Both the position numbers and the translations under genes were made by a program. The notes beneath the pieces are model-generated. The model was not told the origin of the DNA. It worked only from the letters and a program-made list of their open reading frames with translations, and ran no database searches. A stretch of 64,000 nt of DNA from a virus, in the IMG/VR virus record IMGVR_UViG_3300045125_000034, positions 62,001 to 126,000 of that record; one strand, given 5' to 3'. This document shows, piece after piece, positions 1 to 64,000 of this stretch. Within the stretch, counting starts at the first letter, position 1, and each line of letters starts with the position of its first letter.

Positions 1-789
1 GCCTAAGATTGGAATAAGCCCAGAGACACTATTGGATATGGTTAAGGAACTAGTAGAAGGTGGGGTTGACTTCTATAAAAGAAGATGAAATCATGTCCAA
101 CCCATCATTCTGCCCGCTAGACACTCGGGTGGGTATGATCTCCAATTACTTGGCATCACAATCAAGAAATGTGGTATTTTGCCACACCATAAACTGCGAT
201 CCGCATGTTCTAGAAAGTAGAGTTAGTCGCATACATTCTCTTGGCGGTAATGGAGTACACATCAATGTATGGAGTGGGTATGGTTCATACAACAGCATAC
301 GAAAGATGGATCTGCCGATATACATTCATTTCCAGAGTAGTGGAGCAAAAGTCACAACCAACATTACAAATCAGTTCAGTATTAGTTGGCCTGTCATCTG
401 CAAATTGGCAACAATGATGGGAGTCGATACCATTCAGACGGGAATGGTTGGTGGATACAGCAACGATAATCCCGAAGAAATTCTAGAGTGTGTTCGTATT
501 TTACAACAGGGGAATACTGTCCCTGTCCTGAGTTGCGGATTGCATCCGGGTCTTGTTGATAAGATAACCTCACTAGTAGGTAACGACTATTTGGGCAATG
601 CTGGCGGTTCAATTCACGGACACCCAAATGGAACACTATCGGGTGCTAGAGCAATGCGTCAGGTCCATAGACAAAACTTATGGGGTCGAGTACAATGAGG
701 CAATAGCCAAATGGGGTAAGGTTCAGCCCGAATTCAACATAAAGCAGTTGTATGAAACTGTAGAGTACCAACTAAATTCTAAGGAGTAA
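1..789 (+). CDS. RuBisCO-like protein (RuBisCO large-subunit superfamily), 5' partial
   Basis: The gene is open at the left edge and shows the C-terminal TIM-barrel half of a RuBisCO large-subunit fold. Seen in order: PKIGISPETL, then GGVDF-IKEDE, which aligns with the RuBisCO KxDE loop. The Lys that is carbamylated lies at 78-80 and the Mg-binding Asp and Glu at 84-89. Next come IHFQSSGA (region of the active-site His), TIQTGMVGGY (loop 6, where the catalytic Lys of true RuBisCO is absent), VPVLSCGLHPGL (Ser-Gly-Gly phosphate loop) and GGSIHGHPNGT (Gly-Gly phosphate loop). The loop 6 change and the IHGHP signature fit form IV RuBisCO-like proteins, which act as enolases, isomerases or decarboxylases on sugar phosphates rather than fixing CO2. 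Frames shift near 74 (one extra T) and near 660. The substrate cannot be read from sequence. The gene overlaps the ribosome site of the methyltransferase that follows. Confidence 0.82.
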
Positions 790-796
790 ATGTAAT

Positions 797-1403
797 ATGC
801 AATGGCAAACAGATCTAATAGCAGACATTCGGTTTAATGATCCTAACATAGATGATAGAGATGATGTAACCGGCTTGTTTCTGGCTATGGGTAGACATTT
901 CGAATTTACGAATGACAACCATACAGCATTACAGAAGGCAATAAGTGCCTGTAGAACTCCCCCAAAAACTTTTTGAAATTGGTGTGTGCAGAAATGCATC
1001 ACAGTCATCTACACATACTATAATAAAAAATGTTCCATCGGACGGGGTTTATCTCGGTGTGGATCTTGATGACAAGACATTTTTAAACGACGCATCAAAG
1101 GGTATACACACCATAAAAACATCATCTTCAAACTACGATGAGGTTGTTAATAGATTAACTAGTCTTGGTGTTAAGACTTTGGATTTCATATTCATTGATG
1201 GTTGGCACAGTATAAATCAGGTTCTTAAAGATTGGGAGTATACAAAACTATTGTCTGACGGTGGTGTTGTTGGGTTCCATGATACTCGACTGCATCCGGG
1301 TCCGCACTATTTTATAAACAATCTGAATAGAGATAAGTGGGAAGTACACTCCAATCTTTGCCCCAATGATTGGGGTTTGGGATATTGTAGAAGAAAGGAT
1401 TGA
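797..1403 (+). CDS. Class I SAM-dependent methyltransferase (Methyltransf_24-like)
   Basis: A protein of about 200 residues starting at ATG 797, with AAGGAG six bases before it inside the end of the RuBisCO-like gene. The N-terminal part (MQWQTDLIADIRF) shifts frame near 950. The body then has FEIGVCRNAS (where a glycine-rich SAM loop would be, degenerate here), YLGVDLDD (acidic end of strand 2), DFIFIDGWHS followed by DWEY, and LLSDGGVVGFHDT. The DGxH...D...LLxxGGxxxxHD pattern is typical of small methyltransferases acting on sugars, glycans or natural products. It sits between a RuBisCO-like protein and a sugar epimerase, which suggests a sugar or surface-glycan cassette. That role is inference; the substrate is unknown. 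Confidence 0.72.
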
Positions 1404-1407
1404 TAAC

Positions 1408-2342
1408 TTGAGAAAACTGCATTAGTCACAGGAGCGTCGGGTTTCATCGGCTCAAACTTGGTTGACCATCTTGTTGGTTTGGGGTGGGATGTTGTTGGTA
1501 TAGACAATGAATCTAGCCTAGCCCACGACAAGTTCCACTACAACTCAAAGGCATCATATGTACCAAAGGATGAAGCAGACATCTCTACAGAGAAGCCTTG
1601 GAAGGCATTAGCCAACCATAAGTTTGACTATGTGTTTCATATGGGTGCAGAGTGTCGTATTCAGCAATGCATAGAGAATCCTGCCCTATGCATATCAACT
1701 AATGTTTTAGGTACAGTAAAGACTCTTGAATACGCCGCGAAGATAGGAGCAAAGAGACTTGTGTTCTCGTCCACCTCCTCCATATACTCAGGCTGTGACT
1801 ATGCAGCAGATGAGAACGAAGAGCCGATCTGCATCAATCCCTACGCTTCCACTAAACTTTCGGGAGAGGTCTTCTGCAAGCAGTACAGTATGACTACTGA
1901 GTTGGATACGGTTGTGCTTCGTTACTTCAATGTGTACGGCGAGAGACAGCCAATCCGTGGTTCGTATGCTCCTGTAATCGGTGTGTTTCAACGACAACTA
2001 GCAGAGAGAAGACAGCATTTACAATAGTTGGAGATGGTGAACAGCGTAGAGACTTCTGTAAATGTAAAGGATGTTTGCAGAGCCAATGTTATTGCTGCAA
2101 CAAACGAGGAATACACCCAAAGATACAACGCCGAGGTATTCAATATCGGAACAGGAGTAAACTACTCCGTAAATCAGGTAGCCGATATGGTCTCCCCCAC
2201 CCACAATAGAATAAATCTACCCGCCCGAGATGGCGAGGCTAGAATAACCTTATGTGATTGGGAGAAGGCACAAAATTGGTTGGGGTGGTCCCCACAAATA
2301 CAACTTTCTGATTGGTTATCGGTTGACAAGGCGGCAGTTTAG
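1408..2342 (+). CDS. NAD-dependent nucleotide-sugar epimerase/dehydratase (GalE-like, extended SDR)
   Basis: About 310 residues, probably starting at TTG 1408, four bases after the methyltransferase stop. The N-terminal Rossmann motif GASGFIGSNL binds NAD(P). FHMGAECR, then FSSTSSIY and YASTKLSGE, carry the Ser and the catalytic YxxxK of extended short-chain dehydrogenases. LRYFNVYGERQ is typical of UDP-sugar 4-epimerases and related GDP/dTDP-sugar enzymes. RDF-NVKDVCRANV and FNIGTG give the C-terminal substrate-binding part. One base is missing in the A-run just after the start and a frame change occurs near 2020. It would interconvert or modify a nucleotide sugar, probably for host surface remodelling or glycosylation of phage components. 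The exact sugar is not assigned. Confidence 0.85.
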
Positions 2343-2350
2343 GCTATAAT
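2323..2350 (+). promoter_or_regulatory. Sigma-70 promoter, leaderless arrangement, for the helicase
   Basis: TTGACA at 2323-2328, 16-base spacer, TATAAT at 2345-2350, then six bases to the ATG at 2357. The predicted transcription start is the A of the start codon. It overlaps the last codons of the epimerase. Confidence 0.75.
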
Positions 2351-2356
2351 AGCCGA

Positions 2357-3796
2357 ATGGTAGCCGATAGAACCGAACTAATCATCCTCCGTTCCCTACT
2401 CCACAACGAAGAGTACGGTCGGAAGGTTCTCCCCTTTCTTCAGCCCGAGTACTTCACCGAACGCGACGAGCGTGTGGTGTTTGATGCTGTTGCCGAGTTC
2501 TTCAGCAAGTACAACAAGCCCCCGAGTGTGGAGACTCTGCTGATTGACTTGGGCAAGAAGGATGACCTAAACGAAGCCGAGTTCAAGAGCGTACAGACTG
2601 TCATTCGCTCCTTGGCAGACAACACTACAGTAGATGATAAGTGGCTCCTTGATACCACAGAGACCTTCTGTAAGGACAAGGCTGTGTATAACGCCATCAT
2701 GGAGTCCATTCAGATCATTGATGGCAAGAGCCAAAGGACTGCCAATGCCATCCCCGAGGTGCTGTCCAAGGCTCTGTCGGTGTCGTTTGATACCCACATC
2801 GGTCACGACTTTATTGAGGATGCCGAGAAGCGATACGACTTCTACCACACCGTAGAGAAGCGTATTCCGTTTGATCTTGAACTGATGAACAAGATCACTA
2901 ACAACGGAACCCCTACAAGACCCTGAATGTGTGTCTCGCGGGCACGGGCGTGGGCAAGTCTCTGTTCCTCTGCCACCATGCTGCCAACTGCCTGATGCAG
3001 AGTAAGAATGTGTTGTACATCACCTGCGAGATGGCAGAGGAGCGTATTGCAGAACGCATTGACGCTAACCTCATGGACATCACTCCTAGACGATCTGAAG
3101 TGCCTGCCCAAGGACATCTATGACCGCAAGATCAAGCGTATCATGGATCAGACTACAGGCAAACTCATTGTCAAGGAGTACCCGACAGCCACAGCCAATG
3201 TGATGCATTTCAAGCATCTGTTGGACGAACTGCGGCTCAAGCGAAACTTCAAGCCCGAGATCGTGTTCATTGACTACCTGAATATCTGTGCGTCAAGCCG
3301 TTTCAAGGCGGGAGCAAATGTCAACTCCTACACCTATGTGAAGGCTATCGCAGAAGAACTCCGTGGTCTAGCCGTGGAGACAGGCATCCCGATCTTCACC
3401 GCTACACAGACCAATCGTCAGGGCTTCTCAAGCACCGATGTTGAACTGACTGACACAAGCGAGTCTTTCGGTCTACCGCAGACTGCAGACTTCATGTTTG
3501 CCTTGGTCTCCACCGAGGAACTTGATGGTCTTGGTCAGATCATGGTGAAGCAGTTGAAGAACCGTTATGCGGACCCTGCCTCTAACCGACGCTTCGTTAT
3601 TGGTATTGACCGCAGCAAGATGAAGTTGTTTGATCTTGACCCCTCTGCACAGAATAACATTATCCTAGAGGGTGGGCGTGGAGGCAAGGAGGAAGAGGAA
3701 GAGGACAACGGAGGTTTCAAGACTTTCCGTGAGAGGATGAATGACAAGTTCGACAAAAAGAAGCGGATTTCGCGGATTGGTCTTGACAGCCGATAA
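2357..3796 (+). CDS. 41: Replicative DNA helicase, gp41/DnaB-like
   Basis: About 480 residues, starting MVADRTELIILRSLL, which matches the usual N-terminus of T4-like gp41. The N-terminal helical domain runs to about residue 170. The RecA-like domain has Walker A GTGVGKS near 2950, VLYITCEMAEERIAERID (motif 1a region), Walker B IVFIDYLNI near 3270, ATQTNR (sensor-type motif) and a C-terminal arginine region (GIDRSKMKLF). It is the hexameric 5'-3' helicase that unwinds the fork and works with the gp61-type primase encoded at 13597. Frame shifts occur near 2920 and 3090 while the family match continues, so it is read here as one gene. It has its own consensus promoter and no ribosome-binding site. 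Confidence 0.92.
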
Positions 3797-3810
3797 ACAT
3801 ACACTATAAT
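3783..3810 (+). promoter_or_regulatory. Sigma-70 promoter, leaderless arrangement
   Basis: TTGACA at 3783-3788, 16-base spacer, TATAAT at 3805-3810, then six bases to ATG 3817. It has the same geometry as the helicase promoter and lies across the helicase stop codon. Confidence 0.75.
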
Positions 3811-3816
3811 ACTCAT

Positions 3817-4062
3817 ATGTTCCGACTCCACATTGATATCCCACTAAACACAGACGAGCAGACGGCTGCAACTCTGTCCAACATGGTTATCGGAATCTTG
3901 TCAAGCAAGCCCGAGTACCTTGCTGAAGTGGGAGTGGAGGAGATCAACTACCGATTGGGTCACGACGATGATAGGCAGAAAAGCAACTACCTCATCAAGA
4001 CCGAATCGGGTCATGTCGCTAACAAGAAGTCTAGGATTTCTCTCAAGGAGGAATCCGCATAA
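3817..4062 (+). CDS. Small hypothetical protein (81 aa)
   Basis: An intact 81-residue frame starting MFRLHIDIPLNTDEQTA and ending SLKEESA. It has a charged middle (LGHDDDRQKSN), no signal peptide and no membrane segment. I do not recognise a family. The perfect promoter six bases upstream and its position directly after helicase suggest a small early or middle gene linked to replication, but that is inference. It ends two bases before a tRNA-like sequence. Confidence 0.7.
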   Translation: MFRLHIDIPLNTDEQTAATLSNMVIGILSSKPEYLAEVGVEEINYRLGHDDDRQKSNYLIKTESGHVANKKSRISLKEESA

Positions 4063-4063
4063 C

Positions 4064-4136
4064 GGGAGCGGGGGTCTTTGGTTGCGCCAGATTGGTTTAT
4101 ACCCGATTGGAACAGGTTCGATTCCTGACGCTCCTA
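4064..4136 (+). tRNA. tRNA-like gene, probable anticodon TAT (Ile, codon ATA)
   Basis: Acceptor arms GGGAGCG (4064-4070) and CGCTCCT (4129-4135) pair fully with one G-T. The T arm is CAGG-TTCGATT-CCTG (4113-4127). The anticodon stem is ATTGG/CCGAT (4091-4095/4103-4107) around the loop TTTATAC, giving anticodon TAT after a conserved T33. Total length is 73 nt with discriminator A, and CCA is not encoded. The D arm is weak (three pairs) and U8 is replaced by G, possibly from sequence errors. T4-like phages often carry a few tRNAs for codons rare in the host. Confidence 0.62.
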
Positions 4137-4144
4137 CTAAATAC
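4137..4144 (+). promoter_or_regulatory. T4-late-type promoter box CTAAATAC
   Basis: A variant of the TATAAATA late box recognised by gp55-type phage sigma factors, directly after the tRNA and 19 bases before the next ATG (4164). Confidence 0.45.
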
Positions 4145-4163
4145 TCACAAAGGAGATTACACC

Positions 4164-4545
4164 ATGATGCTTATACCCAACACCAACTTCGCAATTCTTT
4201 CTGTTGACAAGGACTTTGATCCCAAGACTGCGGGATCAGCAGGTTCTCCTTTCAAGGGCAAGGCTGAGGCAGTAGGTCAGCCTGAGTTTGCACCACAGCC
4301 CGTAGCAGGCGATGGTCGTAACTTCTCCTTCGCACGACAGCCTGAACCGTTCCCTCTCAAGAAGGGGCGACGAGGTAATCTGCGGTGGGTACATTGACTA
4401 CATCTTGAAGGATCACGAAAACAACAAGACGCTCATCGTGGTCTTCAAGGATCAAATCTACGCCATCGTTCGTGACGAGCAGGAAGAGATCGGTCTCTTC
4501 AACCAAGAGATGGCTGCTCAGGAGCCGCAGTTTATTCAAGGCTAA
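4164..4545 (+). CDS. Hypothetical phage protein, frame-shifted
   Basis: Starts ATGATGCTTATACCC at 4164 after AAGGAG (4151-4156). The N-terminal part (MMLIPNTNFAILSVDKDF) has a Gly/Pro/Gln-rich linker. A frame change near 4370 leads to GGYIDYILKDHENNKT, LIVVFKDQIYAIVRDEQEE and the end QFIQG. About 125 residues in all. The second half looks like a small beta domain. I do not recognise the family. It lies between a late-type box and the HNH gene. Confidence 0.55.
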
Positions 4546-4548
4546 TGA

Positions 4549-5062
4549 ATGAAGGTTCTTCTTCTCAACGCAAGTGAAGAAGTCCTAAACCTGATTGATT
4601 GGAAGCGAGCCGTCAACCTGCTCTGTTCGGGCAGGGCGGCGAAGCCCTATGGTCATGAGGACTTCTATCAGATCCGTACTCCCTGTAGGACAGTATGCCC
4701 TACCCACGGCTATCGTGCTTGTGGAGTATGTCCATGTTCCACATAGGGTGGAGGGTGTGACTCGTAAGGGTATCTTCCGACGAGACAAGTTCTCCTGCCA
4801 ATACTGTGGATGTTCTTTGAATTCGTCTAACGCCACGGTTGACCATGTTCTTCCTGTGAGTAGGGGTGGTCTGTTCTCTTGGAAGAATGTTGTGGCTTCC
4901 TGCAAGCCCTGCAATTCTAGGAAGGCGAATAGAACGCCCGAGGAGGCAAGAATGCCCCTCAAGACCAAGCCGTTTATCCCAACCCGTAAGATGCTGATCT
5001 ATACGATTGTGGACAAAATGGGCATCAAGAAATGGGGAAGATGGGTTCAGGGAAATGAATAA
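4549..5062 (+). CDS. HNH endonuclease
   Basis: Starts MKVLLLNASEEVLNLIDWKR, the usual opening of a phage/cyanobacterial HNH family whose N-terminus begins LLLNASYEPL. After frame shifts near 4680 the HNH core follows. It has a zinc ribbon CQYCG (about 4797), the catalytic block ATVDHVLPVSRGG (near 4830-4870, with the general-base His) and CKPCNSRKANRTPEEA, the second Cys pair and Asn/His helix. The C-terminal tail is basic. Such proteins are free-standing nicking or homing endonucleases, or packaging-associated nucleases. Here it stands alone next to small genes, so a homing role is possible but not shown. About 170 residues. Confidence 0.85.
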
Positions 5063-5066
5063 ATAC
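5059..5066 (+). promoter_or_regulatory. T4-late-type box ATAAATAC
   Basis: Overlaps the stop of the HNH gene. The box ends eight bases before the ATG at 5075, which would give a 5' leader of only a few bases. Confidence 0.45.
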
Positions 5067-5074
5067 CCTAGCCT

Positions 5075-6318
5075 ATGCTCTCATTCACCATTTTTCAAAA
5101 TCAACCATGCAAGTTGCTGTCCGAAGAGGGGAAACTTACCCACCTTCAGCACCTTGAAGACGGTATGTTTTTGGATGGGGTGGATGGTCTAAACGACTCT
5201 ATAGACATTCTAAACAAGGTTGTAGATACCCTCACGCCCGCCCGCGTGGCGCACCTGCTTCCGTGAGCGTGACTACTAAATGGGACGGATCACCTGCTGT
5301 TGTTACAGGCACAGACCCAAGCAACAAGAAGTTCTTCGTGGCCACCAAGTCAGCCTTCAACCCAAAGAATCCAGATACTAAACTACAGCGTAGAGGACAT
5401 CAAGAAGAACTATCCCGATTCGGGAGTAGCCGATAAGTTGATTGATGCCTTCAACTACCTGAAGCCCATGAACATCAAGGGAGTGTTTCAGGGAGACCTA
5501 CTATACACGACAACAGGAAGGAAAGAGGAGACCATAGGAGGTATCCGCTACATCACCTTCCGTCCAAACACCATCGTGTATGCCGTACCTGTGGATAGTC
5601 CCGCAGGCATATCCATCAAGGCATCAAAGATCGGTATTGTATTTCACACGAAGTACACGGGGTCAACCATCGCAACAATGACTGCTTCTCCTTTGGGCAA
5701 CACCAAGGTAGGTAGCACATCAACGGCGGTGTGGTCTGTTGATCCAAAGATACCCGCGTTGCCGAAGAACTCCCCTGTTCTGATGCAACCCCCGAAGTCA
5801 AGTTGCTTGGTGAGTTGGTTAAGCAGATCAAGAGCAAAGGCAAAACGCTATCTGCTTTCCTCACCAACTTCTTGGCTAAGGACACGGCAAAGTATCTGAG
5901 CCTCTACATCAACTCAACAGTCAACGCAGGTATCTCAAACCGTAATGCAAACGGTCTTGGTCTCTACATCAAAACAAGAGAGACCAAGGAGATGGACAAG
6001 TTGAAGACGGAGAAGGCAAAGGCTCAACGCCAAGAGAAGTTGGACGGCATGATCGCGTACCTGAACGCCTATGCCAAGCAGATAGACGGACTCTTTGAAC
6101 TGCACTCCCTGTTATCGCAGGCAAAGATGATCGTCGTAAACAAACTATCAATGACCAATGTAGTTGACACATTCAATATAACCGACAAGGGTTATGTGAA
6201 GACTGCTCCCGAAGGATTCGTTGCTGTCTGCGGCGATACCTGCAAGATGGTAAAGTTGGTTGATAGAAATCATTTCTCGCGTATAAACGCAACATCTAAG
6301 AAGGAGTGGAGCAAGTGA
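5075..6318 (+). CDS. Conserved phage protein with a KxDG nucleotidyltransferase-like motif (ligase-like)
   Basis: About 410 residues across several frames, starting MLSFTIFQNQPCKLLSEEGK. After a GC-rich stretch (5231-5270) the conserved core reads TTKWDGSPAVVTG, FFVATKSAFN, GVFQGDLLYT, ITFRPNTIVYAVPVDS and IGIVFHTKYTG. KWDG fits motif I (KxDG) of covalent nucleotidyltransferases such as RNA and DNA ligases and capping enzymes. GVFQGDLL could be motif III, and the paired hydrophobic strands later could be motifs IV and V. The C-terminal third is helical and basic (SNRNANGLGLYIKTRE). The gene overlaps the start of the next (GTGA at 6315). Related proteins occur in many T4-like cyanophages without a known function. 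The ligase-like reading is inference from motifs. Confidence 0.6.
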
Positions 6319-8445
6319 AACGGTTCACCGAAATAGTGGCAGAAGCCCCCAAGAAAGAGAAGGCGATAGTCATAGGTGTGGGCAGGTTCAACCCTCCAAC
6401 TACTGGCCACGAACTTCTGTGCAAGAAGGTCATGGATGCTGCATCTGCTCGTCAGGCAGAAGCACGCTATCTTCGTTTCCAAATCGCAGGATATGAAGAA
6501 GAACCCTTTGGATGTCAAGACCAAATTGGAATACCTAAAGAAGTTCTTCCCCAAGGTTAACTTCAAGCAGATGGACACTTATAAGTCTCCCGATACAGGC
6601 AGGACAATCGGTGGTCCATTTGCTGTTCTACAGATGTTGAGTGACAAGGGGTACAAGAAGGTCTATGTGGTTACAGGAGCAGATCACATGGAAGTTTACA
6701 AGGAGCCTCTAAGTACATCAACACCGATCCAAATGACAAGACGGGTTACAAGTTCACAGAATACGAGGTCATCAATGCGGGTGATCGTGATCCTGATGCA
6801 GAGGGGTTGGTAGGTATGTCTGCTTCTAAGATGAGAGCCGCAGTTGTAGCCAACGACTACAACCAATTCCTCAAGGGCATTCCGTCACATGTCAACAAGA
6901 CCGATGCCAAGAAGTTGTACATGGCAGTCCGTAAGGGATTGCAGTTGAAAGAGGAGTGGTTGTGGGAGGAGAAGGCAACGGACGCAGTTATCCTTTGCTT
7001 GACTTCTGCTGAGGGAAGCATCAAGGGATCAAGCATTGAGAAGATGGAAGCCTCATGCAAGAAGAAGGGCATAGAGTTTCATGTCGTGAAGATGAAGTAC
7101 GCCATGATTGATGCGGCTTCTGCAACACCAAACAAGATCGTAATTCAAAACCACGATGGCGAGAAGAAGAGCATTACTGTAGACCCAACAAAGACCATGT
7201 GTTTTGTTCGTGGAGGCGTGATGAATTCGGAGATCGGTATTGGTCTCGCTACCGTGCTACAGAACAACGGTGTGTTCATGGTCAATGAAAAGAATGCTAT
7301 GGACCTGTGTGCAAACAAGTTGCAGACAGCCTTGGCACTCAAGAAGTTTGACCTACCACACCCACGAACTGCATTTGTTTCTGATGTTGACTCTATCCCA
7401 AATGCCATGAAGGGCTATCGGCGGCAAGTACCCCGTCATTCTCAAGACGATCACGGGGGCAGAGGGTATCGGTGTTTCTATCATTGAAAGCGAGAAGTCT
7501 CTGCTATCGGTTCTGCAATCGTTGTGGAAGTTCGGGGCAGAGGTTATCATTCAAGAGTTCCTGCCGGGGTTCAAGAACGATGTTCGCAGCATCGTACTCA
7601 ACGGCAAGATATTCGCCTGTGCCAAGAGAGACAAGGCAAGGGAGACTTCCGTACAAATATCGCCCGTGGGTCAAAGGGTGGCTCGTTCAAGTTGTCAGAA
7701 GAAGAGATTGCCTTGGTAGAGAAGGTCGCCCGCGTGAGCAAGTGCTACTATGTTGGTGTTGACCATGTTGTTGTTGATGGCAAGCCATACATCATAGAGA
7801 TGAACGCCTCACCCCGGCAGCGGTAATGTCTACACCATCTATAAGGATGGCAAGCCTGTAAAAGGAAGTAGACGGTCAGGGTCTCATGGACGAACTGATT
7901 GAGCATGTCTCCAACAAGGCTAACTGGAAACTCTTTACTGCCGTGGCTGTAGCAGACAAGATCAGGTAGAAGGTGAGGATTATATTTGTAAGGTAGACAC
8001 AGGTCAAAGTGGCTACAACTCAATGCATGCTACCGACATCAAGATCAACGAGAAGAATCACACAGTCACATTCAAACTAAACGGCAAGAAGCAAGTTACC
8101 AAGAACATCATCAGCCGAGTCAAGATCCGTCGTGGTGGTATCAAGGAACAAGAGGTCCGTCCTGTTGTGTTCATGGATGTTGAGTTTGGCGGCAGAAAGC
8201 ATAAGAATGTAAAGTTCACTCTTGCAGATCGTAGTCACATGACTTACAAGGTTCTTGTGGGTGTTCGCTTCCTCGTACAGGCGGGCGTACAGGTAGACCC
8301 AAGCGATATGTCTGCTGCTGCAAAACCAAATGTAAGTGAGTCCATCAACGAAGCCGATAGTAAGTACAAGACAAAGGCAGGCAAAACAAAGGCTAGCCCC
8401 AAGGACAAAGAAACGGGTCTACCAAGAAGTATGTTTCGGGCTTGA
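6315..8445 (+). CDS. Fused nucleotidyltransferase (HxGH type) - RimK-like ATP-grasp ligase - retropepsin-like domain
   Basis: Starts GTG 6315. Domain 1 (6315-6950) is an adenylyl/cytidylyltransferase fold with GRFNPPTTGHELL (TTGH signature), VVTGADHMEVY and GMSASKMRAAV. An uninterrupted frame (6807-7440) then runs into domain 2, a RimK-family ATP-grasp enzyme: AVILCL, PVILKTITGAEGIGVS, VIIQEFLPG, DVRSIVLNGKIF, GDFRTNIARGSKGG, YYVGVDHVVVDG and YIIEMNASPGSG (Mg-binding Glu/Asn). After 7830, DYICKVDTGQSGYNSMHA gives the catalytic Asp-Thr-Gly of the retropepsin-like protease domain found next to RimK genes. LADRSHMTYKVLVGVRFL follows. RimK enzymes add amino acids to protein C-termini and the linked retropepsins are thought to reverse or process this. 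After 8380, in a shifted frame, a Lys-rich tail (ASPKDKETGLPKKYVSGLSD) may be a further domain reaching about 8575. Confidence 0.8.
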
Positions 8446-8582
8446 GTGACACGCAAGCAAAGAAGAGAGAAGCACAGTTGCTGCTCGTAAGGAGTAGATC
8501 CGATAGCGATCCCAAGGCATGGAAGAAGCTGCTCAGGGCGACCCAAGAAGACCGCAAAAGAGATCGTAGCACTCTGTAGCAT

Positions 8583-9320
8583 TTGCTAAGAAGTTTGGAA
8601 GCAAGTCAGAAGCCTATGAGTTGCAGAATGTTCTTGAGACCCTTCTTCTTGTAGACAACGCAAAGACAAACATCGTGAAGGTTGAGAAAGCAAGGGCTTT
8701 TCAATCAAAGGCTACTTGTCAGAAGAGATTGATGCTCTGGCAGCTGTACATTGATGACATTAAGGAGTCTCTGCATGGTAATGCTATTCCTGAAGGCGAG
8801 ATGACCTTGGAAGAGAAGTTTGAGGATGTGTTGGTAAACCACAGACAAGACAAGCGAGGCTCGTCATGCATACCTTGAAGCCCTTGAAGTAGGTACAAAC
8901 AAGATTCGCAAAGACCTACGCCAAGGATACCCTCGGCCAACTAAAGGAAGAGGACAAGGAGAAGGAAGAGCAGGATGCCATCTACAAGGAATGGTCTAAG
9001 TTAGTCAATATGGGGCTCAAAGGAACTTGAAAAGTTCATTGATTCTGATGAGGGTGGAGAAGCCGGTCCTATCTCGCAAAGAGGCAGGCAAGGCAGGTTC
9101 GGGTGGTGGCAAGATAACAAGCGGCAGAGACTCTGCCCGTGCAATTGTAAGAATGTTGAAGCGTAACAAGGACTCATGGACAGCCAACGATTGGAAGTGG
9201 AGGCCAAGAAGCAGATCAACTTTGATAAATAGAATGAAGGGAGCCAAGGGTAAGATGCGTGAACCCGATGGAACCCCGACTCGCAAACTACTAGCCCAAA
9301 GATATGGTCACAATCCAGAA
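8583..9320 (+). CDS. Conserved phage hypothetical protein, heavily frame-shifted
   Basis: About 240 residues over at least four frames; the start is unclear. The N-terminal part is helical: AKKFGSKSEAYELQNVLE, then SEEIDALAAV and a charged coil (EEDKEKEEQDAIYKEWSK). The C-terminal part carries GGGKITSGRDSARAIVRML, DSWTANDWKW, INRMKGAKG, GTPTRKLLAL and WGHNPE. The pattern SGRDSARAIV...W..DW...RM.G...PTRKLLAL..WGH is a short domain I recall from other T4-like cyanophages with no known function. It sits between the fusion enzyme and another small conserved protein. Confidence 0.55.
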
Positions 9321-9321
9321 A

Positions 9322-9593
9322 ATGAAAAAGTACAAAGACCTAGTTGAAGAATTGAAATTGCAAGAAGCCTGAAAGCCTTGAGAGACAAGGCTGGTGAAGT
9401 CGGGCGTATCCTATTCAATTTTGAAACAAGTCTACAACAGAGGGATGGCTGCTTGGAAGGGGCGGCTACAGACCCAGAGCCACACCACAGCAATGGGCAT
9501 TGGCTAGGAGTGAACTCATTTTTAACCGACGGCAAGACCCGCCATACAGCAGATGCAGACCTTGGAAGAAAGCCAAGGGCTGAAAAGTACTAA
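9322..9593 (+). CDS. Small conserved phage protein
   Basis: Starts MKKYKDLVEELKLQEA at 9322. Frame changes then lead to VYNRGMAAWKGGYRP, TPQQWAMARVNSFLTDGKTR and HTADADL. The GMAAWxGGxRPxxTxQQWxxARVxSFL pattern is a recurrent roughly 90-residue phage protein of unknown function, seen in T4-like and other large phages. The last frame ends at 9593; an alternative frame ends a few codons earlier. The gene follows the previous one directly and is followed by a late-type box. Confidence 0.55.
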
Positions 9594-9597
9594 ATAT
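9590..9597 (+). promoter_or_regulatory. T4-late-type box CTAAATAT
   Basis: Lies 28 bases before ATG 9626, with a ribosome site AAGGAG at 9615-9620 between them. This is a conventional leadered late promoter arrangement. Confidence 0.45.
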
Positions 9598-9625
9598 AGG
9601 TTAGCAACATCCTCAAGGAGTTACC

Positions 9626-10190
9626 ATGCATAACAGCCCAATCAGTAAGGCATTTTACAACAACATCGCAGAAGTTCTATCCTGGCAAGACTACAAAGAA
9701 GGTAGAACTTCCCCAATCCCTAGTTGAAGCAGCAAAGGCTGCTGCAAGGATTTGGAAACATCGTTCTTGGCTGAGGGCTATACCAGCATTGAGCGTCGTA
9801 AGGAAATCCTCCGTAAGCACCTCAAGGAAGGGGCTTCCAAGTGTGGATGCAACCTAACAAACCAAATGGTTGCTCGTTTTGATGAGATGGTTGATGAGGT
9901 TGATGCTCCTGTTGTTGCTTGAAGAATCAAAGGACAAGATGCCAACCCAAAACAGCCCACTATAGCAACCCCAAGCGAGGTTGCTAAGAAGACTGCCAAG
10001 CCACGAGGCGGCAGCATCGGTATTAAGAACACGGCATTGGCAGGCAGCAAGAAGAATCCTCCAAAGATGGAAGAAGTTGCTACCGAAGAGGCAAACAGTA
10101 TCGTAGAAACAACCAGCACTAAACGCTTTTGTGAACGAACTGAACGGCGACGAGATTCGCATCCTAAAGAACATTCTTTCCAACCGCTAA
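9626..10190 (+). CDS. Hypothetical phage protein, frame-shifted
   Basis: Starts MHNSPISKAFYNNIAE with AAGGAG upstream. Later pieces are FLAEGYTSIERRKEILRK, HLKEGASKCGCNLTNQ, MVARFDEMVDEVD, a Pro/Lys-rich linker (AKKTAKPRGG) and the end NELNGDEIRILKNILSNR. About 185 residues with mostly helical ends around a disordered basic middle. No family is recognised. It is preceded and followed by late-type boxes, which suggests late expression. Confidence 0.5.
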
Positions 10191-10194
10191 ATAG
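10187..10194 (+). promoter_or_regulatory. T4-late-type box CTAAATAG
   Basis: Overlaps the stop of the upstream gene and lies 21 bases before ATG 10216. Confidence 0.45.
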
Positions 10195-10215
10195 GTAAGA
10201 GGTGGAGAACACGAA

Positions 10216-11031
10216 ATGTCTTACTGGAATACAAACGATAGAGAAGAATCAAAGCCAGCTTGGCTGAACCACGTCACAGAAGCGTTTCGTGTGGCAAGAA
10301 ACAGCCAAAGGTTGGGAAGTGCCTCTTAGCAGATGGTAACTCAAACTTGGCAAAACCAGTGCTTGATGGAACAAAAACACTAGTGAGCAACAGATAGAGT
10401 TCCACTAACCGAACTTCTGGTTAAGCTTTGCCTGTAGATCCTAGAGCACAACTGGTCTATCAGCATCAAACTGGACAGCCAGAACAGCACCGTATTTCGG
10501 GTGGTACTGCTTCATCGGATACACTCAAACTATGCGGGCATACATCACCCGCCCATTCGGCGGCGATAGTTTCACCGTGCAGGTGGTATTATCAACGGCG
10601 TTGGCGTTTCGCACGACTCTGGCACAAACTACGGTCTTAATGGATATGGGGTGTCTACTCTATATTGGAAGAGCGAAAGACAAGTGCGGCGGAACAGGTT
10701 ACATTAAGGTTTGTGCAAACGATGTGAACTTCACAAACACCCTGGATCGCTATCCTTGACTGCAAGCAGCTCTAACTGCCGCTTCAACAACTGCCGGAAC
10801 TGTAAGAACCATCGCGTTCTTCACAAATGCAAATCTGCTGAATACCTCAAATGTCTCCTGCCGGATGTTTACGCTGAAGCACTATTCGGTCCAACATCTT
10901 CATACAATAGTAACATTGGTGTTAATATCCGTATTCCTTGGGGAATCACCACGGGCAACTACGGCATGACCGCTAATGTCTTTGATGGAACAGTCACGGG
11001 TTCAAGTAAGTTCACAGTCACCGTTTATTGA
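10216..11031 (+). CDS. Putative virion structural protein, frame-shifted
   Basis: Starts MSYWNTNDREESKPAWLN, an opening seen in T4-like cyanophage virion proteins (xYWNxxDREESKPxWL). The middle is badly frame-broken (MRAYITRPFGGDSFTVQVV, VCANDVNFTNTLD). The C-terminus SNIGVNIRIPWGITTGNYG and GSSKFTVTVY looks like a beta-sandwich. About 270 residues. A capsid-associated or tail accessory protein is likely, but the exact role is not readable. Confidence 0.5.
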
Positions 11032-11040
11032 TAGGAGTAG

Positions 11041-11580
11041 ATGATGCGTTTCAAAGACTGGCGTAAGAGTCTGAGATGAGAACTCGATGGCGATATGCCG
11101 ATAGTAGCTATCGGGTTTAGCCACCTTCGTCCCGCAGTTGCGCCTATTCAATCCCGATGGTGCTATTGACACCCCCGAGACAAACATCGCAGCACTAACA
11201 GGTGAGGCGATTGATAAGTTGAATGCCTACTTCTGGGAATGGTGGCTTTCTGCAAGTCATACATCAACCCATCAACCGTACTAAATCACATTCAGACCGA
11301 AACTTGCGGAGTTCGGTCTTCACTTTGACTGCCGCCTTCCTCCCGCAAAGCAAGGCGTTGGTCCAACCAAGCGACTCACGAACAGCACCTGGACAAGAAC
11401 GGACCAGCTGACCCCAAGTTGAAGAGGGCGAACACTACTATCCTCTGACCATGTTTGGTGGCTCACACGGTCGCTATCCAAACCGATCCAACTCTTGAGC
11501 CATATCACTCAGATGGCATCACCCGCAAGACAGGAACCTCTTGTACCTATGCGTACATGTGATGAGAAATCGAGAACTCA
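11041..11580 (+). CDS. Hypothetical protein, badly frame-shifted
   Basis: An AGGAG site (11034-11038) precedes ATG 11041/11044. Readable fragments are MMRFKDWRKSL, GDMPIVAIGFSHLRP, NPDGAIDTPETNIAALTG, EAIDKLNAYFWE and HLDKNGPADPKLKRAN. No family is recognised. The C-terminal border with the next gene is uncertain because at least five frame changes occur in 540 bases. Confidence 0.35.
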
Positions 11581-11608
11581 ACCTTCACAGTCAAGCTCCT
11601 ATATCAAG

Positions 11609-12210
11609 ATGGGTACTGTTCAGAATCCTGCTATGGAGGAGACTGAGGTCGAGGGCGAGGATATCGTTGAAGCCAAGGGCGAGTTGACGTGGAAGCACAG
11701 TAAGGATGGGAAATTCCAAGTAGTTCGTTACTTGGGCAATCAGAAGTTCTCACGACCAATAAAGACCTTCAACAAGCGAGAAAAGATGCTCGCAAGCATT
11801 GATAGCAAAGAAGGAAAGAAGGAAGGTTGGAGCGAGGAGACCAGAGGAGTTCTGGTAAAAAAACTGGATGAAGTAGTCTCAATGAAGGACTTGGGTTTCA
11901 AGCCCACGACTTCAATCGGCGGTACATCCTTGATCGGCTACATCAAGGGCACAGACCATCAACGAAATAAGCAAGATTCTTGGTTCACCTACGAGATATA
12001 CCCGTGGCGTAAAAGCGTAAGTGTGCTGTGGGCTATCAGTAACGATAGATTGACCATAACCATCTACGACTACACCACAGGCGGTACTAGATGACAACGA
12101 GAAGTACGACTTCCATGTTGGCACATTCTACAACAAGTATTCGGTAACCGAGTCTGTTCGTAGAAGCACTCAAGATGATGGGTCTAAAGTTCGTCGCCAA
12201 GAAGCGATAA
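11609..12210 (+). CDS. Hypothetical protein (about 200 aa)
   Basis: A long readable frame (about 11609-11940) gives an acidic start (EETEVEGEDIVEAKGE) and LTWKHSKDGKFQVVRY. After frame changes it ends in a small alpha/beta domain: TTSIGGTSLIGYIKG, VLWAISNDRLTITIYDY, KYDFHVGTF and FVEALKMMGLKFVAKKR. The C-terminal part resembles a small domain found in several phage and bacterial proteins (GY....LV..FG.P...D....W......T...Y); its function is unknown. The start is uncertain and the gene could continue from the preceding one. It is followed by a strong terminator. Confidence 0.45.
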
Positions 12211-12243
12211 GGGCGTTCCAAAATCCGTGCATTTCATCGCCCG

Positions 12244-12272
12244 AAAGGAGTTGCAAAAACAACTCCTTTTTT
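12244..12272 (+). terminator. Rho-independent terminator
   Basis: Nine-base stem AAGGAGTTG / CAACTCCTT (12245-12253 / 12260-12268), six-base A-rich loop, then a T-run. It ends the transcription unit that includes the gene stopping at 12210. Confidence 0.8.
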
Positions 12273-12305
12273 CTTGCATAGATAATGGTATAACGATGGT
12301 AAACT

Positions 12306-12703
12306 ATGCAATTCAAAAAACCGGAATGAAGACAACTTTACGCCATTTGCGGTCAAGAACTACGACAACCCGCAATGTGCAAGTAAGCATTACGAACGAG
12401 TCCGAGGAAGACCTCACACGCATAGTCTATTTGAAGCGTCTGTTCAAGAAGTATCAATTCGCACGGGCGAACTTCGGGAACGACTAATCCTCAACCATCT
12501 CATCACCTTTCTATAATGTATTCGGTATTCCTGCGGGGAACCGAATGCTGTTTTATAGGATGGACAAAGACTTGCTGTCCTACCTCAAAACCTTCTCGTT
12601 TACCTGCAATATCTGCCAGAAACCACTAAAGATATAGAGGGCATAGATATAGTAGGAACGGCCGCTTGATCCTGCCATAGTTCAGAAGTTGAGGACTCTC
12701 TAA
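12306..12703 (+). CDS. Conserved T4-like phage hypothetical protein
   Basis: About 130 residues starting MQFKKP. After frame changes: FTPFAVKNYDNPQCAS, DLTRIVYLKRLFKKY, TGELRERLILNHLITF, NVFG, RMLFYRMDKDLLSYLKTFLVY, LQYLPET and the end IVQKLRTL. The pattern LTRI.Y.KRLF..Y...GELRERLILNH......VFG...A.RMLF is a conserved small protein next to helicase/primase-type genes in T4-like cyanophages, function unknown. The stop overlaps the next ATG (TAATG at 12701-12705). Confidence 0.6.
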
Positions 12704-13413
12704 TGAATATCATAGATGTCGTAATAGCCTACCGATTCGTCACGATTCTCTCAACCCCTTGGACGAGCATGGAGGCTTTCAAGTACGGCATCATAGACAA
12801 AAAGGGCAAGATCCTAAAGAAGAGAAGCCAACTGTCTACCCCGCAGGAAAAGGCTGCTTACCCTGATGTCTCTTCACCCTGTGTTGGAACATCAAGCGTA
12901 TTCTTGAAAAGGTCGGATTCAAGAGTCAGTTGACAAACTTTGCTGCCGCTCTGTGGCTACTCAAGGAGAAGTACGGCGAGACAGATCCCATGAAGTTTGA
13001 GAGGCTGCTGAACGATATCTTCAACGAGAGAGGTATATCCCTCAAGCCGATCATAGCCGAGCATAAGAACAACAACCTAATAGAGCCGGGCGTATACAGG
13101 CTCTACAACAAACTATACAGAGTTAAAGGAGTCGGTCAAGCCCGTTGGCGATGTGTTTGGAATCCCCGTCTTCAAGTTTGGCAACAAGGTCTTTATCCTT
13201 GACGAACTAAAGAGAGTGGCAGAAGACGGGGCTGTTGCTGCTCCTGCAAACAATGTTGGCGGTGGTGCTATGGCAGGCGTATCGCCGGGTCAGGAGCCAC
13301 CCATGCCAAAAAGCGTTGCCAAGAAGCGTAAGAAACTACTTAAGCGTCAGCAAGACAGAATGACAAAGGATGTGAAGACCCTGAATATCATTGATCCTTC
13401 AGGACAAAAGTGA
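12703..13413 (+). CDS. Conserved T4-like phage hypothetical protein
   Basis: About 235 residues. The N-terminus MNIIDVVIAYRFVTILSTPW is followed by EAFKYGIIDKKGKILKK, NIKRILEKVGFKSQL and TNFAAALWLLKEKYGE. The second half contains LIEPGVYRLYNKLYRV, VGDVFGIPVFKFGNKVF, a Gly/Ala-rich linker and a basic tail (KKRKKLLKRQQDRMTKD). It matches a protein family I recall from T4-like cyanophages (FVYRxVTLLxTPWxxTDAFKxGIID) with unknown function. It is translationally coupled to the preceding gene. Frame shifts occur near 12900 and 13135. Confidence 0.6.
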
Positions 13414-13561
13414 TATAGGTTCTATGTATACAAGAAACTTGTGAGATTGACAAAATAATCGACAATCTTTACTTGACATTCCAAAACCCCCCAACTTTAG
13501 TTAAAATTGGTGTTGGGTTGAAATCACTACTTGCAATAAGTCACTAACTGCCACATTGTCA

Positions 13562-13590
13562 CTTGATTTGCCCCGTGTTTATGATATACT
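13562..13590 (+). promoter_or_regulatory. Sigma-70-like promoter, leaderless arrangement, for primase
   Basis: TATACT at 13585-13590, with a weak -35 (CTTGAT 13562-13567, 17-base spacer; alternatively TTGATT two bases further on). Six bases separate the -10 hexamer from ATG 13597, the same spacing as at 2357 and 3817. The 180 bases before it (13414-13596) hold no gene. Confidence 0.55.
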
Positions 13591-13596
13591 AGCCGC

Positions 13597-14640
13597 AATG
13601 GGCTTCCTTGAAATCAAGTACATCAATATGGTCTCCCCACGGCTAACCCGTTTCGTATGGAAGAAGACGAACAATCTAGCCACATGCAGGTGTCCAATAT
13701 GCGGAGACTCCAGAGAAACCGAACCAAGACCCGCTTCTACTTCTACGAAAGGAAGGGTGGCTTTATGTCAAGTGCCACAACTGTGACTATGGAACAACCT
13801 CGCACGATTCCTTGAGCAGTTTGACAGGGGACTCTTACGACCAATACATTATGGAGAAGTACCGAAGCGGGCTTGCATAGGGCAACGAGCCAAAGCCCGA
13901 CTCTCAAGTTTGAGCAACCAAGATTCAATACAGTGAAGCGATAGACCAAATAAGGGAGCAGGAGGCTATCGGACTCCCTTCACTTGACTCGCTTCCGCAG
14001 GATCATCTTGCGGTAGAGTTTGTCCGTAGTCGCCTGGATCCCGAGAGACAAGTGGGGGCTTCTATACTACGCAGAACACTTCGGAGAGTGGGCAAAAACC
14101 ATAGACCCTGAGAAGGAGCTGGGCGATGAGCCGAGACTCATCACACCCATCATTCGTGGTGGCAGACCGACCGGTGCTAACTGCCGTGCTTTGGACAGCA
14201 GGCAGGGGCAAGAACATTCTTGCCACATCACTCTACGCAAAGAGAAGGACGAAGACCGCCCGTGGTTTGGTCTAGACAGGCTGAACCCCAAGGAACAGGT
14301 TATCGTGGTGGAGGGTCCAAGCTAGACCCCTGTTCCTACCAAATGCAGTAGCCATGTCGGGGCTAGGTAAATGCACAAGCCTACCCAAGGAGTTGGGTGA
14401 GTCTCCCATCTTTGCCTTGGACAAACGAGCCAAGAAACAAGGAGTCGGTCAAGACCATGAATGAGTTGATCGCTATGGGCAGGTCGGTATGCTTTTACAC
14501 AAGTAAAGTCACGCAGAAGGACATAAACGAAATGGTCCTCGCGGGTCACGCGCCTGCCCGCGTGTGCGAGATGATAAAGCGAAAACGCCCGTCAAAGGAC
14601 CGTCTGCCAAACTAAAATGATGACTTGGAAACGCTGCTGA
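13597..14640 (+). CDS. 61: DNA primase, gp61-like
   Basis: About 345 residues. The N-terminus EIKYINMVSPRLTRF is that of T4-like gp61. The zinc finger CRCPICGDS, then TKTRFYFYERKGG and VKCHNCDYGTTLARFLEQ, supplies the Cys pairs. The middle has LAVEFVRSR and WGLLYYAEHFGEW. Toprim motifs are VIVVEGPLDSLFLPN, NAVAMSGLG and PIFALDNEPRNKES. The C-terminus continues through a short GC-rich patch (14538-14570) to AKLKMMTWKRC, ending at TGA 14638-14640, typical for the family. It makes RNA primers for the gp41-type helicase at 2357. At least six frame changes occur. There is no ribosome site, and the promoter -10 box is six bases before the start. Confidence 0.88.
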
Positions 14641-14644
14641 AAGC

Positions 14645-14652
14645 CTAAATAA
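14645..14652 (+). promoter_or_regulatory. T4-late-type box CTAAATAA, near-leaderless
   Basis: The box ends four bases before ATG 14657, so the expected start site lies within a base or so of the start codon. Confidence 0.5.
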
Positions 14653-14656
14653 TGGC

Positions 14657-15077
14657 ATGAAGCGTTTCACAGAATTCCTGAAGGAGACTTCCATAGTGAC
14701 CGACCGCCAAATGGTCAAGAAGTCCTATGGCTCCTTCCACGGGCAAGGTACTGTCTTTGTGTGGGTAGCCATCTCAAAGGGCAAGGTATACAAGACAGGA
14801 AAGATTGCGTCAGTAGATGTCACAGATGCCGGCGAAGGCAGCAGTTAGACAGATCGCTCATGATTTGCAGGCAGATGTTGACACCATGCGTGTCGGCCTG
14901 GCAGAGATGGTAAGACCTTGGCTGGATGTTGATGTGACAAGAGTGGAGTCATCTCAACATCGCGGTAGACATCGGAGACTTGGGAGATTTGGACAAGCCC
15001 GAAGGAACAGGCAAAGCTTCAAGAAATCAAAGCCACCAAGAAACCAATCACTAGCAATCACAAAACTGAATTTCTAA
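14657..15077 (+). CDS. Hypothetical phage protein, frame-shifted
   Basis: Starts MKRFTEFLKETSIVTDRQ, the amphipathic opening (MKRFTEFLKE) also seen at the start of the fusion enzyme at 6315 (VKRFTEIVAE), a feature of many T4-like structural or prohead-associated proteins. FVWVAISKGKVYKTGKIAS follows. Frame changes near 14845 lead to QIAHDLQADVDTMRVG. The rest is fragmentary, ending near 15077. About 140 residues. No function is recognised. Confidence 0.45.
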
Positions 15078-15093
15078 ACAAGGAGTTTACATA

Positions 15094-15848
15094 ATGGATA
15101 CTTTGAAGATGGATGATCGCCATACCGTTAAGGTTTTGGACCGAGGGTTCGTGAAGTACATTGACCATATGGGAAGCGACTTGATGGTAGCCAATGCCGC
15201 CCGTGTCTCGTTCAACAAGGCGAGTGATTGGGACGTGGAAGGAACCTCCATTGGAGTGGTTCCCGCGAACACAAACTATCGGAACGGGATCAGAAACTCG
15301 TCAAGTATCTTGCAACTCACAAGCATTGGACTCCCGTTTGCTCATCCGCAGCATTACCTTGCACATCAAGGCTCCAACCTCCATTCGAGATCGCTAACTC
15401 TTCAAGCACAAGCAAGGGTTTGTGGAGCAGCCTTGAAGTGAGCCGTCGTTATGCGGTAAAGGGACGAACCTTTGACTTCTATGTGCCTGATTGGCGTTCT
15501 GCTCCAACCAACGGAGCCAAGCAGGGTAGCGATGACTTCATGACAGAACTAGTAACAAACGATCTAGACCGTGCCTACAGCCGTGTCGCTCTTGATGCTG
15601 TGGATACTTACAACATGCTTCTTACAGGAGGGTGTTGCCCCCGAGCAGGGCCGGGATTTGTTCCACACTCAAGGCACTTTACACCGAGTGGTGGTGGACA
15701 GGAAGTCTTGCCGCATACGCCCGCGTGTACGCACTACGCTCAGACCTGCATGCTCAATGGGAAGTACGGGAATACGCAAAACGCTATTTATCTTCGATTA
15801 GACCGCTATTCCCCTCTGTGTCGTGGGAGGCTCTTTGCCCACCCCTAA
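15094..15848 (+). CDS. thyX: Flavin-dependent thymidylate synthase ThyX
   Basis: About 250 residues starting MDTLKMDDRHTVKVLDRG with AAGGAG upstream (15081-15086). FVKYIDHMGSDLMVANAARV matches the ThyX N-terminus. After frame changes the sequence shows KYLATHKHWTP, LHIKAPTSIRD, FKHKQGFV, SLEVSRRYAV (the ThyX signature Glu-x-Ser-x-Arg-Tyr region), a GAKQGSDDF stretch, GVAPEQ and TEWWWTGSLAAYARVYAL, then the C-terminal RPLFP / SWEALCPP. ThyX methylates dUMP using FAD, NADPH and methylene-THF. In T4-like cyanophages it supplies dTMP for replication alongside phage ribonucleotide reductase, here class II at 27317. Confidence 0.88.
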
Positions 15849-15852
15849 ATAC
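15845..15852 (+). promoter_or_regulatory. T4-late-type box CTAAATAC, leaderless
   Basis: The box ends five bases before ATG 15858. With the T4 late geometry (box at -13 to -6) the predicted start site is exactly the A of the start codon. Confidence 0.55.
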
Positions 15853-15857
15853 CTCTA

Positions 15858-17670
15858 ATGGAGCAGTCTGACTGGTCAAATCAAGAGCCATCCGACGAGA
15901 AAGAATTCCTTCCAAGAGTTTGCAGAGTTCTTGGAGTCGGATACCGAGTCAAAACCTTTAAGAGAGGTTGCCGATGGTCTACAGGAGAGCAAGGCGAACG
16001 CGGAATGCGGGTCTTCGTGGTCTCCGTGGTATTACAGACCGAAAGGTGAGAAGTGGTGACAAGCGTGAGAGGCGAAAGCGCGGAAAGGGTGCGACGGGCT
16101 ATTCAGGATCGCAGGGAGCCACGGGCGCACAAGGACTTCAGGGTGCTACGGGGCCACAGGGAGAGAAAGGTGAGAGAGGAGATCGCGGAGAACAGGGAGA
16201 ATCCGGGTCCTCAAGGGGTATCTGGCGCCCGCAAGGCAAAGTGGGCGAGAAAGGTGAGAGAGGGGATAAGGGAGAGCAGGGAGCAAAGGGCGAGAAGGGG
16301 TCCAAAGGGAGATCGCGGAGAGAAAGGCGATACGGGCGAAAAAGGCGATACTGGACTGAGACGAGATGGGTCTGTAGGTCCACAAGGAGAGCAAGGTCCA
16401 AAGGGAGACAAGGGTGATCGTGGTGAACGCGGACCCAAGGGCGACAAGGGTGATCGCGGGGATGTTGGACCAAGAGGCGACAACGGTGAACGAGGCGAGA
16501 AGGGTGATCGTGGTGATGTTGGTCCCACAGGTCCGCAAGGAGAGACAGGAGTTCTGCTAAGTACCCACTAAAGTACGGATGCCAAGAAGAAACTACTAAC
16601 CATAGACACCACAAAGTTGGTTGGTGGCGGTAGTGTAAGCCGAGATGGTGGCGGTGGTGGTCTTGATACGGCGTTCAAGTACATATCGGTATCGGGGCAA
16701 TCAGGTCTTACCTCAGTTCATACGATGCGGAGACTTTGACTTTCATTGGTGGGTACTGGCGTTAACATAACAACAGATTCATCAACAAATAAGCCTATCC
16801 ATATCTGCTACGGGTGGTGGCGGTGGCGGCACCCACCTTGCCCAATTTTACCTTTTCTGATACAGCCCCCCGCTAAGCAATAGATGGAGATAGGTGGTTT
16901 AATAGTACAAATGGAATTTTGCACACTTACATGTATGATGGGATTCTGGACAATGGGTTCAGAGTGACAGCGGAATCGGTGGGGATAATGGTAGTGATGG
17001 TGCTACAGGAGTTGCGGGTGCTACAGGATCAACGGGCAAAACCAAGTGCTACAGGATCAACAGGAAACATCGGTGCTATGAAAACACAGGATCAACAGGT
17101 AACACAGGTGCTACAGGATCAACAGGAAACACAGGTGATACTGACCACAGGGCAACACAGGTTCAACAGGGAAACACAGGAAAACACAGGATCAACTGGT
17201 AACACAGGTGCTACAGGATCAACAGGCAACATCGGTGCTACAGGAAACACAGGATCAACGGGGTCAGACAGGTGCTACAGGTCAAACTGGTGCAACGTAC
17301 AGACAGATCAACGGGTCGACAGGATCAACTGGTAACACAGGAGCAACGGGTCAGACCGGGCGTTACAGGAAACACAGGTATACTGGACCACAGGGCAACA
17401 CAGGTTCAACAGGAAACACAGGTTCAACAGGAAACACAGGTGCTACAGGTAACACAGGTGCTACAGGTAACACAGGTGATACTGGACCACAGGGCAACAC
17501 AGGTTCAATGGTGCCCAGGTGCTACAGGAAACACAGGTGCTACAGGGAAACACAGGTGCTACAGGTAACACAGGTTCAACAGGAAACACAGGTTCAACAG
17601 GAAACACAGGTGCTAAGCATAGGTCAAACAGGTAACAGGGAGCACTCGTCCGCAGGACCTTGATTTGTGA
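15858..17670 (+). CDS. Collagen-like tail fibre protein, frame-shifted
   Basis: The N-terminus is acidic ([13 protein letters not shown]). From about 16040 to 16560 the protein is a Gly-X-Y collagen-like region rich in charged triplets ([24 protein letters not shown]). A non-repeat segment follows (16560-16990) with a Gly-rich turn, [11 protein letters not shown] and [18 protein letters not shown], a motif common in phage tail fibres. A second collagen-like region (16990-17640) uses Gly-(Ser/Asn/Ala)-Thr triplets ([10 protein letters not shown]). About 600 residues. Collagen-like phage proteins form trimeric rods. Frames break very often in the repeats, and the gene could be two proteins split near 16570. 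Confidence 0.65.
16985..17635 (+). repeat. Collagen-codon tandem repeat (9-nt units)
   Basis: Tandem units of GGN-NNN-ACA, mainly GGTTCAACA, GGAAACACA and GGTGCTACA, encoding Gly-Ser-Thr, Gly-Asn-Thr and Gly-Ala-Thr. Part of the fibre gene above. Confidence 0.9.
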
Positions 17671-17688
17671 TTGCTATGGCAATAGCCC

Positions 17689-17696
17689 TATAAATA
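17689..17696 (+). promoter_or_regulatory. T4 late promoter TATAAATA
   Basis: A perfect match to the T4 late consensus, 13 bases before ATG 17710, with the ribosome site AGGAG at 17700-17704. It lies just after the fibre gene. Confidence 0.65.
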
Positions 17697-17709
17697 CACA
17701 GGAGAACCC

Positions 17710-18364
17710 ATGAAGAAACTACTAGGACAAGACGCATCAGGCACATACGCATTCAACCCCACAGCCAAAACTGTGACATTTTCAGGGTTGAGTCAGGCTA
17801 TCACTCTAGCCAACATTCTTCTCATTACCAATGTCACCGCAAACACCATTATCTACAATTTTGCCAGTTCATCCACAGGTGCGGTGAGTTTTGCCAACAA
17901 TGTGCTGACGCTTGACTACGACACCACATCCATGAACTCTAGCAGGATGTGCTGCAAGTCTATCTTGACCTTGCAGGTGAGGAATCCCTTCACGACCTTC
18001 TTCGCCGCATGAACAAACTGCTGGAAAGCAATGCGGTGGTGGACACCGATTGCGTCAGAGAGTGGCGATTGATGCCATTGGAACCAGCACTGCTGGTTCT
18101 GCACCAACCGAAGTTAACGCAACTGTTCCTGTTTCTGGTACGGTTACGGCAACGGTCTATCGGATCCATGACAACTATATCCATAGGAGCAATAACGATA
18201 TTCAGTATGCACAGAGCAGTCAGGTTAATCCATATGCAAGTCACAAGCAATGTTACACTTGTGCTAGGACTATGAACGGCTCGATTGACGAGCGTTGGCG
18301 TATTGCCGATGATGCAAGAAACCTTTATGCTTCCGCAATTCGCTCTAAACTTTCATTCTCATAA
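17710..18364 (+). CDS. Virion structural protein (tail/baseplate accessory)
   Basis: Starts MKKLLGQDASGTYAFNPTAK, followed by TVTFSGLSQAITLANILLIT, TIIYNFASSSTGAVSF and LTLDYDTTSMN. This matches a small virion protein family widespread in T4-like cyanophages (xKLLAQDxSGTYxFxAxxKTVTF). After a frame change near 17945 it continues LQVYLDLAGEESLHDLLRRM and DAIGTSTAGSAPTEVNATVP. About 215 residues. It has a late promoter and ribosome site. Probably a baseplate or fibre-attachment component; no biochemical role is known to me. Confidence 0.6.
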
Positions 18365-18376
18365 TAGGATTAAACA

Positions 18377-21296
18377 ATGGCAGTAACTAATCTACTAAAG
18401 ACACAAGTTGACCAACCCGTATTTGAGTGGTTGCGTTTTGCTCCTGTAGCAACAGTCGGCACTTCAGCACTCACAAGCCAAAACGACCAATCAGGACGCT
18501 ACTTCTGGTATGTGAACGCACAGGCTCTTTGGCGTTACGACACCTATTCAGACTCATGGCAAGAACTCGCACCACCGAATACTGCATCTACCACCTCAAC
18601 CACCGCTAAATGGCAGCTCAACCAACAGGTAATCGTGGTCACATCTATTGCTGCCACATCCGATACCATAACCACAGGATTTGTAGGCAGAAAACTTCCG
18701 GGCAGGAACCAAGATTCGTATTATTGCAGGCAAAGGTGCAGGACAAGAGCGAACCATCCTCAAGCGTTGCTGACCCTGTAATTGCAGACTTTGGAATTAT
18801 TACTGCCACCTCAGGTGCGCTTACTTTATCAGACAGCACCAAAAAGTGGCGAGTTCAACCAATGGGACGGATACACTTGCCGATTGGTATTAAACCAAGG
18901 TATGAGTCAGTTCCGCAAGATTCAGTATAACGAGCACCACAACCCTGACTTTCTCGGATATCAACTGGCAAGCAATAGATTCGTGGAATAATACTGGATG
19001 GTCCATAGTATCGCCATACGCTGCTCCTCTATCCACGGCAGGCTCACAGGGTCACTACCAAATTGAATCTCAAGTGCTTACCGTTGACTCTTCATGGACT
19101 GTTACCCCCGACCAAAGTTCAGTTTACATGATTATGGAAGGCGGCATGTGGATGCTTACTTCAACTTTGCATCAACACCTTTGCTGTTCTGCAATGGTAT
19201 GATGCCTTGACTGACGCATGGGCGACTAAAACTCCTGTTAGCGGACATTTTACTGCTGGTGTAGCAAGCGGTAACAACGACCTTGCGTTTGAGCGAATTG
19301 GTGAGGTTGGTGGTGCTACTGCGGGTGCTAATGGTGCGTTTGTCTCGGGACCTACTGCAACCGCAGGAGCAGCGTATACTTTGACTGACAGCGGCGTAAC
19401 TATGGAGCGTGACCGTTACGCCAACTACGAATTGCGTATCACTTCAGGAACAGGTATAGGTCAGAAGCGTAGAATTGTAGGCAACAGCCCAACCGCATTT
19501 TATGTGAATCGCAAGTGGGATATCACGCCAGACAACACTTCTGTTTACGCTGTATACGGCAACACAAATCTTATATGGTTGTCTAACGGAGGCGGTGGTT
19601 CTGCTCTTCACGGATATGCTGTGGAAGAAGACATTTGGCACTCGGCTCACCTTACCGATTACGGCATTGCCAGCAAACATTACTGCAACACCATCTGCCG
19701 CGCAGGATATGGTCCTCCACACGAAGGGTTTGCTGTTACATCTATTGTTCGCACCACAAGCGGAATTCTTTCAGGCACGGTAAACGCCGCAGGCACAGGG
19801 TATGTGGTTGGTGATTTGGTGACTTGTTCTACCACAGGAACTCTTGGCACATTCTTTGTGACTGCTGTAAACACCTCTACAGGTGCAGTCACCGCTCTTG
19901 AACTTGCAGCAAGCGGTTCAGGTTACGCGAACGGTTCGTCCAACACTACAGGTGGTTCTGGTTCCGGCCCGCAATTACACTAACGGTTGGAACAACGGCT
20001 CTTGTAACCACAGCCATGAACCACGATTTCCGTCCTCCTATAGCGGGGTTGCACAAGAGTCTGTGACAATTGCAGGCTGTGCAACCGGATACTTCATTCA
20101 ATGCTACATTCAACGTGATTGGCGTGAGCAGTTACGTCATTCTCTATTGCTGCTCCAAGCAGTAGTGCATCACCAACCGCAGCATCATCACAATCCACTA
20201 CTTGTTTGTGGACGCTGCCAAAAACTGGGATACCAACGAATTGGTGGGCAAGATACTGGTCATATGGACATCAGGAGTTACCCCAACGGTGCAGGCTCGT
20301 AAGATTTCTGCAAATACGGCTACCACCATTTCATTCTCTTCAGGTGCAATCACCGCAGCAACCAACGGCACAAGCCGTTACGCCATACAAGAGCCAAGAG
20401 CGTTTGGTGCGGCGGTGGTAGACAAAGTTGCAACCCGTTCTCCGTTTGGATGGGCTACATCAGGAACCGCAACCACTTTGGTGGACAGCACTAAAACTCG
20501 GACACGCAATCAATGGACCAACTCACCGTGTTCGTATTATTTCAGGAACAGGCATCAGGAAACGAATCGGTTGTTACAGGTAATACTGCAACCACTCTGA
20601 CTGTTGCATCGTGGGGTGTTGCTACACCTGATACTACATCCAAATACGAAATCTTGGACTCACACGGAATCGTTACAACAGGCGGCACAAACTCGTTTAC
20701 CGATTCCGCTAAAAACTACACAACCAACATCTTGGTGGGTAAGCGTTGCAGAATCATTGCAGGAACCGCTATGGGCAACGAAGCCACAATTACTGCAAAT
20801 ACCGCAACGACTATTACTGCCGCAGTAGGAACCACAGATACCACAAGCGTGTATGTGGTATACGAGCCAACAACAACAGGTGCAGGTCAAGGATTGATAT
20901 ACCCATATAATCTGACTGATTCTGCACGAAAGGGAAGAATTTTAGTGGCTCCCGTGGTGCTGCTTCCACTCAGATTAACATTTACGATATTCCCACAAAC
21001 ACATGGCAGATTACCGAATATTTTCAACCACAAACTGTAACTCTGACCACAGGTTCCATGTTTGCGTATGATGGTGCAGACTCAATACTGTTCACAAAGG
21101 ATACCACAGGTCGTGTATAACGAAATGAAGTTGGATACTCTTTGAAATTTATCCATCGGGAATTACGCCATATGCACATGGTACGGCAGTAATCAATAAC
21201 CGAATGGAAGTTGTAAAAACTGTAGATGGTTTGAAGTATCTGTATATCATGCGTCATTCTGGATTTGAAATGTGGAGAACGCTGAAGTTCTGGTAA
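18377..21296 (+). CDS. Large repetitive virion protein (tail fibre/tail accessory)
   Basis: About 970 residues across many frames. Starts MAVTNLLKTQVDQPVFEWLR and contains SGRYFWYVNAQALWRYDTYS. A beta-rich repeat recurs: a line such as ATTLVDSTKTW / NSFTDSAKNYTTNILVGKR, then RIIAGTAMGNEATITANTAT and TITAAVGTTDTTSVYVVYE. At least five copies are visible between 18650 and 21100. It ends TVDGLKYLYIMRHSGFEMWR. The repeat (W..N.L.GK.VRI..GTG.GQ...I..NTATT) is common in phage fibre and appendage proteins. Ser/Thr-rich, with no enzymatic motif seen. Confidence 0.6.
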
Positions 21297-21308
21297 TAGG
21301 AGAACCCG

Positions 21309-21615
21309 ATGGCACTACAAAAAACAATCTATACGGCAGACAACACAGGAGCATCGTCTAACTACTGGAAGATTCGTTCTGTGTTATTGAATCACACAGA
21401 AGGCAATGGAACGATAACAATAGACGGATATGTTTCAGAGCAAGCACGGCAAACAGGTCGTGTTCCGCTTGAGACTAGAGTTGTTCCTGTAAGCGAATAC
21501 CCAACTCGGTTTTCTCCCTGCGGCTATTGATGAGGCAGGGATGAACGAAGTAAAGGCTGGTTATGTGTTTCTGAAAAGCCTAGTTGCGGACTCTCAAGGT
21601 TCAGAGGATGTTTGA
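21309..21615 (+). CDS. Small virion-associated protein
   Basis: About 100 residues, starting MALQKTIYTADNTGASSNYW after ribosome site AGGAG (21299-21303). It continues KIRSVLLNHTEGNGTITIDG and YVSEQARQTGRVPLETRVV, and after a frame change ends in NEVKAGYVFLKSLVADSQG. The composition fits a small beta-rich fibre-associated protein, as found next to T4-like fibre genes. No specific function is known. Confidence 0.55.
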
Positions 21616-21632
21616 AGTTTGCTTCGTAATTT

Positions 21633-22003
21633 ATGGACCCAATCAAGAAAATAAACCTAAAAAGAGGACTTACAAGCGGCAGTCAGCCCATTCAGAGTTG
21701 TCTTTTGGTGAACTGGCAGTCAATACATTTGATCGCAAGTTCTTCATGGGTTCTAGTCAAGATGAGGTTCTTGACTTTCCAATAGAGAGAACCTTCTTCT
21801 ATGAAACAGCCACCGCATTTCAATATGACTTGGATGCAGGAGCCTTCGGGGCAACTTGCTCAGAGTATCATTTCAAGTTTGGCGACAGACTGTTGCTTAG
21901 GGATACATTAGACCAGCTTTGGTATATCTTCCTGCTACGGGAGGAACTGGAACAACCGCTGATTGTATTCCGGGAGTGTGGGTTGAACTTCCGGGAGGAG
22001 TGA
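21633..22003 (+). CDS. Small tail-fibre-like protein
   Basis: Starts MDPIKKINLKRGLTSGSQPI. After a frame change it has SFGELAVNTFDRKFFMGSSQ, the pattern of phage tail-fibre N-terminal domains (LxxGELAVNTxxxKLFMGD). The end is VWVELPGGV just before the next ATG. About 120 residues. A frame-joined fusion with the next gene cannot be excluded, but GGAGGAG before ATG 22007 supports a separate start there. Confidence 0.55.
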
Positions 22004-22006
22004 TAA

Positions 22007-22348
22007 TGCCAGTACAGTTCCCATCCAATCCCTCACCAAATGAAACTTATGTTTATCCGGGTCTACCCGCAGCGAGTGTCTATTGGCAATGGAACGGGTT
22101 TGGTTGGGCGTTCAGAGGAGCAACAGGGGGAGTAGAGCCACCATCAGCCCTTGTGCCGGGCCAAACTCAAATAGTCCTGTTCCAATCCTACGAAAACCAA
22201 GGAATTCCTATGGGAGCAGATACAGGTGCTTTGTGGTTCAACACCGACAGCGGGATTCTATACACCTATGTGGGCGGGCAGTACAGGATTTGAGGACGCA
22301 TGGGTTCAGGCAACCATCCTAAATAACGATATCACACTACCTTCGTAA
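22007..22348 (+). CDS. Small tail-fibre-like protein
   Basis: Starts MPVQFPSNPSPNETYVYPGL after GGAGGAG. SVYWQWNGFGWAFRG and GADTGALWFNTDSGILYTYV are the short phage-fibre motif (W.WNG..W, ALW.NTDSG..Y.Y). It ends EDAWVQATILNNDITLPS after a frame change near 22280. About 113 residues. The same opening (QFPSxPxPxxTY) is repeated at the start of the next, much longer fibre gene, suggesting local duplication. Confidence 0.55.
22319..22326 (+). promoter_or_regulatory. T4-late-type box CTAAATAA
   Basis: Inside the end of the preceding gene, 23 bases before ATG 22350. Confidence 0.4.
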
Positions 22349-22349
22349 T

Positions 22350-25300
22350 ATGCAATTCCCATCATCTCCAACACCCGCGACACTTACAGCATCGGCAACA
22401 AGACATGGCGATGGAATGGTTTCGCTTGGGACTCCGTAATAGTAGACCTGAATGTAACTGGCAATCTCACCGTAGGCGGCAACATGACCGTCAGCGGAGG
22501 GGTTACCTCATCTTTCAGCGAGACCCTTGTAATAGAAGACAACATCATACTGCTGAACTCTAATGTCACGGGCGGGTCTCCATCCGAGAACGCAGGCATA
22601 GAAGTTAGCCGTGGTGCTTCTGCGAATGTTCAGTTGCGTTGGAATGAGAGTACAGACAAGTGGCAGTTCACCAACGATGGTACTGCCTACTACAACATAC
22701 CAACGGCTGATTATGTCAGCAGCATAACCGGCACAACAAATCAGATAAGTGTAAGCGGAAGCACGGGGAGTGTGGTTGTAGGGATTCCTAACAGCCCGTA
22801 CATACCCGGCAATCTATCCATAACAGGCTCAAACATAACAATCGTAGGCACTCGTTATGCTCCTAGTTACTTGACATTCAATACAGGTAATACCGCCGAG
22901 ACCCCCTATACGAATCAGGAATAGTCATAAACCGTGGTAGTTTAGGAACGCCTGCGTCTTTCTATTTTGCAGAAGCCAATCCCTATTATCCGGGAGGACC
23001 ATTACCTGCACGGTGGGTCTATACCAACGGAACAGATACTTCGTATTTGCCCGCATCAATGACAGATTTTGCGGTAAAGAATGCCAACAATAACTTTAGT
23101 GCTTCCCAAACTATATCAACGGGTGGAGGTTCTATTACTCTAGTTGATACAGACACCTCCCACGCCATGTCTGTTCTTCCTGCTAATGGTTATTTGCAAT
23201 ACGAAGATAATAGTGTTTCTAGTACACAAGTTTTGCAGTTTGCAGATTTGTATACAGCAGCAGGAGGCGGTGGGTTAGACCCAACTCCGGTCAACTATAC
23301 AGTAACTCTACCTGCTGCAACCTGTACACTTGCAGGACTTGGTTTAGCACAAACATTCTCTGCTTTACAGACCTTTACGGCAGGAATCACAGCCGATTCC
23401 CTATATGTTTCTGGTGGTGCTACATTCTCAAGTACTGTTGATGTTTTCGGAGATCTTCATGCTCCAAACATCGTCTACTCATTTGGTGGCAAAACAGGAA
23501 CAGTTGGTGCAGGCATAACAAGCACCCAAATCCTGTATTGGAGTGCGAATGATGTCACGGGGTCAAACAACTTCACCTTTGATGGCGTTGATGTTGTAAC
23601 CCTAGCAGACACAGGGACACTTTACGGGAAGGTTCTTGGGTCCAACTCTTGTACCCATCAAGAACACATCGGGCGGAACTATCACAAAAGGAACTCCGCT
23701 TTACGCAACGGGTTCTGTAGGAAATAGCGGCGTAGTAGAAGTAGCAGGATGTAGTGCATCCGACTCTACAAAGATGCCTGCAATCGGTCTTGCAGCAGAA
23801 ACCTTGGGTATAAACGGACAAGGACATGCTGTTGTCTTTGGTGTAATCAAGAATGTGGACACAACAGGCTACTCTATAAACGGAACCGTATTCGTTGCTC
23901 CTAACGGCGGTCTAACCGGAACGAAACCAACAGGAGCAAACGACCAAATTCAAAATGTTGGTCGCGTGGTTCGGGTTCACGCATCCACAGGTGAAATTCT
24001 TGTAAGTGCAATTGGCAGAAGCAACGATGTTCCGAACATACTTCAGGCTCGTTCTTATCTTCTGATGCCCAACGGTCAGACCGCGACTTCTGTAGTTACA
24101 ACTTGGAACGGTGCTAGTGGTCCAGTGAACCTTCAACAACTATGTTTCATCCAATGTCGCGGGCGTGGGTATAGCGGTCAGTTCAGCAACGGGCGCAGTA
24201 ACCATAAGCAATGTTGGTGTTACATCGGTCAACGGTGCAACGGGAGCGATTGCAAACATTGCAGTAACCAACGCAGCAGCAGACTTTCAGCGGATTGCAG
24301 ACATTCACCAACTGGTCTGTCTTCGGGATCTACGATCACAGTCAATAACGCAGTTCAGGGGCTAACAAATAGCAACTCACTTGTCTTGAGGACTGCGGTC
24401 AACAAGTTCAAACTATATCACCATAGGTGCTACCGGAGAACAACATGACTATTGCTCCCGGCAGCGGTAGTCTAATGCGTGTGACTACGGGGTATGGTTC
24501 GGTGTTTGGTCAGACTTCTGAGCTGTCAAAGAGCCAAATTGGTACTACAGGGAAACGATAACGACACTCTAACCTTTGATGTAACCATAGACCCATCATC
24601 TGCACTATCGGCTAGTAGAACTCTTGACCTGCCCCGATGCTTCGATGGAACTATCGCTCTAACAAACTCTGTAGTTACCTCTGCGGTCGCGGGCGTAGGT
24701 ATCGCGGTTAGTGGTGCTACAGGTGCAGTAACTATAAGCAACAGAGGCGTAACCTCATTCAATGGTTCAACAGGAGCAATCACCTATTACCCACCGACTG
24801 CTACCACAAGCGTCACGGGTATGGCTTCGTTTGACACCAACAACTTCTCGGTATCAAGCGGTGCAGTAGTATCAAGGCGGGAGGTGTAACTAACGGTTCT
24901 CTCGCCAACTCTTCAGTTACGGTAACGGCGGGTGTTGGATTAGCAGGAGGCGGCTCGGTTGCTTTGGGGTCTTCGGTAACCCTGAACAATGTTGGTGTAA
25001 CTTCGTTCAATGGTTCAACAGGAGCAGTCACTTACGCTCCACCTCCAGCCACCTCAAGCGTTACAGGTGTTGCATCGTTCGGTAATCAGTTCAATGTTTC
25101 AGCAGCAGGAGCAGTGATCTCTAACTGCTAACTATGTCTCAAGTGTCAACGGTTCAACAGGAGCAGTTGTTAGCGTAGCAGTCACAGGAGCCAATACATT
25201 CACGGGACTACAAACCATGAATGCAGTGGATTAACTGCAACAACCATATATGCAACGAGTGGTGCTACTTTTGCGGGCGCGGTGTCATCGGATACAGGCT

Positions 25301-26598
25301 ATCGGGTTTCATCAAGTGCGGTAAACACTCAAACAGGAACTACCTACAGCCTAACTGCTTCAGACAACGGTAAAATCATCACCATGAACAATGGTGCTAC
25401 AAGTACTGTAACTGTAATTGGTGGTCTTCCTGTAGGATTCAACGCAACAATCATTCAGTTGGGTGCAGGAAGTGTTGGCTTTACTTCGGCTAGCGGTGTT
25501 ACCTTGAACAGTTTTGCCTCTTCTCTAAACATGGCAGGACAGCACGGTGCTGCTACTGTGATAGCCTATGCAACCAACATCTTCAATCTATCGGGAACCT
25601 TGACTGTATGGATTACCATACCATCTGCCCGTGGGGTTATTACTCGTTCCCCGATGGCTGAAGAGGGAGTAGTTACAACCAAAAAGTCTTCAGGAACATT
25701 TCCGCTTGTATGTAGCAGTATGCGTCCTCGATAGCGGGGGTTATAATTACACCACGATGAGAGTAACAGTTCTTTGGTGGGATGGAACCAAAACAACACA
25801 GAGTTATGATGTTGGTTTTACTCCAGAACTTGGTGGAGGAATAATGTGTGATATACCATTTACATTCAGCAAGAGTGTAAGTAGCCCATACAACAATACT
25901 AACGATAAAATAGTGCGGGTGTTTCTATCTGATGCAAACGGAAAAGCATTAGGCTACAAGAAAAATGCTTGGATATCCACATTAAATGTTATGGACACTA
26001 TTGCATACTCAGATAACGGAGTAAGTGCAATTGATGTTTCTGGATTGAGTAGATTGGGTGAGTTGACTACAGAATTAAACCAAAATCTAACTACGCTAAA
26101 TCGTTTACCAAAATCATTAGTGTATATCTTTAGCGGAAATTGCGGTCTCACAAATGTAAATGTTACTGGTTTAACAAATCTTTCATCTCTTCATGTATAT
26201 GCATCGGCATTAACTTCTTGATGTATCTTCATGTACGGGGCTAACCGATCTTTGGGCTTTTTCCTGCAATTTAACGGGAACACTAACCCTAAATGGATTG
26301 AGTGGTCTTTCCGTAGTTAAAGTACACGGCAATCCTAATTTGACATCTGTTCGTGCTATGGGGGTTGGTGGTAACATGGGTACTTATTACTCATATTCAA
26401 GTTATTCAGTCTTCTATTCGGGCATGAATGTCAGCCTGCAATCTGAGTGGATCTGCTTTGAATCAACTTTATACAGATTTGGATACTCCTTCGTCAGGAC
26501 CAAATGCATACCTTATAGTTGGAAATCAGGCAGGAGGAGGAGAAGCATCAGACACTCCAAGTATTGCTACCAATAAGGGTTATACAGTTCTACTTTAG
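22350..26598 (+). CDS. Long tail fibre protein with a leucine-rich-repeat tip
   Basis: About 1,410 residues. Starts MQFPSSPTP, then DTYSIGNKTWRWNGFAWDS and LNVTGNLTVGGNMTVSGGV. RGASANVQLRWNESTDKWQ is a hallmark of T4-like cyanophage fibres. The shaft (23050-25500) repeats motifs such as VTSVNGATGAI, SSATGAVTISNVGVTSVNG and ATTSVTGMASFDTNNFSVS. After 25700 the character changes to a distal domain, VLWWDGTKTTQSYDVGFTP. Next is a leucine-rich-repeat-like stretch (26000-26400), e.g. SALTSLDVSS, LTGTLTLNGLSGLSVVKVHG and NPNLTSVRA. It ends in SIATNKGYTVLL. The distal domain is the likely receptor-binding tip. Many frame shifts. Confidence 0.7.
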
Positions 26599-26613
26599 TG
26601 ATGGCGCACCCCC

Positions 26614-27204
26614 ATGAGATATTTTATCACCCCAAACTATAGTCTTGCGTTCATACCAAAGCAGCGGCTGTTCTACTCTTGCTCGCTGTGTAATAGATTC
26701 CTTCCAGCTCTTCCGAAAATTTCTCAATAGAAAACGGAGCGTATCCCGAAGGCAGAAGTGCCGACACCTCTCAATGGCAATGGATGGCAAAGGTGGAACA
26801 CACACCAACCAAACCAATACTTGCATTCATACGCGAACCGCTGTCTCGCTTTCTTTCTGCTATGGCACAGTTTGGGCTAACTGATGTTCCTGCTGCTATA
26901 GAGTCTCTTACAGCGGGAACGCATCTACAACTACGCAGAAGAACCATAGACCTATCAGTGAAATCCGCATTTCTTGCCGCAGATAAAGTGGGTAGATGCC
27001 AATACCAAACTGTATAAATTTCCGCACCATCTAAACGAAGGTGCATTGGAAATAGGATTCACTCTACCACTACCAACAATTAATGCAGCCTCAAATCCAA
27101 AACCTGTTCCCACTCCCGAACAAGAAGCAGCAATACTTCAGTACTACGCAGAAGATACGATTCTTTACAATTCAATCACGACACCACGTGAATTACAGGA
27201 ATAG
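26614..27204 (+). CDS. Sulfotransferase-like protein (Sulfotransfer_2-type)
   Basis: About 200 residues starting MRYFITPNYSLAFIPKAAS when the frame is corrected. Key parts: AFIPKAAS-STLARCVIDS, like the PAPS 5'-phosphosulfate loop (PKxGSTS); ILAFIREPLSRFLSAMAQFG, like the 3'-phosphate site RDPLxRxxSxY; FLPQIKWVD; TKLYKFPHHLNEGA; and a C-terminal TPEQEAAILQYYAEDTILYN, typical of bacterial and viral sulfotransferase families. It would transfer sulfate from PAPS to a carbohydrate or protein. It sits directly after the long fibre gene, so fibre or host-glycan modification is possible (inference). Frame shifts near 26660, 26740 and 26960. Confidence 0.68.
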
Positions 27205-27229
27205 TTGAAGGCGTATCTCTGCAACAGAA

Positions 27230-27257
27230 TTGACATCAGCAAAATCTGTGGTATACT
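27230..27257 (+). promoter_or_regulatory. Sigma-70 promoter for ribonucleotide reductase
   Basis: TTGACA at 27230-27235, 16-base spacer, TATACT at 27252-27257. The leader to ATG 27317 is about 53 bases and includes a hairpin GTTCCT...AGGAAC (27273-27294) and a GGGAGA ribosome site, so this is not leaderless. Confidence 0.75.
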
Positions 27258-27316
27258 AGGCGTAATCAAAGCGTCTGTTCCTACATACAGGAACAAGACA
27301 ACTAGGGAGAAATGCT

Positions 27317-29260
27317 ATGAGTAACCACAACGGTTTGCCTACCCCATATCAATCTTTCATCCATCTTTCTCGTTACAGCAGATGGATGCCTGAAAAGAAT
27401 CGCAGAGAGACTTGGGAGGAAACCGTCAACCGTTACTTTGACTTCTTCCAAACACACCCTGCAAGGAGAAGTGCGGCTACACCGTTACTGCCGCACAGCG
27501 TGAGGAGTTGCAGAACGTGGTACTCAATCTTGATGTGATGCCCTCCATGCGAGCCTTGATGACTGCGGGAGAAGCATTGCAGCGTGACCATGTTGCAGGC
27601 TACAACTGTGCATTCGTTGCGGTCAATCGTCTTCGTGCCTTTGACGAAATCCTCTACATTCTCATGTGCGGTACGGGCGTGGGCTTCTCTGTTGAGCAGC
27701 AGTTTGTAAACAAGTTGCCAACCATCGCGGAGGAGTTCAGCGACAGCGACACCATCATCGTTGTTGAGGACAGCAAGATCGGTTGGGCAAAGGCATTCAA
27801 GGAACTGGATGTCGCTTCTTGTGGGCGGTCAGGTTCCAAAGTGGGATGTATCAAAGGTTCGTCCCGCAGGTGCAAGACTAAAGACATTCGGTGGTAGAGC
27901 AAGCGGTCCTCGTCCATTAGGAGGATCTGTTCCGCTTCTGCGTTGAGACATTCAAGAGAGCAGCGGGTCGCAAGTTGACTTCTATTGAGGTTCACGACAT
28001 CGTTTGCAAGATCGCAGAGATCGTGGTAGTCGGCGGTGTTCGTCGTTCTGCTCTCATCTCTCTATCTGATCTGAACGACGAGCGTATGCGTGATGCCAAG
28101 ACAGGTGCGTGGTGGGAAGCCAATGCACAGCGAGCCTTGACTAACAACTCTGCCGTCTACAAGGAGCGTCCTGAAGTAGGAACATTCATGAAGGAATGGC
28201 TGTCTCTTTACAACAGTCAAGTCGGGCGAGCGTGGCATCTTCAATCGTGATGCTGCCAAGCGAACCGTTGCGAAGTTGGGAGATCGTCGTGATTCAAACT
28301 ACGAGTTCGGAACCAACCCATGCTCGGAGATCATTCCTCCGTGATCGTGAGTTCTGCAATCTCTCCGAAGTTGTGGTTCGTAAGGATGACACCGTAGAGA
28401 CCCTGAAGAACAAGGTTCGTCTTGCTGCAATCCTTGGTACATGGCAGGCTAGTCTTGCTGACTTCCGTTACCTGTCAAGCGAGTGGCGTAAGAACTGCCA
28501 AGAGGAAGCCCTTCTTGGTGTATCTCTCACGGGCATCCTTGGATAACCCTATCATGCGTGGGACAGGCACGGAACTACAGTCCATGCTTGAGAATCTTCG
28601 TAAACACGCAGTTGACACAAACGAGAAGTGGGCAAACCGACTCAACATCAATCCCGCTGCTGCTATCACCTGTGTGAAGCCAAGCGGAACCGTATCGCAG
28701 TTGACGGATGCGGCTAGCGGTATTCATGCTCGCCACAACCCTTACTACATTCGTACCGTTCGTGCTGATCGTAAAGACCCTCTGTGCCAATTCATGTTGG
28801 ACAAGGGATTCCCGCAGAGCCGTGTGTGATGAAGCCCGATTCGGTCATGGTCTTCTCGTTCCCGATGAAGTCGCCCGATCATTGCATCACCCGTAACGAT
28901 ATGACGGCTATTGAACACCTTGACCTGTGGTTGGTGTATCAGAACTATTGGTGCGAACACAAGCCATCAATTACGGTAACGGTCAAGGAGCCTGAGTGGG
29001 TAGAGGTCGGTGCATGGGTCTACAAGCACTTGGATTCGGTATCAGGCATCTCGTTCCTACCCCACTCCGATCACTCCTACAAGCAGGCTCCCTATCAGGA
29101 CTGCACCAAGGAGGAATACGAAGCCTTCCTGAAGCGTATGCCCAAGGATGTGGATTGGACCGAACTGAGCAAGTACGAGAAGGAAGATAACACAAGTGGG
29201 ACGCAGACCTACGCCTGTTCTGCTAACTCCTGTGAAATCGTGGACTTAGTGAACTCGTAA
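27317..29260 (+). CDS. nrdJ: Ribonucleoside-triphosphate reductase, class II (adenosylcobalamin-dependent)
   Basis: About 650 residues, in the range of monomeric class II enzymes. The N-terminus MSNHNGLPTPYQSFIHLSRY and WEETVNRYFDFF match the family. AGYNCAFV has the first redox Cys and FDEILYILMCGTGVGFSVE follows. The second half has VVVGGVRRSALISLSDL, EFGTNPCSEI (thiyl-radical Cys and catalytic Glu), FCNLSEVVV, AAITCVKPSGTVSQL and HARHNPYYIRTVRADRKD. The C-terminal CSANSCEIVD carries the redox Cys pair. It reduces ribonucleotides with a cobalamin radical, needs no separate radical subunit and needs B12 from the host or environment. Frame shifts near 27470, 27830, 28240, 28340 and 28545. Confidence 0.93.
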
Positions 29261-29289
29261 GGTCCGGATAAAAGAATTTGTGAAAAACA

Positions 29290-29328
29290 CTCTCCACCCC
29301 TTGCTTTTGGGTGGAGAGTTGTTATATT
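29290..29328 (+). terminator. Terminator hairpin with an embedded promoter
   Basis: Ten-base perfect stem CTCTCCACCC / GGGTGGAGAG (29290-29299 / 29309-29318), nine-base loop, T-rich tail TTGTTATATT. It lies 30 bases after the reductase stop. Confidence 0.7.
29301..29328 (+). promoter_or_regulatory. Promoter overlapping the terminator
   Basis: TTGCTT (29301-29306, in the hairpin loop), 16-base spacer, TATATT (29323-29328, in the T-tail). It would start about 16 bases before ATG 29351. Confidence 0.5.
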
Positions 29329-29350
29329 AGAGATGTAAAGGAAACCACCA

Positions 29351-30159
29351 ATGAGCAGCACCTCCCAAACAACCTACGAAGTCACCGAAGAGTTCAAGAA
29401 CGCGGCTTTGACCGAAGCCGAGCAGATCGCCAAGTTGGAGAAGGCAAGCACCGAGGGCAACTACTACTTGGAAGTCGCCGCCAAGTGCTTCGTCAAGAGC
29501 CGACTGTATGCGGGTCTCGCCGTCCGTAAGGAAACTTGGTCATGGCGCACCTTTGATGACTGCCGTAGTGGCGTGACCCGCCAAGTCCTTGCCCTGAACC
29601 TTGTGACGGGTGAGGTGTCGTGGGTGAACGACGGCGGCGGTGAGGATCTCTACGGCAGCACCGACGATACCAAGGGCAACATCCCCATGAACGCTACCCT
29701 GAGCAGCGGAAGCAGGCTCTTGAGTGGCTGAAGAACAATCGCGGCACTAACGCTGACCGCGATAGGCTTGCCTACCAACTGCGGTCGTGCGAGGAGACTG
29801 CCTCTCAGAAGGCGGCTGAAGCCTTCAATCGCCTGACCGAGATCCGCAAGGGCAACACCGTCAAGGTGGTCAAGGGTCGCAAGGTTCCTGTCGGGACTAC
29901 GGGTACGGTTGTGTGGGTCGGTAACAGCAACTACGGTCCTCGCGTCGGTATCAGTCCGAGCGGCAGGATGGTCGGTAAGCGGTACGCCGATGTTGTGTGG
30001 ACTGCCCTGACCAATGTGGAACTGAACGAACCCGCCATCGTGGAGGAGGCCAACCGTGCGGCTGCTGAAGCCCACCAAACCTACTACACGCGAGAGACCG
30101 CCGCCGCCTACGGTCGCTTCACCGAACTGATGGAGCGATACGCCCGACTGCTCGCCTGA
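29351..30159 (+). CDS. Hypothetical protein with a KOW-like segment
   Basis: About 270 residues starting MSSTSQTTYEVTEEFKNAAL. The N-terminal part is helical (AEQIAKLEKASTEGNYYLEV) with SWVNDGGGEDLYGSTDDTKG. After a frame change near 29715 the body reads EWLKNNRGTNADRDRLAYQL and a coil (SQKAAEAFNRLTEIRK). Then GNTVKVVKGRKVPVGTTGTV follows, a small beta-barrel like the KOW segment of NusG or ribosomal proteins, which often bind nucleic acid. It ends in a helix (YGRFTELMERYARLLA). G+C and codon use look higher than in its neighbours. No family name can be given. Confidence 0.6.
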
Positions 30160-30180
30160 ACTAAACTTCAGTCCTTTACG

Positions 30181-30230
30181 GACCCCCTGCCACCCCGAAA
30201 GGGACTACGGTCGGCAGGGGTCTTTATAAA
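30181..30230 (+). terminator. Rho-independent-like terminator
   Basis: Stem GACCCC(C)TGCC / GGCAGGGGTC (30181-30191 / 30213-30222) with one bulge, an internal small hairpin and a short T/A tail. Confidence 0.6.
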
Positions 30231-30232
30231 TA
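30225..30232 (+). promoter_or_regulatory. T4 late box TATAAATA, leaderless
   Basis: A perfect late consensus. The box ends five bases before GTG 30238, so the expected start site is the start codon itself. It overlaps the tail of the terminator. Confidence 0.5.
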
Positions 30233-30237
30233 TGTAG

Positions 30238-30787
30238 GTGAAGATCGTAGGCATTGACTATTCATTATGCTCTCCGTGCGTTGCCTTTATAGGCACGGAT
30301 ATGACCTATGAGGCACACTTCTCACGCCCACCCGCAGGCATGCGGGCGCGTGTACGCACCCGTGCGTGGCGCGGACAGGCGTGTACACACGCACGGGCAT
30401 GCGTACCCTGATTGGACCACAGAGGAAGAGAGACACCACAAGATATCCGAATGGGCTTTAGGTCTCTGTAAGGGTGCAGACCTGATCGTTATAGAGGACT
30501 ATGCTATGGGAGCCAAGGGTCGCGTTTTCAACATTGGGGAGAACGCGGGACTGTTGAAATGGAAACTGTGGCAGGGTGGATACCGATTTGAAAAGATACC
30601 GCCAACGGTCTTGAAGAAGTACGCCACAGGTAAGGGTAACGCCGACAAGGACAAGATGCACCAAGCCTTCCTAGATCGCTTTGGAGTCAATCTGAAGTCT
30701 TTGATGACTCCTGACGCAACCAAAGTAGGAAACCCCGTGAGCGATATCGTAGACGCTATCTTCCTCTGCTGCTACGGCGAGACTCTA

Positions 30788-30802
<15 letters not shown>
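30238..30802 (+). CDS. RuvC-like Holliday-junction nuclease (RNase H fold)
   Basis: About 185 residues. The N-terminus VKIVGIDYSLCSPCVAFIG holds the first catalytic Asp of the RNase H fold. After a GC-rich interruption (30325-30412) the sequence resumes WTTEEERHHKISEWALGLC and DLIVIEDYAMGAKGRVFNIG (second acidic residue in IED). NAGLLKWKLWQGGYRFEKIP, PTVLKKYATGKGNADKDKM and SDIVDAIFLCCYGE (final Asp in DIVDA) follow. These are the core signatures of RuvC-type resolvases in phages. It would cut branched DNA before packaging. The 3' end overlaps the converging fibre gene by 15 bases. Confidence 0.85.
30325..30412. repeat. GC-rich alternating purine-pyrimidine patch inside the RuvC-like gene
   Basis: Two perfectly alternating purine-pyrimidine runs (30346-30359, 14 bases; 30379-30395, 17 bases) and two GCATGCG copies near the ends. 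It replaces the variable loop of the nuclease and causes the local frame loss. Confidence 0.6.
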
Positions 30803-33637
<2,835 letters not shown>

Positions 33638-33666
33638 TTATGACTTCTCCCCTAGAATTGTCTTGT

Positions 33667-33674
33667 GTATTTAT
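33667..33674 (-). promoter_or_regulatory. T4-late-type box ATAAATAC (minus strand)
   Basis: About 30 bases upstream of the fibre A start at 33637. Confidence 0.45.
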
Positions 33675-33696
33675 CTCTTTTCAAATATCAGACGAA

Positions 33697-34056
33697 TCAC
33701 TTAGACACCTCGGGATATACTGTAATCATGCCCTGTTGCACTCTGCGAACGACATTACGCTCTTCCGGATTGCTATGTCCTGCACCGCCATCAATTCCAC
33801 ATCATAAAAATAGACTCCCGCTTTATTTCTGCGGTTTGAGATGCGGTTAGAGAAACTTTAATTCCTCCCTGAATCCCCTCTCAATTTTAGTCGCATTTAG
33901 TGTTATTGCTGTGGCAGAAGTGTAATATTTTCTCATTTGGCAATAAACAGAGTAGTCAAATTTGATGTTTTTAGGAGTCCCATCATCATTTTTGACGGTT
34001 ATCGTGAAAGAGAAAGTAGCCCCCTGATCCATGTCGTAGTTTACTGATGTTGCCAT
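33697..34056 (-). CDS. Small baseplate/fibre-associated protein
   Basis: About 120 residues starting MATSVNYDMDQGATFSFTIT, then VKNDDGTPKNIKFDYSVYCQ and MRKYYTSATAITLN. After a frame change near 33850 it continues LTASQTAEIKRGVYFYDVEL and ends RRVQQGMITVYPEVSK. This is a small beta protein common next to T4-like structural genes (DQGATFxxxxxxKDxxG...MR..Y.S......Y.YD.E.......V.R...G...V.PEV). Its start overlaps the stop of the preceding gene by one base. Confidence 0.6.
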
Positions 34057-34768
34057 TAGGCTGTCCTCTGTGCTAGTAGGAACTTATAGGAGATACCACC
34101 GCTGCTCTTGAAGTAGCCACAGATACCCCTGCTACGCCACTCGCCCGGCAACTTGACATGATGCTCGTTGTTTAGTTCTTCGCCCCCGAACCAATAGAAC
34201 ATTTGGTTGTCTTCGCCCAAGCCAAGACGCACATAGATGTTCTGAAGGACACCGTTCACAGGTACGCCCTTGATGGAGTAGGGAAGCATATCCTCGTTTG
34301 GGTTGGGGCTTCGTTGAGAGACCGAAATCATGGTTCCAATTGGGTAGGTCTCTTCGCTGACGATTATGTTGTCTGAAGCCTTGGCTACACTCAACCCCTG
34401 CTTGATCTCGTTGGCGAGTTTGTCGGTGTAGTCCTTGGCTCGCTGAAGAACGGTTTCGGTTAGTGCTGTTCTGACTTTGCTGATCTCTTCCCGTGCGTCT
34501 TCAGTGAACCTTGGCAGCAACGGATTCCGGCATGCTTCTTTGCTTGGAAGAAGTATGACTTGTCTTGGCTCTCTATGAAGGCTCGGGTGTTGAGGTCTGT
34601 CATCACTTTTAGAACCACGATTCGTGTGGAATGATAAGTCCATCCTTGTGCTGCTGCTTGAACTCCTGATGCCGTTCCTGATGCTGTGGCCGAGGAAGCA
34701 TCCATTACCAATGGATAAGGATCAAAAGCACCTGCGGTTGATCCTGTGCATGTAGTGATCCTTGCCAC
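34056..34768 (-). CDS. Virion structural protein
   Basis: About 235 residues from GTG 34768 (reads MARITTCTGSTAGAF), with AAGGAG upstream. The first part contains ATASGTASGVQAAAQGWTYH. A frame change near 34620-34500 leads to FTEDAREEISKVRTALTETV, a coiled coil, then SEETYPIGTMISVSQRSPNP, GVLQNIYVRLGLGEDNQMFY and EWRSRGICGYFKSSGGISYK. This looks like a small tail fibre or baseplate-linked protein with a helical stalk and beta tip. No precise homologue is recognised. Confidence 0.5.
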
Positions 34769-35525
34769 TTACCTGCTCCTTTGGGTAAAGTAATTGTGAA
34801 AGTACCTCCATTAGATGCGGCAGGTGTTGGCTACCCATCTCGGGCGGAACAAATCTTGTATCTACAGTACTACTATACGAATGTTTGACTGCACATGACA
34901 ACAAAATTAGCCATTCTACTTCCATCAATAGTCAGAAGGTTGTAGCTTTCACTAAAGGTCATACCATCTTCGGGATCTGTGCGAACCCAAGATCCTGTTT
35001 GACCCGATACAACTATTCCCCCTGCGCCCGTTATTGTCAGAGTTCCTGTCCAATCGGGGTCTAACTGCTGGTCATTACCCGAGGCATCAATCCAGCGGGG
35101 ATTTCTACACTATCAAAGTATGATATTTCTCCTCCACCAGTTCTAGCATCTGTGTATGCATTAGCACTCTTTAATGTGGCGAGGTCTCTAGTATCAACAT
35201 ACTCTTTATTGCTTATATCACTATTTTCATCGGGTAGAACGGATGTTTTGGGAGTAATAGAGAAAGTCTTTATGCCCGTAATAGTTTCGTTTATATTGCC
35301 CGTTTTCTGAACAAAGTTTGATGTTACTTGTCTGTAGTAGGCTTGATCTTGTCCATCCACATAACTCTGTGGGACTCCTTGACCAGAACCCAAAGTCTGA
35401 CGAACATAACCAAGGTTGACCAAATCGTTGTCATCTCTTGGGGCAACATCACACTTGACGATGTTTCCTGCTACTATTGGACCGCTGTTTTCTGACGATA
35501 TCTTGTTGACTTTTATTTCAGACAT
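34769..35525 (-). CDS. Fibre-type virion protein (MSEIKVN family)
   Basis: About 250 residues. Starts MSEIKVNKISSENSGPIVAG, an opening shared with the next two upstream genes (MSELKVNNIS, MSELKVNKLE) and with many T4-like cyanophage fibre proteins. It contains DLVNLGYVRQTLGSG, FVQKTGNINETITGIKTFSI and SNKEYVDTRD, and ends in TFTITLPKGAGK after frame changes near 35060 and 34860. The shared opening probably marks a common attachment domain. The exact stop is uncertain because it abuts the next start. Confidence 0.55.
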
Positions 35526-35566
35526 GTTTTATTTTCCTCAAGACTTAATCAATAATCCAACATAAC

Positions 35567-36410
35567 TCACTTCAGAAGCATCTCTTCCCCGCCTTGTCTA
35601 CTATATGTAATCGTTACAGGTCCGGGAGTGATAACATTCAGAGTTCCTATTGCAACTTCTGCACCTGCCTTGACATAATAGTGACCCGCATCGCCTCCCT
35701 TTGAATATTGATGATCGTGTGTATTTGTTACTGTGCGGCCACCGCTTGTTGCTGTAAGGTACATATACTCATATACTGTTCCCCCTGAAATCTTCCTTGT
35801 TGAACATTCCAAGTATTGTTATCCAAGCATAAGTTCCACTTGCCACATTTTGAAGAGTGTGGCTGTTTGTTCTTGAAGCGTTTTCGTTCATTCCAACAAC
35901 ATATACCTTTGATGCTGTCGTATTCAAGTAATCCAAGTTTACCAAATGACTTCCGAGTGTCGGAATGATTGAACATAGTGGAGCCAAATTATTGAATTGC
36001 GCTTGACCATTGATATTCATTTGGTTTTCAAAAGTGGAGGCTCCTACAAAACGACTTTGCTGTAGAGCGGTTAGAAGCCCTGTAGAGTTCACGGATACCT
36101 TGGGTGTTCCTGCTGTGGATATAGTCAATCCATTAGTCGAGTCAGCATAAATCGCGGCTCTTTCTGTAGTTCCCGAGTTGTTGGTAAACTGTAATATGGA
36201 TGTTCCGTTGTTCGCGGGAGACTTGATTCTTACCCCATAGTTTTGGGCTTGAACAGTCACTACTTCAACGGATCCTTCTATATCTGTATTGCCCGAAACA
36301 TAAAGAGCATCGCCTGCTGTTGTTGGTGCGGCGGTTCTGATTCCAACGGGATTGCTTATCTTTATCCCGCTACCTACTGCTGAAATGTTGTTGACTTTTA
36401 GTTCTGACAT
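35567..36410 (-). CDS. Fibre-type virion protein (MSELKVN family)
   Basis: About 280 residues starting MSELKVNNISAVGSGIKISN. Seen: GIRTAAPTTAGDALYVSGNT, GVRIKSPANNGTSILQFTNN, ERAAIYADSTNGLTISTAG and HLVNLDYLNTTASKVYVVGM. After a frame change near 35800 the C-terminus reads TVYEYMYLTATSGGRTVTN and AIGTLNVITPGPVTITYSR. It is a shaft-plus-tip fibre architecture without a catalytic motif. One of three tandem proteins with the same N-terminus. Confidence 0.58.
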
Positions 36411-36414
36411 TGTA

Positions 36415-37226
36415 TCATCCTGTTGGTACTCTCATGATGTAGCATAGTGCATAGAATGGAGGAAGGGTTGGTGTGGTTATTGTTATCGGTTGTGGGGTAC
36501 TGCCCTCAGAAACCAAAGATTGGCTGTTTACATCTACTGGACCGAGTAAAGACGAGTCCACACTCCTTTAGTGTATCCTCTGGGGTTTCTTCTTCCTTCT
36601 TCTATCCAATCTGTTCCGCTATCTTGTATCTTGACGGTTCTTTTGTTTGCATCATAGGTGTAATTGCCCTCACCTCCACCTACATTATATTTGAATACGC
36701 CAATATGGCTATGCCAAGGCAAGTTGTTTGTTGTTAATACAACTGTTTGAGTCCAACTTGAATTACCACCTTGTTCAGCAACAGAATAGCCATCTCCTGC
36801 ACCAACCACAAAACGATTTCTCAAATCAGGAGGAGTCCAACTCTGCCCGTTAATTGTTCTCGTAACACCATCGCACAAAACCCAACCCACGGGAATATTA
36901 GAAGACAATCCCCACCACATAATGATGCCGCCGTAAGGAACACCTACAGTCCACTCAGGACTCAAGGAATTTCCTCTTGATGTTAGATGCTGCGGGGCTA
37001 CAGGGGTTAGTGAAGAAAACCTAGAGGCATCATCATACTTTGTGTATGCGTTTCCTGTAGAGTTATCAATTTCGGATCCCACATTTATTGGACTGTAGAT
37101 ATATGTGTGGTTGTCTTTTATGGTGAACAGAACAGAGCCTATTGTGTTCTGAACCTCCACACTTGGGGTAACCACTACTGTGTTTGCTGTTGCCGGCTCT
37201 AGTTTGTTTACTTTCAATTCTGACAT
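36415..37226 (-). CDS. Tail-collar-domain fibre protein (MSELKVN family)
   Basis: About 270 residues starting MSELKVNKLEPATANTVVVT. After a short beta shaft, PYGGIIMWWGLSSNIPVGWV followed by LCDG and WTPPDLRNRFVVGAGDGY is the phage tail collar domain (Collar, PF07484-type). It continues NNLPWHSHIGVFKYNVGGG and, after a frame change at 36540, ends LPPFYALCYIMRVPTG, which is the usual end of such domains (LPPYYALxYIMK). Tail collar domains occur in short and long fibre tips (T4 gp12-like) and bind surface sugars. Confidence 0.75.
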
Positions 37227-37234
37227 TGTTTACC

Positions 37235-40200
37235 TCATACGATCTTCCATACAAATCCTTCAGATACAACTACTGTTCTTGTTTCCTTGATGGTTATGCC
37301 CTTGCCCGAATCCACCGTGTAAACTGCATTTGGGGTGTCGGGGAATAGAGATGGTTGCATGGTCATGCCAATATCTATAGTAGTTAGGCCGGCTTGCATT
37401 GAACATACCGCCGATAAACATACCGTGCTGTGGTGTTCTATCCCAAGATGTCGCACCCTGTAGGCTATCACCATCAAACAGGTGTGGTCCGATCTTGATA
37501 CCCGAGCCACGAACTTCAAGAGACATTGATGGGTTGGCTGTACGAACACCAACATTACCTCTGTTGTTTCCTGTGCCGCTCTTGATGTATACGCCAGATT
37601 GACGAAGAATACCCGAAGCACTATCAACCATCAACTTAAGATCGTTTCCATTACCTGTCACAATCCAAGCCTGATTGCCTGTGTAACCATCTCCCGAGTA
37701 GCCACCCAAAATGCGAATGTCGTATGCACCTGTCATACTTGCGGGGGACTTGATGTCTATGAATCCTCCACTAGCACCAGCTTCATATTGATCGAAGCCC
37801 ACTTGTACTGATCTTGAATCATCAAGTTGGCGGCTTGTGATGTTGCCGACAAGGCAGCAAACCAATAATTGCCGGGACCACCAAAAGTTATACCCCCGCC
37901 ATTTCTTATACTGTAGTGTGTGTCAGATGACTCTCTAGACAATGCTTGTATATTCCAACGAGCATTTTGTCTTCTTTCTGCCGTCATACCACTATCAGTA
38001 ATCAATTCCTTCTGTGGGTAATAATCATGACGAACATAACGATCATCGTGATTGTGTCCCGTTAGAATTAGAGCATTTGCTTCAGGCTTTGCCCTGATAA
38101 TCCAATGTACTACTACTGATGGTGGATACAAATATCCCGTATATTGAATCGGCGGTGCTGTTATTCCATAGCACTCGTTATAGTTGTATAGCGGTGTGTG
38201 GGGCAGCAGATTGGGCTAAATCCAGTTGAACTTGGGCAGCATTCTGTAGGAATTCCTGCACAAGAATCCGGTCCTGTTACACAGGTTGGGCAATCAGAAC
38301 AATCTACACCGCTTACTCCCGTGCATCCAAATGCCTGACAGTAAACACACTTGCATCCGGGGCAGTTCTTGCATAGTTCTACATCACCCAAGTTGCAATT
38401 TACACATTGTTCACAGCCGAATGACGGTGTGCAGCCTGTGCAAGAAATGCAGTAGTCGGGGATACTCCAGGTTACTCCTGTGCATCCATAAGCATTGCAA
38501 TAATTGCAACGACAAGGAGCCGCAGAACTTGCAGTAAGGAGAATATGTTGCTCCTGTTGGGCATCCCCAATTTACGCAATCGTTGCAGGTTGGTAAAGTT
38601 GGTCCCGGCCCGCCGCCGCCGTCGCCATCTACTTGACCACCACCACCACAACCTTCTGGAGTTGTGCATGGTCCAACTCCACCACCACTTCCTTGCCCCT
38701 CGCCCGATGGATCAACCATCATGGTAATTACAGGCTCTTCGGATACACAACTTTCGCCTTCACAACCACAATCTACGCACTTTGTGCAATCAACAACATT
38801 TATAATACCAGTAACCATAATTTACCGATACGGTATTTGGGCAACCACTCTGCAAGCACAACTGGCATTCGTAGGCGGTTGGTATTGCTGGATTTTCTTG
38901 AGTGCCAACTCCAGACCTTGCAGCAGCGACATAGTTATTCCAATATGAGAATCCTTGAGAACAGACGGCAGAATTGAAACCGCAAGCCAAGCAGTAATCT
39001 GAGCAACGATACTGTTTACCGCTAATGGTTACTATGGGATTTGTACTTCTTCGGCAAACATCACACAATAAGTACAGCATTCGCAATTTGAACCAAGGCA
39101 AGAGTTTTGTAGACACTCATCGCAATTGCATAGTGTTGTCGCGGTATCGCAAGTTCCTCCGACCAATCCATAAACAGAAGTGAACGGAGAATCCGAACCA
39201 GTAAACAAAGGAACCTGTTTTGCCTCTAGGTACAACCAAGTGTGTGCTTGCAGTCAAAGAATAAACCAAATCGTGGTTTACTTGACCCAAGTTCATTATA
39301 GAACCGTTGTCGAATAGTGATGTCTCTGTTGGCAATCCGCTACCAAATACTGTTCTATTCCTCAAATCGGGGATGAAGAACACACCACGACTTGCCAACT
39401 CATCCCTAGACACACCCTGTTGAGCAGGATAATCTGTTCTATGTCTTCCGTATAGACGAATTGAGTATTGTGATGGTTGCGTGCTTGCTACACGAATAAA
39501 GTCATAGAATTCTACACGATTCTTTTCTAGACCTGCTGGACCTTGATACTTACCTTGTGTTACCGATGAACCATTTGGATAGTTACGGAAAGCAAAGTTT
39601 ACGCTGTAAGTATCAACCACATTGTAGACGGTAGCATCGCGGAACGCCACTTCTGTCATCGTGTTTCTTGTCGTATACTGAAATTCTAACCAAATCGTTG
39701 CTTATTAGACCGCGATTGCCGCCACGAAGATCAAGTCTTATGATGCCCGGAACAACACTTGAAGACCCAGAACGAACTTCTACTACAGAGAACTTGTCTT
39801 CGTCTTCGTAGAAATTTGCACTTGTAATATTCGGGAAAGACGCATCGACATAGTACTTCTGATTGTCTACAAAGCCATTGCTTGTTCCAATAGCACGATA
39901 CAGTTCTTTCCACAAGCCGGGACGCAACTTACGACCGTCGCAATATAGCCATTCGTCTGTCAGTTCATTCAACGCACCGCTATATGGGGCGATTGAGCCA
40001 ACAGGTACTAGACCTTGTGCGTAGATTTCATCTGTTGCTATTCCGCCCTTCATGAAGCCGGGGAAGGACAGGACTATACCTGTGGCTGTTCTGTTATTTG
40101 CACTACCTGTCAACTGAACAGGCAAGAACATAGCCTTTTCTATGAAGTATGGATCACCAAATGTTGGACCAAAGTCTGTAGTCAGACCGCCACTCAAACC

Positions 40201-43200
40201 AAGGAATAGCGGAACTCCCTTTAGAGCATCACCCGTGAACAGGGATTGGTAGCCTGACCGCTGTTTACATACACAAACTCATTGGCGTTTATGACTTCTA
40301 CGACGATGCCTGTTGTCTCTGCGGTATCTTCCGACAAGCAACTTGCCTTGATATAGTCGTTGCCTGCTGTACCCGATGTCATAGACGCGGTTTGAATGAT
40401 TACATTGCCTGCGGTTAGACCGTGAGCGATCTGATATACACGAACACGATTTGCATCCGAGTCTAACCAAGACGAGTGAACTCTTCCTCTTACATCGGCT
40501 ATAGGAATAGTGTAGCCCGTTGAACCCCTATCGTGAGGATACGGATTGCCTGTTGTAGCACCGGGCTCCATCCAAGAAGTCAGCATTGAAGCCGACTGCA
40601 AACATATTGCTTGTTGCACCACCAACACCATTTACTGTTTGCCCGTGAGTGAACGGGAAGTGATACGGTCCTGATGTTAGACCAAAGAATCCTGCTAGTT
40701 TGTGTTCTGTCGAAGAACCGCCAGCTGCATGGATAAACATGAGTGGTTCTGTGGCGAATGACTTGTCGTAAGCTCAAAGAGCCACTTTCTCCGTGAGTCG
40801 TAGGATACTATTACCTTGGTATTACCACTAATACCCGTAGATCCGATGAACCAAAACTCGTTCTTGCCATCGTTCGTCCAAGCCACAGTTACGATAGAAG
40901 CGGCTTGTAACAAATTGATTCTCCGTGTTGACACCAAGATTTACATTCGTGACAAATGCGTTGCAGCCTGTTTCATAGGTGAATGTCTTGTCGCCGCTTG
41001 CTCCCTTGACTGTGAATCCTGCACCGTCAAGCAAAGCATCACTAAAGAATTCGTTAACAAGACCCTCAGAATCGTCGGATACCGCAAAGGTTGCTCCTGT
41101 TGCACCGGTCAGACCGCTGAATCGGAAAACACCACCTATTTCAAAATCTTCTCCACCCCCACGGCTAAACATAGATCCAACCGTTACTTGTGCTGTTGGT
41201 CCTATTGGATTTCCTGTTATGCTCTTTACGGTTCCGATTACTTCTGCCGTTGTAATGTTTGGACTCACAGATACGGTGGAATCTGCATAAAACGCAGTAA
41301 GCCCTGCGTAAACATTATTGTAAGTTCCCGCAGTAACGCCCGATATTGTTACTGTTCTCTTGGTCTGATATGCAATCTCAATGTTGTTATCTTCGATTCG
41401 CAGATCATTAGAAGCGATGAAGGTTGATTGTGGCCTACACTAAAGTTACCGATAATCTCAACATCGCCATCAATCTGAAGTCTACCACCACCCTTACCCA
41501 CATGAGTCTGTTTGGCAACATGTATGCGGCTTCGACATACTTGGGGGTTCCGTCAGATACCTTGCTTGTGTCACTCAAATCTTTGAAGATCACCAAATCT
41601 GACGGTGAGACTGTATTTGCTGTCATTGCAGCAGCAGGTAAAGTTCTTGGGTCTACATAGATTTTGTCATGGACCCACCCGTTGGACTTACGGCTCCTGC
41701 GGTATTTCCATACTGCAAGCCCGGGTCCGTACTTGAAGCCCAATCCCATAACACCGTTGTAATTGCAGTTTTCTCTGCCATTTACCAACTCAATTCCTGT
41801 TAGTCCGTATATCTCATATAGATTTAGTGGGTTTACTTTCTCTATGATTTGATTTGTTCTATCAAACCAAGTGTGGAAAGTATCAGACAAAACCAATGGA
41901 TCAATGTCTATTAGATTATCGCAGTACGGTCCTGTTAGCGGCAGAGGAAGGTGAACACAGCATTCTGTGCATCCGCATGTACCGCCGCTCCGCCCCCGCC
42001 TGCGCCCGTCGCCCCGTGGGACCGCGAACATAACCAACATTTATACTATTTCCATCACTAAAGTTGAGGTATAGATTTCCGCCAGCATCAACCAATGCAT
42101 TACTTACAGAAACACCTGTAGCACCAGTGAGCCTCTGTCGCCCGTAGTTCCTGTTATTCCTGTTACGCCAGAATGCGGAACACTCCCCGAACTAATAAAG
42201 TCCATGTGAACTTTACACCACCGCCGCTGACTTGGAAAGTATTGGAATATAGATTGCTTTACTGATAGTGTTAGATCATCTACCTTTATCGGGATTAGCA
42301 AATCTCCCGTAGTATAAGTAGAATTCCATCTAACTATTGGTTTTCTATTGACCTTTAGGTAAAGCGGCGGCTGACTTGTGGTTAGAGAATTTATAACTAC
42401 CCAACCATAATTCCTGTTGGTACTGTTCCTGAGAAGGATTCTGACCATTTTTGGAAGAAGTTACCAGTAATACCCGCTCCGGCTGTTCCTCCAATAGGAA
42501 TATTTCTCTTGCCGATTTGATCTATACCAGAAACTCTAATATAGCCCGTTAGTGACTGTGCAATTTGATTTAGAGGACTAGGATCAGAAGAACTGCTTTT
42601 CCCATATTGTGCTAATAAGACCATCAAACTCGGTCGTATCTGTAACAATTTCATCTATAGCAGAACCACCAACAATTATTCTTGGGGAATCTGCTGATGA
42701 GTTGTAAATACGCAAATGCCAGAGCCCGGCAGCACCTTCGCCCCGGATCTCCCCTTATCTCCTTTGCACCCGGCGCACCTGTAGCACCTGTAGCACCTGT
42801 AGCACCTGTAGCACCTGTTTGACCTGTAGCACGGTCCTACCTGTAGCACCTGTTTGTCCTGTAACACCTGTTTGACCTGTAGCTTACGGTTCTACCTGTA
42901 GCACCTGTTTGTCCTGTAGCACCTGTTTGAACCTGTGAGGGCCGGTTTCGCCTGTTTGGCCACCTGTATTACCTGTAGCACCAGTTCTACCTGTAGCACC
43001 CGTCGAGCCCGGTCGAGACCAGTTAGATCCGCCACCGTTCCCACGGAAGACCCACGGCAAACCAACATGCATCAACGGAATATTTGTGTTTGTAACTGGA
43101 ATGGTTATTGTGCCGCCACTACTAAACCTATATCAAAACCAGCCACTCGTACTAGTCTATTAAAACTATTGATCTCCTGAACTGTTCCTTCTGCCCAAAC

Positions 43201-43620
43201 ATTAGCACCAGCAAGGATCGACTAAACGAACTCTAACTTTCGCGGAGCAAATGGCAAAGGAATACTTGTTCCTTGCTGCTGAAAGAAAGCCAATGTTAAC
43301 AGGACTTATTGAAGTAGAACTTATTTGAAGTGCTACTTGGCCCGGAGGGAGTTCCATAGCCCGATTGTTGATAGGCTTTTACAAGATAGGGACCAGAAGC
43401 CCAACGCCTGTACCGCCCGTTGCACCAGTTACTCCCCGACCACTACTAGGACAAACCCAAGGTGCGGCTGCAATACCGCAATTAGTACAACCACAAGTTG
43501 CTCCCAAGAAGTCTTGGTTGCAACAGTCAACAGACGGGTCTGAATTGCAATAATTTTTATACCATTCGCATTGTGCTTGGACACACCAATTCTCAAATCC
43601 TGTAGGAGAAAACACGCCAT
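37235..43620 (-). CDS. Giant collagen-like fibre protein B with collar and Cys-rich domains
   Basis: About 2,100 residues if all frames join. Start near ATG 43620 with a Cys-rich head (ENWCVQAQCEWYKNYC, DCCNQDFLGATCGCTNC), then the shared beta module (43394-43056), collagen triplets (43020-42760) and beta domains (DQIGKRNIPIGG, LYLKVNRKPIVRWNSTYTTG). A second short Cys patch (GGTCGCTECC) precedes IYVDPRTLPAAAMTANTVSP and LRIEDNNIEIAY, a T4-like fibre motif. A collar domain (VPVGSIAPYSGALNELTDEW, LYCDGRKL) and DLRNRTVFG follow. Then comes a strongly Cys-rich block (39235-38161), e.g. LCNCDECLQNSC and CKNCPGCKCVYCQAFGC. The end has ALILTGHNHDDRYVRHDY and intramolecular-chaperone-like beta repeats. 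It may in fact be two genes, split near the Cys block. Confidence 0.62.
38161..39250 (-). other. Cysteine-rich block in fibre B
   Basis: On the minus strand this stretch encodes dozens of Cys, mostly as CxxC, CxC and CC: CDECLQNSCLGSNCECCTYC, YRCSDYCLACGF, CTKCVDCGCEGESC, PTCNDCVNWGC, YCKFCG, CKNCPGCKCVYCQAFGC and CSDCPTC. A Gly/Pro-rich linker splits it. Either metal binding or disulfide cross-linking is possible. Spacing is more regular (C-x2-C with x3-8 gaps) than in a random Cys-rich region. Confidence 0.7.
43056..43394 (-). repeat. Fibre beta module, copy B
   Basis: Homologous to 33003-33330 and 48609-48929. It lies directly after the Cys-rich head of fibre B. Confidence 0.85.
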
Positions 43621-43695
43621 TATTGCTCTCCTGACTGCTTATTTCTGCAACTTGTATCTGTATCTGACATTGGTGTTTCCTTATCGACGGTATCG

Positions 43696-43703
43696 TTATT
43701 TAT
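43696..43703 (-). promoter_or_regulatory. T4-late-type box ATAAATAA (minus strand)
   Basis: 76 bases upstream of the fibre B start, just after the stop of fibre C (43712-43714). A tiny 16-codon frame (MSDTDTSCRNKQSGEQ) and an AGGAG ribosome site lie between. Confidence 0.4.
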
Positions 43704-43711
43704 CACCATTT

Positions 43712-49173
<5,462 letters not shown>

Positions 49174-49176
49174 TAG

Positions 49177-49380
49177 TTATTCCCCCCGACTGTCTAGTTT
49201 GTTTAGTATGGTATGCAGCATGGCTTTCAACTCTTGTACCTCGGTTTTCAGACTATTTATCTCTTCGTCCCTTGCCCTAATAGCCTTCTTTTTTGCCTTG
49301 TAAGCATCTATTTCATCGCGGTTGCTGTATATCAACGCCCCATTGTTAGGTCTCTGAAGATAGCTCTCCCTGCACCCTCG
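49177..49380 (-). CDS. Small coiled-coil protein
   Basis: A short minus-strand frame. Readable residues are LIYSNRDEIDAYKAKKKAIR, then ARDEEINSLKTEVQELKAML and HTILNKLDSRGE, with stop TAA at 49177-49179. It has clear heptads. The start is uncertain: no ATG is visible in frame and a TTG lies just before ATATAC. Similar small helical proteins (xIYKNRDEIDAYKxRK) occur between structural genes in T4-like cyanophages. A late-type box (minus-strand ATAAATAG, 49253-49260) lies inside it, 80 bases upstream of fibre C. Confidence 0.55.
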   Translation of the reverse strand, partial: RGCRESYLQRPNNGALIYSNRDEIDAYKAKKKAIRARDEEINSLKTEVQELKAMLHTILNKLDSRGE

Positions 49381-49383
49381 GGT

Positions 49384-52300
49384 TCATGTTGCAATAACCT
49401 TCATTGACTTGATGATTGGTGTTGGGTGGTTTGAAACATCGTTTGTGCCGTGAAGCACTACCTTTACTGAGAAGGTGGAGAATCTTTGGTCATCGGTCAA
49501 AGCCAAGGTGTATCTGATGTCCTGATACTCACCTTCTGCCGTGTTTCGTTCTGTGCTTGCTGTCATCTTCGTGTAGCCACGGTTTTGGAAGAAGGTGTTC
49601 GAATCGGTCTCGTCAGGTAGAGTTCTAGCGAATACCTCAACTCCTGTATTCGGTGGGTTTGAAATCTTCAGATAGACATCCAACTGAGTAGCAGGATTCT
49701 CCAAATTGATCTTCTTCGTGATGTACCTTGATGCCGAACGAACAGGGGTTGATACCCCTCTATTAGTTGGGCTTTCTTCTCCGTTGGTATTTGTTGTTCC
49801 TACCTTTGTTGTTGTTCATTTGACTTTCAACAAGAACTACGCAAGAGCGATCCAAGTCAACCATAGGCGAAACATAGTCATTGTTACTTACCAAGTTTAC
49901 GCTTATTGTTGTGAAGTCCGCTGACAAACCAACAGAGTCAGTCAAAGTTCTGTTGATATTTTTGCCCAACAAGATGTTTGTATCTGATGTTCCTAAAATT
50001 CGGGACCATTTTCCTTCACGGTAATTGATGTCCCCGGAGGAACTATAGTTGGTATTTCAACTCGTACTATACTTGGGTTTTGCAAGATGTTCCATAGTAG
50101 TTTGTAGGAACATTCTTGGTTTGGATTACTGATGCTGTGCTTCTATCAAACTTGCAGAAGTTTACAACAAACTTCAAATCCTCCCTAACTTCTTTCAGCA
50201 GGGTGTTTGGGGGTTTGAGCAGTAAACAGAGACCTGACATAAGGCTGTTTTGTTACTGTCAAAGATGGGTCTGAATCGTTTGCCTTATATTGAGTTTGGT
50301 TTAGTATAGCGGTATGCAAAGAGAACTTATCGCTTGTTGTTCTCAGACTAAAGCAGTATTCCGCCCCCGGTGACAGGTATATTGGTGAGTTGAAATTAAA
50401 CCTTGTAGATGAAGTAGCGTCTTCTGAAACTGTTATATTGTTTGGAGAATACAGTAGATACGCCCGTGGGTAGAGTCTTTGAGGGTGTGGATACCCACTT
50501 ATCAATGTCTTCAGTTCAAGAATTACGGGTACACCAACAGATGATGTGTCTTTAGTCTTAAACCACAAATCGACACTACTGACAAACACACCATATGGAT
50601 ATATGATGGGGTCTACAAAGAATGATTGTGATAGTGGTTCTACTATACCTCTTGATGTTGCTGTACTACTTGTTTCTTTGCCAAGATGTTGTTCACAACC
50701 GTTGACGAACTTGGTGATGCTCTCTTGATTAAGTGGCTTTCTTGTACTCAAAACATCCGTTTCTCTTGTACCATATCCACCCTCAATATAGAAGAGTTTT
50801 TCGGCAACTGTTGTTGTTGTGGTTATATCGTTTGTGCTGCTATCTGTAAACCTAATCAGTCTTGGTCCTGTCTTTACATTTCCCGTTTGGTTTATGCGAA
50901 TCGTGTATCCTAAAGATCCTGCTGTTAGACCACCAAACGATCCCTACTATCTGTTGTTAGGTAACTCACGGTGGAGAATCCTGATACTCCTGTTGCTCCC
51001 TGTACAGTTACCGTGATATTAGAAGAGAGTTATAGCATCGTCTATAAATGCGTACATCTTGGTGTTTGGCTTTAGCCCATCTCCACGAACCATGACCTCT
51101 ATGTTTCTGGCATAGAATTCAATATCGTTGTTGGTCTTCTCAGATACCTTGTTTAGAACTATTGATTACGGAGATGCATTACGATCAATTAGACCAGAGA
51201 ATTGCGAATTGATATTCGCTGATACCGACATATCATCGCTTGTCTTATTGAATAGGTTATTGGTAGTCTCATCGAAATTGCTCTTACCAAACCACATAGT
51301 TTCCCAATCGTTCCATTGAGTTCCAAATCCTGTACCCTCGCCTGCGCCCGCGCCCCTTCCGCACCCGCGCTCCCGCGCTGAGAATGCCCAATTATCTCTT
51401 TCCCCTCTTGGGTTTTACTTTTACTGATGGACGAGCGGTATCTGCAAACCAAAAATCAGAATCGGGATTTGTAAACAGAGTTCCCGTATAGTTGATTACA
51501 CCAAACGGATTCAACTGACGCGAGGATGATGCTTGCGGTTGAATGATGCTTGGGTGTTCCTGTGTATCCTATAGTGAACAGCCGATTTCCTGTTATGGAT
51601 AGAGGAATTTCACTTGGACTATAGTTATACAGGGATGGAGTTGCGGAAGAGTCTAACGATAAGCGATAAATCTTGGTCTCAAACGCTTGGACGAAGAGAT
51701 GATGTTTCGGGATCTATTGCCGCGTTATACATCAAATCTTTCACATCTCCTATGTTGTGACCACGGAAGGTATCTACCAAGATTCCTTCTTAGGTACTTC
51801 TACTCCTTGAGAATCAACAATAGCAAGTATTCTTTGCTTCCTGTTCCAAAAGACTCATGGTCGTATAGTATTCAACAGAGTCAATTCTTCTTTCTAAGTT
51901 ACCTATATCCTGCATGGTGTAACGCTTGTTCTTTACTGCACGAAGAGAAACATCATCCCTACTATAGGTGTATGGAGGTAGGGTTAGTGTATACAGGGTC
52001 ATACTGTTTGGATCGTCAGGCGGGACTGCTGCTTCGGCAGAAGGCAACCCAGAAATTATCTTGAAAGAACGGTTCTTTGATAGAACCAATTTATCTGTTC
52101 TTGGAAGATACTTTTTCTACAGTAATCAATCCCGTAGAAGTCGATACTGGATAGCAGAAAGGACTAAATGTGTTGTCGGGTAATCTGTGCTGGTCTAAAA
52201 TCTATCATGTCGGATAGATAGTGAGTTTTGCCTGTATCGGGACTTGTATAGACGGGGATATCACTAAAATCAACAGTAGAGTAAGAATCTACTGTGAATG

Positions 52301-54482
52301 GTCCTCCTGCTTCAGTTATTCCCGTTCTAGCAAACCTTCTCAATGTAACATTCAATGGTCCTGTTAGTCCTGCTGTGTATCCCGATGTAAATCCGGGAGC
52401 AAAAGCAAGTCTTGACCAATCGTAGTAGTTGTCTCTATTTCCTGTGTCTAGAACAAAATATTGAGATAAATCTTGCCCGCTTGGTCCTGTTACAGAACTA
52501 ACTTCAAAAACATCAACTTTTCTGTTGATATAGAAGAACTCGAACCATTTGCAGCACCCGTTGCACCAACATCTCTCTGTATTGGTCCTGTAACAGATAT
52601 GGTTTCTTGAGTTACCGTTTTTCCTCTTCGGACATATGTTGCTGAGTTGTAGTTCAAACGAACTTCACCAATTACTGTCCCTGTTGCTCCGATTGGACCG
52701 TTGGTGATGATAATTTCATTCGCTGCTGTTCCTGTCACAGCAGATGCAGATACGGAATCTCCGCTCTCATCAATAACTATTAGAGTATTTGCGGGAGCGT
52801 TGACTCCTGAGCCGTAATCAAATTTAGTAACGCTTGGTTTTGTTCCTAATCCTAAAATCATTTGTTGTTAATGTGGCTGCACCTGTTGCAGAAAATGCTA
52901 TCTTATTGGCGAATCGTACCTTGTAGTCGAGTTCATTTATTGCCCGAATCTCCACTCGGCAGATGTTGGGAATAGCAGGGTGTTGGTGAAATCTATCAAT
53001 TCTGTGCCGCAGCAGGACTATAAAAATCTACTAGTTGTTGCCCTGCCTGCTGTTCTACCCCGGAACAAAAAGACTCTTAACTGTCGAGAATTCTGTCCCC
53101 GAACTCAAAGAGATATCAAATAAATCTACTCTCCAATTCTTGTCTCCGTTGCCTCCCTGATACTGTAGACCCTCTAAGTTTTGCAGTACCAACTTGGGCG
53201 AATGCGGATGCTCCCGACCCCACTACCTGATGACAGAAGTACTGTAGGCATATTTTGCATGGTTACTGTGGTTAGACCATTGGACGGGAAGTTGTTGCCC
53301 GTATTACTTCCCAACACATAGGACCGACAACTGATTGGATGTTGGCATCTTCTACAGTTGTTGTTGTCCTAGCCTTTGGTAAATCTAGTCTAGTATTTCC
53401 TATAGTTTCAAACTCATATCCAAACACATATGCTTTTCGGGGCTTACGACAACAGAGAAAGTTAATCCTGTTGCTCCGTATGGTTCATCAGTAATAGAAA
53501 CTTGGAAAAGGCTCTACTGTATAATTGCCCGATTCATCAAATGTTCTTCTTGCATAGGGTATCTCCCAAAACAGAATAGTCGGGATACTGTTCCCTCTTG
53601 ATGACATTACCATTTACGACACGAACAAATTCAATGAAGTTTTCTCTTGAGAAATTGTCGGTTGCTGCTGTACTTACATCGGTAACTTCGGAATATCCAT
53701 ATTGAGTCAGAGGCAAATCAATCTTGAATCTAGTCAGCACCGAGGCGCAGCGTAGTTATAGAAACCATATGATGGATCTCTTAGAGTTGTATCGTCTGCT
53801 ATCGGTTACAATTTGTTTATTGACCAAGAATCCGACTCTTGTAGTAGGAGACTCAAACAAACGAATACGAGAACCAGTCACACCAGTCAATGATGCTGCG
53901 GCTATGGTTTGCTTATCGTTGCTTACAAAGAACCCGTTTATGAAGCGAATACCTGGGCAACGGATACCAACAAACAATTGCCCATAGACTGACCCGTAAG
54001 AGATCCTGCGGTTATACCACCTATTGTAAAAGCAAAGGGTGATGAATTCGACGCAGTTCCCCCAATAGTGTCTCCTGCGGTAAATCCTGTTCCGCCTGAA
54101 GTGTATTCGAAGAAAACTACAGGTCTTGTATCGGAGGAACTTCCTGTTAATGCCGTTTCGGCGTGAACTATCTTTCCACTAACATTTGCATTAGATATTT
54201 CGCCACCGATTAGGTCGGTTATAACTTGTGTGCGGTAAGACTAGAAACGCGAGCAAACTTTACTCTGTTCTCAACAACCTCGCCACCGTATACCAAAGAC
54301 CCTTCATTGAAAATGTTCTTGCCAAATCTCTCTATTTGATTCTGAAGTATAGTCTGTAGTTGTGTCAGTTCTCGGGCTTGAACAGCATACCCGGGGCGGA
54401 AGAGCATACGCAAAAACTTCTTGTCTTCGCTGCAATCATCATAATACGGGTCTACATTGAAGAGTAATGGGTCGTAGGACAT
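49384..54482 (-). CDS. DUF4815-type virion structural protein
   Basis: About 1,700 residues. Starts MSYDPLLFNVDPYYDDCSED, followed by KKFLRMLFRPGYAVQARELT and QLQTILQNQIERFGKNIF, the signature of the DUF4815 family of T4-like cyanophage tail structural proteins. The body is beta-rich with many frame shifts. Recognisable pieces are FVGIRCPGIRFINGFFVSND, LSDMIDFRPAQI, YTMQDIGNLERRIDSVEYYT (conserved) and FGTQWNDWETMWFG. The C-terminal part, TKKINLENPATQLDVYLKIS through TPIIKSMKVIAT, is the usual ending in cyanophages (RYITKKV.L......L.VYL). Function: a tail or baseplate-associated structural protein; mechanism unknown. A GC-rich insert lies at 51336-51382. Confidence 0.8.
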
Positions 54483-54491
54483 TCTTTTACC

Positions 54492-57037
54492 TCAGAATTG
54501 GAAGAGTACTTCGATTTCTTCCTTTTGCTCAAGATTTCTTGTTATGGGTTGCGTATTCTGTATGTAGGTCAACTCTCCTGTCCTGTATTTCAGGTCTTCC
54601 TTGTGTGTTGTACTTACAACTCCACATTGAGAATCGTCGCCTTTATTGTCTACAAACGACAGTACTCCGGAAGGACTAAATTCTCCCTGAACACCACACA
54701 TTCTCAAAACCCTCCAGCTTGACCCATCTGTTGCAATCCATTCTAAAACAGTACCCGACCCCTCTGCGGTCAACCCTAAGTAAGACTTGACCAAGGAATC
54801 CTGAGCAAAAGAGTTGATACCAAACGGATTTGAGATACTTGCTCGTAAAGTTACTGTTGTTGTTTGATCGTATAGTGTGGGGAGTCTTTGGATATCTCTC
54901 CGATTTCGACTACGGTTGCTGTTCCCGTATTGTGTGTGGGTCTTCCTGCTACAGGTCCGGTAGATCCCAAACTTGCTGGCCTACTTGCTCTTAGGTAATA
55001 GTCCACCTCTACCAACTTTTCAAACCTCGCAGGAAGACCTGAAGGTTCCTCCACATACAAAGTGGCAGAAGTATTTGTTCCTACTGTAGGTTCCCAACGG
55101 AAGATAGAACCCGTAAATCTTGTATTGTGGACGCTGCTTTCTATGTTGCCAATGCTTGCAACAAACATTCCCGGATGAAAATCTTCCCCACCTGCGGAAA
55201 ATACTCCGAAGTACCACCCAATGCTGGCTCATATACCGTTGTGGGTATAACCTTTAGCCTTAAAAGTTCTCTCCCTCAGTACCCGCAACGATTCTCTGAG
55301 ACACATCTACAACATCAAAGTAACCACTTGCATGCCCCAACAGAGGACGAAAATACTCTTCCTGTTGAAGCAAAATCCCCACCAGTAACATCAGAAACTA
55401 TCAATTCGGATAGACCATACTTGTCTGTACCCGAAAGACCTATTCCTGTTGGTCCTGATCTCCAATAAACAATTTTGCCTGTTGCCTGCGGGTAGGTAAC
55501 TCCAGCTAGACCCCCGTTGTTCCTTGAGTCAAAGATCCTCCAAGTAGGAATGATCCAGTTAGTCCGTTTTGAGCCAAACGAAGTCTTACTTGTTTGTTTC
55601 TCAATTGAGGGTTCTTTATGATCCCAAACTGTCTGTAGTCATTAGCAACAGATAGTTGATTCTTTTCGGATTGACTAAACTCAACGACTATCATTATTGC
55701 CGCAGAACCCAGTTCTCTAACAGCATTAGAGCCATGACCCCCGTGAGGAGAAAACACTATTTCTGCGGTATCATTCAATGAACCAATTCCCGTTAGCCCC
55801 GAAGTAAAAGTCAAACCCTTTATTACCTTAAACTCTGCTCGGGTATAATCTCTTCCCCCATCTATAACTTCATACGAGTCAACATATGCTTGGTTGAAGA
55901 TGTTTGTGGTATCGCATCCTGTGGAACCCGAATTTAGAGATGGACCGAATTTTAGACCAATATCCGCTTCTCTAAAAAGTTCAAAGTACTATCTAGAGGA
56001 TATCCATCCCCCTCTATTTGTACATTAGGAACTATGGAAAATTTACTGTCGTTTGATGAAAGCCCAACAGACAATGGATGATCCAAAGTTACTGTGCCGT
56101 AGTTGCCAACGGAAGAGTAGGAATAGGAATTGATTACTCTTCTTTGCCCTTCTCCCAGACCATCGTCAATAGAAAGAATTAGATCATCATAGAAACCATT
56201 GACTCCAATCAAATACGGACTGTATATTCGTATAGAACCCGTATGTCCTGCCGTATACCCTTGTTGGATTATGTTTTGGTTGTCAGGGCGTAGACAATTG
56301 ATTATGGTGAGATAGGGCTTGTATTGTTCTTTGATGCCAACGAAAGAAATCTGACCATTTATAGCACTCTGCTGAACATTCCATTGAAGAACTCTATCGT
56401 CTTCACTCAATCTCAAGTACTGAACATAGGATACAGGCATGTAGCCCTGAATTATAACTCTTCGATATGGACCACTTCCTGAGATGTTTCATCATATATT
56501 GTTTTGGTTAGGAACTTTCTATTTTCCTCGGGTATCATATACATAAACTTCCAACGATACCCATCTGATAGTTTTCTGATCTCGGGATCAGTATGTGTTG
56601 GTGCTAGCGGTAGACTTAGAACCGTAGTTGTTGTCTATACACTTGTAGACTCTTGTTTCATCAACCAAGACATAAAATTGGGCGGGATAGTCGGCATCAA
56701 AAAGATTGGAATAGTCTCTGTATGGTTCATACACCCCACCCAATTTCCAATCAAAACGAGGAACTACAAGAGAAATGTTGTCTTTAGAAATTCGTTTGGC
56801 TGCTACAACGCTTTGCCAAAATTCTGTCTCTACTCTATCGCTATCCTGTGGTACTGGAACAGGACGGGCGTAGTTAGTCCCTGATAGCCCCGTATCTCTT
56901 GTTTCTGTAGGCCAAGGTGTTATTTTACCTATAGTTAAGAAATAGTTATCGGGAGACATCAGTTCGATGTCCGCTAACATCTTTTCAGCAAGATGTCTTC
57001 TATAGTTGTGGCGAATTGGTGAGCAAGATGATCCCAT
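54492..57037 (-). CDS. 8: Baseplate wedge protein, gp8-like
   Basis: About 850 residues over several frames. Starts at 57037: MGSSCSPIRHNYRRHLAEKM, then ELMSPDNYFLTIGKITPWPT. DNISLVVPRFDWKLGGVYEP and FYVLVDETRVYKCIDNNYGS are typical of T4-like cyanophage gp8 proteins (VIPRxxWxxGxVYxxY...FYVxxxxxxVYKCLDNNxG). Later parts are beta-rich, ending LKYRTGELTYIQNTQPITRN and EQKEEIEVLFQF, again conserved in the family. The gene position, directly downstream of gp7, matches T4 order (gp6, gp7, gp8). Frame shifts near 56580, 55940, 55500, 55180 and 54850. Confidence 0.68.
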
Positions 57038-57056
57038 GATAGTATCTATTATAGAT

Positions 57057-60000
57057 TTATGATGTCCTGATGTAGTTGAAATTCATTATCTTGGTGCATT
57101 CTGGCACAATAGCATTTGCGGAGTTTCTGAACAGAAGTTTCAGCCTCATAAAGTGCCTATCTTTAGGTATATCTCTTCCCCTGAACCTAAATGTGGTTGA
57201 GTCAGAAACGAAGTAACTTGCTGACACCATTTCGTTTGTGGTGTTTCTGTTTTCTTGATTGGGGAAGGGTTTGTTTATTGATATTAGGTTGCTTGTTGGG
57301 GAGAACGGTCCTGCATTTGCTAGCAAGTATTCCCTCTCGGGGGTGCGCCCGTCCGGCGCTGCGGGAGACACAATGTACAGTTCCGCCCATAGTGTTCTTT
57401 ATGCCATAGTAGTTGAGATAAACTAAAGTAGAAACCCCCTCTGTTGGGGTTCCCGTTATGCCCCTAACCGCTTCCAAGTTGACTATGAGATTGGACCCAC
57501 CTCCAACAAGGTTTTGTGGTTCTCTGTGGTCAAAATTGGTGTTCAATGGACCAGTTGAACCGTTGATGCTTTGAGCATACACCTGTGGGAATGGGGGAGG
57601 AGTAACTTGATCTGTGGTGCAGTTGAATTCTTCTGCCCACGGGCATTTCAAAGAAAGCCCTAGCAGTTATCTTGCGGAAGTCCGAATAGGCTATGTTGTA
57701 ACCAATCGGATCTCCTTGAGGTATACTTTCTCCTGTAAGAGCAATAGTTTGAATACCTATATCGTCCCAAGAAGCAGTATAACCATATCCACTACCACTT
57801 AGTCCTTCATATAGTTCTAATAAGCCTTGGCTGACCCCCCATGTTAAGAGCATCATTGCCCAATCTGCCATATCTATTGTTCCGCTGTTATCAAAATCAG
57901 CAAGAACCGCAGAAGTTGATTCTGGTCTTTCCCCCGTTACACCAGCATTAGCGAACGCAACAGAACCATACTCTTGCGTAGAACATGTATCGTCATCGCA
58001 ATAAGAAAGTACCCAAAAGTCCATTAAAGGTGGAGTATAAAGGATAGATTAGGTTTGAGACTATATCGACAGCAGTTTGTCTAAGAGTTGGGTTACTCGT
58101 AGTAGTAGGCAAACGATCTATTATAGTACTCCCAAATGGAAACCAATAAGTGGGCGAACCTGATGTTGGACCTGTTATTGAGTATGCCGAATTGGAGTAT
58201 TCTTGCCCACTATTTCCGGTCAAAGAATTAGCCCAATGATAAAAGAACCCAAAGATTTTCTATACAAGATTTTGTATGAGTCTTGATTATCTTCTCTGCC
58301 GCTTGCAAAAATATTTGGAACTCGGTTGTGTTCTTTGAAAGGTGCTGACGCTTCCGAAGCACCCAACAAACAGTCATAAATGAATTCTGGATTGTAGTCA
58401 TTGTAAAAGCCATCGACTGTTTTCTTATAGTTATACTGTGTTCCTAAAATCTGTCGGAACAAAAATTCTAAAAGATTCCTTGTTTATGACTGTGTATTCG
58501 GGAATATAGGTTCTCATGTTGGAATCTGAGGATATGAAGAAACTTGGTGTATCTTTATCGTTTGTCGTATAAAGACGACTTGTACATAAAAACACCCTCT
58601 TTCTCTTCTTCCCCATAGAAACATAGTATTCGTTTAGTTTATCTACACCGTATAGAACAGAATCTACCATAGTCTTTACTTTGTTAGTAGATGGGCTGTG
58701 TAGGTGTGCGTCAACATATATCACATCTTGCTCTTGTACAAGACTAGATACCACATTTGCTGCACTTGCTCCGTAACTTCTGCGGTGTACTTCAGGATAG
58801 TTCTCAAATGACCTATAGAGATTTTCCCCGTCTAAAACAGAAATGAACTTGGGAACCCTCGGATAATTGTAGTAACCAAATCTACAGTTAGGATAGACCT
58901 CTTTGATTCTTCTTAGAACAAAAATCATGTCCCCTATTATTTCAGCAACACGATCTATATCCTCACTATTGGTGTATTCTACTTTGTACTTTGGGTATAT
59001 CAACTCTCTGTTGAATGTTTCATCTAAACATATCATCACATATTCTTTGGAGTCTCTGTTCAATCCAGAATCAGATAACCAAGAATTCATGGCATCTACT
59101 ATGTCCGTAAGTAAGAGTGGAGATGCCCCTGTGTTCTTACTTTTCAGATCCGCTTCTGTGAACTTGTATAATCTCTTGCCGCCAAATATACTCGGTCCCG
59201 GAGACGAGGATTCTTTAGACCAGAATAGTCTTGAACAAAGGTTTCTCCCAGGCACAGAGAATAAAAATCGGTCATAGAGAAATGTTGGGTTTGCTGCATC
59301 TGTCAAAGAGGGTATTCTGTAAGCAGTAAGACCTTCTACAGTTTGTAATGCTTCTTCTTCTTGCTCTGTGTAAAAGGGTACGAGCGGATTATAAGAAAGC
59401 ATCACATATCGTTCGCCTGAAGTGAATCCTGTTGCCCAAGCCTCTCGGTTTGCGGTTACAGATTCGGTCCATTCTTTCCAATATCCTGTTGTTCCGTTTG
59501 ATCCTGTTGGAGTCGGTATACCAAAGACAGAAGCCGCCCCGTGATTACTCAAGAACTCTTTCTTTAGGTCATGCGGAATTCTTGCGACCACTCGGATCGG
59601 TCATTTTCCTGTTGGGGTGCTGATAGATGATCCAAAACGGATCGGCGTTTTGGAATCCCTCTTGTTTTAGAGGAGTTTGAGTCTCGTTATACTCTACGCC
59701 CGAAGTAAAAGGATTACCTATGACCTTGAAGAAATCTTCATATGATGGTGGGGGAAACCTCTATCCATTACGGAATCTTTGTAGTGGTAGTAGTCAAGAA
59801 TATCAACAACACCATCGGGACCACCTACAGGCAATCCTGCTATATCCAGCCCCGCCATATCATATCTAATTTTGTATTCGTGTTCTTGTCTGTTGTATCC
59901 TGCTATAGAGACTTCTGTTTCTCCGTTTACCACCTGTGCTGTCGTAAACCATTTACTCAAGTCATTGTTGGTTAGGAATGTATATGGAAGATAGTTTCCA

Positions 60001-61200
60001 ATTATTGGAACATCATATTCGATCAACGATGTTTTTTGGTTGATGTCTGCGTATGAACATTTCTTTATCAACACTTTGCCATAAAAAGCCATACCCGCAG
60101 GATTCAAAAGTCTCTTTATGACATCCCTATACCTGTCTACGGTAATCTCAGTAAGCAAAACATAAGAGAAGTTTTGGTAATACTTGTTGTCTTGCATTAC
60201 CTTGTTACTGCTCAATCTTCCATCGTTGTTTGCATAATACCCAGAGTATTCTGCTTGACCTTTTACAGTTATAGATCCCGAAAATCCTGTTCCTATTTCT
60301 GAACTAATGCTTATTGTTGGTGGCGTTTTGTAGTTTACACCATAGTTGTCTATAACTATCTTCTTTACTTTACCTGTAGAATCTACTTCTGATACTCTAC
60401 CTGATCCTTTTATGCCAGGTGTCTCCTGCTGAAGGAGTGATTACAAGTTGATCTCCAACTCTGTAATTCTGCCCGCCGTTGTTTATTTGTGTGTCACCGA
60501 GAACAGAAAAAACTCTGTTCTCTCTACGCAAGTTTCCGTCTTTGTCTTCAAATTCTACCCCCGCGTAGCCCGAAGAAAACTCTCCGTTTATGCCTCCCAA
60601 AGATAGTTCGGCAACATCGTAAATCCCAATTCTGTAAGTTGAAACATCAAGTACTCTACCGCTTGCAACAATATCGCTGTTGGCGTTTCTTTGTATCAAC
60701 CGCTGACCTACGGAATCGTATATCTGTCTACCCAAAACATTAGAGATCTTTACTGTTTTCCGAAGAACCCATTTGCCGTCTGATAGTTTTAGAATATCTT
60801 TCTTTGGGTAGTAGAATTCTACAGCCGTGTCGTAAAGAATTCTGAACAGGAAGTCATATGTCTTCTCGGTTCCCTTTGCCTTGTAGAAACTACGGATGTT
60901 CTTTACCAACTTTGCCTTGTCAACGATTGTCTTTTTGTCAGTTATAGCCAAAGTCTCGGGGAAGTCAAACAAGAACTCGTTTTTGAACGAGTCTATAAAC
61001 TCATCCATAGTTCTATCAATATCGATCTACATCCTTTAGTTTCTTTGGTGACCGAAGATATTCGTTATCCTTATCCAACCACTCATAGTATGCAGTCAAG
61101 AATGATATCATGGTAGGATGGTCAACCCGAACAAACTCGGGCAACTGACCTGCTATGATTGGGAAATAGGTTTTTCGTTCGGAGGGTTCATCTATCAGTA
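57057..61200 (-). CDS. 7: Baseplate wedge protein gp7-like with a large inserted domain
   Basis: About 1,380 residues. The N-terminal part has RKTYFPIIAGQLPEFVRVDH, SFLTAYYEWLDKDNEYL, MDEFIDSFKNEFLFDFPE and FYKAKGTEKTYDFLFRIL, followed by VEFYYPKKDILKLSDGKWVL, as in cyanophage gp7-type wedge proteins. It continues YQNFSYVLLTEITVDRYRDV, LNPAGMAFYGKVLIKKCSY, FWIIYQHPNRKMTD and YWKEWTESVTANREAWATGF. An unusual insertion follows (57690-59385, separate entry), then SDFRKITARAFFEMP resumes the gp7 line. The end is FRFRGRDIPKDRHFMRLKLL and CTKIMNFNYIRTS. The start is uncertain: no ATG is seen between the gp6 stop and RKTYF. Confidence 0.72.
57690..59385 (-). other. Inserted enzyme-like domain plus dockerin-like EF-hand within gp7
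   Basis: This stretch of about 565 residues interrupts the conserved gp7 line between YVMLSYN and SDFRKIT. Pieces alternate hydrophobic strands with acidic residues: EYVMICLDETF, CRFGYYNYPRVPKFIS, DVIYVDAHLHSPS, KRVFLCTSRLY and MDFWVLSYCDDDT. They look like successive strands of a TIM barrel of glycoside-hydrolase type (inference, no family assigned). Just after it, ADFDNSGTIDMADWAMMLLT matches a dockerin/EF-hand loop (DxDxSGxIDxxDW) near 57835-57900. Frames shift near 58440, 58220 and 58010. Confidence 0.55.
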
Positions 61201-61219
61201 TGGGAATGGTGTTGCTGTT

Positions 61220-63117
61220 CTAGTGTCCTGACGGAATGTTGACTCTGGTTCCTACCCCAATTGTGCTTCTTGTCGTAGTCGATCAGGATGATCTGATTTC
61301 TTCTTGCTGCAATATCTTGAACCGCAGGAACCACCGTGATCTTGATTTCTGAGTCTGTGGCAGGCTTTATGTATTCAACCTTGAAGTTGTTGAGGACTAT
61401 CTTTCCTGTATCATAGTTGACTTTTCCTGCCTTGCTGCTGATATAGACCTTTTCTGTGCCTACAACCTTGTAGATTCTCATGTTTCCTCTACCATCGTCA
61501 TCCAAGTAGCAATCTACTGTGGGCTTGACTATGGAACTGCTTGTCGAATCTTTGTACCCAAACACCGAAGAGGATACAACAGGCTGATACCCGTCTATTG
61601 GGTGTAATAGTGGGTTGTCGAAAGATATTGTGTATGGTGCAGAATACGAGAGCAGGGGTTCGATTCTCTTGTTCAGACGAAGCGTGACTCTAGACCCTGT
61701 TATTGCTTGATTTGTATTGTCAATCGCGTTTAGGAATTTGGACATCTTGAAGTTCTTGTTGAACTTGGAAAGATTGTCATTTTCAAAGGCTTGTGTTGTG
61801 TTTCGGATGAACGAAATCAAACCATCGGGACTGAGATTTGTTCTATCCAAGTTGTAGGATGATACTGAATTGAATTCCAAGAAGAGGAAGTCGGGGTCCA
61901 CTATCTCGGGGGTGATACCAACCAAGTTCCTCTTACTCAATACAGACTTCTCTAGAGCCAACTTCTCAAGTGTACTGATACGCTTTCCGTTCTTTGGCTT
62001 GATTGAGATGAAGACTTTACCATATGACGGTGGGTCGTTCTGCTCGCCCCCCAAACCAAGAATGAATCAATACCGTCAGAGAACTCTCTGACAAGTATGG
62101 TCTTGTAGTCTTCTTCGGTTACTGCTCTCTCTTGTGCCTGATAGTTTCTTGGTGCGTAGTACTTGATGGAGTCTATACTTTCGGGAGTTGTTCCGCCGTA
62201 AGAAACTCCTTGCTTGTTGTAGTCATTTAGAACGGGAGTGATGCTTGCAACATTACCCATGAGCAACGCATTTCCGCTTGAAGATCCGGCAAAGGTAAAG
62301 TTGGTGCAGCCGTTTGCCTCTTCTCCGTTAGTCTGAACATATTGAACTGATATGAGGTTTCCGTTTCTTGGACGCTTGCCCAAGATTCCGTCGCCAAAGT
62401 AGATTTCAAATCTTCCGTCTTCAGTTTCTTGTAGGAAGTAGGCTAGGGATTCGCCGTTTAGCCCGTTGATGTCTGTAGCCTTGAACCACACATTAACAAG
62501 TCCTGTGGTGTTTGTGGTTGACTCTTGAACTCTTACCTGTAGGGTGTCAACATCAATCTTGTTGCTCGGTAGAATGAACTTCTGCGTTGGGTCAAAACTG
62601 TTGACAACAAAGGTGTAACTTTTTAGTGTTCCTTCGTATAGTTTGATTCCCTTGACTACGGGGGTGTTATTCACAACCTGAACCTTATACGAGTCCAAAG
62701 AAACAAAGTTGTAGGTGTTCTTGCCCAATCTTCCTGTAAAGACATCTCCGCGATTTATGAATGCCGATCCGTTTATGGTAGAAGACAAAACACTACTGTT
62801 ACTGTTGAAGGTTATGTCCATCTCTATCTTGGAAGATTTTACTGACCTCGGAGTATAACCCAAGTGCTTTGCTATTGATACCGCACTCTGACGCAGAACA
62901 GCCGAATCCAAGAACGCTTCGTTTGCTACCATGTTTGCGTAGAAAGCTCTGATAGTGGGTGTTGTAAGCAAGAACATCCAAGAGGACATTCATGCCTGCT
63001 CCTTCGAAGTCGTAATCCTTGAACTGTTCTTGTGTTCTCAGGTAATCTTTGAGGTTTGTCTTGATGGCATCGAAGTCCAAACCATCTATGCGGAGATTTG
63101 CGTTATTGGATAGCCAT
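61220..63117 (-). CDS. 6: Baseplate wedge protein gp6
   Basis: About 630 residues. The N-terminus NANLRIDGLDFDAIKTNLKD, followed by YLRTQEQFKDYDFEGAGMNV and LLDVLAYNTHYQSF, is diagnostic for gp6 of T4-like cyanophages. Then NMVANEAFLDSAVLRQSAV, SIAKHLGYTPRSVKSSK, YFGDGILGKRPRNGNLISVQ, ERAVTEEDYKTILVREF, YGKVFISIKPKNGKRIS and, at the end, VGTRVNIPSGH (stop TAG 61220-61222). gp6 forms the core ring of baseplate wedges. The most likely start is ATG 63117 (MAIQ-NANLRID after correcting one extra T). Frame shifts near 62980, 62050 and 61250. Confidence 0.88.
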
Positions 63118-63506
63118 CTAGTCCTCTCCAAGAAAATGTTGGTCTCAAATATCTCTTGTTTGTTGATGATGGTGAACAGGATACTTATAGTTATGCTGTT
63201 TTCGTCGGGGCTTGGATTGAATGTAACCTCCAAGTTTTCGACTCTTGGTTCGTATCTTCTGATGATATCCGTGATATGACTTTGCATGACTGCGTAAGTG
63301 ACGGGGTTGTAATTCTCAAACAGAAGATCCTGAATACCCGAAGATATCTCGGGGTGGAAAGGCTTCTCGTACCTCTTCAAAAGTATCAGGTTACGGATAG
63401 CCCTCTTGACTGCCTCTGCGTCTTCCTTCACAGCAACATCCTTGGTTACAGGATTAGCCTGAAAGTTTAGGTCCAAGTCGCGGAAATAGTTCTTGCTTGA
63501 TGCCAT
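63118..63506 (-). CDS. 25: Baseplate wedge protein gp25 (GPW/gp25 lysozyme-like family)
   Basis: About 130 residues starting MASSKNYFRDLDLNFQANPV. It has TKDVAVKEDAEAVKRAIRNL, ILLKRYEKPFHPEISSGIQD, LLFENYNPVTYAVMQSHITD and IIRRYEPRVENLEVTFNPSP, then FETNIFLERTR at the normal end of gp25. No stop follows at that point; the frame runs on into gp6 (see findings), either as a true fusion or because of a one-base error. gp25 initiates sheath assembly on the baseplate. Its start overlaps the stop of the upstream gene. Confidence 0.87.
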
Positions 63507-64000
63507 CAGTATTGCCTTATGATCTCAAGTTCTATGAACGAACGATATCTCTCCATCAAACGCATGGTGTCATCGGTATCGCTTGGCACATTGTTCTTGT
63601 CATTCCACTCAACCCGCACAAAGCCAACATACAACTCCTGCTTGCGTAGGGGCAGTATAATGAATGCATCTATGTTCTTGGACTCGTTATAGACCCGCAG
63701 AGATGACTCCTCGGTTAGTGTTTTTGTCAAACGAATCTTTGAATCGTCTTCCTTGACCATCTCAATCATGTCCCAAAAGATCGTGGTCAGAACATTCTGA
63801 AGGTAGGGGTATTCCATAGACACACCCGGACTGCACGATTCGTGAGACACACTAAATCTCTTCATGGGCGAACCCTCTAGGAACCGCCCTCCATTATGGA
63901 ACTGACCTATCTGAACTCGGTCGGCATCCATGTTGATACGGAGTGATGTCAGCATTTCGTGAATGTGACTGTGCTTAAGGTCGGGCTTTGCCGATATGCA
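63506..64000 (-). CDS. Hypothetical protein with a GAF-like segment, 5' partial
   Basis: The frame is open to the right edge (PDLKHSHIHEMLTSLRINMD at its visible start). It has ADRVQIGQFHNGGRFLEGSP, FSVSHESCSPGVSMEYPYLQ, IDAFIILPLRKQELYVGFVR and a C-terminal helix DDTMRLMERYRSFIELEIIR. The pattern DRV.I..FHNGG.......M...S...E.......M is seen in small phage and bacterial proteins with GAF-like folds. Its role beside the baseplate genes is unknown. At least 165 residues are visible. Confidence 0.55.
   Translation of the reverse strand, partial: CISAKPDLKHSHIHEMLTSLRINMDADRVQIGQFHNGGRFLEGSPMKRFSVSHESCSPGVSMEYPYLQNVLTTIFWDMIEMVKEDDSKIRLTKTLTEESSLRVYNESKNIDAFIILPLRKQELYVGFVRVEWNDKNNVPSDTDDTMRLMERYRSFIELEIIRQY

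Follow-up and report, generated by a model that had tools for sequence, protein, structure and literature searches.

The presence of a RuBisCO-superfamily gene in a T4-like phage raises the question of what a virus gains from a fold whose relatives with an assigned function are, to our knowledge, only carbon-fixing, salvage or catabolic enzymes. Here, we addressed this question for the gene of a RuBisCO-like protein (RLP) found at the start of a 64,000-nucleotide stretch of viral DNA (hereafter, the window), whose first base is position 62001 of a 145,204-base IMG/VR record. As set out below, the RuBisCO fold has probably been recruited by phages for making an unusual sugar-type building block.

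Identity of the RLP gene and its neighbors

The C-terminal (catalytic) part of the RLP gene occupied positions 1..789 of the plus strand of the window, distributed over three reading frames (about 1-85, 57-695 and 580-786). Positions 60-698 matched the Pfam RuBisCO_large family (PF00016) with an E value of 8.7e-20 (71.6 bits, cut-off 30.1), and archaeal RuBisCO structures were matched at 3e-16; the superfamily membership proposed in a first-pass annotation of this DNA is hence near certain. The remaining pieces lay in the other frames, at 1-85 and 580-789. That the window opens inside the gene was also confirmed, as leftward extension placed its start 469 bases upstream (L003:9532, L003 being the region of the record upstream of the window and its continuation) and recovered a weak N-terminal domain (PF02788; 16.3 bits, below the cut-off of 20.7). 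In an intact relative (L036), this domain scored 21.0 bits, and PF00016 was matched with an E value of 1.9e-33.

The pieces of the window protein showed a 76-94% match to intact viral relatives, which are encoded on other viral contigs in unbroken frames of about 400 aa. Because these full-length relatives are intact and other genes of the record are broken too, the frame breaks in the RLP gene are most likely local errors of a noisy assembly. Indeed, genes all along the window (1-64000) were split over frames, in a manner resembling uncorrected long-read assemblies, and gene counts in this record, as well as absences from it, are therefore unreliable.

Downstream on the plus strand, the predicted neighbors were recovered by Pfam. 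These were a Methyltransf_24-type methyltransferase (797..1403, two frames; PF13578, E 9.6e-7, and blastp to the family termed MT24 here), an NAD-dependent sugar-nucleotide epimerase/dehydratase (about 1410..2342, two frames; PF01370, E 3.4e-28, and blastp) and a DnaB-like, T4 gp41-type replicative helicase (2357..3796, several frames; PF00772 and PF03796; phrog_19, E 1.2e-51). The helicase is a phage core gene and marks the edge of the sugar island.

The RLP gene is carried by T4-like phages

Comparison with PHROGs identified UvsX (phrog_97), the gp41-type helicase (phrog_19) and gp6-type baseplate wedge proteins (phrog_219) in the record, in agreement with the T4-like affiliation initially assigned. 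Tail fiber genes were present as well; those matching collagen-like minor tail families lay on the minus strand at window positions 43828-46240. A link to cyanophages, which had also been drawn, was not sustained, as psbA was looked for in the record and not found.

The noisy contig with its many broken frames, together with the fact that neither the gp23 capsid nor the gp20 portal gene was found in this partial record, could point to a bacterial gene fused to phage DNA by misassembly, or to host contamination. However, an independent 18-kb contig (L009) repeated the gene order, i.e., UvsX, a glycosyltransferase and further genes, nucleotidyltransferase, cupin, RLP, a protein resembling glycerophosphodiester phosphodiesterases (GDPD-like), epimerase and DnaB helicase. 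Moreover, the closest relatives in the tree were all viral, and the RLP gene occurred together with T4 gp23 on eight other viral contigs (G003, G007, G019, G020, G029, G030, G033 and G038), six of which also carried gp20 (G003, G007, G019, G020, G029 and G038). We therefore regard such an artifact as vanishingly improbable, and the chimeric assembly considered at the outset was not borne out. The gp23-bearing RLP contigs included records of 113, 173, 187 and 327 kb, and gp23, gp20 and RLP were likewise found on a single contig in the relative G049:C58. Taken together, these observations show that the RLP gene is truly virus-borne and common to T4-like phages. In the species genome set, one RLP contig was binned into a Sphingobacteriales MAG (L072; GTDB contig JAAXIF010000028, 142 kb); it carries gp23 and gp20 and is itself a T4-like phage.

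Distribution and selection

A scan of IMG/VR returned 220 stretches encoding relatives, and a second query returned 247, both numbers being lower bounds for overlapping sets. We collected 165 full-length viral proteins, which clustered into 71 groups at 90% identity. Eight pairs gave a finite dN/dS, which was 0.04-0.07 in seven of them and 0.23 in the remaining, very close pair; viral RLPs are thus under strong purifying selection. Neither blastn nor tblastn against 50,697 GenBank phages gave a match, PHROGs held no family for the RLP, and a structure search of BFVD returned generic barrels only (best TM about 0.5) and no RuBisCO-like fold. Cellular relatives were few, and comprised Pelagibacterales single cells (41-58%), Nanoarchaeia and Pacearchaeota (43%), a Verrucomicrobiia MAG (42%), Elusimicrobia (40%), Azospirillum (38%) and three Legionella (34-36%). 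On inspection of their neighbors, several SAR11 copies were judged to be cellular from the housekeeping genes around them.

A distinct clade of the RuBisCO superfamily

In a tree of 63 proteins, the viral and cellular members (viral, SAR11, Legionella, Nanoarchaeota and others) formed a single clade with 100/100 support on a branch of 1.4. Of the references, which comprised no form II, IV-Photo or GOS sequences, the form I and form III enzymes, MtnW and the OiaX/acid-sugar group all branched outside this clade, and a tree from which three long rows had been removed was in agreement. The window protein fell inside a five-member viral subclade (100/100). The AlphaFold2 model of a relative (L005, which heads alignment A1) was obtained with a pLDDT of 85.6 and a pTM of 0.85, and resembled form III RuBisCO from Pyrococcus and Thermococcus, including 2d69, with a TM of about 0.8.

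The NCBIfam models for carboxylases, MtnW and OiaX all matched far below their cut-offs. In particular, the best match of a clade member (L007) was to the form III model TIGR03326 (score 186, cut-off 497), while the MtnW models NF007095 and TIGR03332 gave 161 against 409 and 133 against 514, respectively, and the OiaX model NF042437 gave 151 (cut-off 700). In view of these scores, an assignment to methionine salvage or to a known acid-sugar function, the activities named initially for form IV proteins, is not supported. Placement in the RuBisCO phylogeny, which had been proposed as a check, shows a distinct superfamily clade that occurs in T4-like phages, in SAR11 and, sporadically, in other bacteria and in archaea.

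The active site retains the metal center and has lost carboxylase residues

Fifty clade members were aligned for comparison of the active site. K175, K177, K201, D203 and E204 were kept in all 50, whereas E60 (to Gly), T65 (to Asn), N123 (to Gly), H294 (to Gln) and the loop-6 K334 (to Tyr) were replaced in all 50. In addition, R295 was replaced by Lys or Ser in all rows except one, which had Arg, and G380 was replaced by Cys. At position H327, every cellular row had His, and roughly one in three of the 165 viral proteins had Gln. The window RLP itself showed the KEDE and KPK motifs, the SCG and GG-HGHP loops and a Tyr in place of the loop-6 Lys, which is the form-IV-like active site described initially. 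The accompanying claim that both phosphate loops are kept was correct for the loop backbones only, since R295 and, in many viruses, H327 are replaced at the second site. By these residues, the Lys carbamate/Mg metal center is intact, loop 6 is without the Lys on which carboxylation depends, and the second phosphate site is altered. With seven catalytic or substrate residues replaced, including the loop-6 Lys, the protein is not a carboxylase; the changes at H294 (Gln) and R295 (Lys/Ser) mean that the usual enolization geometry may also differ.

These features set the clade against each of the characterized groups. With archaeal form III RuBisCO (TIGR03326; PDB 2d69/2cwx and 3a12) it shares the fold, K175/K177, the carbamylated K201 with D203/E204 and the GG phosphate loop, but, unlike form III, it lacks E60, T65, N123, H294, R295 and K334, lies in glycan operons and gives no sign of a carboxylase. 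As in the form IV enolase of 2,3-diketo-5-methylthiopentyl-1-phosphate (MtnW/YkrW; PDB 2oek and 2zvi), the Mg-carbamate is kept and the loop-6 Lys lost; however, the clade differs from MtnW in keeping KPK and in lacking H294, a residue still present in MtnW, and no methionine-salvage neighbors were recognized. OiaX and other acid-sugar RLPs belong to the same superfamily, and action on sugar-like phosphates is probable here too, but they keep H294/R295 and a Lys at the loop-6 column, which the clade does not, and several of them adjoin four-carbon acid sugar kinases, again in contrast to the clade.

The RLP gene belongs to a small operon within glycan-synthesis islands

On the window's contig, a GDPD-like gene (L003 6975-7514), a nucleotidyltransferase gene (L003 8429-9196) and a cupin gene (L003 9237-9545) preceded the RLP gene (L003 9532-10786). 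The cupin was found before the RLP in many loci, commonly overlapping it. The nucleotidyltransferase is NTP_transf_3-like and related to mannose-1-P, glucose-1-P and GlmU-type enzymes, and fitted no assigned subfamily, all its NCBIfam scores being far below cut-off. It lay within five genes of the RLP in 82 of 90 viral loci and, among well-flanked loci (four or more genes on each side of the RLP), in 65/67 viral and 9/9 cellular ones. This family accounted for 81 of 797 near viral genes versus none of 1020 farther ones, a comparison for which a P value is indicative only, given that genes are not independent. Furthermore, the linkage recurred in SAR11, Legionella, Nanoarchaeota and Elusimicrobia.

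The GDPD-like protein, of roughly 150 residues with conserved His, Glu and Asp, was present in 59 of the 90 viral loci. It matched GDPD sequences weakly; its model was confident (pLDDT 97.7), and a Foldseek search with it gave nothing below an E value of 0.1, with GDPDs at ranks 1, 2, 6 and 7. Complete GDPD genes occurred near the RLP in two cellular loci. MT24 methyltransferases were near the RLP in 34/90 viral loci. In four SAR11 loci (L063, L065, L066 and L068), the GDPD-like, nucleotidyltransferase and RLP genes came after a gene that grouped with ThyX-like proteins of phages (cluster c17); the RLP gene itself lay between two different nucleotidyltransferases.

Many glycosyltransferase-like genes were present in the viral islands, and WavE-type genes were near or adjoining the RLP in several viral and cellular lineages. 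On the window's contig, a run of glycosyltransferase-like genes (L003 4250-8481) extended from UvsX to the RLP operon; Pfam coverage of its relatives was low. In one SAR11 locus (L057), the RLP was beside Glycos_transf_4, O-antigen ligase and GT1 genes, with a weak flippase match. Each of three Legionella genomes had a single LicD gene, which lay about 1 kb from the RLP; in evolutionary terms, the three amount to one observation. LicD was not found in the viral records searched, and the viral transferase may therefore differ. The presence of LicD and WavE suggests that a phospho or sugar group is transferred onto LPS-like material.

Taken together, these data show that the RLP gene goes with a nucleotidyltransferase, a cupin and often the GDPD-like gene in a small operon within glycan-synthesis islands. 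A pathway role for the putative enzyme is well supported by this gene linkage, and the role in an unusual sugar that had been considered plausible is much strengthened by what lies upstream, namely the nucleotidyltransferase, cupin and GDPD-like genes and the glycosyltransferases.

Proposed function and alternatives

The reaction, substrate and final target of the pathway are what we infer from the active site and the neighboring genes. In the proposed scheme, the Mg-carbamate would take a proton next to the ketone of a phosphorylated, sugar-like substrate, leading to enolization or isomerization without CO2 addition, and the cupin may act on a related isomer or epimer. The adjoining nucleotidyltransferase would then activate the phosphorylated product as an NDP or CDP derivative, and glycosyl- or phospho-transferases of the WavE or LicD type would place the activated unit on a surface glycan. 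The most likely use for the phage would be a change of the host envelope during infection, e.g., to block competing phages. We lean slightly towards this reading as a whole.

A functional, form III-like phage carboxylase fixing CO2 in the host would be in line with TIGR03326 as the top family model, with archaeal form III as the closest folds and with the retained Lys, Asp and Glu residues. Nevertheless, every row compared has five active-site residues replaced, only one row keeps R295, and G380 is Cys; the form III score is far below its cut-off, and no Calvin-cycle genes were recognized near the RLP, which renders carbon fixation highly improbable. A catabolic enzyme, either a methionine-salvage enolase (MtnW) or an acid-sugar enzyme of the OiaX type, is improbable as well. 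Although both models matched clade members over most of their length (E 1e-32 to 1e-59), their scores are far under the cut-offs, the clade is separate from both in the tree and its active-site residues are unlike either. In addition, plasmid RLP relatives adjoin mtnX or a four-carbon acid sugar kinase, neither of which was recognized at clade loci.

The same operon chemistry could also serve to place the product on phage DNA or virion proteins rather than on the host envelope. T4 glucosylates its own DNA, which provides a precedent, and the island is located among T4-like replication genes (the UvsX, gp41 and gp44 region). Cellular members, however, are found in surface-polysaccharide loci with O-antigen ligase, WavE and LicD; the envelope is therefore favored as the target, and we consider modification of DNA or virion proteins rather unlikely, if far from negligible.

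A large clade linked by its operon to nucleotide-sugar activation would bring a biosynthetic function to the superfamily. Beyond the preferred envelope reading, it is conceivable, at slightly less than even chances, that the clade represents a biosynthetic branch of the RuBisCO fold which makes a new nucleotide-activated, sugar-like unit of surface glycans by a reaction as yet undescribed in RuBisCO relatives and is spread in natural waters mainly by T4-like phages. SAR11 ranks among the ocean's most abundant bacterial groups; being present in SAR11 and in hundreds of uncultured phages, the clade may thus affect cell-surface change by marine phages and their hosts.

Relation to earlier reports

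The statement that RuBisCO family members were not known in phages proved too strong, because viral rbcL genes had been reported before, namely from Great Salt Lake (PMC8506154) and, as an 'RbcL-like' protein, from landfills, in a study that saw rbcL in IMG/VR as well (PMC12607003). These are likewise RuBisCO-family genes on viral contigs, but they were presented as auxiliary genes for carbon fixation, and the main texts contain no operon or active-site analysis. In this respect, our results call for caution: an 'rbcL' on a viral contig is not to be taken as phage carbon fixation. No account of the operon or of a glycan role for the clade was found in the literature searched, which covered few subscription journals, and within it the conserved operon appears to be undescribed. 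Ocean RuBisCO homologues that fell into none of the known clades were noted in 2007 (PMC1821046), and the name 'GOS' is in use for a form IV group (PMC10173188). This group, ocean-derived and with no function described, could well be the present clade, which is carried by SAR11 and marine phages; the two are likened here by description only.

Follow-up and report, generated by a model that had tools for sequence, protein, structure and literature searches.

The baseplate wedge protein encoded between the gp6-type and gp8-type genes of this virus carries a large module inserted at a defined site. A calcium loop within the module is conserved in its one known second copy, and in related phages unrelated modules take the place of the insert. 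We propose, with a probability of roughly 0.55, that this gp7-position protein of a T4-like phage group is a platform that holds differing surface-engaging modules at a few fixed sites, the module described here, of 550 aa, being one of them.

The source is a bacterial virus known from environmental DNA alone. The window, that is, the whole 64,000-nucleotide stretch analysed, corresponds to bases 62001-126000 of a virus record of 145,204 bases. For comparison we use 80 related IMG/VR loci (given below by their L numbers), which were found by searching with the gp6 neighbour of the wedge gene. Table 1 lists the features of the region.

Table 1. The wedge gene, its insert and its neighbours, in window coordinates.
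Feature	Position	Strand	Basis or remark
Start of gp8-type baseplate wedge subunit (neighbour)	56588..57037	minus	PHROG 438, E 1.1e-19
gp7-position baseplate wedge gene	57060..61174 (approximate; read from ~61174 to 57060)	minus	open frame followed across ~9 frameshifts
C-terminal wedge part, conserved, starting with YSDFRKITARAFF	57060..57688	minus	anchor at 57650-57688
Inserted module	57689..59384	minus	569 aa in the composite, 550 aa in L017
EF-hand/dockerin-type calcium loop DFDNSGTIDMAD, then WAMMLLTWG	57863..57898	minus	strict loop pattern
Possible TIM-barrel-like beta-alpha part of the insert	58358..59183	minus	motifs LDETF, CRFGYYNYPR, VDAHLH, VDGFYND; fold inferred
Upstream anchor SGERYVML	59397..59420	minus	SGERYV block invariant in an alignment of eight relatives
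N-terminal wedge part, conserved, to the PFWIIYQHPNRK block	59581..61174	minus	homology to phages and IMG/VR relatives
Degenerate calcium-loop-like motif GGPDGVVDILDY, in the conserved part near residue 445	59790..59825	minus	degenerate in the window and L017
gp6-type baseplate wedge subunit (neighbour)	61188..62989	minus	PHROG 219, E 1e-86 and 1e-57 for two frame pieces

The wedge gene and its reading frame

Genes in the window are interrupted by many frameshifts, which are assembly-type errors and not biology. In the wedge gene they fall near 61015, 60408, 59748, 59581, 58455, 58230, 58024, 57607 and 57370, and the minus-strand composite read across them has about 1369 aa. The IMG/VR relative L017 encodes the wedge protein in one ORF of 1347 aa without a break (L017:11795-15838), which aligns end to end with the composite. 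Because this intact ORF aligns throughout, we take the composite to be one real protein.

We name it the gp7-position protein for its place between the gp6 and gp8 genes and for the name gp7 that cyanophage records give to the matching protein. The gene order gp6 - gp7 - gp8 is found here, with PHROG 219 upstream and PHROG 438 downstream, and it is identical in L013. The Pfam family PF23786 (Baseplate_wedge) scores 40.6 bits for the window composite and 44.6 bits for L017, with a cut-off of 27, and PHROG 17744 (baseplate wedge subunit) matches the N-terminal part with E 1.7e-51. The N-terminal part is about 30-32% identical over 370 residues to proteins of Synechococcus phage BUCT-ZZ01, Caulobacter Cr30 and Pseudomonas pf16 (among the matches listed, the best 40 of 221 phage records), and 45-73% identical to many IMG/VR relatives. 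The C-terminal part is 28-29% identical to those of L009-L013 directly past the anchor. According to one study, T4 gp7 is absent from pelagimyophages and cyanomyophages, where VrlC takes over its place (PMC7029224).

Two other features of the record are worth describing. Near the baseplate genes there are collagen-repeat and tail-fibre-like ORFs on the minus strand (45449-46240 and 43828-45516). At the other end of the window, a frame-broken gene on the plus strand (60-695, continuing upstream to G000:C1:61949) matches the RuBisCO large chain PF00016 (E 8.7e-20, 71.6 bits, cut-off 30.1) and may encode a RuBisCO or a RuBisCO-like protein. This gene shares the record with phage genes and lies near DnaB-helicase-like ORFs at 2357-3793; searches of 50,697 phage records and of seven related records give no match for it.

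A module inserted at an exact site

The insert lies between SGERYVMLSYNP and YSDFRKIT. A preliminary description of this DNA had the conserved gp7 line interrupted at 57690-59385 by about 565 residues, and the comparison with relatives bears this out: the coordinates agree almost to the base with those in Table 1, and the length is right for both copies. In L009-L015 the anchors SGERYV and S[DE]FRK are about 20 aa apart (20 aa in L012, L013 and L015), in the outgroups L016, L028, L035 and L047 the spacing is 3 aa, and in the giant versions it is about 2340-2930 aa (2342 aa in L007). In L003-L008 the gap between the anchors is filled by a different and much larger insert, which we call type 2. 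Since the anchors of relatives are either 3 or about 20 aa apart or separated by this other, larger insert, the alignments identify the module as a true insertion at an exact and repeatedly used site. When the conserved block that precedes the insertion site is used for a scan, only the lineages already found come up. Because the insertion site is exact, presence and absence can be compared directly among close relatives: the insert is present in L017 and absent from L009-L015 and from the outgroups.

Comparison of the window with L017 finds high conservation in the flanks but only 39% identity in the insert, which, judged by this pair, evolves much faster than the flanking parts. These two are the only known copies. 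Queries with a single window frame, with the L017 insert and with the alignment of the two sequences found no relatives of the insert beyond L017 in IMG/VR, and Pfam, PHROGs, the PDB, phage records and bacterial genome contigs hold no homologue. Standard cyanophage gp7 proteins, in which the same region might have been expected if it were ordinary, are without it among the phage-record matches listed (best 40 of 221).

In a window so full of frameshifts, the insert could be suspected of being an artefact of an error-rich assembly, either a chimeric join or a stretch read in the wrong frame. We reject this reading as hardly credible because the same insert is found at the same site, within one intact ORF, in the independent contig L017.

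Fold of the insert and the question of an enzyme

The preliminary description saw in the insert the strands of a TIM barrel of glycoside-hydrolase type. An AlphaFold2 model of the L017 insert, made with window pieces, has a mean pLDDT of 42; it alternates beta strands and alpha helices at residues 83-265, where pLDDT is 50-82, and is unreliable from residue 265 on. When this model is compared with the PDB by Foldseek, about 22 of the 25 best matches are (beta/alpha) barrels, mostly glycosidases (GH5, GH6, GH53, GH158 and GH191 among them), none of them significant (best E 0.053). As a rough control for this list, a model of the giant type-2 insert (pLDDT 30) gives almost no barrels among the matches listed. 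Both structure predictions rested on alignments of 4-5 sequences. Against viral structures the L017 model gives nothing meaningful. With a list mostly of barrels, a control list with almost none, and no significant match, a TIM-barrel fold of the insert is plausible but unproven; the beta-alpha pattern and the barrel-rich list lend the earlier suggestion weak support, and the low pLDDT and lack of a significant match count against it.

The further suggestion of a glycan-degrading module finds no support. Profile searches find no glycosidase family in Pfam, with the full protein taken to E 1 and the insert alone to E 10, where the one Pfam match for the insert is to EF-hand, at the calcium loop; solved glycosidases have no sequence match to the insert. 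The best acid candidate, in LDETF, is not conserved, as the motif reads LNNIF in L017 with N in place of E, which makes a general catalytic role for DETF unlikely. Glycosidases of clan GH-A have their pair of catalytic acids at strands 4 and 7; in neither copy is there an E after putative strand 7, the strands being assigned from the weak model (pLDDT 42). Glycosidase activity of the insert is unsupported.

An active glycoside hydrolase, in which a TIM-barrel enzyme would cut capsule or cell-wall glycan and the calcium loop would stabilise it, accordingly seems to us unlikely. It would explain a Foldseek list made up mostly of glycosidase barrels, with almost none in the control list, and it can draw on acids common to the window and L017, such as the D in VDAHLH/LDCHFR and both D in DGFYND. 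The absence of any significant structural match or matching glycosidase family, the replacement of the strongest acid/base candidate (DETF vs NNIF) and the low confidence of the model all weigh against it.

Calcium loops

Across all six frames of the window there is one strict EF-type loop, DFDNSGTIDMAD, against 0.02 expected by composition. L017 keeps all of its ligand positions as DADGSGVVDTGD (DADGSGVVDTGDLALLLLGWG) while the rest of the insert diverges, and these conserved calcium ligands argue for a folded, selected module. Both versions fit the 12-residue ligand pattern DxDxSGxIDxxD of Dockerin type I (PF00404), and on inspection of the sequence a hydrophobic LLxWG segment comes next, as is typical of dockerin-type repeats. 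The insert has this single loop and not a tandem loop-helix pair, and PF00404 (Dockerin_1) has no match in the record of the window or in that of L017 at E 0.001. By these features DFDNSGTIDMAD is a dockerin-type loop and not a dockerin domain, because it is single and the Pfam family does not match. Of the EF-hand/dockerin loop announced in the preliminary description, the canonical calcium loop with its ligands kept in L017 therefore stands, and the word dockerin applies to no more than the loop. The hint at a planctomycete or cellulolytic host that had been read from it does not follow from one loop. The cyanobacterial marker psbA is absent from the record of the window and from seven related records, and a cyanobacterial host is neither indicated nor excluded.

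A second calcium-loop-like motif, GGPDGVVDILDY, lies upstream in the conserved part. It is canonical in most close relatives, for example as DLDGNGKIDFGD in L004, DLDENGTIDSGD in L005 and DFNQDGVFDSGD in L012. The window protein and L017, which have a canonical loop within the insert, are exactly the two in which we observe the upstream loop to be degenerate; the close relatives keep the upstream loop and have no second one.

Other modules in related wedge proteins

Related wedge proteins differ greatly in what they carry and where. Two giant proteins are complete, with 3121 aa (L088) and 3167 aa (L087), and a third (L090) has at least 3788 aa. In the giant forms (these three, and pieces in L003-L008), we observe inserts of at least 2342 aa, in which conserved domains that match no family occur together with long CSGCFGCTGCG-type Cys-rich repeats. 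Cys-rich repeats occur in the wedge protein of L005, L007 and L034. At an upstream site there are RCC1-type repeats in L016 (L016:13103-14788) and LamG/concanavalin-like domains, by a weak Pfam match, in L022 (L022:13793-15214) and L026 (L026:13124-14536). C-terminal additions are found in L028, L035 and L047. In L035, the wedge protein (L035:13520-18295) has in its C-terminal part a true Dockerin_1 run of 19 stretches (E 5e-103), after which comes a C-terminal domain of 454 aa that matches no family; the C-terminal domain of L028, which lies behind Cys-rich repeats, is 30% identical to it. A tree of the N-terminal parts of 27 proteins implies at least 7 changes of module state, a rough count because several rows are near copies and there is one long branch, and the states cluster by lineage.

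We looked for kinship between these modules and the insert by hhalign. Against the C-terminal domains of L035 and L028 the result is negative. Against the giant type-2 insert there is one alignment, between an YPNCRFGYYNYPR-like segment and FPNALFANYGQPYAVPRN, with P of 0.0095 and 0.25 in two runs; we do not claim a shared origin, because the alignment is short and weak and P differs between the runs. By eye, with no tool support, the strand motifs of the insert, the type-2 insert and the C-terminal domains of L035 and L028 look alike. All three also resemble GH56 hyaluronidases, again by eye, and this is a lead only.

The wedge protein as a proposed platform for surface modules

Several lines of evidence lead us to read the gp7-position protein as a platform for surface-engaging modules. 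Between the same anchors there are 3, 20, 550 or 2342 aa, and giants reach 3121-3788 aa; the modules of relatives are unrelated, with the changes of state seen in the tree; and the intact ORF of L017 has an insert that diverges faster than its flanks and yet keeps its calcium ligands.

T4 gp7 is a peripheral component of the wedge and binds gp10 and gp9 (PMC3004832). If its role can be transferred by gene order and family name, the module would sit at the periphery of the baseplate, looped out of the wedge and facing the host. It would probably consist of a TIM-barrel-like domain followed by the single calcium-binding loop, whose most likely role is to stiffen the module at its C-terminal end, where the protein chain re-enters the wedge. 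Insertions in the Dit protein of skunaviruses carry carbohydrate-binding modules, and they promote or restore adsorption to hosts that bear capsule or exopolysaccharide (PMC10688798). It is by analogy with these that we suggest that the module contacts host or capsule glycans in adsorption, most likely by binding them, with cutting as a possibility.

The binding of gp10 and gp9 by T4 gp7 can also be read another way. The module may be an element of structure or assembly that replaces or braces peripheral parts of the baseplate (such as T4 gp10/gp11) and attaches fibres, without touching the host; in cyanophage A-1(L) the insertion domain of a wedge protein does hold the long tail fibre (PMC10966104). 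Given that the close relatives L009-L015 assemble without the insert, that the modules of other members are unrelated to each other, and that rapid divergence is more typical of host contact, we find this account doubtful.

A more specific form of the platform reading is tentative. Here the wedge protein would be a cassette holder for surface modules some of which are enzymes, with a barrel enzyme and a calcium-loop tether in this virus, and in sister phages wedge proteins that exceed 3000 residues and combine barrel-like domains with Cys-rich repeats. If true, such proteins would form a class of baseplate armament of their own, distinct from tail fibres and spikes.

The host range of phages is usually read from their tail fibres and spikes. 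If it is true that in this lineage a core wedge protein regularly accepts large surface modules, both host-range prediction and annotation should include the wedge. The sequences of the modules (unmatched barrel-like domains, Cys-rich repeats, dockerin arrays) would then be new material for glycan binding or cleavage.

Comparison with known systems

Baseplate proteins are already known to acquire inserted domains. In the limited collection of literature searched, we did not find such an insertion in a wedge protein at the gp7 position, at such size and variety.

Wedge proteins of PF23786 and PHROG 17744 are the family to which the N-terminal part of the window protein belongs. Those from known phages are smaller proteins (pf16 about 523 aa, BUCT-ZZ01 about 607 aa, Cr30 about 767 aa) and, among the matches listed, without the insert. 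The loop of the insert fits the ligand pattern of dockerin/EF type, as in Dockerin type I (PF00404), but there is one loop here where the dockerin has a duplicated pair, and the family gives no match at its threshold; the relative L035 bears a true array, of 19 stretches, in the same wedge protein. In Anabaena phage A-1(L), gp31 likewise has an extra domain inside a myophage baseplate wedge protein, but that domain has about 100 residues, the protein is a gp6-like wedge subunit, and the contacts are with hub and fibre (PMC10966104). A parallel in design is the evolved Dit (evoDit) of Lactococcus and Lactobacillus siphophages, a conserved baseplate protein with an internal insertion. Its two terminal parts, N and C, can be aligned with the short form, and the insertions vary between phages (PMC10688798). 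Dit is not a myophage wedge protein, the hosts are of another type, and carbohydrate-binding modules are proven there; the inserts of the phages described have 168 and 319 aa (PMC10688798), whereas those of the gp7-position protein range from 550 to more than 2300 aa.
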